Positions 1 to 64,000 of a stretch of 64,000 bases of DNA are shown here, piece by piece. Numbering within the stretch: the stretch's first letter is position 1; every line of letters begins with the position of its first letter. The notes beneath the pieces were generated by a model. That model was not told the DNA's origin and searched no databases. It was given only the letters and a program-made list of their open reading frames with translations. Source of the stretch: Rhodobacter sp. CZR27 (GTDB lineage: Bacteria; Pseudomonadota; Alphaproteobacteria; Rhodobacterales; Rhodobacteraceae); the NCBI RefSeq assembly GCF_002407205.1, contig NZ_CP023548.1, positions 1,450,501-1,514,500 of the forward strand, written 5' to 3'. Both the position numbers and the translations under genes were made by a program.

Positions 1-1
1 G

Positions 2-190
2 CAGGGGGTCAAGGGCGGCCATGTCCGCCCGGTGGATCCCGACCTTGCCGTCCGCAGCATCGTCGGGCCGATCTTCGTCCACCTTCTGCTGTCCCATGTC
101 TTCGGCATCGGCGAGCCCCGGCTTGATGCCCTGCTCGAGACGCATCTTGCCATCCTCTGCGCGGGGCTGGAGCCGGAGCGCGCGCCATGA
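2..190 (+). CDS. TetR/AcrR-family transcriptional regulator, C-terminal fragment
   Basis: This is the 3' end of a gene that begins outside the window. It is open from base 2 and ends in a TGA that overlaps the ATG of the next gene (ATGA). The visible 62 residues include a stretch reading VRSIVGPIFVHLLLSHVFG and end ETHLAILCAGL, which is typical of the last ligand-domain helices of TetR regulators that precede HlyD/ABC export operons. The DNA-binding domain is not in the window. By family analogy it would repress the exporter that follows. The assignment rests on this short tail and on context. Confidence 0.6.
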   Translation, partial: QGVKGGHVRPVDPDLAVRSIVGPIFVHLLLSHVFGIGEPRLDALLETHLAILCAGLEPERAP

Positions 191-1125
191 CCTTTCCCGA
201 CACGATCCTCGGCCTGTTCGCGGCCCTCCTCGGGGCGGGGGAGCCGCAGGTCTGGAACGGCTATGCCGAGGCGGACACGATCCTCGTCGCGCCGGTCAGC
301 CCGGGGCGGATCGTCACCGTCGCCGCCGGCGAGGGCGATCTCGTGACCGCTGGCGACCCGCTGGTGGAACTGGAAGGCGACGCCGAGAAGGCCGCGCTCG
401 CGGCCACGCACGCGGCGGTCGCGGTGGCCGAGGCCAATCTGGGCAACCTGCGCACCGGAGGCCGGGACGAGGAGATCGCGGTGATCGCCGCCTCGCTGCA
501 CCGGGCCGAGGCGGATCTGGGTCTTGCCTCGATCACGCTCGACCGTTCGGAACAGTTGCTGGCGCAGGGCCGGGTGCCGCAGGCCACGGTGGATCAGGAC
601 CGCGCTGCGTTGACGGCGGCCGAGGCGCAGGTGGAGCAGTTGCGCGCGGAACTCGCCGTGGCGCATCTGCCGGCGCGGGAAGGCGAGCGGCTGGCCGCCG
701 AGGCCGCGCTGCGGCAGGCCCGTGCCGAGGCCGATGCCGCACAGGTGGCGCTCGACAACCGCAGGCTCATCGCGCCGATCGGCGGCCGGGTGGAAACCCG
801 GTTCCACGATCCGGGCGAGGTGGTGGCGGCCGGCGCGCCGATCCTGTCGCTCTACGATCCGGCACGGCTTCATGCCGTCTTCTTCCTGCCCGAGGCCGAC
901 CGCCTGCGCATAGCGCCCGGCACGCGGCTGGCGCTGACCTGCACCGGCTGCCCGGAGGGGCTGACCGCCACCGTCACCGAACTGGCCACCGATCCGCAAT
1001 ACACGCCCCCGATCATCTACAGTCGCGAGGAGCGCGCCCGCCTCGTCTTCCGCGCCGAGGCCGAACTGGACGCCGAGTCGCGCCTGATGCCGGGGCAGCC
1101 GGTGACGCTGGAACCGCTGCCATGA
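187..1125 (+). CDS. HlyD-family periplasmic adaptor subunit of an ABC exporter
   Basis: A 312-residue membrane-fusion (adaptor) protein that would link the inner-membrane ABC pump to an outer-membrane channel. Near residue 35 the sequence VAPVSPGRIVTVAAGEGDLV is the first biotinyl-lipoyl half. Residues about 70-195 are an Ala/Glu-rich coiled-coil hairpin. Residues about 195-220 (LIAPIGGRVETRF) are the second lipoyl half, followed by a beta-barrel domain. A short hydrophobic N-terminus (about residues 8-18) acts as a signal or anchor. The start overlaps the TetR stop and the end overlaps the ATPase start by 4 bp, so the genes look translationally coupled. It resembles the YbhG/YhiI type. The exported substrate cannot be told from sequence. 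Confidence 0.85.
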   Translation: MTFPDTILGLFAALLGAGEPQVWNGYAEADTILVAPVSPGRIVTVAAGEGDLVTAGDPLVELEGDAEKAALAATHAAVAVAEANLGNLRTGGRDEEIAVIAASLHRAEADLGLASITLDRSEQLLAQGRVPQATVDQDRAALTAAEAQVEQLRAELAVAHLPAREGERLAAEAALRQARAEADAAQVALDNRRLIAPIGGRVETRFHDPGEVVAAGAPILSLYDPARLHAVFFLPEADRLRIAPGTRLALTCTGCPEGLTATVTELATDPQYTPPIIYSREERARLVFRAEAELDAESRLMPGQPVTLEPLP

Positions 1126-2057
1126 CCGCGCCCGCCATCTCGGTCCGGGGCCTGACCAAGGTCTTCAACGGCCGCAAGGTGGTGGACGGCTTCGACATGG
1201 ACGTGCCGAAGGGCGCGATCTACGGCTTCCTTGGGCCGAACGGCTCGGGCAAGACCACGACGATCCGCATGATGTGTGGCCTCCTCACCCCCGACGCGGG
1301 CGAGGGCAGCTGCCTCGGCTTCGACATCCGCCGCGAAAGCCAGCGGATCAAGGAGGCCGTGGGCTACATGACCCAGCGCTTCTCGCTCTACGAGGATCTG
1401 ACGATCCGCGAGAACCTCGATTTCATCGCCCGCATGTATCGCATCGCCGACCGGCCAGCACGGGTCGGCAAGGCGCTGGAGGACCTCGGCCTTGCCGATC
1501 GGGCGGGGCAGCTGGCCGGGACGCTCTCGGGCGGCTGGAAGCAGAGGCTGGCGCTGGCGGCCTGCATGATCCACGACCCGCGCCTGCTGCTGCTTGACGA
1601 GCCGACCGCGGGCGTCGATCCCAAGGCGAGGCGCGACTTCTGGGACGAGATCCGCAGGCTTTCGGGGCAGGGCGTCACGGTCCTCGTCTCGACGCATTAC
1701 ATGGACGAGGCGGTGCAGTGCGACTTCATCGCCTACATCGCCTATGGCCGGAAGCTGATCGACGCGCCGGCGCCCGAGATCCCGAAGCGGCTGGGCCTCG
1801 AGACATGGCGGGTGGACGGCCCCGACATCGCGGCGCTCGAGGCCGAGCTGCGCGGGCAGCCGGACGTGCAGCAGGTCGCGCGGTTCGGCTCGGTGCTGCA
1901 TGTCTCCGGCACCGACGCCGGGGCGCTCGACCGCCTCGCCGCCACCTTCGCCGCGCGCGGCACGCACCGCTGGCAGAAGCAGGAGGGCGGGCTGGAGGAG
2001 GCCTTCATCTGGCTCATGGCCTCGGCGCGGGACAATTTCGCAGGGGCGGCGCCATGA
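1122..2057 (+). CDS. ABC exporter ATP-binding subunit
   Basis: A 311-residue ATPase of the drug or multidrug export class (YbhF/CcmA-like). Walker A is GPNGSGKT near residue 39, the signature is LSGGWKQRL near 140, Walker B is LLLLDEPTAGVD near 160, and an H-loop follows (STHYMDEA). It has one nucleotide-binding domain, unlike E. coli YbhF, which has two. The C-terminal 90 residues form the small regulatory extension common in this class. It overlaps the HlyD gene and the permease gene by ATGA at both ends. A longer open frame extends upstream through the previous genes, but the ATG at 1122 is the only start that begins with a conserved ABC N-terminus (ISVRGLTKVF). Confidence 0.9.
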   Translation: MTAPAISVRGLTKVFNGRKVVDGFDMDVPKGAIYGFLGPNGSGKTTTIRMMCGLLTPDAGEGSCLGFDIRRESQRIKEAVGYMTQRFSLYEDLTIRENLDFIARMYRIADRPARVGKALEDLGLADRAGQLAGTLSGGWKQRLALAACMIHDPRLLLLDEPTAGVDPKARRDFWDEIRRLSGQGVTVLVSTHYMDEAVQCDFIAYIAYGRKLIDAPAPEIPKRLGLETWRVDGPDIAALEAELRGQPDVQQVARFGSVLHVSGTDAGALDRLAATFAARGTHRWQKQEGGLEEAFIWLMASARDNFAGAAP

Positions 2058-3184
2058 ACTTCTCGCTGTCGCGCTTCCTTGCGGTGCTGTCGAAGGAGTT
2101 CATCCAGATGCGGCGCGACCGCGTCACCTTCGCCATGATGATCGGGATCCCGATCATGCAGCTCTTCCTGTTCGGCTTCGCGATCAACTCGGACCCGCGC
2201 CACCTGCCGACGCTGGTCGAGATGTCGGACACCGGCCCCGTCACGCGGGCGCTGCTCGTCGCGATGCACACCTCGGATTATTTCGACTTCCAGGGCACCG
2301 TGACCAGCCGCGAGGAGGGCGACCGCGCGCTCCGGGACGGCAGTGCGAATTTCGTCGTGGTGATCCCGCCGGGGTTCGAGCGCGACGTGGTGCGCGGCGT
2401 CTCGCCCGAGATCCTGCTGGCCGCCGATGCCTCGGATCCGACGGCCTCGGGCGGGGCGGTCTCGGCGCTGTCGGGGATCATCGACACCGCCGTCTCGCAG
2501 ACCCTGACCGGCACGCTCGCACCCGAGGCCGCCGCACCGCCGCCCTTCACCATCACCGTGCACCGGCAGTTCAACCCCGAGGCGCGCACCGCGACCAACA
2601 TCGTTCCGGGCCTTCTGGGCATCATCCTGTCGATGACCATGGTGATGATCACCGCCGTCGCCATCGTGCGCGAAAGCGAGAAGGGCACGATGGAGACGCT
2701 GCTGGCCACTCCCGTCCGCCCGCTCGAGGTCATGGTGGGCAAGATCGCGCCCTACATCCTCGTGGGCTATGTGCAGACGCTGGTCTTCCTTCTGGCGGCG
2801 CGGCTGATCTTCGACGTGCCCTTCCTCGGCTCACCCTTCGCGTTCTTCCTCGGCTTCAACCTCTACGTGGTGGTCAACCTCGCGCTCGGCTTCCTCGTCT
2901 CGACGGTGGCGCGGAACCAGATGCAGGCGATGCAGATCTCGTTCTTCACCATCCTGCCGTCGGTCCTGCTGTCGGGGTTCATGTTCCCGTTCGCCGGAAT
3001 GCCGGGCTGGGCACAGGCCCTTGGCTCGGCGATTCCAGCCACCCATTTCCTGCGCGTCACGCGCAAGGTGCTGCTGAAGGGCGCGGGCCTGACCGAGATC
3101 CTGCCCGACATGGCCGGACTGCTGGCGATCATGGTGGTCATCGTCACGCTCGCCCTGCGCCGCTACCGCCAGACGCTCGACTGA
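2054..3184 (+). CDS. ABC-2 type permease (YbhS/YhhJ-like)
   Basis: A 376-residue membrane subunit of the ABC-2 family. It has an N-terminal transmembrane helix (about 20-42, after the EFIQMRRDR amphipathic segment), a roughly 140-residue extracytoplasmic domain, then five helices from about residue 185 to the end. The motif ESEKGTMETLLATPV after the second helix is characteristic of the ABC2_membrane_3 family. Only one permease gene is present, so the pump is probably a homodimer. E. coli ybhGFSR has two permeases. The next gene follows after 72 bp and is unrelated, so the export operon appears to end here. Confidence 0.88.
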   Translation: MNFSLSRFLAVLSKEFIQMRRDRVTFAMMIGIPIMQLFLFGFAINSDPRHLPTLVEMSDTGPVTRALLVAMHTSDYFDFQGTVTSREEGDRALRDGSANFVVVIPPGFERDVVRGVSPEILLAADASDPTASGGAVSALSGIIDTAVSQTLTGTLAPEAAAPPPFTITVHRQFNPEARTATNIVPGLLGIILSMTMVMITAVAIVRESEKGTMETLLATPVRPLEVMVGKIAPYILVGYVQTLVFLLAARLIFDVPFLGSPFAFFLGFNLYVVVNLALGFLVSTVARNQMQAMQISFFTILPSVLLSGFMFPFAGMPGWAQALGSAIPATHFLRVTRKVLLKGAGLTEILPDMAGLLAIMVVIVTLALRRYRQTLD

Positions 3185-3256
3185 CGCGACAGCTTCTTAC
3201 ACCCTCCCGCGCTATCGGTCAGGATGCACGCCACCCGCCCGATTCCCGAGGGATCC

Positions 3257-4378
3257 ATGAGCTTCCGCTTCCTGCACGCCTCCGACCTGCACCTCGGGCG
3301 CGCCTTCGGCACCTTCCCCGAGGCGATCCGCTACCGCCTGCGCGAGGCGCGCCATGGTGCCATTGCCCGCCTTGCCGCGGCGGCGCGAACCGGTGGGGCG
3401 GCGACGATCCTGCTGGCCGGGGACACGTTCGACGCCGAGACGCCGGCCCCCGACACGCTTCGACAGGCACTTCGCGCGATGGCGGCGGAAGTCGACGTCA
3501 CCTGGGTCCTGCTGCCGGGCAATCACGACAGCCTCGGCGCTACCGAACTCTGGCGCCGTATCGCCTCGGATGCCGCGCCGAACCTCCGACTCGCGCTGGA
3601 ACCGGCGCCGGTTGCGCTCGCGCCCGGCGTGACGGTGCTGCCCGCGCCCTGCACGCGCCGACGCCCGGGCCGGGACCTGACCGAGTGGATGGCGGAAACA
3701 GGCGGCAACGGCCTGCGCATCGGCCTTGCCCATGGCGCGGTGACGAGCTTCGACGGAGAGGAGGGCGCCCCCGGCATCATCCCGCCCGACCGCGCCACGA
3801 GCGCGCGGCTCGACTGGCTGGCGCTTGGCGACTGGCACGGCACGCTGCGGATCACGGATCGCTGCTGGTATTCCGGCACCCCGGAACCCGACAGCTTCAA
3901 GCATGACGCGGCCGGAGGCGCGCTTCTGGTGGCGCTGGAAGCGCCGGGCGCCGCGCCGAAGGTGGAGCGGGTGGAAACCGGCTGCTTCCGCTGGTGCGCG
4001 ACCGGGCTTGCGCTGCTGCCGACCGAGGATGCCCCGGCCCGGCTCGCGGCCGCGCTGCCGCCGCCGGGCGAGCGGCGTGACACGCTGTTGCGCCTGACAC
4101 TCACCGGTCGGCTGCCGCTGCCCGCGCGCGCGGCGCTGCTTCGGGCGGCCGAGGAGGCCGGGCCCGACTTCGGCTGGTTCGACTGCGACGCCGCCCGACT
4201 GACCGTGGAGGCCCGGCCCGACGATCTCGACCTGATCGACCGCGGCGGCGCGCTGCGCACCGCGGCCGAGGCGCTCCTGACCGACGCGGGCGATCCGGCG
4301 CTGTCGCCCGAGGACCGCGCCGCCGCCGAGACCGCGCTGGCGCATCTCTTCCGTCTCGCGCAGGAGGTTCAGGCGTGA
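3257..4378 (+). CDS. DNA repair exonuclease, metallophosphatase (YhaO/SbcD-like)
   Basis: A 373-residue calcineurin-like phosphoesterase of the SbcD/Mre11 type. The metal-binding motifs are in order: ASDLHLGR (residues 8-15), GDTFD (near 55), GNHDS (near 91), a histidine in GLAHG (near 164) and GDWHG (near 197). The first visible ATG is at 3224, but the ATG at 3257 is preceded by GAGGGA at good spacing and gives the canonical N-terminus MSFRFLHASDLH, so it is preferred. Its stop overlaps the start of the YhaN-like gene by 4 bp, the usual nuclease/ATPase pairing. It is predicted to act on DNA ends together with that ATPase. Confidence 0.85.
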   Translation: MSFRFLHASDLHLGRAFGTFPEAIRYRLREARHGAIARLAAAARTGGAATILLAGDTFDAETPAPDTLRQALRAMAAEVDVTWVLLPGNHDSLGATELWRRIASDAAPNLRLALEPAPVALAPGVTVLPAPCTRRRPGRDLTEWMAETGGNGLRIGLAHGAVTSFDGEEGAPGIIPPDRATSARLDWLALGDWHGTLRITDRCWYSGTPEPDSFKHDAAGGALLVALEAPGAAPKVERVETGCFRWCATGLALLPTEDAPARLAAALPPPGERRDTLLRLTLTGRLPLPARAALLRAAEEAGPDFGWFDCDAARLTVEARPDDLDLIDRGGALRTAAEALLTDAGDPALSPEDRAAAETALAHLFRLAQEVQA

Positions 4379-7013
4379 AGCTCCGCTCGATCGCGCTGAC
4401 CAACGTGCGCCGCTTTGCCGGCCGCCGTGCCACGCTGGACGGCATCGGCGACGGCATCACGGTGCTGGCCGAGCCGAACGAGTTCGGCAAGTCCACCTTC
4501 TTCGACGCGCTCCACGCGCTGTTCTTCGAGCGCCACCGCTCCCGCGCCCGCGGGGCCGCATCGCTGCAGCCGCATACCGGCGCCGCCCCCGAGGTCGCGG
4601 CCGAGATCGACCTGCCCGAGGGGCGGTTCCGCATCGAGAAACGCTGGCTCGGCCGCCCCGCTGCCCGGGTCATGGACGCCACCGGCCGGCTGATCGCGCA
4701 GGAGGACGAGGCCGAGGCCTGGATCGACCGCGCGGTCTCGGGCGGTCTCGCCGGCCCCTCGGGCCTGCTCTGGGTGCGGCAGGGGCTGCTCGGGCTGGAG
4801 CCCGAGGGCAGCAGCGCGGCAGAGAAGTCCGAGCGCGAGCGTCTGCTGGCGACGCGGCGCGACCTCATGTCCTCGGTCGCGGGCGAGATCGACATGCTGA
4901 CCGGCGGTCGGCGGATGGATGCCGTGCTGGCGCGGGTGGCCGAGGGGCTGTCCTGCCTTGCGACCGACCGTTTGCGCCCGAAGGCGAAGGGGCAGTGGGC
5001 CGCCGCGATCGAGGAGGCCGAAAGCCTCGAGACGCGCGAGGCCGACCTTGCGGCCCGTGCCTCGGCGCTGTCGGGCGCCCTGTCGTCCCGTCGCGATGCC
5101 GAGCGGCAACGTCAGGCGCTGGAGGACCCCGACGCCGAGGCGGCGCGTCAGACCGCCCTTGCCGAGGCGCGCGCCGCACATGCCGCGGCTGCCGCCCATG
5201 CCGGCCGCGTGGCCCAGGCACGGCAGGAGGTGCGGCTGGCCGAACTCGCCGCCACTGCCGCCGCGCGCGACCTCGCGGCCCTCGAGACGCAGGCGCAGCG
5301 GCTGGGCGAGGCCGCCGCAAGTCACGCCCGCGGCGGTCGAGGAGACGCAGCGCGCCCTCGGGGTCGCGACCTGCGCGCGCGCCGACGATGAGACCGCCGC
5401 CGCGGTTCTGGAGGGGGCGCGAGCGGCCACGGCGGCGCTGCGCCTCCGGCTGACCGCCGCGCAGCGCGCCGTGCTGTCCGGCAAGGCCGCGCGCGACCAT
5501 GCCGATCTCGCGGCGCGCCTTCACAAGGCCGAGACCTTCCGCCAGCGCGAGGAGGAGGCGCGCGCCCGGCTCGCGGCCCGTCCCTTCCGGCCCGAGGCGC
5601 TCGCCGCGGCCGAGGAAGCCGCCCTGACGCTCGACCGGCTGCGTGCCCGGGCCGAGGCGCGGGCGGTGACGCTGAGTTTCGACTATTACACGGGGGTCCG
5701 AGCGACCGTCGGGGGCAGGGCGATCGAGGTGCCTCTTCGCATCGATCGCCCGGTCGAGGTCGATCTGCCGGGGCTGGGACGGATGCGGCTCGATCCGGGC
5801 GAGCGGGCCGAGGACGACCTTCCCCGCCAGACCGCCGCGGCCGAGGTGGCGCTTGCTGCGGCGCTCGAGGCCTGCGCGGCAACCACGCTGGCCGAGGCGC
5901 GCCGCAACCTTGCCGAGGCTGCGGCAGATCGTGACGAATGCTCGCGCGCCGCCGAGCTTCTGGCCTCGGTCGCGCCCGAGGGGATGGCCCGCCTGCGGCA
6001 GGATCTCGCCCGCACGGCCGCCGAGGCTGCGGGCGCGCCACAGGACCCTGCCGAGGACCCGGACGCGGTCGCGGCGCTGCTCGATGCGGCCGAACTCGCC
6101 GAGACCGCAGCGGCGGCCGCGGCAGAGGCTGCCCGCCGCGCGGCGGCCGAAGCCGGGCCAGCGGCTTGCCCGGTCGGAGGCGTCCGAGGCCGCCTGCCGC
6201 GCCGCGCTTGACGCTGCCCGGGCCGAGGCGGGCGATGCGGCGGAGCACGCGGCCCGCGCCGAGGCCGCGCGCCATGCCGTGGCCGACACGGCCGGCCGGC
6301 TCGCCGCCGCGCAGGATCGCCTCGGCGCGCTCGAGGCATCGGCGCCGGACCTCGATACGGCGCAGGCGCGTCTCGACCGGGCACAGAGCGTGATCGACCG
6401 CACCGCGCGGGAGCGGGCCGAACTGGTGCGACGTGTGGCCGAACTCGACGGTTTCATCCGGTCCGAGGCGAGCCTCGGCATCGAGGAGGAACTCGAGGAG
6501 GTCCGTGGACGCCTTTCCGCCGCCCGTGACCGCGCCCGGCACTGCGAGGCCGAGGTGCGCGCGCTCGTCCGCCTGCGCCGCGCGCTGGAGGACGCCCGCA
6601 CCGCCGCCCGCGACGCCTATTTCGGCCCGGTGACGGCCGAACTGCGCCCGCTGCTCGCGCTGCTGCACGAGGGCGCGGAACTGCGTCTGGACGACCGCAC
6701 CCTGCTGCCCGCGGCGCTCGCCCGGTCCGGCGTCGACGAGGAGCTGGAGATCCTGTCCGGCGGCACGCGCGAGCAGATCGCCATCCTGACCCGTCTCGCC
6801 TTCGCGCGACTGCTCGCCCGGCGCGGCCAGCCCGTCCCGGTGATCCTTGACGACGCGCTGGTCCATACCGACGATGCGCGGATCGAGGCGATGTTCACCG
6901 CGCTGCACCGGATCGCGCGCGACCAGCAGATCCTGGTCCTGACCTGCCGCCAGCGCGCCTTCGAAGCCCTCGGCGGCGAGCGGGCTCTGGTGCGGATCGA
7001 GGATGTCGCCTGA
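4375..7013 (+). pseudogene. YhaN/SbcC-like AAA ATPase interrupted by two +1 frameshifts
   Basis: The full-length reading (about 876 residues) matches the size of YhaN-type SMC-like ATPases, but it is spread over three frames. Frame one carries the N-terminus and Walker A (EPNEFGKST) until about 5319. Frame two carries coiled coil until about 6157. Frame three carries the rest, with the signature LSGGTREQ and Walker B VPVILDDALVHTDD. At each break one surplus base explains the shift: near 5319-5320 (gccgcaagtc) and near 6157-6159 (gccgggccagcgg). Deleting one base at each restores a smooth Ala/Glu/Arg-rich coiled coil. As given, neither half can form an ATPase. Either the gene is broken, or the assembly has two one-base errors in GC-rich DNA. 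Confidence 0.75.
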
Positions 7014-7125
7014 TCGGGACCGGGGGACCCGTGCCGGAGCCGCGTGCCCGGGGCCGGGCTCTCCGTCCCGAAGCCGGGCGCGGGTCCTCGCGGGAACCGA
7101 AACCCGCCGGAAGTCTTGAGGCGGC

Positions 7126-7869
7126 ATGAGGGAAATCATTCGACAATCCCGGCGCCTCCGCCTTGCGCGGCTCGGCTCATGGGTGGAACGCCGCACCGTG
7201 GCGCTCATCCTCGCGATCTCGGCCGCGGGCTGGGCCTTCGCCGAACTTGCCGAGGCGATGGCCGAGGGCGGAGCCCATGCCTTCGACGAGCGCGTGCTGC
7301 TCTGGATGCGCAATCCGGCCGATCCCTCGGATCCGCTTGGCCCGCCGTGGTTCGAGGAATTCGCGCGGGACGCCACCGCTCTGGGCGGCATCGGCCTGCT
7401 CGCGTTCCTCACCTTCGCCGTGGCGGTCTTCCTCGGCCTGACGGGGCGCTGGCGGACGATGTGGTTCGTGCTGGTGGCAACCGGCAGCGGCCAGCTCTGC
7501 AGCTCCTTCGCCAAGCGCTTCTTCGACCGGCCGCGGCCCGATCTCGTCCCGCACGAGTCCTTCGTCTATACGGCGAGCTTCCCCTCGGGGCATGCCATGA
7601 TGGCCGCCGTGACCTACCTGACGCTCGCGGCGCTTCTGGCGCGCAGCCAGCCGCTGTTCCGCGTCAAGCTGTTCCTGCTCGTCCTGGCGGTGATCGTCAC
7701 GGTGATGGTCGGCGTGAGCCGGGTCTATCTCGGCGTGCACTGGCCCACGGACGTTCTGGCCGGCTGGACGGCGGGGTCGGCGTGGGCGCTTGGCTGCCTG
7801 CTCGTGGCGCGATGGTTGCGCCGGCGGCGGATCATCGAACCTGGAGCCGGTGACCGGAACGGCGGATGA
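7126..7869 (+). CDS. PAP2-superfamily membrane phosphatase
   Basis: A 247-residue membrane enzyme of the phosphatidic acid phosphatase type 2 family. It dephosphorylates lipid phosphates (phosphatidate, phosphatidylglycerophosphate or undecaprenyl pyrophosphate). All three signature motifs are intact: K130-x6-R137P138 (KRFFDRPRP), PSGH at 153-156, and SR-x5-H-x3-D at 198-209 (SRVYLGVHWPTD). About six transmembrane helices are visible. It follows the YhaN-like gene after 112 bp and is convergent with the DUF4112 gene. The exact lipid substrate cannot be assigned. Confidence 0.85.
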   Translation: MREIIRQSRRLRLARLGSWVERRTVALILAISAAGWAFAELAEAMAEGGAHAFDERVLLWMRNPADPSDPLGPPWFEEFARDATALGGIGLLAFLTFAVAVFLGLTGRWRTMWFVLVATGSGQLCSSFAKRFFDRPRPDLVPHESFVYTASFPSGHAMMAAVTYLTLAALLARSQPLFRVKLFLLVLAVIVTVMVGVSRVYLGVHWPTDVLAGWTAGSAWALGCLLVARWLRRRRIIEPGAGDRNGG

Positions 7870-7982
7870 TCAAGCCGGCGGGCCGCTCTGGTCCGACCGG
7901 CCCGGCCCTCGTCGTCCGCCGCGTCAGGTCGGGTGCGATCCTGAGCGGGCGCTTCCGTCAGCATTCCGCTCCGTGCCATGGC

Positions 7983-8372
7983 TCACCTTCCTGTGGTGCG
8001 CGGCGCGCCTCCGGCCCTGCCGCCCCGCGGCCGGTTCAGGTCGAGATGCCGGCGCAGCAGCGCCATGTTGCGCAGGTTCGACCTGAAGGCTACGTCGAAG
8101 ATCGTGCCGAGGACCGGGATGCTGCCAAAGACGAAATCCACCCCGGAATTCGCCGCCATGCGCAGGATGACGCTGCCGGGCACCCCAAGGCGATGCGCCC
8201 GCCAGATGAGCCAGGCGCCCGGCGCGAGTGTCGCCGCATCGCCGACGCCGGGGATGAGGCTTGCGATCCCGTCCCAGCCGAACCGGATGCCGAACAGGCT
8301 GAAGCGGGCGTCGAGCAGCCGTGCCAGCCTGTCGAGCCTCCGGATCTCGTCCTCTGCCTGCTCGGGCGTCAT
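7983..8372 (-). CDS. DUF4112 family protein
   Basis: A 129-residue protein. The core, roughly residues 10-110, matches the DUF4112 pattern: RLDRLARLLD, then IRFGWDGIASLIPGVGDAAT, then a segment with PVLGTIFDVAF and NLRNMALLRRHL. Two hydrophobic segments (about 33-50 and 80-95) suggest membrane association. The function of the family is unknown. Its ATG overlaps the stop of the phospholipase D-like gene by 4 bp, so the two form a pair that may act on the same membrane process. The C-terminus is a short Arg/Gly-rich tail. Confidence 0.75.
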   Translation of the reverse strand: MTPEQAEDEIRRLDRLARLLDARFSLFGIRFGWDGIASLIPGVGDAATLAPGAWLIWRAHRLGVPGSVILRMAANSGVDFVFGSIPVLGTIFDVAFRSNLRNMALLRRHLDLNRPRGGRAGGAPRTTGR

Positions 8373-9817
8373 GGCGCCCGCTTCAGCCGTGGCGCGCGGC
8401 GGCTGCTCCAGATGCTCGAGACGCGCTCGGGGTCTAGAAGGTCGTTGTCGGCGATGATCTTCTCGCCGACGACACCCAGTTCGGGCGGCTCGAACGGGCG
8501 CAGCGACCGGCCGGGCGAGCGCATCGCCTCGATCGCCGCGATCAGCGATCCCTTGGCGGCCAGCGTCTGCTGGAAGCCGGACCGCTGCACGCCCAGATGC
8601 TCGGAGATCAGGTCGTCGCGCAGCGCAAGGATGCGCTCCTGCAGGCCGGTCTCATCCGGTCCCGCCTCGACCGACAGGTCGCATTCGGTGTCGAAGCCCA
8701 TCGAGCGGTTGTTCAGGTTCGACGAGCCCACCTTCAGCAGCCGGTCGTCCATGGTCAGCACCTTGGCATGGACATAGATCGCCTCTCCCTTCAGCGTCAC
8801 GGGATAGTAGATGCGGAAGCGGTCGAAGCGGTCGGCCTCGGCCAGCATTCCCAGCAGCCTCGCGCGCGAGGCGCCCATCACGCTCTCCTCCAGCCAGCCG
8901 TTCGCCGTGAGCGGGTTCACCACCACGATCTCGGGTCCGTCCGGCTCGCGCAGGCGGTCCGCCATCGCCTCGGCCAGCCGACGCGAGGCGAAATACTGGC
9001 TTTCGATGTAAAGGCAGCGCTCGGTCCGGGCGATGGCCTCGAGGTAGAGCGCCTCGATCTCGTGCACGCCCGGGCGGTCGCCATAGTCGGGGACGGTGCG
9101 GGAAATGCCGACCTCGACATCCTCGACCAGCGGTTCCAGCCCGTCGAGCCAGCGCGAGGTGCAGGCCGGCGGCGGGTCCAGCCGCTCGCCCGTGGCCTGC
9201 TCCCAACGCTCGCGCGCGAGGTCGCCCAGGGCACGGGCGGCCGGGCCGTTGACGGCGGTCGTCACGTCGTGCCACGGGCCATAGGAGCGCCGCGTGGTCG
9301 GCCGGCGCCGGCGCGGGTCCTCGTCCAGATGGTCGCGCGTGTCCCAGCGGTCGGCGGTCATGTCGATCCCGCCGCAGAAGGCCAGCGCGTCGTCGATCAC
9401 CACGACCTTCTGGTGGTGGACCGAGGCCATGGGATGCGCCCCGTCGAGGCGGAAATGCATCCGGGCGTCGGTGATCCAGTCGAGCACGAAGAGCGGCGTC
9501 ATCCCGCGCCCGAGCGCCTTCACCGCGCCAAGGTCCCATTTCAGCACCCGGATCTCGAGGTCCGGCCGGCTGCTCACCACCCAGTTGAGGAACCGCCCCA
9601 GCCGGTCGGGCGCCTTGCCGCGGGGCGCGCGCGGGTCGAGGCGGATGCGCGCGTCGAAATCCCAGGCGATCAGCATGACGCTGTGCCGGGCGCCGAGGAT
9701 CGCCTGCTTGACCAGCGCGAAATAGTCGGCCGCATCGATGATGACCGCCATGCGCTCCGCCCGCTCGAGGCGCCAGCAGGTTTCCTGGGGGCGAAGGATG
9801 GGTCGCTGTGGGGTCAT
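8369..9817 (-). CDS. Phospholipase D-family protein (cardiolipin synthase-like)
   Basis: A 482-residue enzyme with two PLD (HKD) motifs. The first is HHQKVVVIDD (H135, K137, D142) followed by GGIDM. The second is HAKVLTMDD near residue 385, followed by GSSNLNNRS. It would transfer or hydrolyse phosphatidyl groups. It has no clear N-terminal transmembrane pair, unlike classical Cls, so the type without membrane anchors (as found in many alphaproteobacteria) is more likely. The open frame extends to 9937, but the ATG at 9817 is preferred because the upstream part is low-complexity and not protein-like. It is coupled to the DUF4112 gene and separated from nuoN by 64 bp. Confidence 0.85.
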   Translation of the reverse strand: MTPQRPILRPQETCWRLERAERMAVIIDAADYFALVKQAILGARHSVMLIAWDFDARIRLDPRAPRGKAPDRLGRFLNWVVSSRPDLEIRVLKWDLGAVKALGRGMTPLFVLDWITDARMHFRLDGAHPMASVHHQKVVVIDDALAFCGGIDMTADRWDTRDHLDEDPRRRRPTTRRSYGPWHDVTTAVNGPAARALGDLARERWEQATGERLDPPPACTSRWLDGLEPLVEDVEVGISRTVPDYGDRPGVHEIEALYLEAIARTERCLYIESQYFASRRLAEAMADRLREPDGPEIVVVNPLTANGWLEESVMGASRARLLGMLAEADRFDRFRIYYPVTLKGEAIYVHAKVLTMDDRLLKVGSSNLNNRSMGFDTECDLSVEAGPDETGLQERILALRDDLISEHLGVQRSGFQQTLAAKGSLIAAIEAMRSPGRSLRPFEPPELGVVGEKIIADNDLLDPERVSSIWSSRRAPRLKRAP

Positions 9818-9881
9818 GGCTCCGGCGATCTTCGGGCTCTTGCCGCACCAATGACCGCCGACCGGGCGTGGTTCCTCGGGC

Positions 9882-11213
9882 TCAGGGCAGGGCGTCGAGA
9901 AGCAGGTCCGGCCGGATGCCGAGAAGCAGGGTGGCACCCGTCGCCAGAAGCAGCAGAACCCGCTCGGCGCCGGGAAGCGCCGGGCTTGCCGGATCGGGCA
10001 GGCGGCGGAAGATCACGGCCACGAAGCGCAGGTAGTAATAGGCCCCCAGCGCGGCGCCGGTGAGCGCGAGGCCGAGCAGGACCCAGGCGCGGGCCTCGAT
10101 CAGGGCGGTGAAGATGACATACTTGCCGAAGAAGCCGGCCGAGACCGGCAGGCCGGCCAGCGAGATCAGCGCCAGCGCCAGCGCCCATCCGGCCAGCGGC
10201 CTTTGCCAGACGAGGCCGCGCAGGTCGCCGATCCGCGCCTCCGGCCCGACGAGGGTCGAGACGCAGAGCGCGGCCAGAAGCGCCGGGGCATAGACAACGA
10301 TGTAGAAGAGCGCGGCGTCATGCGCCCCCGCTGCGCCGGCACCGAGCACCGCCGCCACATATCCCGCATGGCCGATCGAGGAATAGCCTAGCATCCGCGC
10401 CATCCCGTCCTGCCTGAGCGCGACGAGGTTGCCGAGCAGGATCGATGCGCCGCCGAACAGCGCAAGGCCGATCCCCCAGCCGGCGGGCGGCCCGACCGTG
10501 TCGAGCCGGACGATTGCCGCGACGACCGCGACCTTCGATGCGGCGCCCGCGAAGGCCGCAGCGGCCCCGGGCGCGCCCGTGAAGGCGTCCGGCGTCCACA
10601 TGTGGAACGGCACCAGCGCCATCTTGAAGGCAAGGCCCGCCAGCAGCAGCGCCGCGGCGGCGGCGACAAGCGCGCCGCGGTGCGACAGTGCCGCGAACTC
10701 GAGCGAGCCGGTGGCGGCATGGGCGAGGGCGAGGCCCATCAGCAGCGTCGCCGCCCCCGCCGCGCCGAGGATGAGGAACTTGTATCCGGCCTCCAGCGCG
10801 ACGGCCGACAGCGGCAGCACGAAGAGCGCGACCAGGGCCAGCGTGACCAGCTCCAGCCCGAGAAGAAGGCTTGCCGCATGGGTGGCCCCCGACAGCAGCG
10901 CGCCGCCCATCGTCGCAAGCAGCAGAAGCGCCGGCCCCTCGCGCGAGGGGCCCCCGGGCCGCAGGAAGGCGAGACTGCCAAGCCCGCTCAGGCAGACCAC
11001 GAGCCCCGCCAGCCGCGCCAGCCGGTCGTCGACGATCAGGGCGAAGGTCGCGTCGGGCGCGGGAAGCCGCAGCCCGAACGCCACGGCCGCCGCCGCCAGC
11101 GCAAGGGCCGCAAGCGCGCGCGACAGGGCCGGCGCGCGCGGTGCGGCCAGCATCGCGGCGACGGCACCGCCGCCCAGCAGGATCAGCGGCAGGAGAGGGA
11201 GAAGGCCGGGCAT
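9882..11213 (-). CDS. nuoN: NADH-quinone oxidoreductase subunit N
   Basis: A 443-residue antiporter-like membrane subunit of complex I and the last gene of the operon. It has about 13-14 hydrophobic helices. The Proton_antipo_M core includes LAFKMALVPFHMWTPD with its conserved lysine, and GYSSIGHAGYV. It is one of the three proton-pumping modules with NuoL and NuoM. The start overlaps the nuoM stop (ATGA). The protein is somewhat shorter than the 470-490 residues common in the family, mostly at the ends. No clear terminator is seen in the 64 bp after it. Confidence 0.93.
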   Translation of the reverse strand: MPGLLPLLPLILLGGGAVAAMLAAPRAPALSRALAALALAAAAVAFGLRLPAPDATFALIVDDRLARLAGLVVCLSGLGSLAFLRPGGPSREGPALLLLATMGGALLSGATHAASLLLGLELVTLALVALFVLPLSAVALEAGYKFLILGAAGAATLLMGLALAHAATGSLEFAALSHRGALVAAAAALLLAGLAFKMALVPFHMWTPDAFTGAPGAAAAFAGAASKVAVVAAIVRLDTVGPPAGWGIGLALFGGASILLGNLVALRQDGMARMLGYSSIGHAGYVAAVLGAGAAGAHDAALFYIVVYAPALLAALCVSTLVGPEARIGDLRGLVWQRPLAGWALALALISLAGLPVSAGFFGKYVIFTALIEARAWVLLGLALTGAALGAYYYLRFVAVIFRRLPDPASPALPGAERVLLLLATGATLLLGIRPDLLLDALP

Positions 11214-12661
11214 CAGGGAATCGCCACCGGTGCGAGTGCCGCCCCCACCGCGCCTTCCAGCGCGCCCATCAGCAGCTGCGGCAGCATCCCGAACAGCAGC
11301 GTCGCCACGGCGAGCAGCACGATCGGACCCATCTCGCGCAGGGTCAGGTCCTCGAGCGTCTCGGTGCGGCGCGACTTGCCGAACACCACCCGCTTGAACA
11401 GCCGCGTGGCATAGACGACCGAAACGACCAGCGAGATCAGCGTGATCGAGGCGAAGATCCAGTTCACCTGGAACATGCCGGTGATGACCAGCGCCTCTCC
11501 CAGGAAGTTCGCCGTGCCCGGCATGGCCAGCGCAGCCGAAAAGAACACCGCGAAGGCCGCGGCGAAGCGGGGCGCGTTCTGCTGCAGCCCGCCCAGCTCG
11601 CGCAGGTCGCGCGTGCCGGTGCGGTCATAGAGCGCGCCAATCAGCAGGAACAGCGCCGAGGCCGAGAAGGCATGCGCCACCATCTCGACGCCCGCGCCCA
11701 TCAGCGAGAAATACACCCCGCCGCACAGGCCCATCAGCACGATGCTCATGTGCGCGACCGAGGTATAGGCCACCAGCCGCTTGGCGTCGGTCTGTCCGCA
11801 GGCCAGCAGCGCGCCATAGATCGAGCCGAAGGCGCCGAGGGCAAGGCCCCAGGGCGCCAGCGTGGCGAAGCCTTCCGGGAACAGCATCGGCGGGAAGCGG
11901 AACAGGCCGTAGGCCCCGGTCTTCAGCAGCAGGCCCGCCAGCAGGATCGAGCCCGCGGTCGGCGCCTGGGTATGCGCGTCGGGCAGCCAGGCATGCAGCG
12001 GCGGCACCGGCAGCTTGACCAGGAAGGCGCCAGCGAACCCCAGCAGCAGGATCACCTGCACGCCGTGCGGGATCTGGCGCCCGGCGATCTCGAAGGCGTC
12101 GAAGGTCACGACCTCGCCGCTGGCGCCGAGGTAGAACACCGCCGCCAGCAGCCCGAGGCCCGCCACCGCGTTGAACACCAGGAACTTCAGCGCCGCTGCC
12201 TCGCGGTCGCCGTGGCCCCAGACCGAGATCAGCAGGAAGGCGGGGACCAGCATCAGCTCCCAGAAGAAGGCGAAGACCAGAAGGTCGAAGGACAGGAAGA
12301 CCCCGTTCGACGCCGCGACCGTCCACAGAAGGGCCGCGTTCAGCAGTCCGGAATGCTCGGTGATCTTCCAGGACACGACGACCGACACGATCCCCAGCGC
12401 CAGCGACACGACCAGCAGCGCGGCCGACAGCCCGTCCATCGCCAGGATGACCTGCAGCCCCATCGATGGCGCCCAGGCGAAGCGCTCGAAGGCGATCCAG
12501 CGGCCCTCCTCGGGGGTGAGACAGGCGAGGATCAGGATGACCAGCGCAAGGGCCAGCGCCGCTACGGCGACCCAGCGTTCGGCATCCCGGCCCCAGCGCG
12601 GCGCGAAAAGCGCGGCGATCCCGCCGAAGAACGGCAGCAGGATGAGCGCGGTCAGTTCCAT
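11213..12661 (-). CDS. nuoM: NADH-quinone oxidoreductase subunit M
   Basis: A 482-residue proton-pumping subunit. Conserved features include the glutamate-bearing FFWELMLVPAF segment, the lysine-bearing FLVKLPVPPLHAWLPDAHTQAP helix (the hallmark of the antiporter family) and YTSVAHMS. The chosen ATG gives MELTALILLPFF and overlaps the end of nuoL by 10 bp. Another in-frame ATG four codons upstream (12673) is possible. It ends in an ATGA overlap with nuoN. Confidence 0.94.
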   Translation of the reverse strand: MELTALILLPFFGGIAALFAPRWGRDAERWVAVAALALALVILILACLTPEEGRWIAFERFAWAPSMGLQVILAMDGLSAALLVVSLALGIVSVVVSWKITEHSGLLNAALLWTVAASNGVFLSFDLLVFAFFWELMLVPAFLLISVWGHGDREAAALKFLVFNAVAGLGLLAAVFYLGASGEVVTFDAFEIAGRQIPHGVQVILLLGFAGAFLVKLPVPPLHAWLPDAHTQAPTAGSILLAGLLLKTGAYGLFRFPPMLFPEGFATLAPWGLALGAFGSIYGALLACGQTDAKRLVAYTSVAHMSIVLMGLCGGVYFSLMGAGVEMVAHAFSASALFLLIGALYDRTGTRDLRELGGLQQNAPRFAAAFAVFFSAALAMPGTANFLGEALVITGMFQVNWIFASITLISLVVSVVYATRLFKRVVFGKSRRTETLEDLTLREMGPIVLLAVATLLFGMLPQLLMGALEGAVGAALAPVAIP

Positions 12662-14754
12662 GTCGTACCCCATGCAATCACAAGAAGCGCGGCGGTCCCG
12701 AAGGCCGCGCCCAGCGCGTAATCCCGGCTCCGCCCGGTCTGGATCGCGCGCGCGAGCACCCACAGCCGAACGAGCCGGTTCGCGAACCTCATCCAGAACC
12801 GGTCGAACCGGTCATGCGCGAGTGGCGTCACGATCGCCTGCACGGTCTGCAGGACGAAGGTGACGGGCAGGTTGCCCACCGGGTCCACCGTTCCGCCGCG
12901 ATGGCCGTTCAGCCAGCGCACGAGGTTCACGAAGGGCCGCACGAACAGCGCCTGATAGATCCCGTCCATCCGTGCGCCCCGGCTGAGCCAGCGAACCAGC
13001 TGCACCTGGCGCTCGTCTCGCTCGTCCTCGGTCAGGGGGCTGCGGCGGTCGCGGCTCAGCCAGCGGACGAGCCGCACGTAGGGCTCGATCACCCAGCGCT
13101 GGAACTTGCGGTCAAGCCGCGTCGGCCGCCGCATGTCCCTCGCCCCCGCGACGGCCGCGGCGAGCGACGGCACGAAGGTCAGAAGCGCCGCCCCGACGAG
13201 GCCGACGAAGGGCGCGAGACCGGCCAGCAGCGCCGGCAGCGGGGCGGCATGGGGAAACTCTCCGCCCAGGAAGCGGATGATGGGGGCGACCAGCACCCCG
13301 CCGAGGATCGAGCCGGTGGCCAGCACCACCAGCGGGATCACGATGAAGCCGCTGCCCACGCGGCTGCGGAAATGCAGGTCGAGCATGACCGGATGGCCAT
13401 GCCGGGCGCGGCTGACGTGCTCGGGCTCGGGCAGCAGGGCCTCGAACACCGGGCGGAAGGCATAGACGGCGGTGCAGACCGCAGTCAGCAGCGCCAGCGT
13501 CCAGACCGCGATCCCGAAGGCGCCGCTGTTCCAGGCGGCGGACAGCACCGCCTCCTTCGACCACCAGCCGGCGGTGATGAAGGGCACCCCCGCCAGCGAG
13601 GCCGCCCCGGCGACATAGGCGGTATAGGCCACCGGGCGACGGCGCACCGCACCGCGCATCGCCGCCATGCTGGTCCCAAGATCCGAGCCGTGGGTAATGT
13701 CGCCCGCGGCAAGGAACAGCAGCGACTTGAACATGGCATGGACGACGAAATGGCCGATGGCGACCGCCGGCGCACCCACGCCGACCGCCAGCACCATGAA
13801 TCCGATCTGGCTGATCGAGGAATAGGCGAGAAGCCGCTTCACGTCGGACTGGAACACCGCGGACAGCGCTCCGAAGGCCGCCGTGCCCACCCCGAACAGC
13901 GCGGCGATCATCTGCACCGCGGGTTCGGACATGACGATGGGCGAGAAGCGCGCCAGCATGAAGGCGCCCGCCGCCACCATCGTGGCCGAATGCAGCAGCG
14001 CCGAGACCGGCGTGGGCCCGGCCATGGCCGAGGGGAGCCAGGTGTGGAAGGGCACCTGCGCCGACTTGCCCAGCGCGCCCCCAAGGATCAGCAGCGCGAT
14101 CACCACATGCCGCTCCTCGGTCATCGTGGCGCCGGCCGGGATCAGCACGTCGAGCCGGACCGAGTTCGCCTCGAGGAACAAGAGCAGCAGGCCCGCGAGC
14201 AGGAAGGCATCCGCGAAGCGCGTGATGATGAAGGCCTTGCGCCCCGCCGCCACCGCCTGCGGCAGGCTGGTGTTGTAGGCGATCAGGAAGAACGAGCAGA
14301 GCCCCATCAGCTCCCACCCGAAGAAGAAGGTGATGGTGTCGCCAGCCAGCACCATCGTCAGCATGGCGGCGAGGAACAGGTTCATCAGGGCGAAGAAGCG
14401 GCGCAGGTCCGCGATGCGGGCATCCGACATGTAGTCGATGGCATAGACCATCACCATCGCGCCCACTCCGGCGACCGTCACGCCCACAAGCGCGCTCATC
14501 GGGTCGAGGAGCAGCGCAAGCGCCACCTCGGCCTGTCCGAAGACCAGCGTGAAGATCGGCACGACGCCGTGGCATTCGCTTCCGAGGCAGATGCCGAGCA
14601 GCGGCAGCATGACCAGAAGCGGCGCGATGCCGCCCAGCAGCGCCAGCGCCTGCACCGCCTTGCGGCGCAGGAAGAACGGATCGAGCCCGAGGATCAGGAA
14701 GACCGCCAGCGGCGGCGACGGCACGAGCAGCAGCAGGAGATAGGGGCTCAGCAT
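12652..14754 (-). CDS. nuoL: NADH-quinone oxidoreductase subunit L
   Basis: A 700-residue subunit, longer than the roughly 610 of E. coli NuoL. The core has the antiporter signatures: FFFGWELMGLCSFFLI, a lysine in GKSAQVPFHTWLPSAM, AYSSISQIGFM and a histidine in FKSLLFLAAG. The extra length is in the region after the last core helix, where the lateral helix HL lies. There the motif LVRWL occurs three times (coding bases 13054-13071, 12982-12999 and 12907-12924), spaced 24 and 25 residues. The gene starts 1 bp after nuoK. See the finding on this repeat. Confidence 0.93.
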   Translation of the reverse strand: MLSPYLLLLLVPSPPLAVFLILGLDPFFLRRKAVQALALLGGIAPLLVMLPLLGICLGSECHGVVPIFTLVFGQAEVALALLLDPMSALVGVTVAGVGAMVMVYAIDYMSDARIADLRRFFALMNLFLAAMLTMVLAGDTITFFFGWELMGLCSFFLIAYNTSLPQAVAAGRKAFIITRFADAFLLAGLLLLFLEANSVRLDVLIPAGATMTEERHVVIALLILGGALGKSAQVPFHTWLPSAMAGPTPVSALLHSATMVAAGAFMLARFSPIVMSEPAVQMIAALFGVGTAAFGALSAVFQSDVKRLLAYSSISQIGFMVLAVGVGAPAVAIGHFVVHAMFKSLLFLAAGDITHGSDLGTSMAAMRGAVRRRPVAYTAYVAGAASLAGVPFITAGWWSKEAVLSAAWNSGAFGIAVWTLALLTAVCTAVYAFRPVFEALLPEPEHVSRARHGHPVMLDLHFRSRVGSGFIVIPLVVLATGSILGGVLVAPIIRFLGGEFPHAAPLPALLAGLAPFVGLVGAALLTFVPSLAAAVAGARDMRRPTRLDRKFQRWVIEPYVRLVRWLSRDRRSPLTEDERDERQVQLVRWLSRGARMDGIYQALFVRPFVNLVRWLNGHRGGTVDPVGNLPVTFVLQTVQAIVTPLAHDRFDRFWMRFANRLVRLWVLARAIQTGRSRDYALGAAFGTAALLVIAWGTTWN

Positions 14755-14755
14755 C

Positions 14756-15064
14756 TCAGTGCCTCAGCCTCGTGATCGTGTCGCTGTCCTCGACATCCGC
14801 CACCCGCCCCAGCGCGAGATAGAGCGCAAGCCCCAGCGCGACCTCGGCCGCCGCGAGGATGACGATCAGCACGAACATCCCCTGTCCCTGCTGGCTGCCG
14901 TGGAAGGCACCCCCGGCAAGGAAGGCAAGTGCCGGCCCGGCCAGCATCAGCTCGAGCGAGATCAGCTGGAACAGGATCGCCCGCCGCGCGAGCAGCCCGA
15001 AGAAGCCCGTGACGAAGAGGCCGCCGGCAAGGATCAGCAGCAGGCTCAGCGTGGTCGCGCTCAT
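14756..15064 (-). CDS. nuoK: NADH-quinone oxidoreductase subunit K
   Basis: A 102-residue, three-helix membrane subunit of complex I (Mrp C-like). The conserved glutamates lie in QLISLELMLAG (helix 2) and AAAEVALGLAL (helix 3), which form part of the central hydrophilic proton axis. The start overlaps the nuoJ stop by 4 bp. The length is normal for the family. Confidence 0.93.
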   Translation of the reverse strand: MSATTLSLLLILAGGLFVTGFFGLLARRAILFQLISLELMLAGPALAFLAGGAFHGSQQGQGMFVLIVILAAAEVALGLALYLALGRVADVEDSDTITRLRH

Positions 15065-15549
15065 CCGTCGCGCCTCCGCCGGCCGAGGTGGCGCGCGCCC
15101 ATCAGGGCTGCGAGCAGCAGGCCCGAGGCCGCCTCGACCGCCAGCGCCCAGGGACCGAAGAGCAGGGCGCCGAGGCTCTGCTCCGGCCCCGCCACGGGCT
15201 GAGCCGCGCCGGACGCCAGCCCCAGCGCCAGCGGCATGGCCACCATCGCCACCGCCGCCGCTGGCCGTTTCCACCCCTCGGCCAGCCGCGCACGCTCGCG
15301 CGCCAGCGCCTCGGGTGAGGCGTCAACGGTCATCACCACGAAGACGAAGACTGCGACGATCGCCCCGGCATAGATCAGCACCTGCACGGCGCCGGCAAAG
15401 CTTGCGCCCAGCGCGAAGAAGCAGGCCGCCAGCGACAGCAGCGCCGCGACCAGCCAGATCAGCGCATGGACGATCGCCGGCCGCGTCACGGCGAGGATCG
15501 CGCAGGCGAGCGCCACGGCGGCGCACCAGAGGGCGACGAACTGGCTCAT
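15061..15549 (-). CDS. nuoJ: NADH-quinone oxidoreductase subunit J
   Basis: A 162-residue, five-helix membrane subunit of complex I. The third helix carries the conserved [21 protein letters not shown] pattern, including the pi-bulge tyrosine region that controls the junction between the Q module and the membrane arm. The start overlaps the nuoI stop (ATGA) and the end overlaps nuoK. The open frame extends upstream through nuoI, but only the ATG at 15549 gives a NuoJ N-terminus. Confidence 0.92.
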
Positions 15550-16040
15550 GGGCAGAGATCCTTCGGATCGACCGGCTGCTGGTCCTTTCCGGCTATGGCC
15601 TTGCCGGCCACGTCCCAGTAGCGGTAGCCGGGGCGCTTGCCCTCGCCTGCGATCAGCAGGTCCTGCTTCTCGTATTGCAGCGAGCCGCGGGCGTAGTCGG
15701 CCAGTTCCACGTCGGGCGTCAGCTGGATCGCCGAGGTCGGGCAGGCTTCCTCGCAGAAGCCGCAGAAGATGCAGCGGGCGAAGTTGATGCGGAAGGTCTC
15801 GGGATACCAGCGGCCGTCCTCGGTCTCGGCCTTGGTCACGTCGATGCAGTCCACGGGGCAGACGGCCGAGCAGAGGTTGCAGGCGACGCAACGCTCCTGC
15901 CCGTCGGGGTCGCGCGTCAGCACGATCCGGCCGCGGGTGCGCGGCGGCAGCACCTGCTTCACCTCGGGATATTCGACCGTCCGGGTCGGGGCGAAGGCCA
16001 TCCGGCCAACGCGGAAGAGACTGTCGAGGATGCCTTTCAC
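15546..16040 (-). CDS. nuoI: NADH-quinone oxidoreductase subunit I (8Fe-8S ferredoxin type)
   Basis: A 164-residue electron-transfer subunit carrying two [4Fe-4S] clusters (N6a and N6b). The motifs C51-x2-C54-x2-C57-x3-C61 and C90-x2-C93-x2-C96-x3-C100 are complete. It passes electrons from NuoG towards NuoB. The start is GTG at 16040, which overlaps the nuoH stop as GTGA; the next upstream ATG lies inside nuoH and has no family support. The C-terminus, with a GYRYWD motif, is typical. Confidence 0.93.
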
Positions 16041-16990
16041 GCCGCCCTCCCCACCGCGATCCATGCCGTCAGAAGAAGGTTCAGGAGCGCGAGCGGCAGC
16101 GCCACCTTCCACGCGAAGCCGATCAGCTGGTCGTAGCGCGGCCGGGGCAGCGCCGCGCGCAGCCAGATGAAGACGACCGAGATCACTCCGACCTTCACAC
16201 CGAACCAGACCGGCCCGGGCAGCAGCGGACCCGCCCAGCCGCCGAGGAACAGCGTCGTGAACAGCGAGGCGACCAGCAGAACCGCGATGTATTCGCCAAG
16301 GAAGAACAGCGCGAAGCTCATGCCGGAGTATTCGGTCATGAAGCCGGCCACGAGGTCCTGTTCGGATTCCTGAAGGTCGAAGGGCAGGCGGTGCGCCGCG
16401 GCAATGCCGGCAAGGAAAAAAAGAGCCGCGCCAAGCGGTTGCAGCAGGATGAACCACGCCTCCTCCTGCGCGGCCACGATGTCGCCCATGCGGAACGAGC
16501 CGGCGAGCAGCACGCAGCCCATCAGCGAGAGGCCAAGGAAGCTTTCATAGGCCAGCATCTGCGCCGCGGCGCGCAGGCCGCCCAGCATGGCATAGCGGTT
16601 GCGCGAGCCCCAGGCGCCCAGCACCAGCGCCCAGACCGTCAGTGCCAGCATCCCCATCACGAAGAGCACGCCCATGTCGAGATCCGACACCGCAAGGCCC
16701 GGACCGAAGGCCACGACGCCGAAGCCCGCCAGCATCGGCGCGGCGGCAAGCGCGGGGGCGAGGCGGTAGGCGGCGACATCCGCCCCGGCGGGCGGCGCGT
16801 CCTCCTTGGTGATCAGCTTCACCGTGTCGGCCACCCATTGCAGGAAGCCGAAGGGGCCGACGCGGTTGGGGCCGAGCCGCTCCTGCAGGAAGCCGAGCAG
16901 CCGCCGCTCGACCCAGGTGAAGATGCCCGCCGCGGCGAGGAGCGCGACAAGCAGCAGGACGGAGAAGATCGCGACGAGGATCAGGTTCAT
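16037..16990 (-). CDS. nuoH: NADH-quinone oxidoreductase subunit H
   Basis: A 317-residue, eight-helix subunit that forms the quinone-entry channel with NuoB and NuoD. The first helix and loop read [20 protein letters not shown], and the central region carries the conserved acidic residues in [22 protein letters not shown]. The start overlaps the nuoG stop (ATGA). The open frame continues upstream but only as a shadow of nuoG. Confidence 0.94.
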
Positions 16991-19554
16991 GCCTCCGCCT
17001 CCACCGTGACGAAGCGGGCATGGCCGCGCGCGCCGCTCAGGCCAAGGTGGCCGCGCGGAAGCGCCGGGTCGAGCGCGAGTGGTGCGGGCGCGGGGATGCC
17101 GTCGATGCGCAGCCGTGCGCCCTCGGCCAGACCCAGCGCCGCGGCATCCTCGGGGTGGAGCAGCACCCGCGGCGGCGGTGCACGCTCGGCCAGCGGCGGG
17201 CTTGCGCGGTCGGCGGAACTTGCCGCGAAGGGTTCGTGCAGCGGCAGGACGCGAAGGCCCTCGCCCGTTGCGTCCGCAAGCGGGGCGCCGGCGGGTCCGC
17301 TGCCGGGACGGATCAGCGCCACGCCCGGATCGCCGCCGCGCACCGGGCCGCCGACGCCTTCGGTGCCGAGCCATCCGCTGCTGGCGGAATGCAGGCCGGG
17401 CGCCGCGGCGGCGGCGCGCAGCGCGGGCGGCGCGTCGAGACCCTGCGCGCCCTCCATCGACCAGACCAGCGCCGAATGGGGATCCGCGGCGGGCTGGCCC
17501 TCGGCAACCCTTCCGGCGAGATCGAAGGCCGTCCGGCCGGAGGCGCGGGCAGGAAGGCGCGCGACGGGCGCCGCCTCGGCACCCGGGGCGGCCGCGACGA
17601 CCGCCGCAAGATCGGGGCAGTCATGCGCCAGCGCCGCGAGCATCTCGTCAAGCCGGGTCTCGGTGGCGCCGCAGAGCGGGCCGAGCAGACGCCAGGCCGG
17701 AACAAGGTCGGAGGGCCGCCCGGCGAAGAAGCGCTGCGCCCGGCCTTCGTGGTTGACGAAGGTGCCCGCGCTTTCGGCTGGCGCGGTGACCGGCAGCATC
17801 AGCTCGGCTCGGTCCGAGAGCGGCCCGTGCAGCCAGTCGAGAACCATGACCTCGGTCGCGGCGGCCATCAGGCGCTCGACGGTCTCGGCCGGTGCCCGGT
17901 CGGAAAGGGTCGCATCCAGCAGGATGACCGGGCGTGGCTCGGCCTCCAGTTCCGCGACCGCGCGGTCAAGCCGCGCGCCGCCCAGCAGCGCAAGGCCCAT
18001 GCTGCCCGCCTCGGGCGGGAACAGCGCGATCCGCGCCCTGGATCCCAGTGCCGCGGCAACCGCGGCCGCCGCCTCGGCCGGACCGGCAAGGCCGAGGCCC
18101 GCGCCCGCGATCACCACCGGCGCCTCGGCCGCCGCGAGGGCTGCGGCGATCGCCATGGCCAGCGGATCGGTCGTCGCGCCACCCACCGCTGCCGCCACGG
18201 CAAACCCGAACTCCGCCACCTCCGAGGGCGCGCGGCGGACCGGCCAGAGCGCCACCTCGTCGAGCGGATCGGGTAGGGCGGTCACCAGCGCCACCGGCGA
18301 GCGGCGGCCCTCGCCCGCGACCCGCACGGCGGCATCCATCCACTCCGGCACGCCCTTTTCGGCGGCGAGCCTGCGCTCGGCTCCGCGCGCCGCCTGCCGC
18401 AGCGCCAGCGCCGCGCGCGGGGCGGTGCCGGTCAGATCCTCGCCAAGGACCAGCACGGCATCGGCGCGCTCGATGTCGCGGATCGTCGCGATCCCGGCCG
18501 GGCCGGCGGGCAGGATTTCGGCCATCCGCCGCACCAGCGCCGCCTCGGGATCCGGGACGCCCGCAAAGAAGCGGTCCTCGCCCACCAGCCGGCGCAGCGC
18601 GAAATTCGATTCAAGACAGGCGCGGGGCGAGCCGATCCCCACCGCCCCCCGCGCGACCAGCGCCCGCGCCTCGGCCACCGCCTCGTCCCACAGGATCTCG
18701 CGGCCCTTGCGCCGGGGATGGCGCGGCCGGGGCGCCTCGGCCGCAAGCGCGCCGAACCGGCCGCGGTCGCAGAGGAACGAGCCGTTGATCGCGCCATGCG
18801 TCCGGTTCTGCACCTTGCGCAGGGTTCCCGCGAGCTCGAACAGCGTGATGTTGCAGCCGACCGAGCAGTTGGCGCAGATCGAGGGCGTGGCCGCCATGTC
18901 CCATGGCCGGGCATAGTGGCGCGACCACCAGCGGTCGTCGAAGACGCCGGTGGGACAAACCTCGGCAAGGTTGCCGGCGAAGGGGCTGTCGAGCGGCCCG
19001 GCCTCGGTGCGGCCGAACCACACCCGGTCATGCGCGCCCAGAACCTCGAAATCCTTGCCGCCAGCGTAGTCGCGGTAGAAGCGCAGGCAGCGGTAGCAGC
19101 CGATGCAGCGGTTCATCTCCTGCGTCAGCAGCGGCCCGTGGTCGGTGTTGCGATGCACCCGCTTGGCCACTTCGGCCCGGCGGCGGGTATGGCCCGAGGC
19201 CACCACCATATCCTGCAGATGGCAGGCGCCGCCTTCCTCGCAGACGGCACAATCGTGCGGGTGGTTCACCATCAGCCATTCGATGATCCGGGCGCGGAAA
19301 CGCTCGGCCTCGGGGTCGTGGACCTCGACGCGCTGGCCGTCCTTCGCCGGGATCATGCAGGCCATTTCCAGCCGGCCTGTCTCGTCCTCGGGTCCATCAA
19401 AGACCTTGACCGCGCAAAGCCGGCAGGCCCCGACGGAGCCAAGATCGCCGTGCCAGCAGAAATGCGGCACCTCGATGCCCTGCGACAGGCAGGTGGTCAG
19501 CAGGTCGTGCCCCCCCTCGACCTCGAGATCCCGGCCGTTCACGGTGATCTTCAT
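16987..19554 (-). CDS. nuoG: NADH-quinone oxidoreductase subunit G
   Basis: An 855-residue peripheral iron-sulfur subunit. The [2Fe-2S] ligands are C33, C44, C47 and C66. Cluster N5 is H98-x3-C102-x2-C105-x5-C111. N4 is C150-x2-C153-x2-C156 with C200. A fourth set, C227-x2-C230-x3-C234 and C262, corresponds to the extra N7 cluster found in E. coli and some bacteria but absent from mitochondria. The rest is a molybdopterin-oxidoreductase-like fold that binds no cofactor in this family. The ATG at 19554 overlaps the nuoF stop. A much longer frame upstream is a nuoF shadow. Confidence 0.94.
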   Translation of the reverse strand: MKITVNGRDLEVEGGHDLLTTCLSQGIEVPHFCWHGDLGSVGACRLCAVKVFDGPEDETGRLEMACMIPAKDGQRVEVHDPEAERFRARIIEWLMVNHPHDCAVCEEGGACHLQDMVVASGHTRRRAEVAKRVHRNTDHGPLLTQEMNRCIGCYRCLRFYRDYAGGKDFEVLGAHDRVWFGRTEAGPLDSPFAGNLAEVCPTGVFDDRWWSRHYARPWDMAATPSICANCSVGCNITLFELAGTLRKVQNRTHGAINGSFLCDRGRFGALAAEAPRPRHPRRKGREILWDEAVAEARALVARGAVGIGSPRACLESNFALRRLVGEDRFFAGVPDPEAALVRRMAEILPAGPAGIATIRDIERADAVLVLGEDLTGTAPRAALALRQAARGAERRLAAEKGVPEWMDAAVRVAGEGRRSPVALVTALPDPLDEVALWPVRRAPSEVAEFGFAVAAAVGGATTDPLAMAIAAALAAAEAPVVIAGAGLGLAGPAEAAAAVAAALGSRARIALFPPEAGSMGLALLGGARLDRAVAELEAEPRPVILLDATLSDRAPAETVERLMAAATEVMVLDWLHGPLSDRAELMLPVTAPAESAGTFVNHEGRAQRFFAGRPSDLVPAWRLLGPLCGATETRLDEMLAALAHDCPDLAAVVAAAPGAEAAPVARLPARASGRTAFDLAGRVAEGQPAADPHSALVWSMEGAQGLDAPPALRAAAAAPGLHSASSGWLGTEGVGGPVRGGDPGVALIRPGSGPAGAPLADATGEGLRVLPLHEPFAASSADRASPPLAERAPPPRVLLHPEDAAALGLAEGARLRIDGIPAPAPLALDPALPRGHLGLSGARGHARFVTVEAEA

Positions 19555-20801
19555 GGCCGCTCTCCCTCGGCCAGGCGGGCCTCGAACTCGGCCGCGAACA
19601 TCCGCAGGCCGGAGGAGAGCGGCGCCATCGCGCCCCCCATCAGGTCGCAGAAGCTGCGGCCACGGGGCGAGGCCTCGTCGGCCGTCATGTGCAGCAGGTC
19701 GAGGTCCGCGCGCCGCCCCTGACCGGCCTCGAAGCGGTCGAGGATCTTCGAGACCAGCGGCAGCCCCTCGCGACAGGGGGTGCACCAGCCGCAGCTTTCG
19801 CGGGCATAGAAGCGCATGTGCCGCGCCAGAAGCCCGATCGGGCAGGCGCTGCCGTCGAGCACGATCAGCATTCCGGTGCCGAACATCGAGCCGGCGACCG
19901 CGACATGGCCGAAATCCAGCGGCAGGTCGAGATGTTCGGGGCCGAGAAAGCCGCTCGCCCCGCCGCCGGGCTGGAAGGCGCGGAGCCTCCCGTCGCCCGA
20001 TATGCCGCCGGCGCGCTCGATCAGCTCGCGCGCGGTGGTGCCCATGGGCGCCTCGATCAGCTGCGGTCGTTTCACCCGGCCCGAGACTCCGTAAAGCTTG
20101 GTTCCGCCTTCCTCGGTCCGCGACAGCGCGCGGAACCGCTGGGCGCCGAGGTCGAGGATGTGCGGCACGAGCGAGATCGTCTCGACATTGTTCACCGTGG
20201 TCGGCCGCCCCCAGAGGCCCGATTGCGCCGGGAACGGCGGGCGCTTGCGTGGCACGGCGCGGTGGCCTTCGAGCGCGGTGATCAGCGCGGTCTCCTCGCC
20301 GACGATATAGCGGCCGGCCGAGGGGTGCACCCGGACATGCAGGCCGCCGAGCAGCCCCGCATCCCGCGCTTCGTGAATGGCATGCTCGACCGCGGCGATG
20401 CCGGGGCGGTATTCGTCGCGGATCAGGATGATCGCTTCGTCGCAATGCGTGGCATGGGCGGTGATGATCGCGCCTTCCAGCACCTGATGCGGCAGCGCCT
20501 CGAGCAGGTAGCGGTCCTTGAAGGCGCCGGGCTCCATCTCGTCGCCGTTGACGATCAGGTAGTTCGGTCCCTCGCCGGGCGAGGTGCCGCGTTCCGGCAT
20601 GAAGCGCCACTTGCGCCCCGCCGGAAAGCCCGCGCCGCCGCGGCCGTTCAGATGGGCGGCCTCCACCATGTCGATGACCTCGGCAGGGGGCATCGCCCGT
20701 GCGCGTTCCACCGCCGCATAGCCGCCAAGTGCGCGCCATTCTCCCAGCGCATGCGGTCGCCGGTCGGGCCGGGCGCGCGAGGTGAGCGGCAGTTCGGTCA
20801 C
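19551..20801 (-). CDS. nuoF: NADH-quinone oxidoreductase subunit F (FMN/NADH-binding)
   Basis: A 416-residue subunit that oxidises NADH. The glycine-rich GRGGAGFPAGRKW (residues 53-65) binds FMN and NADH. The [4Fe-4S] N3 ligands are C337, C340, C343 (ESCGWCTPCREG) and C385 (SFCDL). The start is GTG at 20801, overlapping the nuoE stop as GTGA. The open frame runs further upstream but is non-homologous there. This is the second GTG start in the operon. Confidence 0.94.
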   Translation of the reverse strand: MTELPLTSRARPDRRPHALGEWRALGGYAAVERARAMPPAEVIDMVEAAHLNGRGGAGFPAGRKWRFMPERGTSPGEGPNYLIVNGDEMEPGAFKDRYLLEALPHQVLEGAIITAHATHCDEAIILIRDEYRPGIAAVEHAIHEARDAGLLGGLHVRVHPSAGRYIVGEETALITALEGHRAVPRKRPPFPAQSGLWGRPTTVNNVETISLVPHILDLGAQRFRALSRTEEGGTKLYGVSGRVKRPQLIEAPMGTTARELIERAGGISGDGRLRAFQPGGGASGFLGPEHLDLPLDFGHVAVAGSMFGTGMLIVLDGSACPIGLLARHMRFYARESCGWCTPCREGLPLVSKILDRFEAGQGRRADLDLLHMTADEASPRGRSFCDLMGGAMAPLSSGLRMFAAEFEARLAEGERP

Positions 20802-21271
20802 AGCCCTCCCTCCAGCAGTTCCGCGACGCCCTCGGGCGAGAGCGGGCCGATCAGCCGGCGGTCGCGGCCCACGACGGCAGCCGGCGCGCGGTCGCAGCCG
20901 CCGAGGCAGGCCACGTTCAGCAGCGTGTAGCGGCCGTCCGCCGTGGTCTGGCCGAAGCCGATGCCGAGGCGGGCCTTCAATTCTTCGCGCACCGCATCGG
21001 CGCCGTTCAACCAGCACGAGGCGCCGTCGCAGAGCAGGATCACCGTCTCGCCCACCGGATGACGGAAGATCAGGCTGTAAAAGCTCGCCAGCGCTTCCAT
21101 TTCCGCGCGATGCACGCCGAGCGTGGCGGCGGCCTCCGCCAGATGGGCGTCCGAGACCCAGCCGTGCTCGTGCTGGATCATCCGCAGGGCCTCCAGCATG
21201 GCGGGGCGCGGGCCGCCGTGGTCGTCGGAAGCCGCGCGAATGCGGGCGAGGAGATCGGCGGAGAGGCTCAT
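20798..21271 (-). CDS. nuoE: NADH-quinone oxidoreductase subunit E
   Basis: A 157-residue thioredoxin-like subunit. The four [2Fe-2S] N1a ligands are C81, C86 (CDGASC) and C122, C126 (CLGGC). The N-terminal helical part (residues 1-70) includes [14 protein letters not shown], typical of the family. The length is close to the short E. coli form (166) rather than the 240-plus-residue form of the main alphaproteobacterial enzyme. It overlaps nuoCD and nuoF by 4 bp each. Confidence 0.94.
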
Positions 21272-23019
21272 CGGTCCACGTCCGACATGACGAAATCGAT
21301 GCTGGCGATGTGGGCGACGAGGTCGGCCACGGTCATGCCCGGCACGATCTCGGGGATCATCTGCAGATGCGCGAAGGATGGGGTGCGGATCCGCGTCCGG
21401 TAGCTTTGCGTGTCGCCGTCCGAAACCAGCGCGTATTGCGTGAGCCCGCGGTGGCCCTCGATCTGGCCCGTGGCTTCGCCGCGCGGAACGACGGTGCCCC
21501 AGCTGGATTGCAGGAAATGGGCGATCAGCGTCTCGATGTCCTTCTGCATCGCACCGCGGGGGGGCGGCGTGGTCAGCGGATGATCCGCCTTCACGGGACC
21601 TTCCGGCATGTTCTCAAGGCATTGGCGGATGATCTTCAACGACTCCCTCATCTCGTCGGCGCGCACGCGGGTGCGGTCGAAGCAGTCGCCGCGCTGGCCG
21701 GTCGGCACGTCGAAGGCGAAGTTCTGATAGCCGGAATAGGGCCGCCGCTTGCGCAGGTCCCAGTCGCAGCCGGTGGCGCGCAGGCCCGGCCCGGTGGTGC
21801 CCCATGTCAGCGCGGTCGCGGTGTCATAGGCGCCGATGCCCACGGTCCGGGCGCGGAAAAGCTCGGAGCGCAGCACCATGCGCTCGTAGTCATCGAGCCG
21901 GGCGGGCATCCAGTCGAGGAAGTCGCGCACGAGGCTGTCCCAGCCCGGCGGCAGGTCCATCGCCACGCCGCCGATGCGGAAGAAGGCCGGGTGCATCCGC
22001 GCGCCGGTGATGGCGTTCAGAACCTCGTGGCCCTTCTCGCGGTCGGTGAACATGTAGAAGACCGGCGACATGGCGCCCACGTCCTGCGCCATCGTGCCGT
22101 AGAACAGCAGGTGGTTCATGATGCGGTAGAATTCGCAGAGCATGACCCGGATCACCTGCGCCTTTTCCGGCACGGTGATGCCGCAGAGACGTTCCACCGC
22201 CAGAAGATAGGGCAGTTCCGAGATCACGCCGCCGAGGTAGTCCACGCGGTCGGTGTAGGGGATGAAGCCGTGCCAGGTCTGCCGCTCGGCCATCTTCTCG
22301 ACGCCGCGGTGGTGATAGCCGATGTCGGGCCAGGCCCAGACCACCTCTTCGCCGTCAAGCCCGAGCAGCAGCCGGAAAACGCCATGCGTGGAAGGGTGAT
22401 GCGGGCCGAAGTTCAGGACCATCAGCTCTTCGCCGTCCCGTGAGGCGGGCAGACCGAGCAGGGCGGGATCGGTCACCGTCGCGCGTTCCTCGGCCGCAAA
22501 CAGCCGGTCGGTCATCACGAAGGGCGGCTTTTCGGTAGCGCGGGCGTAGTGCGCCTTGCGCAGCGGATGGCCGTCCCATGTCGGCGGCATCAGGATCCGC
22601 CGCATCTCGCGCCCGAAGTCCAGGCCGAACATGTCGAAGGCTTCGCGCTCATACCAGTCGGCGTTGGCGTATATGGCGGCGAGGCTCGGCGCCTGCGGAC
22701 GGTCGCCGTCGCAGGCGAGCTTCAGCCGGATGTCGGCATTGCGTTCGAGCGAAACCAGATGCGTGCAGATCGTGACGCCGGAGGCCGGCTGCCCCTCGCG
22801 GTGGCGGCGACGGGTCTCGTCTATGGCCCAGAGATCGGCCAGAAGCGGGAAGGGCCGGGCAATCTCCTGTCGCAGGAAGCGGTGGGCGTCCTGCCAGACA
22901 TCCGGCGCAAGCCAGAGGACGGGGAAGGACTCTCCCGTCGGTTGTTCGGCAAGGATGCCCGCGCCGAAGCGCGATCGCAGCGCCTGAAGCGCGTCGGAAA
23001 CGGGGATGTCGAGGCTCAT
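21268..23019 (-). CDS. nuoC: NADH-quinone oxidoreductase fused subunit C/D
   Basis: A 583-residue fusion of the 30-kDa (C) and 49-kDa (D) subunits. Residues about 30-180 are NuoC-like ([17 protein letters not shown]). From about 190 the NuoD part begins ([13 protein letters not shown], the quinone-site loop with conserved histidine). It continues through a region with [13 protein letters not shown] and ends in a conserved FVMSDVDR. This fused form is usual in enterobacteria, whereas most alphaproteobacterial operons have separate nuoC and nuoD. It overlaps nuoB and nuoE by 4 bp. Confidence 0.95.
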
Positions 23020-23633
23020 TCCGCCCCCGGTTCTGCCAGACGGGTAACGGCGGAGCGGGCCTCGCGCAGCGCATCGCGCCGCGGCACCGGATCGAAGGGG
23101 CGGGCCGGCGGGGTCTCGCCCAACCGGATCTGCAGCGGGCGGGCCTCGGCCGCGATCTTGCCCTGCAGCAGCACCAGCGCCTCCATAAGCGCCTCGGGGC
23201 GTGGCGGGCAGCCGGGGACATAGACGTCGACGGGCAGGAAGCTGTCCACGCCCTGCACCACGGAATAGATGTCATACATTCCGCCGGAATTGGCGCAGGC
23301 GCCCATCGAGATCACCCAGCGCGGCTCGCGCATCTGCTGGTAGAGACGGTAGAGCGGCACCGCCATCTTGCGGAACACCGTGCCCGAGACGATCAGCAGG
23401 TCGGCCTGACGGGGGGTGGAGCGGATCACCTCGGCGCCGAAGCGGGCCTGGTCGTAGACCGGGGTCAGCGCCGTCGCCATCTCGACATAGCAGCAGCTGA
23501 GGCCGAAGTTGAACGGCCAGAGGCTGTGCTTGCGCGACCAGGCGACGAGATCGTCCAGCCGGGTGAACAGATGCGATGCGGCCATGCGCTCTTCCGGCGC
23601 CTCCGCGCCGGGCCGCTCGAGGCTCCAGCTCAT
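23016..23633 (-). CDS. nuoB: NADH-quinone oxidoreductase subunit B (cluster N2)
   Basis: A 205-residue subunit carrying the terminal [4Fe-4S] cluster N2 that reduces quinone. Ligands are the adjacent C47 and C48 ([10 protein letters not shown]), C113 (MGACANSGG) and C142 (VPGCPPRPE). The chosen ATG at 23633 overlaps the nuoA stop. The upstream part of the longer frame is a nuoA shadow. An Arg/Ala-rich tail of about 40 residues follows the conserved domain. Confidence 0.95.
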
Positions 23634-24016
23634 GCCCGGTCCTTCCCCGGCCCGGTTTCCAGTGCGCCGTCCATCCACAGCCACGCGAGGGCCGCGAGCA
23701 GGACAAGGATGAACACGGTGGCGGCGATCAGCCCGGGCATCCCGAGTTCCAGCGCCGAGACTGCCCAGGCGAACAGCACCGCCACCTCGACGTCGAAGAT
23801 CATGAAGAAGACGGCGATCAGGAAATACTGCGTCGCGACCTTGCCGCGCAGTGGCGGAGAAGCGGGGGCCCCGCTCTCGTAGGTGCCGGCGCCATCCCGG
23901 GAGGGTTCCCGCAGCACACCCGCGACCAGAAGGATGGCGGCCACGGTGACGGCGACGATGCCCAGATGCAGCGCAAGCGAGGCCCGCGGATCGAGGCTGT
24001 TCATCAGGTCGAACAT
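23630..24016 (-). CDS. nuoA: NADH-quinone oxidoreductase subunit A
   Basis: A 128-residue, three-helix membrane subunit and the first gene of the operon. The loop after helix 1 carries YESGAP (in most homologues YECGxxP, with cysteine; here serine). Helix 2 has the conserved acidic motif [16 protein letters not shown]. Two nearby ATGs (24016 and 24004) are possible; the first has GGAAGGA upstream. Transcription probably starts about 70 bp upstream, at the FNR-type promoter described separately. Confidence 0.92.
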
Positions 24017-24095
24017 GTGTCTGCTTCCTTCCGGGCGGAGAGAAACCTGCCGGGCTTGGCCCCCGGCGCCGTCTCATCCGTCTGTATCAGCCGCT

Positions 24096-24137
24096 GATTA
24101 ACCATTCGTTCCAGGCCGGCGCCTTGATCTGCATCAG
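24096..24137 (-). promoter_or_regulatory. Class II FNR/FnrL-type promoter for nuoA-N
   Basis: The box TTGATctgcATCAg at 24124-24137 matches nine of the ten fixed bases of the FNR consensus TTGAT-N4-ATCAA. On the minus strand a -10-like TTAATC lies at 24101-24096. The distance between box centre (24130.5) and -10 centre (24098.5) is 32 bp, which puts the box at -41.5, the class II activator position. The start would be near 24089, about 72 bp before nuoA. This is inference from spacing and match. Confidence 0.5.
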
Positions 24138-24338
24138 AAATTCTCGCCAAGTGCAGGATGACGCGTTCGGACGCCGCACGCCCTGCGCCAAAGTGCCGCG
24201 GGTCGGCAGGCCGCGAATCGGATGCCCTGCTGCGGGCGGCCTGCCCATCCGCTGGGCGTCGCGGCGGCTGGCAGCCGGGTCCTGCGGAAATTGCGGCTTT
24301 CCGAAGGGCGCTTTGCCCCTCGGGGCCCGGTCGGCTCA

Positions 24339-24367
24339 TTGACGCATGCAGGACGCTCGGACATAGG
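24339..24367 (+). promoter_or_regulatory. Sigma-70-type promoter for takQM
   Basis: TTGACG at 24339-24344 and CATAGG at 24362-24367 are separated by exactly 17 bp, about 53 bp before takQ. The -35 matches five of six bases; the -10 is weak. The ATG of takQ has GGGAGGGG at good spacing. The 403-bp gap between nuoA and takQ otherwise holds the FNR-type site; nothing else gene-like was seen. Confidence 0.4.
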
Positions 24368-24419
24368 TAACCCGCAGGAGCCGGCACTTTTCCAAGAACG
24401 ATACCGGGAGGGGAAGACT

Positions 24420-25004
24420 ATGGGAGGGCTACTCGGCCTGTCGCGGTTGATCGACCGCATGAACGAGTTCATCGGACGGGGGGTGGCGTGGCTCATCCTG
24501 ATCGCCATCTTCATCAGCGCGGGCAATGCCACGGTGAGAAAGGTGCTCAACACCTCGTCGAACTCGTGGCTCGAGCTTCAGTGGTATCTGTTCGGCGCGG
24601 CCTTCCTGTTCGCCGCCGCCTACACGCTGAAGCAGAACGAGCATATTCGCATCGACATCGTCTACGGGCTGTTCCCGCGTCGCGTCCAGCACTGGATCGA
24701 CCTGTTCGGGCATGTCTTCTTCCTGATGCCCTTCGTGGTGCTGATGATCGTCTACCTCGGCCCCTATGTCCGGCGGTCCTTCATGAACGGCGAGGTCTCC
24801 ACCAACGCCGGCGGGCTGGTGATCTGGCCGGCCAAGGCGCTGCTGCTGATCGGCTTCCTTTTGCTCGCACTGCAGGGCATTTCCGAAATCATCAAGAAGA
24901 TCGCGGTGATGCGGGGCGTCATTCCCGATCCGACCCCCTTCGTCTCGGCCCATGAGGCAGCCGAGCGGGAAGGCGAGCTTCTTGCCGGCGAGGTGAAGAA
25001 ATGA
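24420..25004 (+). CDS. takQ: TRAP transporter small membrane subunit (TakQ-like)
   Basis: A 194-residue DctQ-type subunit with four transmembrane helices (about 20-40, 57-75, 95-120, 140-160). It stabilises the large permease and shapes the docking site for the binding protein. The family pattern NTSSNSWLELQWYLFGAAFLFAAAYTL is seen after helix 1. The ATG at 24420 is chosen because of the strong GGGAGGGG site; the longer frame upstream is not homologous. It overlaps takM by 4 bp. The gene name rests on the neighbouring TakP. Confidence 0.85.
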   Translation: MGGLLGLSRLIDRMNEFIGRGVAWLILIAIFISAGNATVRKVLNTSSNSWLELQWYLFGAAFLFAAAYTLKQNEHIRIDIVYGLFPRRVQHWIDLFGHVFFLMPFVVLMIVYLGPYVRRSFMNGEVSTNAGGLVIWPAKALLLIGFLLLALQGISEIIKKIAVMRGVIPDPTPFVSAHEAAEREGELLAGEVKK

Positions 25005-27019
25005 TGGAATTCATCGCGGTGAACATGGCGCCGATCATGTTCGCCTCGCTCGTCGTGTTCCTGCTGCTGGGCTATCCCGTGGCCTTCGCACTGGCGGCGA
25101 ACGGGCTGCTCTTCTTCTTCATCGGCGTGGAACTCGCGCCGCTGTCGGAAGGCACGATCACGCTGGGCTGGAACCTGCTTGGCACCATGCCGGACCGGTT
25201 CTGGGGGGTGCTGTCCAACGAGACATTGCTGGCCATCCCCTTCTTCACCTTCATGGGCATCGTGCTGGAGCGATCCGGCATGGCCGAGGATCTTCTCGAC
25301 ACGATCGGACAGCTGTTCGGGCCGATCCGGGGCGGCCTGGCATATGCGGTGATCATCGTGGGCGCGCTGCTCGCGGCCACCACGGGTGTTGTCGCGGCCT
25401 CGGTGATCGCGATGGGGCTGATCTCGCTGCCGATCATGCTGCGCTACGGCTATGACCGCAGGCTCGCCTCGGGCGTGATCGCGGCCTCGGGGACGCTGGC
25501 GCAGATCATCCCGCCCAGCCTCGTGCTGATCGTGCTGGCCGACCAGCTCGGCCGGTCGGTGGGCGACATGTACAAGGCGGCGCTGATCCCGGGGCTGGTG
25601 CTGACCGGCATCTACATGGGCTATGTGCTGGTGATGTCGATCCTGCGTCCGCAGTCGATGCCGGCGCTGCCGCTCGAGGCGCGCACGCTGGGCTCGGGTG
25701 TCACGTCGCTTTTCGTCGCTTTGGCAGTCGCTGCGGGCATCGCCTACGGCGCGCATGTCTGGCTGTCCGAAAGCCAGGGGTCGCAGAACGCCGACGTGCT
25801 GGGGGCGACGGCGGGGATCGTGACGATCTACATCGCCGCCATCATCGACCGGGCCACCGGCAGCCATCTGATGTCGCGGCTGGCGCAGCAGGTGATCATC
25901 GTGCTGATCCCGCCGCTTGCGCTGATCTTCCTCGTGCTCGGCACCATCTTCCTCGGCATCGCCACCCCGACCGAGGGCGGCGCGATGGGCGCGGTTGGCG
26001 CGCTGCTGCTGGCGGCGGTGAAGGGCCGGCTGAACATGGGGGTCGTCACGCAGGCGCTGGCCTCGACCACGCGGCTCTCGGCCTTCGTGATGTTCATCCT
26101 GCTTGGCGCACGGGTGTTCTCGCTGACCTTCTACGGCGTGAACGGGCACATCTGGGTCGAGCATCTGCTGACCTCGCTGCCGGGGGGCGAATACGGCTTC
26201 CTGATCGCGGTCTCGCTCCTCGTTTTCCTGCTGGCCTTCTTCCTCGACTTCTTCGAGCTGGCCTTCATCATCGTGCCGCTGCTGGCGCCGGCGGCCGAGG
26301 CGCTGGGGATCGACCTGATCTGGTTCGGGATCATCCTCGGGGTGAACATGCAGACCTCGTTCATGCACCCGCCATTCGGCTTCGCGCTGTTCTACCTGCG
26401 TTCGGTGGCGCCGCGGTCCTCCTATGTCGATCCGGTGACCAAGGCACGCATGGCGCCGGTGACGACGGGGCAGATCTACTGGGGGGCCGTTCCCTTCGTC
26501 TGCATCCAGATCGTGATGGTGGCGCTGGTGATCCTGTTCCCGCAGATGGTCATGCACTACAAGGGCGCGCCGGTGGACACGAAGAACGTGACCATCACCC
26601 TGCCGCAGATGCCGGGACTGGGCGGCGGTCTCGGCGGCGGACTGGGGGGCGGCCTGGGCGGTCCGGGTGCCCTGCCGGCTCCGGGCGCGGGCGGGCTGGG
26701 GACGCCGCCGGGCCTTGCGCCTCCGGCTCCCGGTGGTCTCGGCACGCCTCCGGGCCTCGCGCCTCCCGCTCCGGGCGGGCTGGGCACGCCTCCGGGCCTT
26801 GCGCCTCCGGCTCCCGGTGGTCCCGGCACGCCTCCGGGCTTGGCGCCTCCGGCGCCCGGTGGCCTCGGCACCCCGCCCGGTCTTGCGCCTCCGGCGCCCG
26901 GAGGGGCAGGAACCGCGCCCGGCACCCCGGCCGCGCCCGCGCCGGCACCAGAGGGGGCTCCGCAGGGGCTTGCGCCAGGTGGAGTGCCGCCGGGCCTGGC
27001 CCCGCCAGCTGCGAACTGA
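25001..27019 (+). CDS. takM: TRAP transporter large permease with Gly/Pro-rich repeat tail (TakM-like)
   Basis: A 672-residue DctM-type permease that imports its substrate with a sodium gradient. Residues 1-525 are the membrane domain, longer than the roughly 430 of DctM, as in the large TRAP subclass; a region with GIATPTEGGAMGAVGAL is a typical signature. From about residue 535 the chain becomes low-complexity: first several LGGG steps, then five copies of a 14-residue unit (GLGTPPGLAPPAPG) and a degenerate sixth, ending in an Ala/Pro stretch. The tail has no hydrophobic segment and would lie outside the membrane. TakP, encoded convergently just downstream, identifies the likely substrate as alpha-keto acids. 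Confidence 0.85.
   Translation: MMEFIAVNMAPIMFASLVVFLLLGYPVAFALAANGLLFFFIGVELAPLSEGTITLGWNLLGTMPDRFWGVLSNETLLAIPFFTFMGIVLERSGMAEDLLDTIGQLFGPIRGGLAYAVIIVGALLAATTGVVAASVIAMGLISLPIMLRYGYDRRLASGVIAASGTLAQIIPPSLVLIVLADQLGRSVGDMYKAALIPGLVLTGIYMGYVLVMSILRPQSMPALPLEARTLGSGVTSLFVALAVAAGIAYGAHVWLSESQGSQNADVLGATAGIVTIYIAAIIDRATGSHLMSRLAQQVIIVLIPPLALIFLVLGTIFLGIATPTEGGAMGAVGALLLAAVKGRLNMGVVTQALASTTRLSAFVMFILLGARVFSLTFYGVNGHIWVEHLLTSLPGGEYGFLIAVSLLVFLLAFFLDFFELAFIIVPLLAPAAEALGIDLIWFGIILGVNMQTSFMHPPFGFALFYLRSVAPRSSYVDPVTKARMAPVTTGQIYWGAVPFVCIQIVMVALVILFPQMVMHYKGAPVDTKNVTITLPQMPGLGGGLGGGLGGGLGGPGALPAPGAGGLGTPPGLAPPAPGGLGTPPGLAPPAPGGLGTPPGLAPPAPGGPGTPPGLAPPAPGGLGTPPGLAPPAPGGAGTAPGTPAAPAPAPEGAPQGLAPGGVPPGLAPPAAN
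26693..26902 (+). repeat. Five tandem 42-bp repeats in the takM tail
   Basis: Five in-frame units of 42 bp begin at 26693, 26735, 26777, 26819 and 26861, each coding for GxGTPPGLAPPAPG (x is L or P). A sixth, degraded unit follows to about 26944. Codon use differs between units (for example ccg/cct, ggt/ggg), so the repeats are not recent identical duplications, and the protein pattern seems to be kept. The unit number may differ between strains. Confidence 0.85.
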
Positions 27020-27100
27020 GGCAGCGGCGGCGCCTGCGGGTGCCGCCGTTCCACTATGCCCCCGCGGCTTCTGCGCGCCTTTCGCCCGAACCCGGAACGA

Positions 27101-27132
27101 AAAGACCCCGGAGCCATCGCTCCGGGGTCTTT
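27101..27132. terminator. Bidirectional terminator between takM and takP
   Basis: A perfect 14-bp inverted repeat (AAAGACCCCGGAGC and its complement) encloses a 4-base loop (CATC). The arms begin with AAA and end with TTT, so a U-tract follows the stem on both strands. It lies 81 bp after takM and 22 bp after the end of takP, the right place to end both convergent transcripts. Confidence 0.88.
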
Positions 27133-27154
27133 CCTTTCGTGATCGGCGCAGGGC

Positions 27155-28507
<1,353 letters not shown>

Positions 28508-29941
28508 TCAGGCGGCGAGGAACCGGCGCAGGACAGCCTCGGCGCCATCCTCCCAGACGGCGCGCAGGGCGGTGGCGAATTCGGCCACGAGCGCCTCGTT
28601 CCCGGCAAGGTCGCCATAGACCTCGGCCATTGCCAGCCACTCGGCAGGATCGGTCCGGGCGCGGTGTGCACGCTCCTGCAGGGCGGCCCAGTTCGGGTCG
28701 TTGGGCTCGACCACGAGGCCCGAATCCGTGGTGCCATAGCAGTAGCGGCACCAGAGCGCCGAGAGCAGCACCAGACCCTTCGGCATCGTGCCCTTCGCAA
28801 GGTTGTCCCGCAGCGAGGGCACGATGAACTTCGGCTGCCGGTTCGACCCGTCGAGGCAGAGCCTGCGCGTCGTGTCGGCGATCTCGGGGTTCGAGAAGCG
28901 GCTTTCGATCAGCTTGAGGTAGTCCGGGATGCTGGTGTCCGGCACCGGCGGCACGTGGGGCAGGATCTCCTCGACCTCGACCTTGTGCAGGAAGGCCGCG
29001 ATCAGCGGATGCGCCATGGCCTCGTGCACCAGCAGGATGTCCATCAGCGCCGAGGGATAGGCGATGACGGCATGGCCGCCGTTCAGGATGCGGATCTTCA
29101 TCGCCTCGTAGGCGTGGACATGCGGGGTGAAGGTCACGCCCACCTTCTCGAGCAGGGGGCGCCCGGCGGGGAAGTTGTCCTCGATCACCCACTGCCGGAA
29201 CGGCTCGCAGGTTACGGGCACGGGATCGTTCAGGCCGAAGCCCTGCGCCAGCTCGCGCTCGTGCGGGCCGGTGGCGGGGGTGATGCGGTCCACCATGCCG
29301 TTGGGGAAGGCGACATGGGTCTTCACCCAGCCGGCAAGATCGGCGTCGAACAGTTCGGCCAGCCCCACGACTGCGTTGCGCGTGACGTGGCCGTTGCCGG
29401 GAAGGTTGTCGCAGGACATGACGGTGAAGGGCGCGACACCCGCGGCGCGGCGGTTCTTCAGTGCGGCGAGGATGGCGCCGAAGGCCGTCGCCGGAGCCGA
29501 GGGATGCGCAGCGTCCGCCACGATGTCCGGGTGGGTCGGGTCGAACTCTCCGGTGGCATCGACGTAATAGCCGCCCTCGGTCACCGTCAGCGACACGATG
29601 CGGATGCGGGGATGGGACATGGCCTCGATCAGCGCGGCATTGTCCGGCTCGACCGGCAGGAAGCCGATCATCGCGCCGATCTGGCGCGCGCGGTGGCCGG
29701 CGGGGTCCAGCTCGATCACGGTGGACAGGTTGTCCTGCTCCGCCAGCGCCTCGCGCATCCGGGCATCGGTCGGGCGCACGCCCGCGCCGAGGATGGCCCA
29801 GTCGTGGCACTGGCCCAGCGCAAAGAGATCGTCGAGATAGACGGCCTGATGCGCGCGGTGGAAGTTGCCCACGCCGATGTGGACGATGCCGGGGGCGAGG
29901 GTGCTGCGGTCATAGGCCGGGCGGGCGACGGTGCGGGTCAT
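28508..29941 (-). CDS. mtlK: Mannitol 2-dehydrogenase
   Basis: A 477-residue long-chain polyol dehydrogenase that oxidises D-mannitol (also D-arabinitol or sorbitol in relatives) to the ketose with NAD+. The N-terminal Rossmann entry GIVHIGVGNFHRAHQAVYLDDL, the DNLPGNG segment and the KxxxxNGxHxxxAY catalytic pattern (here KIRILNGGHAVIAY) are all visible. It closes the smo operon as in R. sphaeroides, downstream of the transporter ATPase, but with only a 190-bp gap where smoS is expected. A dyad lies 28 bp upstream. Confidence 0.92.
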   Translation of the reverse strand: MTRTVARPAYDRSTLAPGIVHIGVGNFHRAHQAVYLDDLFALGQCHDWAILGAGVRPTDARMREALAEQDNLSTVIELDPAGHRARQIGAMIGFLPVEPDNAALIEAMSHPRIRIVSLTVTEGGYYVDATGEFDPTHPDIVADAAHPSAPATAFGAILAALKNRRAAGVAPFTVMSCDNLPGNGHVTRNAVVGLAELFDADLAGWVKTHVAFPNGMVDRITPATGPHERELAQGFGLNDPVPVTCEPFRQWVIEDNFPAGRPLLEKVGVTFTPHVHAYEAMKIRILNGGHAVIAYPSALMDILLVHEAMAHPLIAAFLHKVEVEEILPHVPPVPDTSIPDYLKLIESRFSNPEIADTTRRLCLDGSNRQPKFIVPSLRDNLAKGTMPKGLVLLSALWCRYCYGTTDSGLVVEPNDPNWAALQERAHRARTDPAEWLAMAEVYGDLAGNEALVAEFATALRAVWEDGAEAVLRRFLAA

Positions 29942-29969
29942 GGATTACCTCGGTCAGGCAGAAGGGCCG

Positions 29970-29984
29970 ACCGGACAGTCCGGT
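29970..29984. promoter_or_regulatory. Dyad upstream of mtlK
   Basis: ACCGGACAGTCCGGT is a perfect 7-bp dyad around a single central base, 28 bp before the mtlK start. The symmetry continues with GCCG on one side and GCGGC on the other. It could be an operator or a short hairpin over the ribosome-binding region. The remaining 190 bp between smoK and mtlK show no gene remnant that I can recognise. Confidence 0.3.
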
Positions 29985-30131
29985 GCGGCGGGAGTGGCGG
30001 GGCGGATGCGGAACCTGGCGAGGCGCGGGGCCTCGGCTTGCCCGATGTCCGTCGGAAGCAATGGGTGCCCGGGCGGCAGGAATGCGGCGCGCGGCGCCCG
30101 GGACGGGGCGATCCCGGGGGGCCGGCGCATG

Positions 30132-31130
<999 letters not shown>

Positions 31131-31158
31131 GGGAGCCTCATTTTGCCGCGCCGCCCCC

Positions 31159-31989
31159 TCACTTCACTGCACCGAAGGTCAGGCCGCGGACGAGTTGCTT
31201 CTGGCTGAACCAGCCGAGGATCAGGATCGGCGCGATGGCCATGGTCGAGGCGGCCGATAGCTTGGCGTAGAACAGGCCCTCCGGACTCGAATAGCTCGCG
31301 ATGAACTGGGTGAGGGGGGCGGCCTTCGACGTCGTCAGCTGCAGCGTCCAGAACGCCTCGTTCCAGGCGAGGATGACGTTCAGAAGCAGCGTGGAAGCGA
31401 TACCCGGCACGGCCATGGGCGTCAGGATGTAGAGGATCTCGGAACGAAGCGTCGCGCCGTCCATGCGCGCCGCCTCCAGGATCTCGCCCGGGATCTCCTT
31501 GAAGTAGGTGTAGAGCATCCAGATCACGATCGGCAGGTTGATGAGCGTGAGGATGCCCACGAGGCCCACGCGGGTGTCGAGCAGCCCGGTATCCCGGAAC
31601 AGCAGATACATCGGGACGAGCACGCCCACCGCGGGCATCATCTTGGTGGAGAGCATCCACATCAGCACGTCCTTGGTCCGCTTGCCCGGCACGAAGGCCA
31701 TGGCCCAGGCGGCCGGGATCGCGATGAGCAGCGCCACAAGGGTCGAGCCCAGCGAGATGATGACCGAGTTCATGAAGTGGCGCGCGTAGTTCGACCGCTC
31801 TTGCACCTCGTGATAACTCGCGAAGGTCCAGTCGGAGGCGAGCATGGAGAACGGCGCCTTGATGGCGTCGCCCTCGGTCTTGAAGCTCATCAGCACGGTC
31901 CAGAGGATCGGGAAGAAGATCAGGAACCCGACGGTCCAGGCGGCGGCAGTGACGAGGGCGGTGCGCCCGGTGGTGATGCGGCGTGACAT
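31159..31989 (-). CDS. smoG: Polyol ABC transporter permease (MalG-type)
   Basis: A 276-residue inner-membrane permease with six predicted helices. The EAA loop that docks to the ATPase reads [25 protein letters not shown] (near residue 165-190), with the conserved EAA---G spacing. It begins 1 bp after the smoF stop, so it is translationally linked to its partner permease. Together they form the channel for sorbitol/mannitol. Confidence 0.88.
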
Positions 31990-31990
31990 G

Positions 31991-32863
31991 TCAGGCGTCC
32001 AGGTTCTTGCCGATCATGCGCATCAGGAAGATGGCAACGATGTTGGCGAGGATGACCGCGATGATCCCGCCTGCCGAGCCGCCGCCCACGTCGTAGTTCA
32101 GCAGCGACTGCGCATAGACGAGATAGGTGATGTTGGTGGAGGCCGTGCCGGGCCCGCCGTTCGTCGTCACGAGGATCTCGGCGAAGACGCCCAGCAGGAA
32201 GATGGTCTGGATCAGCACCACGACGGTGATCGCCCGCGTCAGGTGCGGCAGGGTGATGTAGACGAAGCGCGACCAGGCCGAGGCTCCGTCCATTTCGGCG
32301 GCCTCCATCTGCTCGCGGTCCAGCGACTGCAGCGCGGTCAGCAGGATGAGCGTCGCGAAGGGCAGCCACTGCCAGGCCACGATGCCGATGATCGACGCCA
32401 GAGGCGCATGGGCGAGGAAGTCGAAGGGCTGCAGTCCCATCGACTTGGCGACATGGGCGAACATGCCGTTCACCGGGTTCATGAACATGTTCTTCCAGAC
32501 CAGCGCCGAGACGGTCGGCATCACGAAGAACGGCGCGATCACCAGGATCCGCACGATCCCCTGGCCCCACATCGGCTGGTCCAGCAGCAGCGCCAGAAGG
32601 ATGCCGCCGACCACGGTGATCACCAGCACCCCCCCGACCAGCAGGATCGTGTTGGTCAGCGCCGCGAAGAAGGCGGGATCGGTCAGGAAGTAATAGTAAT
32701 TGTCCCAGCCGGCGAAGCTTTCCATCCCCGGCATGAGGAGATTGTAGCGAAGGAAGCTGAAATAGAGCGTCATCGACAGCGGGACGATCATCCACAGGAA
32801 GAGAAGGATGACCGCCGGGGATATCATCAGACGCGCCGCAGTCCTGGAATGCTCGGTCGCCAT
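31991..32863 (-). CDS. smoF: Polyol ABC transporter permease (MalF-type)
   Basis: A 290-residue permease with six helices. The EAA loop reads EAAEMDGASAWSRFVYITLPHL near residue 190-212. It is separated from the binding-protein gene smoE by an 80-bp gap that contains a strong hairpin, so it is likely expressed at a lower level than smoE. Its start ATG at 32863 follows a weak GAGG. Confidence 0.88.
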   Translation of the reverse strand: MATEHSRTAARLMISPAVILLFLWMIVPLSMTLYFSFLRYNLLMPGMESFAGWDNYYYFLTDPAFFAALTNTILLVGGVLVITVVGGILLALLLDQPMWGQGIVRILVIAPFFVMPTVSALVWKNMFMNPVNGMFAHVAKSMGLQPFDFLAHAPLASIIGIVAWQWLPFATLILLTALQSLDREQMEAAEMDGASAWSRFVYITLPHLTRAITVVVLIQTIFLLGVFAEILVTTNGGPGTASTNITYLVYAQSLLNYDVGGGSAGGIIAVILANIVAIFLMRMIGKNLDA

Positions 32864-32901
32864 GGAAGCCTCGGGGGCTGGAGCTGTTCGGAAGGAAAAG
32901 A

Positions 32902-32932
32902 ACGCGGGCCGGAGTTCGGTTCCGGCCCGCGT
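32902..32932 (-). terminator. Attenuating hairpin between smoE and smoF
   Basis: A perfect 12-bp inverted repeat (ACGCGGGCCGGA and its complement) with a 7-base loop lies 11 bp after the smoE stop. On the minus strand it is followed by TTCTTTTCC, so it looks like a partial intrinsic terminator. In ABC operons such elements commonly let the binding protein be made in excess over the permeases; that role is inferred here. Confidence 0.6.
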
Positions 32933-32943
32933 GAGCAGTCAGC

Positions 32944-34254
32944 TCACTTGATGTAGCCGGCGCGCGTCATCTCGCGCGTCGTGAACTGCTGGGCGGCCGC
33001 AAGGGCCTGGTCTGCCGACATGGAACCCGCAAGAGCGGCCGAGAACTGCTGGCCGACGGCCGTGCCGATGCCCTGGAATTCGGGGATCGCCACGAACTGC
33101 ACGCCGACATAGGGCACCTCGTCCACCGTGGGCCGGGTCGGATCGGCGGCGTTGATGCTTTCCAGCGTCATCTTGGCGAAGGGCACCTTGGCGTATTCCG
33201 GGTTCTCGTAGAGCGAGGTGCGGGTGCCCGGAGGCACGTTCGCCCAGCCCTCCTTGGAGGCCACAAGCTCGGCATATTCCTTCGAGGTCGCCCAGGCGAT
33301 GAAGGTCTTGGCCGCCTCGATCTTCTGCGAGCCTGCCGGCACCGCAAGGTTCCAGGCCCAGAGCCAGTTGGCCCGCTTGCCCTTGCCGGTGTCCGGGGCA
33401 AGCGCGAAGCCCACCTTGTCGGCCACGGTCGAGGCCTTGGGATCGGTCACGAAGGACGCAGCCACCGTGGCGTCGATCCACATGCCGCACTTGCCCTGCT
33501 GGAAGAGCGCGAGGTTCTCGTTGAAGCCGTTGTTCGACGCGCCGGGCGGGCCGTAGTTCGTCATCATCTCAAGGTAGTCGGTCAGCGTGGCCTTCCAGGC
33601 CTCGCTGTCGAACTGGGGTTTCCAGTCCATGTCGAACCACTTCGCGCCGTAGCTGTTGGCCATGGCCGAGAGGAACGCCATATTCTCGCCCCAGCCAGCC
33701 TTGCCGCGCAGGCAGATGCCGTAGATCTCGGCATCCTTGTCGGTCATCTTGGCCGCGGCTTCCTTCACGAACTCCCAGGTGGGGGCGTCGGGCATGGTCA
33801 GCCCGGCCTTCTCCATCAGGTCCGTGCGATACATGATCATCGAGCTTTCGCCGTAGAAGGGCGCGGCATAAAGTTCGCCATCCACGGTCAGACCGTTGCG
33901 GATCGCCGGCAGAATGTCGTCGACGTCATATTCCGCCGGCAGGTCGTTGAGGCTGACGAGCCAGCCCTGCTTGCCCCAGATCGGAACCTCGTAGGTGCCG
34001 ATGGTCAGCACGTCGAACTGCCCACCCTTGGTGGCGATGTCGGTCGTCACCTTCTGGCGCAGCACGTTCTCTTCCAGCGTGACCCACTCGACCTGGATGT
34101 CCGGGTTCTTGGCGTTGAACTCGGCCATCAGGCCCTGCATGCGGATCATGTCGCCGTTGTTCACGGTTGCGACGGTGATGGTTTCGGCGCCTGCAGCCGT
34201 CGAGATCGCAGCCACGGCGCACGCGCCCATCAGGGCGCGAAATCTGTCGGTCAT
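32944..34254 (-). CDS. smoE: Polyol ABC transporter substrate-binding protein
   Basis: A 436-residue periplasmic binding protein of the extracellular solute-binding family 1. A Sec signal peptide covers residues 1-23 (cleavage after AAGA). The body has the family segments VTTDIATKGGQFDVLTIGTY and YAAPFYGESSMIMYRTDLMEKAG. It captures sorbitol, mannitol and related polyols for SmoFGK. It is the first gene after the regulator smoC, with a dyad in its leader, and has GGGAGGA before the ATG. Confidence 0.88.
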   Translation of the reverse strand: MTDRFRALMGACAVAAISTAAGAETITVATVNNGDMIRMQGLMAEFNAKNPDIQVEWVTLEENVLRQKVTTDIATKGGQFDVLTIGTYEVPIWGKQGWLVSLNDLPAEYDVDDILPAIRNGLTVDGELYAAPFYGESSMIMYRTDLMEKAGLTMPDAPTWEFVKEAAAKMTDKDAEIYGICLRGKAGWGENMAFLSAMANSYGAKWFDMDWKPQFDSEAWKATLTDYLEMMTNYGPPGASNNGFNENLALFQQGKCGMWIDATVAASFVTDPKASTVADKVGFALAPDTGKGKRANWLWAWNLAVPAGSQKIEAAKTFIAWATSKEYAELVASKEGWANVPPGTRTSLYENPEYAKVPFAKMTLESINAADPTRPTVDEVPYVGVQFVAIPEFQGIGTAVGQQFSAALAGSMSADQALAAAQQFTTREMTRAGYIK

Positions 34255-34277
34255 CGGTGTCCTCCCTGGCCGCGCGC

Positions 34278-34312
34278 GTGAGCAATAGTTCGTGCGGCGA
34301 ATAATTACTCAC
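34278..34312. promoter_or_regulatory. Candidate SmoC operator upstream of smoE
   Basis: Two 15-bp arms, GTGAGCAATAGTTCG and the complement of CGAATAATTACTCAC, match at 12 of 15 positions around a 5-bp spacer. The dyad is AT-rich against a GC-rich background and its near edge is 24 bp before smoE. SorC/DeoR-type regulators bind long imperfect dyads of this kind, and the gene for such a regulator lies immediately upstream. Confidence 0.55.
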
Positions 34313-34361
34313 CGAGGCGCGGCAATGTGTCAATGATTTTCTGCCGCGGTTCTGTGCGAGG

Positions 34362-35315
34362 TCAGGCCAGAAGTGCCCGCGCCGTAAGCTCATCGGTAAT
34401 CAGGCCGTTGAAAAGGTTGCCCTTCAGCCCGGCGGCAAGGGCGGCCAGCTTGCGGCGCCCGCCGGCAATGGCGATCACGGCCCGGTCGTCGGCCACATTC
34501 ACGCGCACGCCCGCCACGCGCTGGTTGATGCTGGTCTCGAGATAGCGCCCGGCCGAGTCGTAGACCCAGCCCGCCACTTCCCCCACCGCGCCCAGGTCCT
34601 GCATCTCGCGCAGCTCGGCCTCGGTGATGAACCCGTCCTTCAGCAGGGGGGCGTCCTCGCCCATCTGGCCCACGCCCACGAAGGTCACGCCCGCGTTCCG
34701 CGCCAGCCGCAGCACCGACTGCACGGGCTTGAGCGAGTGGAACAGCTCGCGCTCCTCGGCGGTCTGGGCGATCACCGGCATAGGCATGGGATAATGCGGC
34801 GCGCGGATGCGGTCGGCGATCCGGAAGATCACGTCGTAATAGCTCGCCGAGCCGTCGGCCGAGATGTTGCCGTTCAGCGAGACGATCTTGTGATGCTCGC
34901 AGACCATCGAGGTCATCTCCTCGACGGTGGCGCGCAGGCTGCGGCCGGTGCCGAAGGCCACCACGGTGGGCTTTTCCGAGCGCAGCACCCGCTCGATCTC
35001 GGCGGCGGCGGTCGGCGCGATCGATGGCAGGGGATCGACCTCTGCCCCAAGGCTTGGCGCGACGCGGGCGAGCTTCAGGCCGAAGCGGCGGATCAGCGCC
35101 GCCTCGAGATCAAGGCAGGCCGACACCCGGTGTTCGAGTCGCACATGGATCAGCCGCTCTGATATCGCGCGGCTGACCAGCCGCTGCGCCCGCTGGCGCG
35201 AGGTTCCCAGCTCGCGCGCGATCTGGTCCTGCGTCAGCCCCGCCACGTAATAGAGCCAGCCCGCCCGCGCGGCGTCATCGAGCGGTGTGGGCTCGGAATC
35301 CGGACGGTCGATCAT
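34362..35315 (-). CDS. smoC: SorC/DeoR-family sugar-responsive transcriptional regulator
   Basis: A 317-residue regulator. Residues about 18-65 form a helix-turn-helix ([20 protein letters not shown]). Residues about 70-317 are the SorC sugar-phosphate-binding domain ([17 protein letters not shown], then [13 protein letters not shown], and [17 protein letters not shown] near the end). By position it controls the smo operon, as SmoC does in R. sphaeroides. Its ATG at 35315 overlaps the stop of the HAD phosphatase gene. The longer open frame upstream is a shadow. Confidence 0.85.
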
Positions 35316-35998
35316 GGCTGGACCCCGCAACAGGTGCGGCGCAATCCGGGTGCGCCGTCGTAGAACCGGGCAAAGGAGTCGAAGTGACGGTGTGGCCGGG
35401 CCTCGGGCGGCTCGGCGCTTAAGGCGCCCCGGAAATGGCTGCCGCCGGTGAAGCGCCAGACCTGCATGCCCGCGCGCCGGGCGGCGATCACGCCGGCCTC
35501 GGTGTCCTCGATCACCAGGCAGCGCTCGGGTCTGACGCCCATGGTGCTCGCCGCCAGCAGGAACAGGTCGGGCTCGGGCTTGCCGCGCGCCACCTCGGCC
35601 GCGGTGAAGCACCGGCCGGCAAACAGCCCCGCAAGCCCGGTGATCTCGAGGGACCGGGCAAGGCGCTCGGGCGCGCTGGAGGTGGCGAGGCAGCAGGGCA
35701 CGCCAAGCCCGCGCACCGCCTCGGCCGCGCCGGGCATCGCGCGAAGGTCGCGGTCGAAGACCTCGACCAGCCGCGTCCGGGCCTCGGCCTCGAAGGCGGC
35801 CGGGAGGATCACGCCGAACTGGCGTTCGACCACCTGCTGCACGACCGAGAAGCTGCGGCCGAGGAACCTGTCATGGACGAAGTCCTCGTCGACCTCCACG
35901 CCGACGCGGCGAAGCTCCTCGATCAGCGTCCTCACGGCGAGGACCTCCGAATCGACCAGAACCCCGTCGCAGTCGAAGATGACAAGCCCGATATCCAT
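35312..35998 (-). CDS. HAD-superfamily phosphatase, subfamily IA
   Basis: A 228-residue phosphatase of the beta-phosphoglucomutase/YqaB type. Motif I is [10 protein letters not shown] (nucleophile D9, acid-base D11), motif II ATSSAPE near 106, motif III lysine in RGKPEPDLF near 139 and motif [11 protein letters not shown] near 162. It is the first gene of the polyol cluster and is coupled to smoC by ATGA, so it probably removes phosphate from a polyol- or sugar-phosphate linked to this pathway. The exact substrate is unknown. Confidence 0.82.
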
Positions 35999-36186
35999 GC
36001 GCCGACCCTAGGCGAGCGCGGCTTGCGGAGTAAAGCGGCAAGATCGGCGGATCCGGCCCCTCCGAAAGGCGCGATCTGCGGGCGCGGCCGTGCGGTGCGG
36101 GAACAAATCCCGGCGGTGCCTGTTCGGGACCCGGCTTGGTCGCAGGCAAGCGGCCGAACATCGCGCCAACATGAAGGAGACAGTCT

Positions 36187-36687
36187 ATGGCCTTGTTCTC
36201 GAAAGACATCCAGTCGATGGACGATCTTTACACCCACATGCTGCAGGACATCTACTACGCCGAGATGCAGATCGAGAAGGCTCTGCCGAAGATGATCGCG
36301 AAGGCGAGCGATGCCGCGCTCCGGCAGGGGTTCGAAAGCCATCTGGTCGAGACCCGCGGCCATGTGGAGCGGCTGGAGCAGGTGTTCTCGCTGCTCGGCC
36401 AGACGCCGAAGGGCGCGACCTGCCCGGCGATCGACGGCATCATCCAGGAAGCCAATGACGTGGCTGGCGACATCGCCGATGCCAATGTGCTCGATGCCGC
36501 GCTCGCTGCGGCGGCGCAGGCGGTGGAGCATTACGAGATGACGCGCTACGGCACGCTCATCGCCTGGTCGAAGGAACTGGGGCGCAGTGACGTGGCGCAG
36601 ATCCTTGATCAGACGCTGACCGAGGAAAAGGCCGCCGACATGAAGCTGACGCAACTGGCGGAAGCCCGGCTGAACCGGGCCGCCTGA
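36187..36687 (+). CDS. DUF892 (YciE/ferritin-like) protein
   Basis: A 166-residue all-helical protein of the DUF892 family, which has a ferritin-like four-helix bundle. The N-terminal block IQSMDDLYTHMLQDIYYAEMQIEKALPKM and the HVERLEQVF and VEHYEM segments carry the glutamates and histidines that form a di-metal site in homologues. Members are linked to stress responses, but the reaction is not known. AGGAGA precedes the ATG. The gene stands alone, divergent from the HAD phosphatase, and ends before a clear terminator. Confidence 0.85.
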   Translation: MALFSKDIQSMDDLYTHMLQDIYYAEMQIEKALPKMIAKASDAALRQGFESHLVETRGHVERLEQVFSLLGQTPKGATCPAIDGIIQEANDVAGDIADANVLDAALAAAAQAVEHYEMTRYGTLIAWSKELGRSDVAQILDQTLTEEKAADMKLTQLAEARLNRAA

Positions 36688-36770
36688 CATCGGCGAAAAA
36701 CCGGGTGGGCTGAACCGGAAGGACCCGAAACGGGCAAGTCCCGGGCCGGGCCGGCGGCTCATCAGGATCT

Positions 36771-36808
36771 GGAAAAGGGCGGCCGCCTGCGGGTGGTCGC
36801 CCTTTTCC
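36771..36808 (+). terminator. Terminator after the DUF892 gene
   Basis: An 11-bp perfect inverted repeat (GGAAAAGGGCG and CGCCCTTTTCC) with a 16-base loop that can pair further (GCCGCC with GGTGGT). TTTT ends the right arm. It lies 84 bp after the DUF892 stop. The rest of the 318-bp gap to the next gene (36809-37005) is GC-rich and holds nothing else that I can recognise. Confidence 0.65.
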
Positions 36809-37005
36809 CTACGGCGGCCGCAAGTCGCATCGGAGGCGTTCCGGCCGCACGGACCGGCGGAGCCGTTCCGGGCGGCCGCCGTGTCGCGGCTCCCTGCGCG
36901 CACGAGGCCGCTTTTCCGCATGTTGAACAGGAGCATGCCGTCGGCGGGCCCCTAAACGCGAGGCCGGCCCGGCGCTCCCGCGGTGGGCCAGAAGCGCTCG
37001 GGCCT

Positions 37006-37695
37006 TTACGCGCGCGAGGCCGGTGCCTCGCGCTGTCGCGGCATCGGATCGCGGTCGGGCAGGGGCATCGCGTCCACCCCCTCGCGCAGAAGGGCCGCGG
37101 CGTGGAAATAGACCAGCGCCCGCTCGCCCGACTTCGCCGCCAGCCAGCGCTCGGTGGAGAAGCGGCCCTCGATCACGAAGGGCTCCGCAGCCGAGCGCAG
37201 AAGCGCGGCGGGCGCCGTCGCGTCGTCGGTGGCGCCAAAATACTCCACCAGAAGGCCCGCCCGCACCTGCATGCCGCCGGTGACGCGCAGCGTGTGTCCC
37301 ATCAGGTCGAAAGGCCGGGTCGGCAGGCCGCCGTCGCCGTGCTCGGCCACGCGCCGGGCAAAGATGGTCTGGTAGAGCGCGCAGAGGCAGATGAAGGCCT
37401 TGTCGCGCGCCTCGGCCTCGTCCCGGACGAAGGCGGGCAGCGAGGGAAACACCGCCTCGGTCTCCACCCCGTCGAGCAGGATGTCCACGATCCAGCCCTT
37501 TCCGGCCGGCATCAGGATCACCGCGCGGATGCGGCCTTCCTCGAGCGAGCCCGCCTCCTCGCGCACATAGGCGGTGGGGGGGAACCAGCGATTGTCGAGC
37601 AGGTAGTTGCTTCCCGCGCGCCTGCGCGCTTCGCCCGCCATTCCCGCAAGACACGCCGCGCCGTTGTCGAGTTCCACCGCGCTGTAGCCCATCAC
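37006..37695 (-). CDS. Protein of unknown function with sigma-54 promoter
   Basis: A 229-residue protein that I do not recognise. It is soluble: no signal peptide or transmembrane segment. It has alternating alpha/beta character, with an Arg-rich N-terminal helix (residues 18-27), a central CLCALYQTIFARRVAEH helix, and a disordered Pro/Arg tail (about 212-229). A good GGAGGG precedes the ATG, and codon use is like its neighbours, so it is a real gene. The striking point is a well-formed sigma-54 promoter just upstream, which suggests membership of the flagellar or another RpoN regulon. It lies downstream of, and on the same strand as, the response regulator gene. Confidence 0.7.
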   Translation of the reverse strand: MMGYSAVELDNGAACLAGMAGEARRRAGSNYLLDNRWFPPTAYVREEAGSLEEGRIRAVILMPAGKGWIVDILLDGVETEAVFPSLPAFVRDEAEARDKAFICLCALYQTIFARRVAEHGDGGLPTRPFDLMGHTLRVTGGMQVRAGLLVEYFGATDDATAPAALLRSAAEPFVIEGRFSTERWLAAKSGERALVYFHAAALLREGVDAMPLPDRDPMPRQREAPASRA

Positions 37696-37721
37696 CGCTC
37701 CCTCCGCCGTTGCGGCGAGCC

Positions 37722-37738
37722 TTGCAAGAAGCGGGCCA
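37722..37738 (-). promoter_or_regulatory. Sigma-54 promoter of the 229-residue unknown gene
   Basis: Minus strand TGGCCCGCTTCTTGCAA has GG at -24 and GC at -12 separated by exactly 10 bp, within the consensus TGGCAC-N5-TTGCA. The start would be near 37712, giving a 17-base leader that keeps the GGAGGG ribosome-binding site. It sits in the gap after the response regulator stop. Confidence 0.7.
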
Positions 37739-37744
37739 GAGCCG

Positions 37745-38377
37745 TCAGATGATGCCGAGATTGCGCGCCGTCACCACCGCCTGCGTGCGGTTCGTCGCGC
37801 CGAGCTTCTTGCAGATCGACTTGACGTGCATCTTTATCGTGGGCTCGGCAAGGTTGAGGCCGTGCGCGATCTCCTTGTTCTGGCGGCCTTCCGCCAGATA
37901 GGACATCACCAGCATCTCCTTCTCGGTCAGGCGTCCGCCCGAGGTGTCGCCGGTCTGCCGCCGGTCGCGCGCCAGTTCGAGCGGCAGGTAGTGCTCGCCC
38001 GCGTACATGAAGCGGATGGCGTTGCCGAGGCTGCGCACCGGCGTGGTCTTCAGCACGATGCCCGAGGCGCCGGCGGCAAGGATCTCGTCCACCATGCGCG
38101 GGGTCGGATTCGAGGTCAGGATCGCCACCGGCTTGCCGGCGCTGAGCTTGATCGCCCGTGTCAACCCGGCCACGCCGTTCATGCCCGGCATGTTCAGGTC
38201 GAGCAGGGTGACGTCGAACGGGCCGTGCTCCCGGATGCGCTCCAGCGCCTCATCGAGGCTCTTGGCGGTCTTGACGGTCATCTCGGACGAGGCGGTCAGA
38301 AAGAGCGAGAACATCTCGACGACCATCTCGTGATCGTCCGCGATGAGAACGCTGAGCTTCTGAGGCATCTGGGTCAT
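37745..38377 (-). CDS. NarL/FixJ-family response regulator
   Basis: A 210-residue two-domain regulator. The receiver domain (residues 7-122) has the acidic pocket D14/D15, phospho-acceptor D60 (LLDLNMPGMNG), T88 and K110. The C-terminal LuxR-type helix-turn-helix (about 147-205) reads LTEKEMLVMSYLAEGRQNKEIA, then EPTIKMHVKSICKKLG. It is divergent from the molybdopterin-fold protein and the hybrid kinase, which probably form its signal input through the kinase's HPt domain. Two ATGs are possible (38377 and 38368). Confidence 0.9.
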   Translation of the reverse strand: MTQMPQKLSVLIADDHEMVVEMFSLFLTASSEMTVKTAKSLDEALERIREHGPFDVTLLDLNMPGMNGVAGLTRAIKLSAGKPVAILTSNPTPRMVDEILAAGASGIVLKTTPVRSLGNAIRFMYAGEHYLPLELARDRRQTGDTSGGRLTEKEMLVMSYLAEGRQNKEIAHGLNLAEPTIKMHVKSICKKLGATNRTQAVVTARNLGII

Positions 38378-38662
38378 GGTCGGCTCGCTTCTGGCTTCCT
38401 CGCAGGCTTGCGGGGCGGTTCATTCATTCGAAGGAAGGTCCTCCAAAGTGAGGAACCAGCATCTCTAGGTTGCACACATCCGAAAAATTTGGGAAGAGAC
38501 AAGTGGAATAGCAGCGATGCAGCCTCCCGCGCTCCCATCCTGACGATGGTCTGGCGAGGATATATCCGAAAGTATGTAAGCGCATGCTTAAGCCCTGATG
38601 TCTCGTTCAGGAAGCTCTGCTATTCGTTCCAGCCGAGACGTTCGTCGGAAGGGAGTCCAGAC

Positions 38663-39202
38663 ATGTCCGGCATTGCGAAGGGTTTCGTGACCGTCGGGCG
38701 TCGCGTCGGTGCCGCGGCGGGCCTTGTGGTCGCGCTGGCACTGCCGGCCCTGGCGCAGGACCTTTCCCCGCCCTCGGGCCAGCCCGTCCTGACCGTGGAT
38801 GGCCCGATCCAGGTGACGAATGTGGCGGGCAAGGCGGTCTTCGACATGCGGATGCTGCAGGACATGCCGAAGATGAGCTACCGCACCAGCACGGTCTGGA
38901 CGGACGGCGTGCTGGAGTTCACGGGCGTGCCGCTCAAGGCGCTGCTGGACCGGCTCGGCGCGGCCGAAGGGGTGTCGGTCTCGGCGAAGGCGATCAACGA
39001 CTATGCCGTGGAGATCCCGGCCGACGCGATCACCGACGAGGCGCCGATCATCGCCTATCACATTGAAGGAGAGGAGTTTTCCCGTCGCGAGAAGGGTCCG
39101 CTGTGGGTCCTCTTCCCCTATGATGCGGACGAGAAGTATCGCACCGAGGTCACCTACGGGCGAAGCATCTGGCAACTCGACAGGCTGACCGTCTCGCAAT
39201 GA
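38663..39202 (+). CDS. Periplasmic molybdopterin-oxidoreductase-fold protein lacking the Mo-ligand cysteine
   Basis: A 179-residue protein with a signal peptide (residues 1-31, ending LPALAQ). The body resembles the oxidoreductase molybdopterin-binding (SUOX-like) domain: VLTVDGPIQVTNV at the start, FTGVPLKALLDRLG in the middle and LWVLFPYDAD before the end. It contains no cysteine at all, so the usual molybdenum ligand is missing and catalysis is unlikely. Its stop overlaps the ATG of the hybrid kinase gene, which suggests that it senses a ligand for that kinase. The 285-bp gap upstream is AT-richer than the surroundings and contains the palindrome GGATATATCC at 38558-38567. Confidence 0.75.
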   Translation: MSGIAKGFVTVGRRVGAAAGLVVALALPALAQDLSPPSGQPVLTVDGPIQVTNVAGKAVFDMRMLQDMPKMSYRTSTVWTDGVLEFTGVPLKALLDRLGAAEGVSVSAKAINDYAVEIPADAITDEAPIIAYHIEGEEFSRREKGPLWVLFPYDADEKYRTEVTYGRSIWQLDRLTVSQ

Positions 39203-41859
39203 ACAGGGGGTCCCGACAACCGGGACAGGCCGAGCGGGAAACCGAAGTCAAGGCCATGTTCTCCGAAGCGCGCGACCACGCGCCCGGCGGGATATTCGAA
39301 CGCTGGACCCGGCTGATCCTCGTCCTGGCGGTTGGTGTCTCGGCGCTGATCGGCGCCTTCTTCATCTTCTCCGACATCGACCACCAGCTCGAGGCGAACC
39401 GGGTCGCCCATCTCGACAACCGGACCTGGGTGCTCGCCCAGCTCGAGGTGGACGTGCTGAACTTCGCCTCGGCGGTGCAGATGGCGCAGCTGCACGGCGA
39501 CGATCCGTCGCGACTCGATGCCCTGCGCCAGAAGTTCGACATCCTCTACAGCCGGGTGGACATCGTCCGCGATTCCGAGCCCGACACGATCGCCAAGCTC
39601 GCTTCCGAAGTGCTGCCGCGATTCGACCGCAAGCGCGGGTTCTTCGACCGGTGGATCCCGCTGATGGACGGCCCGGACGACCAGCTTCGCGCCGCCCTGC
39701 CGCGCCTGATCGCCGAGCTGGACGTCGAGACCGCCGTCGTGCGGGCCGGCGTGGTCGAGACGCTGAGCGACATCATGACGATGTCGGATTCGCACCGGGC
39801 AAACCTTCGCAACTCGTTGCAGACCTTCGCGCTTGCCTCGCTCGGCCTGCTGGCGCTGATGGCGATCCTGATCGTCATCGTGATCGTCCAGAGCAATGCG
39901 CGGCGCAGGCGCGGCGTGCTGCTGGAACGCTCCGTGCACAACCTGCGCGCGACCATCGAGTCCTCGCTCGATGCGGTGGTGGTGCTCGACCACATGGGTC
40001 GCGTGGTCGAATGCAACAAGTCGGCGCTGGACATGTTCCGCTGGCAGGACGATGCCGCGCGGGGCGCGAATTTCGTGGACTACATCCGGACCGACGACGC
40101 CGACGGCCTGCTGCGGCCGCAGCGGCGCGACGACGACGGCGACAGCGTGCCCTCGGGCACGGATGGGCGCATCACCATGATGGCGCAGCGCACCGACGGC
40201 TCGACCTTTCCGGTCGAAGTCAGCGTCGCCGAGGCGCAGGGCGCCTCGAAGGATCCGTTCTTCATCGCCTTCATCCGCGACATCTCGGAACGGCTGGAGC
40301 GCGAGGAGAGCCTGAAGAAGGCGCGCAACGACGCGCTGAAGGGCGAAGAGGCCAAGTCGCGCTTCCTTGCCGTGATGAGCCACGAGATGCGCACCCCTCT
40401 GAACGGGCTGATGGCGGCCTCGGACCTGCTGCAGACCTCGACCGAGCTGACCGAGCGGCAGCGCTGGCTGACCGACATCGTGGTCGGATGCGGCTCGGCG
40501 GCGCTCGATCAGGTGAACAACGTGCTCGAGCTCACCCGGCTGTCGGACCGCGACGGGGCGAGCTATTCCCGTTCGGTCTTCTCGCCGGTCGAGGTGATCG
40601 AGGGGCTGATCCGGCAGAACCAGCCGCAGGCGGCCAAGCGCGGGAACCGGCTCTGGTTCGCACCCCCGAAGGAGCCGCTGCCGCGGGTGATCGCGCAACG
40701 CCACCTGTTCCTGCGCGTCATGTACAACCTGATCGGCAATGCGATCAAGTTCACCGACAACGGCAAGATCTCGGTGGAGATGCTGTCGCGGCCGGGCGAC
40801 GCGCCGGGCACGCTCGATCTGTGCATCCATGTGAATGACACCGGCATCGGCATCGCCGAAGAGCATCTGGAGACGATCTTCCGGAACTTCGAGACGCTCG
40901 ACTCATCCTATGGCCGGATCCGCGAGGGCACGGGCCTCGGCCTTGGCATCGCGAAGCTCGCGGCCGAGACGATGGGCGGGCGCATCACCGTGCAGAGCAA
41001 GCTCGGCCTCGGCTCGGTCTTCACGCTGCACGTGTCCATGCCGGTCGCCGATGACGCGGAGGCCAGCGAGGACGAGCCGGACGAGGACGGCCTGCTGGTC
41101 AATGCGCAGGCCCGGTCGATCCTCGTGGCCGAGGACAATGCCATCAACCGCCAGCTTCTTGCCGAGATCCTGACCATGGCGGGCCACGAGGTCACGCTGG
41201 CCGAGGACGGGGCCGAAGCGGCGGAGGCTGCCACCGCACGGCGGTTCGACCTGATCCTGATGGACGTGAGCATGCCGCGCGTCGACGGGCTCGAGGCGAC
41301 GCGGATGATCCGGCAGGGCGGGGCGTCGGCGCAGACGCCGATCGTCGGCGCGACCGCCCATGCCGATCCGGACCGCGTGCCGGAGTTTCTCGCCGCCGGC
41401 ATGAACGATGTGCTGGTCAAGCCGATTACCCGGGTCGCGCTGTTCCGCGCGATCCAGATGCACACGGGTGACATCGAGGAGGCCGGAATGCTGGCGGAAG
41501 ACGATACGACAGCGGAGGGTCTGCCGCTGATCGACCACGACCTGCGCGCCGACCTGATCGGCAACCTGGGGCATGACTACATCGCCGGCATGATCGACCG
41601 CGTGATGAACGAGGCGGGAGCGGCGCTGGCCGAGATGCGCCGGCTGCACGCGGCGGGCGAGCATGGCGCGGCCGCCAAGGTTGCGCATCGGACGGCGGGT
41701 GCCGCGGCCGCGGTGGGGCTCGTCGCGCTGCACCGCACCCTGTCGGGCTACGAGACGGCGACTGACAGCGCCGATACGGAAGCCGCCGGGGCGGCGCTGG
41801 AAAGCCTGCCGGAGACGCTCGAACGCACCGCCGCCGCGCTGCAGGCCGACGCGGCCTGA
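39199..41859 (+). CDS. Hybrid sensor histidine kinase with PAS, receiver and HPt domains
   Basis: An 886-residue membrane kinase. TM1 is at about 38-58 and TM2 at about 211-231, enclosing a 150-residue periplasmic sensor region. A PAS domain follows (about 245-365), then HisKA with H-box SHEMRTPLNG (His395), and HATPase with NLIGNAIKF, DTGIGI and GTGLGLGI. A receiver domain comes next (phospho-Asp in LILMDVSMP), and finally an HPt domain (AHRTAGAAAAVG). The full phosphorelay is on one chain. It overlaps the periplasmic molybdopterin-fold gene by 4 bp and faces away from the LuxR-type regulator, its likely target. Confidence 0.9.
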   Translation: MNRGSRQPGQAERETEVKAMFSEARDHAPGGIFERWTRLILVLAVGVSALIGAFFIFSDIDHQLEANRVAHLDNRTWVLAQLEVDVLNFASAVQMAQLHGDDPSRLDALRQKFDILYSRVDIVRDSEPDTIAKLASEVLPRFDRKRGFFDRWIPLMDGPDDQLRAALPRLIAELDVETAVVRAGVVETLSDIMTMSDSHRANLRNSLQTFALASLGLLALMAILIVIVIVQSNARRRRGVLLERSVHNLRATIESSLDAVVVLDHMGRVVECNKSALDMFRWQDDAARGANFVDYIRTDDADGLLRPQRRDDDGDSVPSGTDGRITMMAQRTDGSTFPVEVSVAEAQGASKDPFFIAFIRDISERLEREESLKKARNDALKGEEAKSRFLAVMSHEMRTPLNGLMAASDLLQTSTELTERQRWLTDIVVGCGSAALDQVNNVLELTRLSDRDGASYSRSVFSPVEVIEGLIRQNQPQAAKRGNRLWFAPPKEPLPRVIAQRHLFLRVMYNLIGNAIKFTDNGKISVEMLSRPGDAPGTLDLCIHVNDTGIGIAEEHLETIFRNFETLDSSYGRIREGTGLGLGIAKLAAETMGGRITVQSKLGLGSVFTLHVSMPVADDAEASEDEPDEDGLLVNAQARSILVAEDNAINRQLLAEILTMAGHEVTLAEDGAEAAEAATARRFDLILMDVSMPRVDGLEATRMIRQGGASAQTPIVGATAHADPDRVPEFLAAGMNDVLVKPITRVALFRAIQMHTGDIEEAGMLAEDDTTAEGLPLIDHDLRADLIGNLGHDYIAGMIDRVMNEAGAALAEMRRLHAAGEHGAAAKVAHRTAGAAAAVGLVALHRTLSGYETATDSADTEAAGAALESLPETLERTAAALQADAA

Positions 41860-41884
41860 GCCGCCACACCCGGCCGTTCCCGCC

Positions 41885-42931
41885 TCACACCCCCGATCCG
41901 TCGGGCGTCGCAGGCTTCTTCGGGCGGCGAGTCCGGGGCTTGCGCGTCTTCGGCGCGGGGGTGACGGGTTCCGCAGCCTCCGTTTCGGCTTCCTGTGCCG
42001 GCTCGCCGAAGCCTTCGGGAAAGACCACCCGGAAAGGCTTGGCGGACGCCGGAGCAGCGGGTTCAGCGGCGGGCTCCGCGCCGTCATCCGGAAACACCAC
42101 CTTGAAGGACCGGGCAGAAGCCGGACCCGCGGGGTCGGCGGAGGGTCCCGCATCGTCCTGCGGAAAGTCCACCCGGAATGACGGGGCCGGGGGCCTGGAC
42201 TGCGCGAACCAGTCGTCGGCCTCCTCGCCCTCGTCCGGGAAGGTCACGACGAAGGGGGCTTTCGCAGCCGCCGCCGTCGCATCCGGGACGCCGAAGTCGG
42301 GCGATGTCCCATTGGCGCGGAGCCGCGGCGCCTCGTCATCACCCGCGTCGAGCCCGTCTTCGGCCCCCGGGGTCCCGTCGGCGCCCGGCTCCAGTTCCTC
42401 GGCGATGCCCGCCATCAGCAGCCGCGCCGCATCCTCGAGCGTGACCGAGAGCGCCGCGCCCTTCGGGAAGTGGCCGGGCCCGCGGGGGCCGTCCTCGGTC
42501 AGCCTGACGCGGGTCCAGCCACCCTCCGCGGGAACCGCCGGCTCCGGTTCGGGCGAAGGGGCGGGGGCGGGCGTGGGCGCCGGTGCCTCGGGGACATCGA
42601 ACTCATCGAGCAGCGACATCATCGCGGAAAGATCCAGCGTCGGGATCACCAGCGGCTTCGGCGGCGGAGGAGGCGGGGGCGGCGGCGGCTCTGGCGCGGC
42701 CTCGACCACGGGCGGCGCGATGGGCAGGGGCGGCAGGACCTTCGCCCCGCGCAGGAGCGCCACCCGCGCCGCCAGGATCGCGCGCCGGGCGGCACCCGCG
42801 GCAGCCTCGGAATGCATCCGCTCCAGACAGGCAAGGGCGGTTGGCAGGTCGACTGCAGCAAGGGCCTCGAGAACGGCGCGGGCGGCCGCGTCGATGCGGG
42901 GATCGCGGGCAAGCTCCGGCGGGACGGTCAT
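41885..42931 (-). CDS. Proline-rich repeat protein of unknown function, divergent from flgB
   Basis: A 348-residue protein that I do not recognise. Residues 1-65 are a compact helical region. Residues 66-135 are very Pro-rich, with ten consecutive prolines at 82-91. About 138-180 has a short ordered part. Residues 226-309 contain four copies of an FxVxFP motif ([28 protein letters not shown]), spaced 24-25 residues by Ala/Asp/Pro linkers. The tail 328-340 is strongly basic. There is no signal peptide or membrane segment. It has a GAGGAG ribosome site and a sigma-54 promoter shared face-to-face with flgB, so it is probably a flagellar regulon member. FliK was considered, but no FliK C-terminal domain is visible. 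Confidence 0.75.
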
Positions 42932-42956
42932 GGGTTTCTCCTCGCAAGGCCGGCAT

Positions 42957-42974
42957 TTGGCATCCTCCTTGCAA
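42957..42974 (+). promoter_or_regulatory. Sigma-54 promoter of the flgB operon
   Basis: TTGGCATCCTCCTTGCAA has GG (42959-42960) and GC (42971-42972) with exactly 10 bp between them. The start would be near 42984, leaving a 37-base leader with the GGAGGG of flgB. The -12 hexamer TTGCAA is palindromic and is also used by the opposing promoter. Confidence 0.85.
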
Positions 42975-42985
42975 GTCCCGGTCCA
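42969..42985 (-). promoter_or_regulatory. Divergent sigma-54 promoter of the proline-rich gene
   Basis: On the minus strand TGGACCGGGACTTGCAA matches 14 of 17 bases of the flgG promoter below and has the exact GG-N10-GC spacing. Its -12 element is the same TTGCAA (42969-42974) used by flgB in the other direction. The start would be near 42959, 28 bases before the gene. Confidence 0.7.
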
Positions 42986-43020
42986 GATGCCGCCGCGGGT
43001 GGCGGGGAACGGAGGGCAAG

Positions 43021-43413
43021 GTGACGGTTTCGGGCTTGCGCGACCAGCTGGGGCTGCACGCGGATGCGCTCATCCTGCGCGAGACGCGGGGCAACCTGCT
43101 GACCTCGAACATCGCCAATGCGGCGACGCCGCACTACAAGGCGCGCGACCTCGATTTCGAGGCCGAGATGGCGCGGGCGGCCGGCAACGCCAGCCTGCGC
43201 ACCAGCGACTCGCGCCATCTGGCGATGGGCGGGCCAGCTGCGTCCGGCGAGGCGCTCTATCGCGATCCGGTGACGCCTTCGCTTGACGGCAACACGGTCG
43301 AGATGGCCGTGGAACAGATGGAATTCTCCGAGAACACGCTGCGCTACCAGACCAGCCTCGCGCTGCTGAACCGCCGCATCTCGGGGCTGATGACGGCGAT
43401 CAAGGGGGAATGA
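43021..43413 (+). CDS. flgB: Flagellar basal-body rod protein FlgB
   Basis: A 130-residue proximal rod protein. The N-terminal rod motif ([22 protein letters not shown]) and the C-terminal helix ([20 protein letters not shown]) pack with other rod proteins. The start is GTG at 43021, preceded by GGAGGG; no in-frame ATG fits the family. It opens the flg operon and overlaps flgC. Confidence 0.93.
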
Positions 43414-43829
43414 TGAGCGGGATCGACAACGTCTTCGACGTAGGCGCAAGGGCGCTCTCGGCGCAGATGGTGCGGATGAACACCGTCGCCAGCAACCTTG
43501 CCAACGCGGGCACCGTGGCGGGCAGCGCCGAGGCGGCCTATCGCCCGCTGCGCCCGGTGTTCGAGACGGCCTTTGCCGAGGCGGCCGGGCAGACCGGCCT
43601 GTCCACCACCGACGTCGCCGGCGTCGTGAGCCTTGACCGCGAACCGGCGCGGGTCTTTCGCCCCGACCATCCGCAGGCCGACGCCGAGGGCTATGTCTTC
43701 GAGGCCGCCGTCTCGGTCGACGAGGAGATGGTCGAGATGATGGAGGCGAGCCGGCAGTATCAGAACACGCTCGAGGCCGTCTCGACCCTCCGGTCGCTGA
43801 TGGCGCGCACCGCCAGCATGGGACAGTGA
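43410..43829 (+). CDS. flgC: Flagellar basal-body rod protein FlgC
   Basis: A 139-residue proximal rod protein. The N-terminal [24 protein letters not shown] helix and the C-terminal [19 protein letters not shown] helix are the family hallmarks. It begins in an ATGATG that overlaps the flgB stop, so either ATG may be used (43410 or 43413). Confidence 0.94.
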
Positions 43830-43830
43830 C

Positions 43831-44496
43831 ATGACCGCCATCGACCCCGCCACCTCTGCCGGGCTGGCCCTTCGGACCACGACGCGATCCACCGGCACCT
43901 CGAACCTCGGGCAGGAGGATTTCCTGAAGCTGCTCACCACGCAGTTGCAGAACCAGGACCCGTTCCAGCCGATGGAGAACGGCGAGTTCCTCGCGCAGAT
44001 GGCCCAGTTCTCGACCGTCTCGGGGATCGAGCAGCTGAACGGAACGCTCAGCGGGATCGGCGCCAGCCTCGGCCAGTTCCGGGCGGCCAATGCCGCCTCG
44101 CTGATCGGGCGCAGCGTGCTGGTCGAGGGCACGCTGGTCCGCCCCGACGCGGACGGCGCCGCGCGTGGCTCGGCAAGCCTGACCGATCCGGCCGAGGCCG
44201 TGGTCGTGACCTATTCGAACAGCGTGACCGGAGAGCTGCTGCACAGCCAGACGCTCGGGCCGCAGCAGGCCGGCCCGGTCGCCTTCGGCTGGGACGAGCT
44301 GCCCGCCTCGCTCGTCAGTTCGCGCGTGCCCTTGCGGGTCAGCGTGACCGCCGCGACGGCGGAGGGTTCGCAGCCGCTCGCGCCTTCGGTCTATTCCCGC
44401 GTCCTTTCGGTCGGCACGGCCGCTGACGGCAGCGTCGTGCTCGAGGTCGAGGACAAGGGCACCGTTTCTGCCGAGACCATCACCTCCTTCCGCTGA
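43831..44496 (+). CDS. flgD: Flagellar hook capping protein FlgD
   Basis: A 221-residue scaffold that caps the growing hook and is later displaced by FlgK. The N-terminal secretion and capping region reads LGQEDFLKLLTTQLQNQDPF, then AQMAQFSTVSGIEQLN. The C-terminal part has the FlgD Ig-like/TUDOR region. It follows flgC after 1 bp. Confidence 0.93.
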   Translation: MTAIDPATSAGLALRTTTRSTGTSNLGQEDFLKLLTTQLQNQDPFQPMENGEFLAQMAQFSTVSGIEQLNGTLSGIGASLGQFRAANAASLIGRSVLVEGTLVRPDADGAARGSASLTDPAEAVVVTYSNSVTGELLHSQTLGPQQAGPVAFGWDELPASLVSSRVPLRVSVTAATAEGSQPLAPSVYSRVLSVGTAADGSVVLEVEDKGTVSAETITSFR

Positions 44497-44522
44497 ACCA
44501 AGCCCCACGGAGCCTTCTTCCC

Positions 44523-45794
44523 ATGTCGATCAACACCGCCCTCTCGGGGCTTGCCGCGGCCCAGCACGACATCGCTGCCACGTCGCACAACATCGCCAAC
44601 GTCGGCACCATCGGCTTCCGCGGCAGCCGGGCGGAATTCGCCGACGTGTTCAACGCCTCGCCCTACAGCATCGCCCGCACGGCGGTGGGTTCCGGCGTGC
44701 AGACCCTGCGGACCGCGATGCAGTTCGGGCAGGGGTCGGTGGTGGCCACCGGCAACACGCTCGACCTTGCCATCGAGGGGCAGGGCTTCTTCGCCTGCGA
44801 GCCGGCGGTGGGGCCGAACTCGGCCAAGCCCGAGCCGGTCTATACCCGCGCCGGTGCCTTCGGCCTCAACGCCGACGGCGTGGCGGTGAACGCCTCGGGG
44901 CAGAAGCTGCTCGCCTGGCCGGTCAGTGTCGAGGGCGACGCGCTGAGCCAGGTGCCGGGAACGGCGGTGCCGCTGACCATCCCGCTGACGATGGGTTCGC
45001 CAGTGGCGACGGGCAGCGTGGCGCTGTCGGTGGACCTGCCGACCGACGACGCCATGCTGGGCCAGCAGACGGCCGTGCCGCCCGCCGCGGCCTTCGACCC
45101 GGCCGATCCTGCGACCTATGCCTCGGTGACCGCCATCCCGGTCTTCGACCAGAACGGCAATGCGGTCGAGGCGGCGGCCTATTTCATCAAGACGTCGAAC
45201 CCCACGGTCGGCGCGCCCGAGACCGGCTGGGCGGTGCGCCTCGTGGTGGGAGGCGAGCCGCTGACCCCGGCCGAGGGGGATCTGTCCTTCGATGCCACCG
45301 GCGCGCTCGCCGCGGGATCGGGCAGCCTCAGCTTCACCGCCGGCACGGGCAAGTCCTATGGGCTCGACCTGACCGGCACGCAGCTGGCCGACCGCAGCTT
45401 CGAGGTCAACACCGTGAACCAGGACGGCAAAAGCGCGGCCGCGCTGACCAGCCTCGAGGTGGACGCGAGCGGCACGGTCTGGGCGGCCTATGGCGCGGGC
45501 ACGCCGGTCGCCATGGGGCAGGTGGTGCTGGTGACCTTCGCCAACCCGCAGGCCCTGCGCCAGCTGGGCGCCTCGGGCTTTGCCGCCACGGCGGATTCGG
45601 GCCAGCCGGTCGCGGGCACGGCCGGGGATTCGGGCTTCGGCATCATCCGGGCGGGGGCGCTGGAACACGCGAACGTCGACCTGACCGAGGAACTCGTCCA
45701 CCTCATCACCGCGCAGCGCAACTACCAGGCCTCGGCCAAGGCGATGGAGACCTCGAACTCGCTGATGCAGACCATCATGAACATCCGCAGCTGA
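44523..45794 (+). CDS. flgE: Flagellar hook protein FlgE
   Basis: A 423-residue hook subunit. The N-terminus MSINTALSGLAAAQHDIAAT and SHNIANVGTIGFRGSRAEF, then LDLAIEGQGFF, are the family signatures, and the C-terminus ends ELVHLITAQRNYQASAKAME. The start has a GGAG-type site. It is of ordinary length. Confidence 0.94.
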   Translation: MSINTALSGLAAAQHDIAATSHNIANVGTIGFRGSRAEFADVFNASPYSIARTAVGSGVQTLRTAMQFGQGSVVATGNTLDLAIEGQGFFACEPAVGPNSAKPEPVYTRAGAFGLNADGVAVNASGQKLLAWPVSVEGDALSQVPGTAVPLTIPLTMGSPVATGSVALSVDLPTDDAMLGQQTAVPPAAAFDPADPATYASVTAIPVFDQNGNAVEAAAYFIKTSNPTVGAPETGWAVRLVVGGEPLTPAEGDLSFDATGALAAGSGSLSFTAGTGKSYGLDLTGTQLADRSFEVNTVNQDGKSAAALTSLEVDASGTVWAAYGAGTPVAMGQVVLVTFANPQALRQLGASGFAATADSGQPVAGTAGDSGFGIIRAGALEHANVDLTEELVHLITAQRNYQASAKAMETSNSLMQTIMNIRS

Positions 45795-45803
45795 GGCTGA
45801 CCG

Positions 45804-46565
45804 ATGGACCGCCTGATCCACACCGCGCTGAACTCGCTGGCGAACCTGCGCGACACGCGGGTGATCCAGGCGCAGAACCTTGCCAGCCAGACCGTGCCGG
45901 GCTTCCGGCGCGATCTGGTGAACGAGGGCGACCCGCGCTTCCTGCAGGCGATGGATGCGGCCTCGGGCCGCGCCTTCCAGACCGAGCGCGGGCCGCACGA
46001 ATTCTCCTCCGCGCCCGGAATGCTGAACCAGACCGGCGAGCCGATGGATATCGCCATCGCCGAGGAGGGCTGGTTCTTCATCCAGCCCGACGGCGGCGGC
46101 GATCCGGCGCTGTCGCGGCGCGGCGACCTGCGGCTGACCGCCCAGGGCCGGCTGGTGAACGGCGCGGGCGAGGCGATGCTGGATCAGGCGCTGCAACCCA
46201 TCGACCTGCCGCCGGTGCGCTCGATCACCATCGACGAGGTCGGCCGCATCACCTTCGAGGCGCAGGACGCGCCCGAGGGGCAGGTGACCGAAGGCCCGGT
46301 GCTGGCCACCGTCATCCCCGATGCGGGGCTGGCGCTGCGCAAGTCGCCCGACGGCCAGGTGCGGGCGGGCGACAAGCCGCTGCCGCCGCCCAACCAGGGC
46401 GCAAAGGTGCTTCAGGGCGTGCTGGAGGCTTCGAACGTCAACACGATGGAGGAGCTTGTCTCCTCGATCGAGTTGCAGCGCACCTTCGAGCTGAACCTGC
46501 GCATGATCTCGACCGCGAAGGAGTTGGACGAAAGCGGTTCGCGGCTTCTGCGCCCGCCGGAGTAA
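45804..46565 (+). CDS. flgF: Flagellar basal-body rod protein FlgF
   Basis: A 253-residue rod protein. The N-terminal LIHTALNSLANLRDTRVIQ and NLASQTVPGFRRD segments and the C-terminal NVNTMEELVSSIELQRTFELNLRM helix are typical. It starts 9 bp after flgE and ends before the flgG promoter. Confidence 0.92.
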   Translation: MDRLIHTALNSLANLRDTRVIQAQNLASQTVPGFRRDLVNEGDPRFLQAMDAASGRAFQTERGPHEFSSAPGMLNQTGEPMDIAIAEEGWFFIQPDGGGDPALSRRGDLRLTAQGRLVNGAGEAMLDQALQPIDLPPVRSITIDEVGRITFEAQDAPEGQVTEGPVLATVIPDAGLALRKSPDGQVRAGDKPLPPPNQGAKVLQGVLEASNVNTMEELVSSIELQRTFELNLRMISTAKELDESGSRLLRPPE

Positions 46566-46573
46566 GGGCCGGG

Positions 46574-46590
46574 TGGCACGGGCCTTGCAA
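46574..46590 (+). promoter_or_regulatory. Sigma-54 promoter of flgG
   Basis: TGGCACGGGCCTTGCAA is an essentially perfect consensus (TGGCAC-N5-TTGCA), with GG and GC 10 bp apart. The start would be near 46600, 24 bases before flgG, with AAGGAG in the leader. It lies in the 58-bp gap after flgF, so flgG onward can be transcribed separately from flgB-F. Confidence 0.88.
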
Positions 46591-46623
46591 CCGGAAGCGC
46601 GAAGCGCCTGAAGGAGCCACCCG

Positions 46624-47412
46624 ATGTCCACCAACGCGATGCATGTCGCCCAGACCGGTCTGAACGCCCAGCAGACCCGGATGCAGGTGATCTCGAACAA
46701 CCTTGCCAACGTCAACACCACGGGCTTCAAGCGCGACCGCGCGAATTTCGAGAGCCTGCTCTACCAGACCTGGAAACCGGCCGGCGCGCAGACGTCCGAA
46801 GGCACGGCGATGACCTCGCCCTCGGCGGTCGGTACCGGGGTGCGCGTGGTCTCGACCGAGAAGCTCTATACGCAGGGCTCGCTCACCAACACGAATAACG
46901 CGCTCGACCTCGCCATCGACGGCCCCGGCTTCTTCGAGGTGCTGATGCCCGACGGCCGCATGGGTTATACCCGCAACGGCACCTTCTCGCAGAATGCCGA
47001 AGGCACGATCACCACGCCCTCGGGCTATGTCGTCCAGCCCGAGATCCAGATCCCCGAGGGCGCCGTCTCGGTGACCATCTCGGCCGACGGGATCGTCTCG
47101 GTGCTGATGCCCGACGAGACCGAGGCGCAGGAGGTGGGCCAGATCACCATCGCCACCTTCGCCAACCCGCGCGGCCTGCAGCCCGTGGGCGAGACCTTCG
47201 CGGTCGAGACCGCGGCCTCGGGCGAGGCGGTGATCGGCAACCCGGTGGAGCCGGGCTTCGGCAAGCTGGTGCAGGGCTCGCTCGAATCCTCGAACGTCAA
47301 CGTGGTGCAGGAACTCGTGGACATGATCGAGACCCAGCGCGCCTACGAGGTGAATTCCAAGTCCATCTCGGCCTCGGACGAGATGATGCAGTTCCTTGCC
47401 AACAAGCTCTGA
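46624..47412 (+). CDS. flgG: Flagellar distal rod protein FlgG
   Basis: A 262-residue distal rod subunit. It has MHVAQTGLNAQQTRMQVISN and NLANVNTTGFKRDRANFE at the N-terminus, then LDLAIDGPGFFEVLMPDG, and NVVQELVDMIETQRAYEVNSK at the C-terminus. The ATG has AAGGAG upstream, and a strong sigma-54 promoter precedes the gene. Confidence 0.95.
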   Translation: MSTNAMHVAQTGLNAQQTRMQVISNNLANVNTTGFKRDRANFESLLYQTWKPAGAQTSEGTAMTSPSAVGTGVRVVSTEKLYTQGSLTNTNNALDLAIDGPGFFEVLMPDGRMGYTRNGTFSQNAEGTITTPSGYVVQPEIQIPEGAVSVTISADGIVSVLMPDETEAQEVGQITIATFANPRGLQPVGETFAVETAASGEAVIGNPVEPGFGKLVQGSLESSNVNVVQELVDMIETQRAYEVNSKSISASDEMMQFLANKL

Positions 47413-47419
47413 GATCCCG

Positions 47420-48184
47420 ATGCCCCGCCGCGCCCCGCCGACCCACTTCCGCGTTCCGCCCCCTCCGGGCCTTCCGTCCGCCGGGGCGCCCTTGTCGGCT
47501 GCAATGCCGGGACGCGCCGCCCGCCGCGCCGCCGGGGCCGGCGGCCTCGCCCTCGTCCTGCTCTCGGCCTGTTCGACCTATGTCGAGGACCGCGCCTCGG
47601 AAGCCTGGGCGCCGGTCTATCCGGTGGAGGAGCCCGCGCGGCTCGACAGCCTGCCCACCGGCGGGATCTACACCGAGACCTCGCGCGGCCTCTTCGTCTC
47701 GGATCGCCGGGCGGCGCGCGTCGGCGACATCGTGACGGTCGATTTCGACGAGAAGTTCTCGGCCTCGAAGTCGCAGTCGGCCTCGGGGGCGCGGACGAAC
47801 GACTATGACATCGACCTGCCCGACGCGATCACGCTGGGCCTTGATGACGGGGCGCTGACCAACAGCACCGACCAGAGCTTTGCCGGCAAGGGCGCGGCCT
47901 CGCAATCGAACTCGCTGCGCGGGCGGATGTCGGTCTCGGTCACGCGCATCCTGCCGGGCGGCAATCTCGAGATCATGGGCCAGAAGCTGCTGACGCTGAA
48001 CAACGGCAATGAATACGTCCGGCTGAAGGGCGTGGTGCGCCCCGAGGACATCGGCCCGGACAACGTGGTGACCTCGGACCGGATCGCCCATGCCGAGATC
48101 AAGTACATCGGGGCGGGCGACACGGCCGATACAGCCAGGCCCGGCTGGCTGCGCCGCGGCCTTTCCGTGGTCTCGCCGCTGTGA
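47420..48184 (+). CDS. flgH: Flagellar L-ring lipoprotein FlgH
   Basis: A 254-residue outer-membrane L-ring protein. The lipobox LLSAC (Cys51 from this start) marks a lipoprotein. The body has [20 protein letters not shown] and [17 protein letters not shown], typical of FlgH. Two starts are possible: the ATG at 47420, just after flgG, and an ATG at 47504, which would give an ideal 22-residue lipoprotein signal ([14 protein letters not shown]...). The latter may be the true start, but neither has a clear ribosome-binding site. It overlaps flgI as GTGA. Confidence 0.88.
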
Positions 48185-49296
48185 GGGTGGGGCTTCTCCT
48201 CGGCCTGCTGCTTGCGCTGGCGCCGCCGGCCTTCGCCGACCGGCTGAAGGATCTGGCGACGGTGGCGGGGGTGCGGTCGAACCCGCTGGTGGGCTATGGC
48301 ATCGTGGTCGGCCTGTCCGGCACCGGCGACGGCAACTCGCAGCTGACGCAGCAGTCGATGCAGTCGCTGATCTCGCGGCTGGGGCTGTCGGTCGATGCCT
48401 CGGACCTGAAGGCGAAGAACGCCGCCGCCGTGATGGTGACGGCCGATCTCGCGCCCTTCCTGAAGATCGGCCAGACCCTCGACGTGACGGTCTCGACCGT
48501 CGGGCAGGCCAAGTCGCTGAAGGGCGGCACGCTTCTGATGACGCCGTTGATGGGCGCGGATGGCGAGGTCTACGCCATCGCGCAGGGCAACCTGATCGTG
48601 GGCGGGCTGGGGGTCGAGGGGCAGGACGGCTCGTCGCTGACCGTCAACATCCCGACGGTGGGGCGTGTGCCGCGCGGCGGTTCGGTCGAGAAGATGGTCG
48701 AGACCCCGTTCCTCGAGACCGACCACCTGATGCTGAACCTGAACCGGGGCGACTTCTCGACCGCCGCGGCCGTCGCCGAGGGCGTGAACCGGACCTTCGG
48801 CCCCGAGGTGGCGGTGGCGCTCGACGGCACCTCGATCCGCGTTCGCGCGCCCAGCGACCCTGCCCAGCGCGTCAGCTTCATGAGCCTGCTGGAAAACATC
48901 GAGGTGGACCCCGCGCCGCCGGTGGCGAAGGTCGTGGTGAATTCGCGCACCGGAACCGTGGTGATCGGCGGACAGGTCAAGGTGACGCCGGCAGCCGTCA
49001 CGCATGGCTCGCTGACCGTCCGCGTCACCGAGGACCAGCGCGTGACACAGGGCGCCAGCGTGGTGGTGGGCAACAATGCGACGGTGGTCGCCCCGGGCGA
49101 GCCGGTCGTGACCCCCGACAGCACCCTTCAGGTTGCCGAGGACCCGGCCAAGGCCTTCGTCTTCGATCCCGGCGTCTCGCTGAGTTCGCTGGTGGACGCG
49201 ATCAATGCCGTCGGTGCCAGCCCCTCGGATCTCGTCGCGATCCTCGAGGCGCTGCGCGAGGCGGGCGCCCTGCGCGCGGAACTGGTGGTGATCTGA
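48181..49296 (+). CDS. flgI: Flagellar P-ring protein FlgI
   Basis: A 371-residue periplasmic P-ring protein. The signal peptide [19 protein letters not shown] is followed by [21 protein letters not shown]. Further family blocks are GLSGTGDGN, then [14 protein letters not shown] near 120. The start is GTG at 48181, overlapping the flgH stop. Length and order are usual. A 36-codon frame follows its stop but looks non-coding. Confidence 0.94.
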
Positions 49297-49419
49297 TGGC
49301 GCGCGTTCGGCCGACCCTTTCGGATGGCCGGGCGCGGGAAGGCGGCGGCGGCGCGGGACCTGCATCGCCGGTCATGCCGGGCCGGCACAGCGCCCGGCCC
49401 CTGTGAGGAGACGGACCCG

Positions 49420-49716
49420 ATGGACGTGAAGCTTCACCCGCTGTCGCCGCTGTCGCTGGCCGGAAGCCGGCCGGAACCACAGGGCCGCGAGGATCTGCGG
49501 CAGGCGGCGCAGGGCTTCGAGTCGCTCTTCGTCACCGAGCTTCTGAAGGCGGGCCGGGCGGGCCTGCCGGGCGACGACCTGCTGGGTTCGGCTGGCGTCG
49601 ATACGGCGCGGGACATGCTGGACATGGAGCTTGCCCGCAGTTCCGCCGGACGCACCGGCTTCGGGATCGCCGATGCCATCGAGCGCCAGTTCGCGCCCTT
49701 CGTGAAGGGAAGCTGA
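49420..49716 (+). CDS. flgJ: Short FlgJ rod-binding protein (no muramidase domain)
   Basis: A 98-residue protein that covers only the N-terminal rod-cap domain of FlgJ (QAAQGFESLFVTELLKAGRAG). The C-terminal peptidoglycan hydrolase domain of enterobacterial FlgJ (about 315 residues) is absent. In R. sphaeroides the separate SltF supplies that activity and binds FlgJ; an sltF gene lies 5.4 kb downstream here. The ATG at 49420 has GAGGAGA upstream. Confidence 0.9.
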   Translation: MDVKLHPLSPLSLAGSRPEPQGREDLRQAAQGFESLFVTELLKAGRAGLPGDDLLGSAGVDTARDMLDMELARSSAGRTGFGIADAIERQFAPFVKGS

Positions 49717-49720
49717 AGAC

Positions 49721-52700
49721 ATGTCCATCCTCGACATCGCGCGTTCGGGCATCCTGTCCTATCGCTCGGCGCTGTCCGTTACGGCCGAGAACATCGCCAA
49801 CGTGAACACCGAAGGCTACGTGCGGCGCGAGATCTCGCTGCAGCAGGCGCCGGGCGGACAGACGACGGCGACAAGCGGCGGCACCTCGGGGCAGGGGGTG
49901 CGGGTCGAGGATGTCCGACGCGCCTTCGACGGGCTGGTGGCCAACCGCCTGCGCGGCGCCGAATCCGCCTCGGCCTCGGCGACCAGCCTTGAAAGCACGG
50001 CCGCCGCGCTCGAGACGCTGTTCCTTTCGGGCGCGGGCAGCGTGCCCGAGGCGCTGTCGGGCTTCTTCGATGCGGTGAACGCGCTATCCGCCAGCCCCTC
50101 CGACGGGGCGCTGCGGCAGGTGATGATGGCCGCCGGCGAGGATCTGTCGAGTGCGTTCAACCAGGTGGCCGGCGGCCTCGCCGGCCTTCGGACCGAGGTG
50201 CTCGATCTGTCCCGGCAGGCGGCCGGGCTGGCGTCCAGCCAGCTTGAGCAGCTGGCGCAGCTCAACGGCCGGATGGTGGGCTCGTCGCAGGGCGCGCTCA
50301 ACCCGTTGCTGGACGAGCGTGACCGGCTGCTTCGGGACCTGTCGCAATCGGTGGGCATCTCGGCCAGCTTCGACCAGATCGGGCGGGTGCGCGTGACACT
50401 GGGTGCGGCACCGGGGGGGCCGCTGCTGGTCGAGGGCGACGTGGCGACCGAGGTCGGGGTGGCCGAGGCCGGCGGCCTGGTGCTCAGCCTGACGCGGAAT
50501 GGCGCGACCAGCCAGAGCCGCCAGATCTCGGGGGGCAGCCTGCAGGGGCTGGCGGCCTCGCTGGGGGCGGTGGACAATGCCGCGGCGGAGCTTGACGCGC
50601 TGGCGCAGCAGATCGCCGCCGAGATGAACGCCGTGCACCGGCAGGGTCTGGACCAGACCGGGCAGCCGGGCGGCGATCTCTTCGCGCTGGAGGGGTGGAA
50701 GGTCGCGGCGCCGGCCACCAACCGCGGCGGCGCGGGGGCCAGCATCGAGAGCTTCGTGATGGACGAGGCGCCCGGGGAGGTGACGCTGGTTCGCGACGGC
50801 GCGGCCGCCCTGTGGCGCGCCTTCGATGCCGCGGGAACCGAGATCGGCAGCGGCACCGAGACGGTGGCGCTGCCCGGGTTGACGCTTCGGATGACCGGGG
50901 TTGCGCAGGACGGCGACCGGCTGCTCGTGACGCCGCGCACGGGGCGCGCCATCGACATGCGCTTCGTGCCGACCACGACCCGCCAGATCGCAGCAGCCGC
51001 CGCGACGCTGGTCTCGGCCTCGGCCGGGAACGGGGGCAGCGCGACGGCCACATTGACTCCGGTGACGGTGGAGCCGCCGGCGCTGGGAACGGTGGCCGGG
51101 CTTCTCGCGGGCGGCGGGGGCGCCGAGGCGGTCTCGCTGATCCGCGCCGGCGTGGTGGGCTACGTCCCCGCGGGCACGAAGTCGCTGGAACTGGCAAGCC
51201 TCGGGACGCAGTCGGCGCAGGATTTCCTGCTGAGCGATGCCGAGGCGGGGCAGGCCACGCGGCTGTCGTTCTCGCTGGGGGGGACGCTTCACGAGTTCGA
51301 CCTTGCGCCCCTTGCCGCGACATCGGTGGAAGGCCTTGTCGCGTCCCTCAATGCAGGGGCGGCCAGCGCCGCGGGCGAGACGCTGGCCGCCCTTGGCGTG
51401 ACAGCCAGCGGCACCGGAGGGCGGCTGACACTGACGCTCGGCAGCGGCGATTTCGACGCGGGCGCCCAGATCACCGGGCCGGGGCTGGCCGTGGCGGGCA
51501 GCCGCACCGCGTCCGAGCCGGCCGGCGGCACGATCCAGATCATCACGCGGGAAGGGCGCCACATCGCCGGCACCCCGCTCTCGGCCGCCGAGGCCGCGCT
51601 GCTCCTGACCGAAGAGAACGGCTTCCTGCCAGGTGCCGTCTATACCTACGCCGCCGACCCTCTCGACGCGGCCGGCGGCACCGCCTACCGCGGGCTGGGG
51701 CTGGACAGTGCGCTCGTTCCCGGCCGGCAGGCGCTGTCGCTGGGGATCGCGCTGCCTGCGACCGGCACCTCGGGCAGCCTGCCCATCGGGACGGAGGCGA
51801 GCCGTCTGTCGTTCGACACCGGCACCGGCCTGCCGGTTGCCGTGGACATCGCCGGGGGCACCTCGGCCCGGCGCGCCGCGGCGGCGATCGGTGCGGCGCT
51901 CGACGGGGTCGAGGCCTCGGCGCGGACCGCCGTCCTTGTGGCCGCGCCCGCCGACGGCGCCCTGTCCTTCCGGCTGACGGGCAGCAACCCCACGCCGCTG
52001 ACGATCAGCGGGGCGGTGGCGGGCGGGCGGATGGATGGCGTGGCCCAGGCGGTCAATGCGGTAAGCGCGGCGACCGGCATCCGGGCCGAACTGTCGCCGG
52101 ACGGTATGCGGCTGCTGCTCGTGCAGGACGAGGGCGAGAACATCTCGCTGACCTCCGTGGCCCATCAGGCGGGCGCTCCGGTCACGCTGCAAGCGGTGGA
52201 TGCCGATCACCGGGCGGTCGGGGGCCCCGTCACGCTTTCGGGCAGCGCCGACAGCGTGCGCTTCACCGGGCAGGTCCGGCTGTCCTCGGCCTCGGGCTTT
52301 TCCGCCGATCTGGACGGCACGCGGACGGAATCCGAGGTCGATCCCCTGCTGGGCGGCCTGATCACCCGCACGCAGAGCGGGGCGGGCGCTGTCCAGCGGC
52401 TCGACTTCCGGTTCGATGCCGCGGTCGACGGCGCGGGCGTCTCGGCGGACGGGCTGGCTGCGCAGTCGGCATCGGCGCGCTACTCGGTCACGCTCGGCAG
52501 CCGCTCGGTCACGCTCGATGCGGGTGCCGCCGGCGTGACGGACGGGGCGGGCGTCGCCGCGGAACTGGCGGCGCTTCTGCGCGAGGGCGCGCCGACGGCC
52601 AGCCTCACCGGGCGGGCCCTGACCGCCCCGCCGCCGGATGGACGCTCGGTCACCCTGTCCTACGAGGGGCAGAGCTACACCCTGCGCATGTCGGGCGGCA

Positions 52701-53818
52701 GCCTCGTCGTCGAGGGCGGCGAGTCGGGCCTGCTGACGGCGGGATTCGACGCCTCGAACCGGTTGCAGGTCCGCGCCGCAGGGTCGCTCGACGGGGCGGG
52801 CATTGTGGTCGAGTCGGGCGCCGCGGCGGCCTTCGGCATCGCGGCGGCGGATGGCGCCGTCCTGCGGCTGCAGGGCGAACCGGCCGATCCCGCGGGGCTG
52901 CCGTCCTCGTTCGACGTGACGGTCGGCGGCACGAACTGGACCCTTGCCGCCGATGCCGGGGGCATCACGCTGCCCGCAGGCTTTCCGGGCAGCGCCGCAT
53001 GGGATGCGGAGGGCCGGCTGGTGCTGGAGATCCCGGCCACTGCCGGTGCGCTGCGCGTGGCACCGCAGGCCGGCGCGCGGGCGGCCGGTCTGGCGACCGA
53101 GGGTGCGCATGTGGCGGTGACGGGCGGCGGGCTGGTGCTGACCGCGACCGACGGCGCGCCGCTTCCGCTCACGGCCGGGGCCGAGGCTCTGGCAAGCCAG
53201 CGCCTCCGCCTCACCGACCTGCCCGACGAGGATCTGATCGTCGTGATGACCGGCGGCGGATCGCTGCGGCTGGCGGGCGCGGTCGAGGCCGGCACCCCGT
53301 CCGCCATTCCGCCGGCGGTCGAGGTGCGGGTGACCGATGCCGCGACCGGCCGGATCGAGGTGTTCGACCAGGCCACCGGCCATTCCATCGGCACCCGGAC
53401 GCTGGGCGCGGACGGATCGGCCACCGTTGCCGGGCTGCGCATCAGCCTCGAAGGTCAGGCCGCCACCGGCGACCGGTTCTTCCTGACGCAGAACTCCACC
53501 ACGGCGGGCGGGGCCGATATCCTCGGGCGGCTGCTCGACCTCAGCACGGGCGACCGGGCCACGGGGCAGGGCGGCTATGGATCGGACTATGCGCATCTGC
53601 AGGCGCGCCTCGGTAGCCAGGCCAGTGCCGCGAGCGGCCGCGTCTCCGCCACGGGGGCAGCCCTCGAGGTGGCCGAGCGCGCAGCGGCCGAGGCGGGCGC
53701 GGTGGATCTCGATGCCGAAGCCGCAAGGCTGGTCGAGCAGCAGCAGGCCTACCAGGCGTCCTCGCAGGTGCTCTCGGTGGCGCAGACCCTGTTCGAAACC
53801 CTTCTGAACGCATTGTGA
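49721..53818 (+). CDS. flgK: Very large hook-associated protein FlgK
   Basis: A 1365-residue HAP1, more than twice the usual 450-650. The conserved ends are normal. Residues 1-330 have ARSGILSYRSALSVTAENIAN, NTEGYVRREI and a LLDERDRLLRDLSQSVGI block. The last 80 residues (AARLVEQQQAYQASSQVLSVAQTLFETLLNAL region) form the C-terminal coiled coil. In between are roughly 900 residues rich in Gly, Ala, Thr and Ser with many short beta-strand-like segments, presumably surface domains. No frameshift is needed; the frame is open throughout. It joins hook to filament with FlgL. Confidence 0.92.
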   Translation: MSILDIARSGILSYRSALSVTAENIANVNTEGYVRREISLQQAPGGQTTATSGGTSGQGVRVEDVRRAFDGLVANRLRGAESASASATSLESTAAALETLFLSGAGSVPEALSGFFDAVNALSASPSDGALRQVMMAAGEDLSSAFNQVAGGLAGLRTEVLDLSRQAAGLASSQLEQLAQLNGRMVGSSQGALNPLLDERDRLLRDLSQSVGISASFDQIGRVRVTLGAAPGGPLLVEGDVATEVGVAEAGGLVLSLTRNGATSQSRQISGGSLQGLAASLGAVDNAAAELDALAQQIAAEMNAVHRQGLDQTGQPGGDLFALEGWKVAAPATNRGGAGASIESFVMDEAPGEVTLVRDGAAALWRAFDAAGTEIGSGTETVALPGLTLRMTGVAQDGDRLLVTPRTGRAIDMRFVPTTTRQIAAAAATLVSASAGNGGSATATLTPVTVEPPALGTVAGLLAGGGGAEAVSLIRAGVVGYVPAGTKSLELASLGTQSAQDFLLSDAEAGQATRLSFSLGGTLHEFDLAPLAATSVEGLVASLNAGAASAAGETLAALGVTASGTGGRLTLTLGSGDFDAGAQITGPGLAVAGSRTASEPAGGTIQIITREGRHIAGTPLSAAEAALLLTEENGFLPGAVYTYAADPLDAAGGTAYRGLGLDSALVPGRQALSLGIALPATGTSGSLPIGTEASRLSFDTGTGLPVAVDIAGGTSARRAAAAIGAALDGVEASARTAVLVAAPADGALSFRLTGSNPTPLTISGAVAGGRMDGVAQAVNAVSAATGIRAELSPDGMRLLLVQDEGENISLTSVAHQAGAPVTLQAVDADHRAVGGPVTLSGSADSVRFTGQVRLSSASGFSADLDGTRTESEVDPLLGGLITRTQSGAGAVQRLDFRFDAAVDGAGVSADGLAAQSASARYSVTLGSRSVTLDAGAAGVTDGAGVAAELAALLREGAPTASLTGRALTAPPPDGRSVTLSYEGQSYTLRMSGGSLVVEGGESGLLTAGFDASNRLQVRAAGSLDGAGIVVESGAAAAFGIAAADGAVLRLQGEPADPAGLPSSFDVTVGGTNWTLAADAGGITLPAGFPGSAAWDAEGRLVLEIPATAGALRVAPQAGARAAGLATEGAHVAVTGGGLVLTATDGAPLPLTAGAEALASQRLRLTDLPDEDLIVVMTGGGSLRLAGAVEAGTPSAIPPAVEVRVTDAATGRIEVFDQATGHSIGTRTLGADGSATVAGLRISLEGQAATGDRFFLTQNSTTAGGADILGRLLDLSTGDRATGQGGYGSDYAHLQARLGSQASAASGRVSATGAALEVAERAAAEAGAVDLDAEAARLVEQQQAYQASSQVLSVAQTLFETLLNAL

Positions 53819-53825
53819 GGCGACC

Positions 53826-55055
53826 ATGACCATCGGTAACACCCTGTTCGCCGCACTCGCCAGCCGCAGCTTCAGCCGGCTGCAGTCGGACATCGGCAGC
53901 CTTCAGGAACGGATTTCGGCCGGCACGCAGGACCCGCGGCCGTCCACCGACCTCGCGCGGTCGATCCGCCTGTCGGCCGCGGTGGAACAGCGCGCGGCAC
54001 TCGACCGGTTCGCGGCCAATGCCACCACCGCGGCGGACCGGCTGGCCCATGCCGACCTGACGCTGTCGGACGTGTCGACCTACACGCGCGAGTTGAAGGA
54101 CATCGTGCTGCAGATGGGCAATGCCAGCCTGACCGACGAGGGTCGCGCCGGCCTGCGGATCGAGGCCGAGGCGCTGCGCGACGCGCTGCTGTCGGCGGCG
54201 AACCGCACGGATGGCCTCGGGCAGGGCCTGTTCTCGGGCTATGGGACCGAGGCGGCCTTCGTCGAGAAGGGGGGCAAGGTCGTCTTTGCCGGCAATGACG
54301 GCCAGACCGTCGCGCAGCTGTCCGAGAGCATGCGGCTGCCCACCGGCCTCGGCGGATCCGAGGTCTTCATGTCGGTGAGGACGGCAGGCGGCGTGCGCAG
54401 CCTGTTCGACATCGCCGACGATCTGGTCGCGGCCCTGACGCCGCCGATCAGCCGGGCCAGCGTCTCGGCCAGCGCGAACGACAGCGCCACATTGTCCATC
54501 GCGGCGGTGCGGGGCGAGGCCACGCTGCGCTTCACGCTGTCGGGCCCGCTGGGATCGGCCGGGATCGAGCAGGTCCTGCCCGGCTCCGTCGAGGATGCGA
54601 TCAACGCCGCGTCCAGCCTGACCGGCATCAGCGCCAGTGCCGACGGGACGGGTGCGCTGCTCCTGACGGCGCGGGGCGGGATCGAGGTTTCGGGGTTCAG
54701 CCGCAGCGACGAGACGCCGGCGGTGCTGGCCTCGTTCACCGATGCGGCGGGCACGGTGAAGCCGCTGGCGGCCGAGCGGTTCCACGCCTCGAAGCTGACG
54801 GTGGCGCTGGACGATGCCGTCAGCCACATGGCCGAGCAGCGCGCCCGCGCAGGCTCGCTCGCCGCGACCGTGGACCGGCAGAAGGAAACCATCACCGCGC
54901 GCCAGACGCGGATGGCGCAGGCGGTGGCCGGGCTCGAGGATCTGGATGTGGCCGCGGCGGTCACCCGGCTGCAATCGCTGCTTCTGACGCAGGAGGCGGC
55001 GCAGCAGACCTATGTGAAGATCGCGAACCGCAGCCTGTTCGACTACCTGCGCTGA
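53826..55055 (+). CDS. flgL: Flagellar hook-filament junction protein FlgL
   Basis: A 409-residue HAP3. The N-terminal flagellin-like helix (MTIGNTLFAALASRSFSRLQ, DIGSLQERISAGTQ) and the C-terminal segment (ITARQTRMAQAVAGLEDLD, then LQSLLLTQEAAQQTYVKI) are typical. The gene starts 7 bp after flgK and is the last of the flg run before the sltF promoter. Confidence 0.9.
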   Translation: MTIGNTLFAALASRSFSRLQSDIGSLQERISAGTQDPRPSTDLARSIRLSAAVEQRAALDRFAANATTAADRLAHADLTLSDVSTYTRELKDIVLQMGNASLTDEGRAGLRIEAEALRDALLSAANRTDGLGQGLFSGYGTEAAFVEKGGKVVFAGNDGQTVAQLSESMRLPTGLGGSEVFMSVRTAGGVRSLFDIADDLVAALTPPISRASVSASANDSATLSIAAVRGEATLRFTLSGPLGSAGIEQVLPGSVEDAINAASSLTGISASADGTGALLLTARGGIEVSGFSRSDETPAVLASFTDAAGTVKPLAAERFHASKLTVALDDAVSHMAEQRARAGSLAATVDRQKETITARQTRMAQAVAGLEDLDVAAAVTRLQSLLLTQEAAQQTYVKIANRSLFDYLR

Positions 55056-55061
55056 CCCGAC

Positions 55062-55076
55062 TGGCACGGGCCTTGC
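55062..55076 (+). promoter_or_regulatory. Sigma-54 site immediately before sltF
   Basis: TGGCACGGGCCTTGC is identical to the flgG promoter over 15 bases, with the exact GG-N10-GC spacing. The predicted start is near 55088, one base before the sltF ATG (55089), so the GGAGGAGGG ribosome-binding site would not be in the transcript. Confidence 0.75.
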
Positions 55077-55088
55077 CCGGAGGAGGGC

Positions 55089-55868
55089 ATGAGGCTGGTG
55101 CTGTCGCTTTTTCTCCTTCTCCTGCTGGGCACGCCCGCGCTGCGCGCCGCGGAAAGCTGTGAGCAGCTCGCCGCCGCTGCTGGGGCCGAGGCGGGCATCC
55201 CCGAGGGCCTCATGCCCGCGATCGCGCGCGTGGAATCGGGCCGCAGCGGCGGCGCCTGGCCCTGGACGCTGAACCAGGGCGGAAAGGGGATGTATTTCGA
55301 GACCCGGGACGAGGCGCTGGCGATGCTGCGCTCGGTCGTGGCTTCGGGCGTCACCAACATCGATGTCGGCTGCATGCAGCTGAACTGGCGCTGGCATTCG
55401 CCAGCCTTCGGCTCGGCCGAAGAGATGATCGACCCCTTGCGCAACACGCGCCATGCCGCGCGTTTCCTCGTGGAACTGCGCCAGCGCCTCGGCTCGTGGG
55501 AGGCGGCGACCGCGGCCTATCACTCGTCCGACCGGAGCCGCGGCACGGCCTATCTTGCCAAGGTCGAGGCGGCCCGCGGCGGTGTCCAGCTGGCCGATGC
55601 CGGCGGGCCGCTGCCCGACGAGGCGACCATGGCCGCCGCGCGGGTGCAGGGGCTTCTGGTCCTTGCGCCGCAGCCGATGGTGGCGCTGGGGGATGGCATG
55701 GCGGCCTTCGGCCTGCCCGAGGCCGCCGCGGCCATCCCGTCCCGCCTGCCCGCCCGCCTGCCGCAGGGCGCGACGGGCCTTCTGGCCGAGGCCGACCTGC
55801 CGCCCCGGCTGCGGGCGCGGTGGACGAGCATCGAGTCCTTCCGCGCAGTGCTTGCCGAACAGCCCTGA
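55089..55868 (+). CDS. sltF: Flagellar soluble lytic transglycosylase SltF
   Basis: A 259-residue periplasmic lytic transglycosylase. The signal peptide covers residues 1-20. The SLT fold shows the catalytic glutamate E49 in ARVESGRSGG, the GCMQLNWRWH motif and AAYHSSD. It opens the peptidoglycan for the rod and complements the short FlgJ. A Pro/Ala-rich C-terminal region (after about 170) follows the catalytic domain. The ribosome site GGAGGAGGG is strong, but it lies upstream of the start predicted for the sigma-54 site. Confidence 0.88.
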   Translation: MRLVLSLFLLLLLGTPALRAAESCEQLAAAAGAEAGIPEGLMPAIARVESGRSGGAWPWTLNQGGKGMYFETRDEALAMLRSVVASGVTNIDVGCMQLNWRWHSPAFGSAEEMIDPLRNTRHAARFLVELRQRLGSWEAATAAYHSSDRSRGTAYLAKVEAARGGVQLADAGGPLPDEATMAAARVQGLLVLAPQPMVALGDGMAAFGLPEAAAAIPSRLPARLPQGATGLLAEADLPPRLRARWTSIESFRAVLAEQP

Positions 55869-56018
55869 GAACGAAACCTCTCCTAATGGATGGGACGGGC
55901 CTCCCTATTGTGTAAGACTGACTTTTTGGTCGGGTGAAAGCGCCAATGGCTCTGTTTACGCGACGTCGACATATACGCGATTTTAACCTTGTTTTCCGAA
56001 GGATGGCGATCGCGCAAG

Positions 56019-57119
56019 ATGACCAGTCACTTCTCGCCCGAGGGCGCAGTTTCCCGCCCGTTGCCCCCGCCGGCCGGCCTGATCGACCGTGTCATCCCGG
56101 GCGAGTCCCTGCCGATCCGGCGGGTGAAGGCCCTGATCGCGGCGGTCGCCGTCAGCGACGCGCCGGTCCTCGTCCACGGGTCCACGGGAACCGGCAAGGA
56201 ACTGGCGGCCGAGGCGCTGCATCGCGCCTCGGGGCGTCAGGGGCCGCTGGTGGCGGTCAACTGCGCGGCGATTCCGGCGGAACTTCTCGAGTCGGAACTG
56301 TTCGGTCACGAGAAAGGCGCCTTCACCGGCGCGGACCGCCAGCGGATCGGCCGGATCGAGATGGCCAGCGGCGGTACGCTGTTCCTCGACGAGATCGGCG
56401 ACATGCCGCTTGCCCTGCAGGCGAAGCTTCTGCGCGTTCTGGAAAGCCGGCGCATCTCGCGCGTGGGGGGCAGCGCCGAGATCGAGGTGGACTTCCGCCT
56501 CGTCACCGCGACGCACCGCGACCTTGCGCGGCAGGTGGCCGCCGGCGGCTTCCGCACCGACCTCTTCTACCGGATCAACGTCTTCCCGCTGACCCTGCCC
56601 GACCTGCGCGAGCGGACCTCGGACATTCCGCTGATCCTTGCCCGCATGATCGACGATCATCAGGCGCGCAACCCGGCCTCGGACGTGCCGCATTTCGACG
56701 CCGGCGCGCTGCGGGCGCTGTCGGCGCATGATTGGCCCGGTAACGTGCGCGAGCTGCGCAACGTGCTGGCCCGCGCCTTCGTGCTGTTTCCCGGCCGGAT
56801 GGTCACCGCACGCCACGTGCGCGAGAACCTTCTGCAACTGGCCATGCCCGACCCGGAGGGCGAGGGCAACCTGCCGCCGCCGCCATCGCCCGCAACACAG
56901 GGCCTGCCCGAGCCGCAGCACTTCCAGCAGGCGCTGTCCAGCCGGTCCGACCTCGACCTGCGCGGCTACCTGCGCGACATCGAGGTGGCGCTGATCGAGG
57001 CCGCGCTTGCGCAGCGCGATGGTTGCGTGACCCGCGCAGCCGATGCCCTGAGGCTGCGGCGCACCACCCTGATCGAGAAGATGAAGAAGTTCGGCATCCT
57101 GCGCGGCGCCGAGGCCTGA
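56019..57119 (+). CDS. Sigma-54 enhancer-binding protein lacking a receiver domain (FleQ/FleT type)
   Basis: A 366-residue NtrC-class activator. The AAA+ domain starts almost at the N-terminus. Walker A is GSTGTGKE (54-61), the sigma-54 contact loop GAFTGA (100-105) is intact, and Walker B is LFLDEI (121-126), with R-finger region and sensor II further on. A Fis-type helix-turn-helix ends the protein ([23 protein letters not shown]). The N-terminal receiver domain is absent. In R. sphaeroides the flagellar activators FleQ and FleT work as a hetero-oligomer with RpoN2; which one this is cannot be decided here. The ATG at 56019 is chosen; a TTG at 55989 is an alternative. Upstream 55891-55906 has a weak relative of the sigma-54 site. 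Confidence 0.82.
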
Positions 57120-57249
57120 GGTCACCCCACGGCGGCCTTCCCGCGAGACCCGCGCCAGGCGGGCACCCGGCATTCGGGCGACGGCCAGAGGTTGGCCGTC
57201 CGGCGTCGGCCCTGCGCCCGGTCCGCCGCGCGCCCGGAAATCGCCCGCC

Positions 57250-58905
57250 TCAGTCGTCCGCGTGCCAGGCTGCGATCAGGTTCTCGAGATAGGTGCCGGT
57301 GCTCTTCATCCGGCTCACCGCCTGTTCCATCGCGGTGAACTGGGCGAGGTAGCGCTGTTCCAGCTTGCCCTCGCGCGTGTCGAGGCTCTCGAGGATCGCG
57401 TTCTGCGCCTCGACGCCCGCCTTGATCTGCGTCTCGCGCTCGGAAATGGCGCCGTTGGTGGCCAGCGCCCCCTCGAGCAGCCCCTGCAGCGACGAGGCGA
57501 GGCTGCGGCCGAAGCGCACGGTGGCATCGGTCACCTCGGGCTCGACCGTCACCAGCAGCCCCGAAAGCCGGCCGGACAGGACGAGATAGCGGCTCCGGCC
57601 GTCCTCGGCGGGCAGGGCGAGCGTGGCCGCTCCGTCCACCGTCGCCTCGCCGGTCACCGCATCGCGCCGGAAAGCGAACTCGCCCGAGGGCGCGCTGCCC
57701 GACAGGACGCCCGTCACGGACACGCCCGCCTGCGGCGAGGTGAAGCTGTTGGCGAAGATGGCGTCGAAGAGCGCCGGCTGCTCGGCGAAGGCGGTCTGGA
57801 ACGCATCCGCATCGAAGCGCAACGAGCCGTCGCGGTTGGTCGAGACGCCCAGTTGCGAGAGATAGACCGGCTTCTCGCCATGCCCGTTCAGCGGTCGCGA
57901 GATCAGCGCGGCAAGTTCCCGCCGCATCCCCTCGACCATCCTGTCACCGGCAAGATCGCCCGAGTCGCTGCCGTCGGTCGCGCGCAGCGTCAGCTGTCCC
58001 AGAAGCGACAGGGTCGCGTTCAGTTCCTCGACCAGATAGGTCATCGCGGCCTCGGCGGTTTCGGTGTCGCGGCTGAAGCGGACCGTGGCCGCGTCCGAGG
58101 TGGTGCCGGAAATCGTCAGGCTGGCACCCGGCAGCAGGTCGTCGATCTCGTTCGACCCGCGCGAGACGGTGATCCCGTCCACGGTCAGCACGGCGTCGGT
58201 GGCCGCCTGGATCTCGACATCGGCATTGCTGGCCGTGGTGTCGAAGCGGGCAAGGCCGCTGCCGGACACCGTCTCGGTCACGCCGAAGCGCAGGGCGCTG
58301 CCGGCGCCGGGCTCTGAAATCACGCCGAGCGAGAAAGTGCCGTCGCCCTTGTCGAGCACCCGCGCCGTCACGCCCGGGATCGAGGAAAGCGCGGTCGCGA
58401 GGTCCTGCAGCGTCGCCCCGTCGCCCACGTCGATGGAGGAGGCCGGAAGGTCCGGATTGGCCGCGAAATTCGTCGCGACCTCCTCGCCTTCGGGCGCATA
58501 CCAGACGCCGAAGTCGACCGTGATCCGTCCGGCGGCCAAGGGCGCATCCGCCGCGGTGAAGCCCGAGAACTCGATCACCTGACGCTGCGCCATCTGCAGC
58601 ACCTCGATCGAGGTCGCGGAGTCGCTGACAAGCGCCTTGTCGGTGACGGTGACCGCCAGCGCGGAACTGGAACTCGTGGCCTTCAGCACCGAGGATTGCG
58701 TGACCACCCCGATGGCGCCCGACAGCGTCTCGAACTGCGCCCGCACCTTGCCGAGCGCCGAGATCGAGACATCGGCCGCCTCGATCCGCTTCTCGGCCGC
58801 CGCGCGCCGCGGGGCGGTGTCGGCCTCGACGAGGCTCGTCGTCAGCTGCCTGATGTTCAGCCCTGACCCGGATGCGCCGAGTGCGTTCAGATAGTCCACG
58901 GCCAT
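57250..58905 (-). CDS. fliD: Flagellar filament capping protein FliD
   Basis: A 551-residue filament cap (HAP2). The N-terminal helix reads GLNIRQLTTSLVEADTAPRRAAAEKR, and the C-terminal coiled coil ends FTAMEQAVSRMKSTGTYLENLIA. The middle has the FliD D2/D3 pattern (for example LKATSSSSALAVTVTDKAL). It is divergent from fliC across 271 bp that carry two sigma-28-like promoters. It is convergent with the activator gene across 130 bp; a small GC hairpin at 57180-57200 lies there. Confidence 0.92.
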   Translation of the reverse strand: MAVDYLNALGASGSGLNIRQLTTSLVEADTAPRRAAAEKRIEAADVSISALGKVRAQFETLSGAIGVVTQSSVLKATSSSSALAVTVTDKALVSDSATSIEVLQMAQRQVIEFSGFTAADAPLAAGRITVDFGVWYAPEGEEVATNFAANPDLPASSIDVGDGATLQDLATALSSIPGVTARVLDKGDGTFSLGVISEPGAGSALRFGVTETVSGSGLARFDTTASNADVEIQAATDAVLTVDGITVSRGSNEIDDLLPGASLTISGTTSDAATVRFSRDTETAEAAMTYLVEELNATLSLLGQLTLRATDGSDSGDLAGDRMVEGMRRELAALISRPLNGHGEKPVYLSQLGVSTNRDGSLRFDADAFQTAFAEQPALFDAIFANSFTSPQAGVSVTGVLSGSAPSGEFAFRRDAVTGEATVDGAATLALPAEDGRSRYLVLSGRLSGLLVTVEPEVTDATVRFGRSLASSLQGLLEGALATNGAISERETQIKAGVEAQNAILESLDTREGKLEQRYLAQFTAMEQAVSRMKSTGTYLENLIAAWHADD

Positions 58906-58932
58906 GGCGATGTTCCTTCCGCTCCTTCGTCA

Positions 58933-58960
58933 GTAACGGCTCGGGGGCCGCCGGGTTTAG
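58933..58960 (-). promoter_or_regulatory. Sigma-28 (FliA) promoter of fliD
   Basis: On the minus strand CTAAA (58960-58956), 15 bp, then GCCGTTAC (58940-58933) fits the sigma-28 pattern CTAAA-N15-GCCGATAA with two mismatches. It is about 28 bp before fliD, in the right place for late-gene transcription. Confidence 0.6.
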
Positions 58961-59101
58961 CGCCCGCGCGCGATGGGGCCGCGCGGCCACGCGGGCGGCG
59001 GGACCGGATCCTGCACCACCGGCACGCCGCCCCGGGCAGCGCGCGGTGTGCGGGCTGAAGGCGTGCCGCATCCCGCCTTTCGGGCTTTTCGGGACGGCCG
59101 G

Positions 59102-59128
59102 CTAAAAGTTTTCGGAACGGGTCGTTTA
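59102..59128 (+). promoter_or_regulatory. Sigma-28 (FliA) promoter of fliC
   Basis: CTAAAAGT (59102-59109), 11 bp, then GTCGTTTA (59121-59128) resembles the sigma-28 consensus TAAAGTTT-N11-GCCGATAA with A/T substitutions. It is 49 bp before fliC, with CAGGAGG in the leader. Flagellin genes are normally transcribed by FliA. Confidence 0.6.
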
Positions 59129-59176
59129 GGAGGCAGAGCGCCACCGAGCGCGAGGCGAGATCAGGAGGTTCATCCC

Positions 59177-60787
59177 ATGACGACGATCAACACGAACATC
59201 GGTGCCATCGCGGCTCAGGCCAACATGACCCGCGTGAACGACGACTTCAACACCGCGATGACGCGGCTTTCGACCGGCCTGCGGATCAACGCCGCCAAGG
59301 ACGACGCCGCCGGCATGGCGATCGGCGAGAAGATGACCGCGCAGGTCATGGGCCTGAACCAGGCGATCCGCAACGCCCAGGACGGCAAGAACCTGGTGGA
59401 CACCACCGAAGGCGCGCACGTCGAGGTCTCGTCGATGCTCCAGCGCCTGCGCGAACTGGCGGTGCAATCCTCGAACGACACCAACACCGCCTCGGACCGC
59501 GGTTCGCTGATGTCGGAAGCCAGCCAGCTTGTCTCGGAAATCAACCGCGTCGCCGAAACGACCACCTTCAACGGCATGAAGATCCTCGACGGCTCGTTCA
59601 AGGGCAAGCAGATGCAGATCGGCGCCGACTCGGGCACCACGATGAACATCGACGTCGAAAGCGCCAAGGCCAGCGACATCGGGGCGCACAAGGTGACGTC
59701 CGAAGCCTCGACCTCGGACTTCGCGGCCGAAACGCTGACGATCTCGGGCAACCGCGGCTCGGAGCAGGTGACCACGAAGGGCGGCGAATCCGCCAAGGAG
59801 ATCGCAGCCCTGATCAACGCCAAGACCGCATCGACCGGCGTCAGCGCGACGGCGCAGACCAATGCGACGCTGGAAGGCCCGAAGAACGCCGGCGGCACCG
59901 GCGTCGCCTCGACCGTCTCGATGACCATCAACGGCGTCGCGATCGACGCGGTGTCCGTCGCCGCCGAGACGACCGAGAACGCCAGCACCCGCCTCGAGGG
60001 GCTGCGCGACGCGATCAACCAGAAGACCAGCCAGACCGGCGTGAGCGCGAGCATCAAGGACGGCGAGATCTCGCTGACCGCCAATGACGGCCGCGACATC
60101 GAGATCGACGATTTCACCAGCTCGACCACCGGGTCCTCGATGAAGATCTCGACCGGTGACGGGGCGGCGAGCGCGACCCTCTCTTCCGGCACCACGAGCG
60201 TCGACATCAAGGGCACCGTGGAGTTCACTTCCACCAACTCCTTCTCGGTCGCGACCGACAAGGCTGCCACCGCCGGGGCCGAGGTCGAGGACTCGACCGA
60301 CACGCCGACGGAAGACACGCTCTATGACACGGTGACGGCCGGCACCGGCGACACCTCGATGTTCGACACGGACGGAAGCCTTGAGGCGCGCGCCCTTCTT
60401 GGAACCGCTGCGGCAGCGGAAGGTGGTTCGGAAACCATGACCACTTCCCAGCACTTCGGCTCGAAGCTCAGCGCGGTCTCGCAGATCGACCTGACGACCT
60501 CCGAGGGCGCTGCCGAAGCGATCAAGGTGATCGACGTGGCGCTGTCGAAGATCTCGGAATCGCGGGCCGACCTCGGTGCCGTCTCCAACCGCCTCGACTC
60601 GACGATCTCGAACCTGACGAACATCTCGACCAGCGTGCAGGCCGCGAAGTCGCAGGTGATGGATGCCGACTTCGCCGCGGAATCGACGGCGCTCGCCCGC
60701 GGCCAGATCCTCAGCCAGGCGGCGACCGCGATGCTTGCGCAGGCGAACTCGTCCAAGCAGAACGTGCTGAGTCTGCTCCGCGGCTGA
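59177..60787 (+). CDS. fliC: Flagellin
   Basis: A 536-residue flagellin. The conserved N-terminal D0/D1 region (TNIGAIAAQANMTRVNDDFN, then STGLRINAAKDDAAGMAIG) and the C-terminal region (STSVQAAKSQVMDADFAAE, ATAMLAQANSSKQNVLSLLR) assemble the filament. The variable middle (about 165-440) is Ser/Thr/Ala-rich and Cys-free. The ATG has CAGGAGG upstream. A strong terminator follows. Confidence 0.95.
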   Translation: MTTINTNIGAIAAQANMTRVNDDFNTAMTRLSTGLRINAAKDDAAGMAIGEKMTAQVMGLNQAIRNAQDGKNLVDTTEGAHVEVSSMLQRLRELAVQSSNDTNTASDRGSLMSEASQLVSEINRVAETTTFNGMKILDGSFKGKQMQIGADSGTTMNIDVESAKASDIGAHKVTSEASTSDFAAETLTISGNRGSEQVTTKGGESAKEIAALINAKTASTGVSATAQTNATLEGPKNAGGTGVASTVSMTINGVAIDAVSVAAETTENASTRLEGLRDAINQKTSQTGVSASIKDGEISLTANDGRDIEIDDFTSSTTGSSMKISTGDGAASATLSSGTTSVDIKGTVEFTSTNSFSVATDKAATAGAEVEDSTDTPTEDTLYDTVTAGTGDTSMFDTDGSLEARALLGTAAAAEGGSETMTTSQHFGSKLSAVSQIDLTTSEGAAEAIKVIDVALSKISESRADLGAVSNRLDSTISNLTNISTSVQAAKSQVMDADFAAESTALARGQILSQAATAMLAQANSSKQNVLSLLRG

Positions 60788-60811
60788 CGGAAAACCGACA
60801 GCAGGCCAAGC

Positions 60812-60843
60812 GCCCTCCGCCCGGCATCGGGCGGAGGGCTTTC
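60812..60843 (+). terminator. Terminator after fliC
   Basis: A perfect 12-bp GC-rich inverted repeat (GCCCTCCGCCCG and its complement) with a 4-base loop (GCAT) is followed by TTT. It begins 25 bp after the fliC stop. Confidence 0.8.
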
Positions 60844-60887
60844 GCATCAGGCACTTGCGCGGCGCGCCCGCCGCAGACGTGTCAGGC

Positions 60888-60939
60888 TTCCGTCGTTTTA
60901 CCCCTGTCAAACGGAAATTTTGCCTGATCGGCAATTTTT
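60888..60939. promoter_or_regulatory. Nested AT-rich dyads upstream of rpoN2
   Basis: Two inverted repeats lie in the 135 bp before rpoN2. TTCCGT (60888-60893) pairs with ACGGAA (60911-60916). AAATTTTGCC (60915-60924) and GGCAATTTTT (60930-60939) form a 10-bp imperfect dyad around TGATC. The region is AT-rich in a GC-rich genome and has no sigma-54-type element with correct spacing. It may be an activator or repressor site, or a weak terminator. Confidence 0.4.
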
Positions 60940-60978
60940 GGCCAGTTTGGGGGCAAGGACAGCAGGAAGGCGTTGACG

Positions 60979-62304
60979 ATGCAGCTTTACACCGCCCAGA
61001 GCTTCGCACAGCGCCAGTCGCTCGTGGTGACGGCGCAGTTGCAACAGGCGATCTGCCTGCTTCAGATGCCCAATGCGGAACTCTCGTCCTTCATCGAGGC
61101 CCAGGCCGAGGAAAACCCGTTCGTCGAGCTGCGCCTGCCTCCGGCGCCCGCGCCGTCCGTGGCCTTGCCCCGCACGGCCGCGGCGGTGGGCGACGACTGG
61201 GACCGGATCGCGGGCCTCGCGGCCGATCCGGGGCCGTCGCTCTATGTCCATGTCGGCGCCGAGATCGCGCGCCTTGGCCTGACGCCGGCCGAAGCCGCGT
61301 CCGCCGGGGTCTTTCTCGACGCGCTCGAACCCTGGGGATGGCTCGGCCAGCCGCTGGACGTGCTGGCACTGCGCGCGGGGCTGTCGGAGGCCGAGGCCGA
61401 GGCGCTGCTGGCACGGCTGCAGGGGATCGAGCCCCGCGGCCTGTTCGCGCGGTCTCTGGCCGAGTGCCTGCGGCTGCAGGCCGAGGATCAGGGGCTGCTC
61501 ACGCCGCTCTTCTCGGCCGTGCTCGGGCATCTGCCGCTGCTCGCTGCCGCGGATCTGCGCGGCATCTGCCGTGCCTGCGGCTGCGGGATGGAGGAACTGA
61601 AGCTCGTCCTGCGCCAGCTGCGCGGGCTGAACCCGAAGCCCGGCGCGCTGTTCGATGCCGCGCCGTCGCCGCAGCGGCCGCCGGACCTGGTGGTCAGCCG
61701 CAGCGCCGAGGGCTGGCGCGTCGACCTGAACCGGTCCACCCTTCCGTCCGTGGTGGTGCGTGACGATGCCGCCGAGGGCTTCGCGCGCCGCGCCGCGCCC
61801 TATGTCGGCGAGCGGCTTTCGGTGGCTCGCTGGCTGGCCCGCGCGGTCGAGCACCGCAACCAGACCACGCTGAAGGTCGGCGCCGAGGTGGTGCGGCGCC
61901 AGAAGGGTTTCCTCGACGAGGGCCTGTCGAAGATGCAGCCGATGACGCTGCGCGAGGTGGCCGATGCCATCGGCGTGCACGAAAGCACGGTGAGCCGCGT
62001 CACCTCGGGGCTGATGATCGCCACGCCGCAGGGCACCTTTCCCCTGAAGTCGTTTTTCACGGCTGCGCTGGCCAGCCGCGAGGGGGACACCTCCGGCTCG
62101 GCCGCGGCAGTCCGGCACCGCATCCAGAAGCTGGTTCAGGCCGAGTCCCCCGACGACCCGCTGAGCGATGATGCCATCGCCCGGATCATCTCGGACGAGG
62201 GGGTGACGCTGGCCCGTCGAACGGTTGCCAAGTATCGCGAGCAGCTGAACATCCCGTCCTCGGTCCAGCGCCGCAGGCAGGCGCTGGTGACCGGCGCACT
62301 CTGA
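60979..62304 (+). CDS. rpoN2: RNA polymerase sigma-54 factor (flagellar RpoN2)
   Basis: A 441-residue sigma-54. Region I is Gln/Leu-rich (LVVTAQLQQAICLLQMPNAEL), and residues about 45-65 are acidic/Pro-rich region II. The core-binding and helix-turn-helix part reads TLREVADAIGVHESTVSRV. The RpoN box ARRTVAKYRE lies at 412-421, intact. Its place between fliC and motF matches the R. sphaeroides Fla1 cluster, where RpoN2 serves flagellar genes specifically. The ATG at 60979 is chosen; a TTG two codons upstream is possible. Confidence 0.92.
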   Translation: MQLYTAQSFAQRQSLVVTAQLQQAICLLQMPNAELSSFIEAQAEENPFVELRLPPAPAPSVALPRTAAAVGDDWDRIAGLAADPGPSLYVHVGAEIARLGLTPAEAASAGVFLDALEPWGWLGQPLDVLALRAGLSEAEAEALLARLQGIEPRGLFARSLAECLRLQAEDQGLLTPLFSAVLGHLPLLAAADLRGICRACGCGMEELKLVLRQLRGLNPKPGALFDAAPSPQRPPDLVVSRSAEGWRVDLNRSTLPSVVVRDDAAEGFARRAAPYVGERLSVARWLARAVEHRNQTTLKVGAEVVRRQKGFLDEGLSKMQPMTLREVADAIGVHESTVSRVTSGLMIATPQGTFPLKSFFTAALASREGDTSGSAAAVRHRIQKLVQAESPDDPLSDDAIARIISDEGVTLARRTVAKYREQLNIPSSVQRRRQALVTGAL

Positions 62305-62352
62305 CCCGCTTCCACGGGAGCCCCTCTCTGGCCGTTCGGCGGCGCGCGCCGT

Positions 62353-63021
62353 TCAGGCCGACACCGGGGCAGCGGCCGCCGGGGCGCGGGCGAACAGGAA
62401 CCGTGCGCGGCCATCAAGTCCCCTCCACGCCGCATGCGCCCCGGCCTCGTTGCGCGCCGCCAGCACCGCCACCGGCTGCATCCCGCGCAGGCGGCGGTCG
62501 GCCCGGACATAGGCGGGGCCCGCACTTCCGACATGGATCGCCGCCAGCAGGTAGACCGGCACGGCCAGCCACGGCACCACGGCGAAGGCAAGGGCCACCG
62601 CCGCCATCAGCGCCGCCGCCAGCCCCCAGAGCCGCATCTGCAACAGCCACAGGGGCGCAGCCAGCAGCGCGGCGCGCGAGGCGGGCAGGGGCTGGATGTC
62701 ATAGCAGCCGTCGCGTGCCGCCATCACCTCCCAGTTGCAAAGCGCCTCCGGGTGCAACCTTGCGCCGTCCGGCAGTGCCGTGGCGGGAACGGCAATCCAG
62801 TCGCCGAGGGCCGCGGTTTCGGCCAGCACGACGAAGTCCGCCTCGCCGCGCCGGAAGCCGAGCGCAAGCCGGGGCGCTGCCGCGAAGCGTGCGGCGAAAT
62901 CCTCCGGTGCGCCCGTGAAGGGCAGGCCGTTGACGCGGCAAAGCCGGTCGCCCGGCCGCAGGTGCAGGGCGGCCCCGGCTGGGGAAGGCGAGGCAAGTTC
63001 TAGGCAGAGTGCGTCGGTCAT
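62353..63021 (-). CDS. PDZ-like membrane protein downstream of motF
   Basis: A 222-residue protein of unknown function. Residues about 12-68 look like a PDZ domain (GAALHLRPGDRLCRVNGLPF, then RLALGFRRGEADFVVL). Residues about 131-166 form two adjacent hydrophobic helices. The tail is Ala/Arg-rich. There is no protease domain. It begins 6 bp after motF and is surely cotranscribed. In R. sphaeroides motF is reported to be the first gene of a unit with a hypothetical second gene; this is the corresponding position. Confidence 0.7.
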   Translation of the reverse strand: MTDALCLELASPSPAGAALHLRPGDRLCRVNGLPFTGAPEDFAARFAAAPRLALGFRRGEADFVVLAETAALGDWIAVPATALPDGARLHPEALCNWEVMAARDGCYDIQPLPASRAALLAAPLWLLQMRLWGLAAALMAAVALAFAVVPWLAVPVYLLAAIHVGSAGPAYVRADRRLRGMQPVAVLAARNEAGAHAAWRGLDGRARFLFARAPAAAAPVSA

Positions 63022-63027
63022 GGCGGT

Positions 63028-63762
63028 TCAGGGAAACCGGATCGGGTTGTCCGCGGGCTTCGGCGCCGGCTGGGCCACCGGCTTCCGGGCGGGCCGGGCG
63101 GGCTGTGCGACGGCCCGCGCCGGGGCCGGGGCGGGGGCGGCGACCCGGCGTCCGGCCTTCAGCTCCTCCATCAGGGAGCGCAGTTCGGGGCTTGACCCCG
63201 CGCCGGCCTCGATGGCCTTGCGCAGCGAGCCATCGACCTCTCCCAGCGCGGCAAGCAGCGCGTCGCGCGTGCCGGCGAGGCTCTGGTCGACATGGTTCTG
63301 GATCGCGCTGGCGAACTGCGGCTCGACCGCGGCGGCCTGCTGTGCGAAACCCTCCAGATCGCCGGCAATCCGTTCGCCCACGCCGTCGATGCTGCCCTTG
63401 AGGTCTGCCTCCAGCGTCTCGAGCTTGCCCGACAGCGCCTCGACCTTCCCGATCACCTCGCCCAGCTCGGTCAGGCGGCTGATCATCAGCTCTCCCGCGG
63501 CGGCCTGCACTTCGGCCGCCTCGCGCAGATCCGCGACCGAGCGGAAATAGACAAGGCCGCCCAGCAGGACCGCCACGCCGGCCCCGGCAAGGATGCCAAG
63601 CGACATCGCCTGCATCCGCCTCTGGCCGAGGGTGATCCGCTCGACGAAAGCCCGGTGCTCGGCCTGCAACTGGTCGAGATCCTGCGCGGCGTCGTTGGCC
63701 GCGCTCGCGGCGCTGAGCGCGCGGGCGATGCCGTCGCTGAGGGGATCGGTCTCTTCGGTCAT
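63028..63762 (-). CDS. motF: Bitopic flagellar motor protein MotF
   Basis: A 244-residue protein with a cytoplasmic N-terminus (1-51), a single transmembrane helix (about 52-73), a periplasmic coiled-coil region (about 78-200) and an Ala/Pro-rich tail. This topology, the position next to rpoN2 and the two-gene unit match MotF of R. sphaeroides, which is required for motor rotation and depends on FliL and MotB for localisation. The ATG at 63762 is chosen because CAGGAG precedes it and the sigma-54 promoter lies just upstream; earlier in-frame starts would fall within or before that promoter's leader. Confidence 0.75.
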   Translation of the reverse strand: MTEETDPLSDGIARALSAASAANDAAQDLDQLQAEHRAFVERITLGQRRMQAMSLGILAGAGVAVLLGGLVYFRSVADLREAAEVQAAAGELMISRLTELGEVIGKVEALSGKLETLEADLKGSIDGVGERIAGDLEGFAQQAAAVEPQFASAIQNHVDQSLAGTRDALLAALGEVDGSLRKAIEAGAGSSPELRSLMEELKAGRRVAAPAPAPARAVAQPARPARKPVAQPAPKPADNPIRFP

Positions 63763-63792
63763 CGCGCCATCTCCTGCACTGCGATCCATGGG

Positions 63793-63807
63793 GCAAGATC
63801 CATGCCA
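63793..63807 (-). promoter_or_regulatory. Sigma-54 promoter of motF
   Basis: On the minus strand TGGCATGGATCTTGC has the exact GG-N10-GC spacing and fits the sigma-54 consensus closely. The start would be near 63781, 19 bases before the motF ATG, with the ribosome-binding site in the leader. It lies just after the flhB stop. Confidence 0.82.
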
Positions 63808-63815
63808 GCCACCCG

Positions 63816-64000
63816 TCACGCCGGACGGGGGCCGGCATCCGGCCCGTCACCCAGCGGCCGGCCGAATTCGTCGAAGGCTAGGGACACCGGAACCTCGACC
63901 TCGGGCAGGTCGGCGGCCTCGCCGCGGTCGAGGCGGTAGACGTGGGCGAGAACCGTCGCCACAGCGCCGTAGAGCGGGTCCGGGATCTCCTGCCCGATGT
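63816..64000 (-). CDS. flhB: FlhB C-terminal fragment (flagellar export switch)
   Basis: The 3' end of a gene that continues beyond the window. The visible 61 residues contain IGQEIPDPLYGAVATVLAHVYRL, cut by the family end of the cytoplasmic FlhB domain, which controls export substrate switching. The NPTH autocleavage site is upstream, outside the window. The gene is on the same strand as motF and stops 53 bp before it. A Gly/Pro/Asp-rich tail follows the conserved part. Confidence 0.8.
   Translation of the reverse strand, partial: IGQEIPDPLYGAVATVLAHVYRLDRGEAADLPEVEVPVSLAFDEFGRPLGDGPDAGPRPA

Follow-up and report, generated by a model that had tools for sequence, protein, structure and literature searches.

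A candidate bidirectional sigma-54 promoter built on a palindromic -12 element between flgB and a conserved divergent gene

Sigma-54 promoters follow the consensus TGGCACG-N4-TTGCW, and transcription starts about 12 bp past the GC. Lutz 1990 reportedly described divergent NtrA (sigma-54) promoters in the E. coli hydrogenase-3 cluster; to our knowledge, these have no common -12 element. In another system, attributed to Johansson 2008, E-sigma-54 is said to act on a divergent, non-overlapping sigma-70 promoter. More recently, bidirectional sigma-70 promoters have been reported in which a symmetric -10 is common to both strands (PMC12825309, 2026). In that account, competition matters once transcription is raised, not at a low basal level; the terms sigma54 and RpoN do not occur in it. 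In R. sphaeroides, divergent promoters of the fla2 flagellar set, flgB2 included, are reported to be controlled by CtrA (PMC6180460). A survey of titles and abstracts in the open literature, together with passages of PMC4591121, PMC3844500 and PMC12316311, yielded no description of sigma-54 promoters with a common -12; three central studies of R. sphaeroides (Ballado 2001, Pena-Sanchez 2009, Poggio 2006) lie outside that scope.

The present study concerns a site upstream of flgB in a 64-kb stretch of DNA from Rhodobacter sp. CZR27 (the window; Table 1). The letters at the site are TTGG (42957-42960), TTGCAA (42969-42974) and CCA (42983-42985). The spacing GG-N10-GC is exact on both strands with the same GC (42971-42972) used by each, and both promoters match the consensus at 10 of 12 positions. 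It had been predicted from the letters alone that two sigma-54-type promoters stand face to face here on one palindromic TTGCAA, and the sequence bears this out. On the minus strand, GG-N10-GC stands within a TGG and TTGC context, as in a sigma-54 promoter, and a single symmetric core element (TTGCAA) is positioned for either orientation, as in a bidirectional one. A sigma-70 bidirectional promoter was considered and rejected, as what the two GG-N10-GC boxes have in common is TTGCAA and not a TATAAT-like -10. From the predicted starts, the leaders would be about 37 nt to the flgB GTG at 43021 and about 28 nt to the divergent ATG at 42931. Since each predicted start falls in the -24 of the other promoter, simultaneous binding of both holoenzymes is likely impossible.

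Table 1. Features of the flgB locus and its surroundings (window coordinates)
Feature	Position	Strand	Basis or remark
Divergent gene, 348 aa, uncharacterised, AGGAG before ATG	41885..42931	-	Open frame; likely RSP_0084 counterpart by tag order
flgB sigma-54 promoter TTGGCATCCTCCTTGCAA	42957..42974	+	-24 GG 42959-42960, -12 GC 42971-42972
Divergent sigma-54-type promoter TGGACCGGGACTTGCAA (predicted)	42969..42985	-	-24 GG = plus 42983-42984
Palindromic -12 element TTGCAA, common to both promoters	42969..42974	no strand	Sequence and conservation
Predicted minus-strand start	42959	-	Inferred from geometry; inside the -24 of the flgB promoter
Predicted plus-strand start	42984	+	Inferred from geometry, ~12 bp past GC
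flgB, GTG start, first flg operon gene	43021..43413	+	TIGR01396, 104.1 bits, cut-off 59.05
Open frame with sigma-54 activator (AAA+) domain, FleQ/FleT-type candidate	55989..57119	+	PF00158, C1:1506600-1507091 = window 56100-56591
rpoN (sigma-54), flagellar rpoN2 by position	60973..62304	+	One of four genome copies

The arrangement resembles the hydrogenase-3 case in having two sigma-54 promoters with divergent genes of related function. With the Johansson 2008 system it would have in common divergent-promoter cross-talk through bound E-sigma-54, but that system reportedly involves two sigma classes and no overlap. It is like the sigma-70 bidirectional promoters in that a single core element is symmetric, opposed polymerases would exclude each other and the starts diverge; it differs from them in its use of sigma-54, a -12 element and an obligate activator, in its conservation at one gene pair, and in the distance between starts, which is predicted to be about 25 bp here and is most often 18 bp there (PMC12825309). 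Relative to that case, what is new is in all probability a bidirectional promoter built on a sigma-54 -12 element. The fla2 promoters likewise serve divergent flagellar genes in the same kind of bacterium, but they are CtrA-dependent rather than sigma-54-dependent and belong to a different flagellar set (PMC6180460).

The surrounding cluster resembles the fla1 (Cereibacter-type) cluster of R. sphaeroides, whose genes are expressed by RpoN2 with FleQ and FleQ/FleT (PMC7277832; PMC11999139). For the early fla1 genes, PMC6180460 gives RpoN1 whereas the other two reports give RpoN2, and the latter two were followed. FlgK, FliD, flagellin and sigma-54 were identified by Pfam and FlgB by family models; flgC to flgH were assigned from gene order and a reading of the translations.

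A palindromic -12 provides half of a reverse promoter free of cost, and the remaining GG might have arisen by accident. Single sites are indeed frequent in this G+C-rich window, where nine reach at least 10/12 with GG and GC intact; 60 simulated windows (first-order Markov) held 5.9 on average (sd 2.3), so single 10/12 sites barely exceed chance. The pair, in contrast, does exceed it: only one pair with a common -12 occurs in the window, and none in any of the 60 simulations. In the organism's own genome (4.44 Mb, 4 contigs), GG-N8-TTGCAA-N8-CC is found at two places. The longer TGG-N8-TTGCAA-N8-CCA occurs once in 4.4 Mb, at this site; the second place of the shorter pattern is without the flanking T and A. 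The simulations, the conservation across 22 genera against matched controls and the clustering of pattern matches at flgB, both described below, led us to reject an accidental origin, which we hold to be extremely improbable.

A search of 394 family genomes for FlgB homologues (E 1e-15) gave matches in 23, and three further genomes of the genus brought the sample to 27 loci; with one row kept for the genus, 23 loci from 22 genera remained, one bin having two. A forward promoter of the form TGGCA...TTGCA lies upstream of flgB at 27/27 loci, as found with a regular expression that demands TGGCA and that no row failed. TTGCAA together with the mirrored CC is present at 17 of the 23 loci, and the mirrored CC, with or without TTGCAA, at 18, against about 6% at other columns. 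Within the genus, the minus-strand GG is kept in 5/5 genomes. Loss of this GG in relatives had been named beforehand as a result that would refute the arrangement; the comparison instead found it conserved, in the genus as well as at 17 of the 23 loci from 22 genera. Downstream of the -12, the conserved columns are CG and CCA (TGG..CG on the other strand), at 0.9 to 1.6 bits, while the columns between or beside them do not rise above about 0.6 bits. The conserved reverse positions (TGG, CG) are those of a -24 element at N10 from the GC. One 2.2-Mb bin (G308), possibly a mixed one, carries two different FlgB loci on contigs C70 and C87 (L038, L047), with the pair at both.

As controls, 43 further sigma-54-like sites, lying up to about 20 kb from flgB, were taken from the same genomes (40 stretches plus the window, some stretches being short at contig ends) by the regular expression TGGCA[CT], five bases, [CT]TGC[AT], so that not all need be real promoters. 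Among these 43, the mirrored pair occurs at none, the mirrored CC at one, the CG at one and TTGCAA at eight. For the pair, 17/23 flgB loci against 0/43 controls gives a Fisher value of 4e-11, and we rejected the idea that sigma-54 sites near flgB carry it in general. A tree of FlgB (27 rows, mostly weak forks) required five state changes, a number equally low in 211 of 500 shuffles; thus, it gives neither clustering nor direction of change.

Conservation of the mirrored letters might also be explained if only the flgB promoter works, the CG..CCA serving the flgB start region or a dimeric-regulator operator and the divergent gene having another promoter. The CCA does lie at the predicted flgB start. 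Furthermore, in Cereibacter the dyad extends outward as GGCAT(C/T)TGG ... CCAGAT(G/A)CC (GGCATCTGG/CCAGATGCC; window 42950-42995; L015-L018), which may represent either a site for a regulator or an extension confined to the genus. A good reverse site is also absent at 5 of the 23 loci (L031, L033, L035, L037, L044), where the divergent gene is still present; the reverse promoter is thus dispensable or replaceable. Against these points, the other sigma-54-like sites near flgB are without the mirrored element, and the longer Cereibacter dyad has no matching conserved columns outside the genus in the 27-locus alignment. Moreover, L029 carries a complete reverse promoter (TGGTCCGATCCTTGCA) that is shifted by 12 bp, so that the -12 is no longer common, and yet GG-N10-GC is intact. 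Taken together, we consider it quite unlikely that the flgB promoter is the only one at work. The separated promoters of L029/L054 (G031) lend themselves to comparison, in a natural setting, with the overlapping arrangement.

At the 17 paired loci, the two -24 elements differ in which letters they keep. The forward element has C and A at positions 4-5 in 17/17 (the expression used to find rows demands both, and no row was lost) and G at position 7 in only one, against 29 of the 43 controls (p 2e-5). In the reverse element, C at position 6 is found in 16/17 and G at position 7 in 15/17, but C at position 4 in 4/17 and A at position 5 in 2/17; it therefore departs from the consensus at position 4 in 13 and at position 5 in 15 loci, which counts against it as a promoter element. 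From these counts, each promoter carries one half of the -24 consensus, TGGCA in the forward and TGG..CG in the reverse direction, a division that may reflect a balance between the two promoters. Forward consensus scores at the paired loci differ from those of the 43 other sites (p 0.0006). A weaker forward promoter specific to the paired loci was considered and rejected, as the scores showed no difference from those of the six unpaired loci (p 0.13).

The pattern YTGGCAYNNNNYTTGCAANNNNCGNNCCA was found in 72 stretches of the genome collection. In 56 of these it lies directly upstream of FlgB, the FlgB match starting 43-153 bp past the pattern start; these 56 (50 distinct 40-base cores) partly overlap the genomes of the FlgB homology search and are not an independent sample. 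A recognisable divergent homologue is present at 43 of the 56, and at 52 the distance from the common GC to the divergent ATG is 33-48 nt, which is plausible for a start codon. Their record titles are mainly Rhodobacterales, with SAR116 and a Rhodospirillaceae bin also represented; further bin labels (Pelagibacterales, Sphingomonadales, Arcticimaribacter, Verrucomicrobiales) may in some cases be binning errors. The other 16 matches lie away from flgB, 14 of them inside an open frame of more than 150 codons (a weak criterion); on a reading of the letters, two of the 16 seem to precede other genes, one being a glutamine synthetase-like start (L140) and the other L132. At the level of the order, the pattern without its leading Y was found in 8 of 292 genomes (reversed control 0), at FlgB in seven and elsewhere in L095. 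Across the 26 genomes whose locus is known, a looser symmetric pattern was seen at 26 places (flgB in 21 cases, other sites in 5), against 4 for its reversed control. In the phylum, TGGC-N7-TTGCAA-N7-GCCA occurs in 22 of 398 genomes versus 2 for a reversed control that contains another hexamer and is a poor yardstick. This difference suggests that symmetry of this kind is not confined to flgB, and it counts against an flgB-only reading. Five of the 22 genomes belong to one genus with similar letters (L175-L179), and other two-way sigma-54 sites may exist among the 22.

The divergent frame starts at 26 of the 27 loci, the exception being L016, where the stored contig ends too soon. A leave-one-out profile, with near kin also excluded, recognises the partner in 25 of 26 (E 5e-7 or better), and the best controls reach 7 bits; the one missed is the partner at L043, which scores E 0.78 against the profile of the rest. 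By these sequence comparisons, the partners form one fast-evolving family. Their layout is a helical N-terminal part followed by a variable linker, often proline- or acid-rich, and many have a short C-terminal domain near DUF7302/DUF7210. One relative matches DUF7302 just above the cut-off (26.1 vs 24.9 bits) and another matches DUF7210 below it; the window protein itself matches nothing in Pfam or NCBIfam. For a homologue, the structure model has low confidence (mean pLDDT 62.9). The description of the divergent gene as proline-rich suits Cereibacter and some other versions but does not extend to the family as a whole. A search of the named genomes with the divergent protein found no relative, and a plasmid search gave nothing. 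Partner length varies widely, from 145-220 residues in other genera to 1271 in L030 and more than 816 in L028.

In R. sphaeroides, flgB is RSP_0083 and flgC is RSP_0082, so by tag order RSP_0084 should be the divergent gene; one report lists RSP0032-RSP0084 as the flagellar set that is functional (PMC3024229). In Table 1 of PMC9779115, UdsC overexpression raises flgB (log2FC +4.65) and RSP_0084 (+2.86), the latter among the 50 genes in the table most raised, and UdsC deletion lowers both (-2.19 and -1.81). Since the two rise and fall together, their expression looks coordinate, with RSP_0084 equated with the divergent gene by tag order only. This gives no support to the original prediction that one DNA-bound sigma-54 chooses between the flg operon and the divergent gene, and the notion of a choice is better replaced by a milder one, in which expression is coordinated and only the single starts are exclusive. 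A stricter version, in which the same pair forms a reciprocal switch and each gene, when transcribed, shuts off the other in an ordered or bistable manner, would draw on the exclusion expected from the geometry and on the observation that sigma-70 bidirectional promoters, when strongly activated, can repress the RNA made in the opposite direction (PMC12825309). However, the parallel changes of flgB and RSP_0084 speak against such a switch, which we regard as unlikely, with the reservation that they come from population RNA-seq and are compatible with exclusion in single cells.

A bidirectional sigma-54 promoter that co-expresses both genes, with one holoenzyme bound at a time, is thus the reading we hold with considerable confidence. 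Its retention in many alphaproteobacteria looks, from the sequences compared, like a deliberate link of two genes and not a coincidence. In this proposal, TTGCAA would act as the -12 for both of the opposed promoters, whose separate -24 elements lie 10 bp away, and E-sigma-54 (RpoN2) would sit in either orientation, never in both. Upon activation by FleQ/FleT, presumed to act alike on both orientations, the holoenzyme would leave in its own direction, on the minus strand as on the plus strand, and the site would be free for a new draw. The common sigma factor, activator and -12 would switch both genes on together, whereas single initiation events would exclude each other, and the unequal -24 halves would set the ratio of outputs. 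A waiting sigma-54 closed complex is further predicted to make occupancy, and hence competition, matter more.

We also lean, by a little, towards a broader claim, namely that this is the first described bidirectional sigma-54 promoter, with a palindromic -12 and a divided -24, kept at flgB and its partner far beyond one genus (labels Rhodobacterales, SAR116 and others), and that it serves as a partitioning device, the poised closed complex being committed to one or the other flagellar transcript ahead of any action by the activator. The sigma-54 closed complex is stable and awaits its ATPase, so the timing of the orientation choice is directly testable. If true, the locus would provide a natural example of two genes that are activated together and yet exclude each other at single initiation events, and a conserved uncharacterised family (RSP_0084-like) would become tied to the flg operon.

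Two other matches were seen on the plus strand of the window. At 46574-46589, a 12/12 sigma-54 match (TGGCACGGGCCTTGCA) lies in the gap ahead of a frame at 46624 that is flgG by position, which suggests, on these letters, that this frame may have its own promoter. At 55062-55077, an 11/12 sigma-54 match lies just before the frame at 55089, which encodes a transglycosylase SLT domain.
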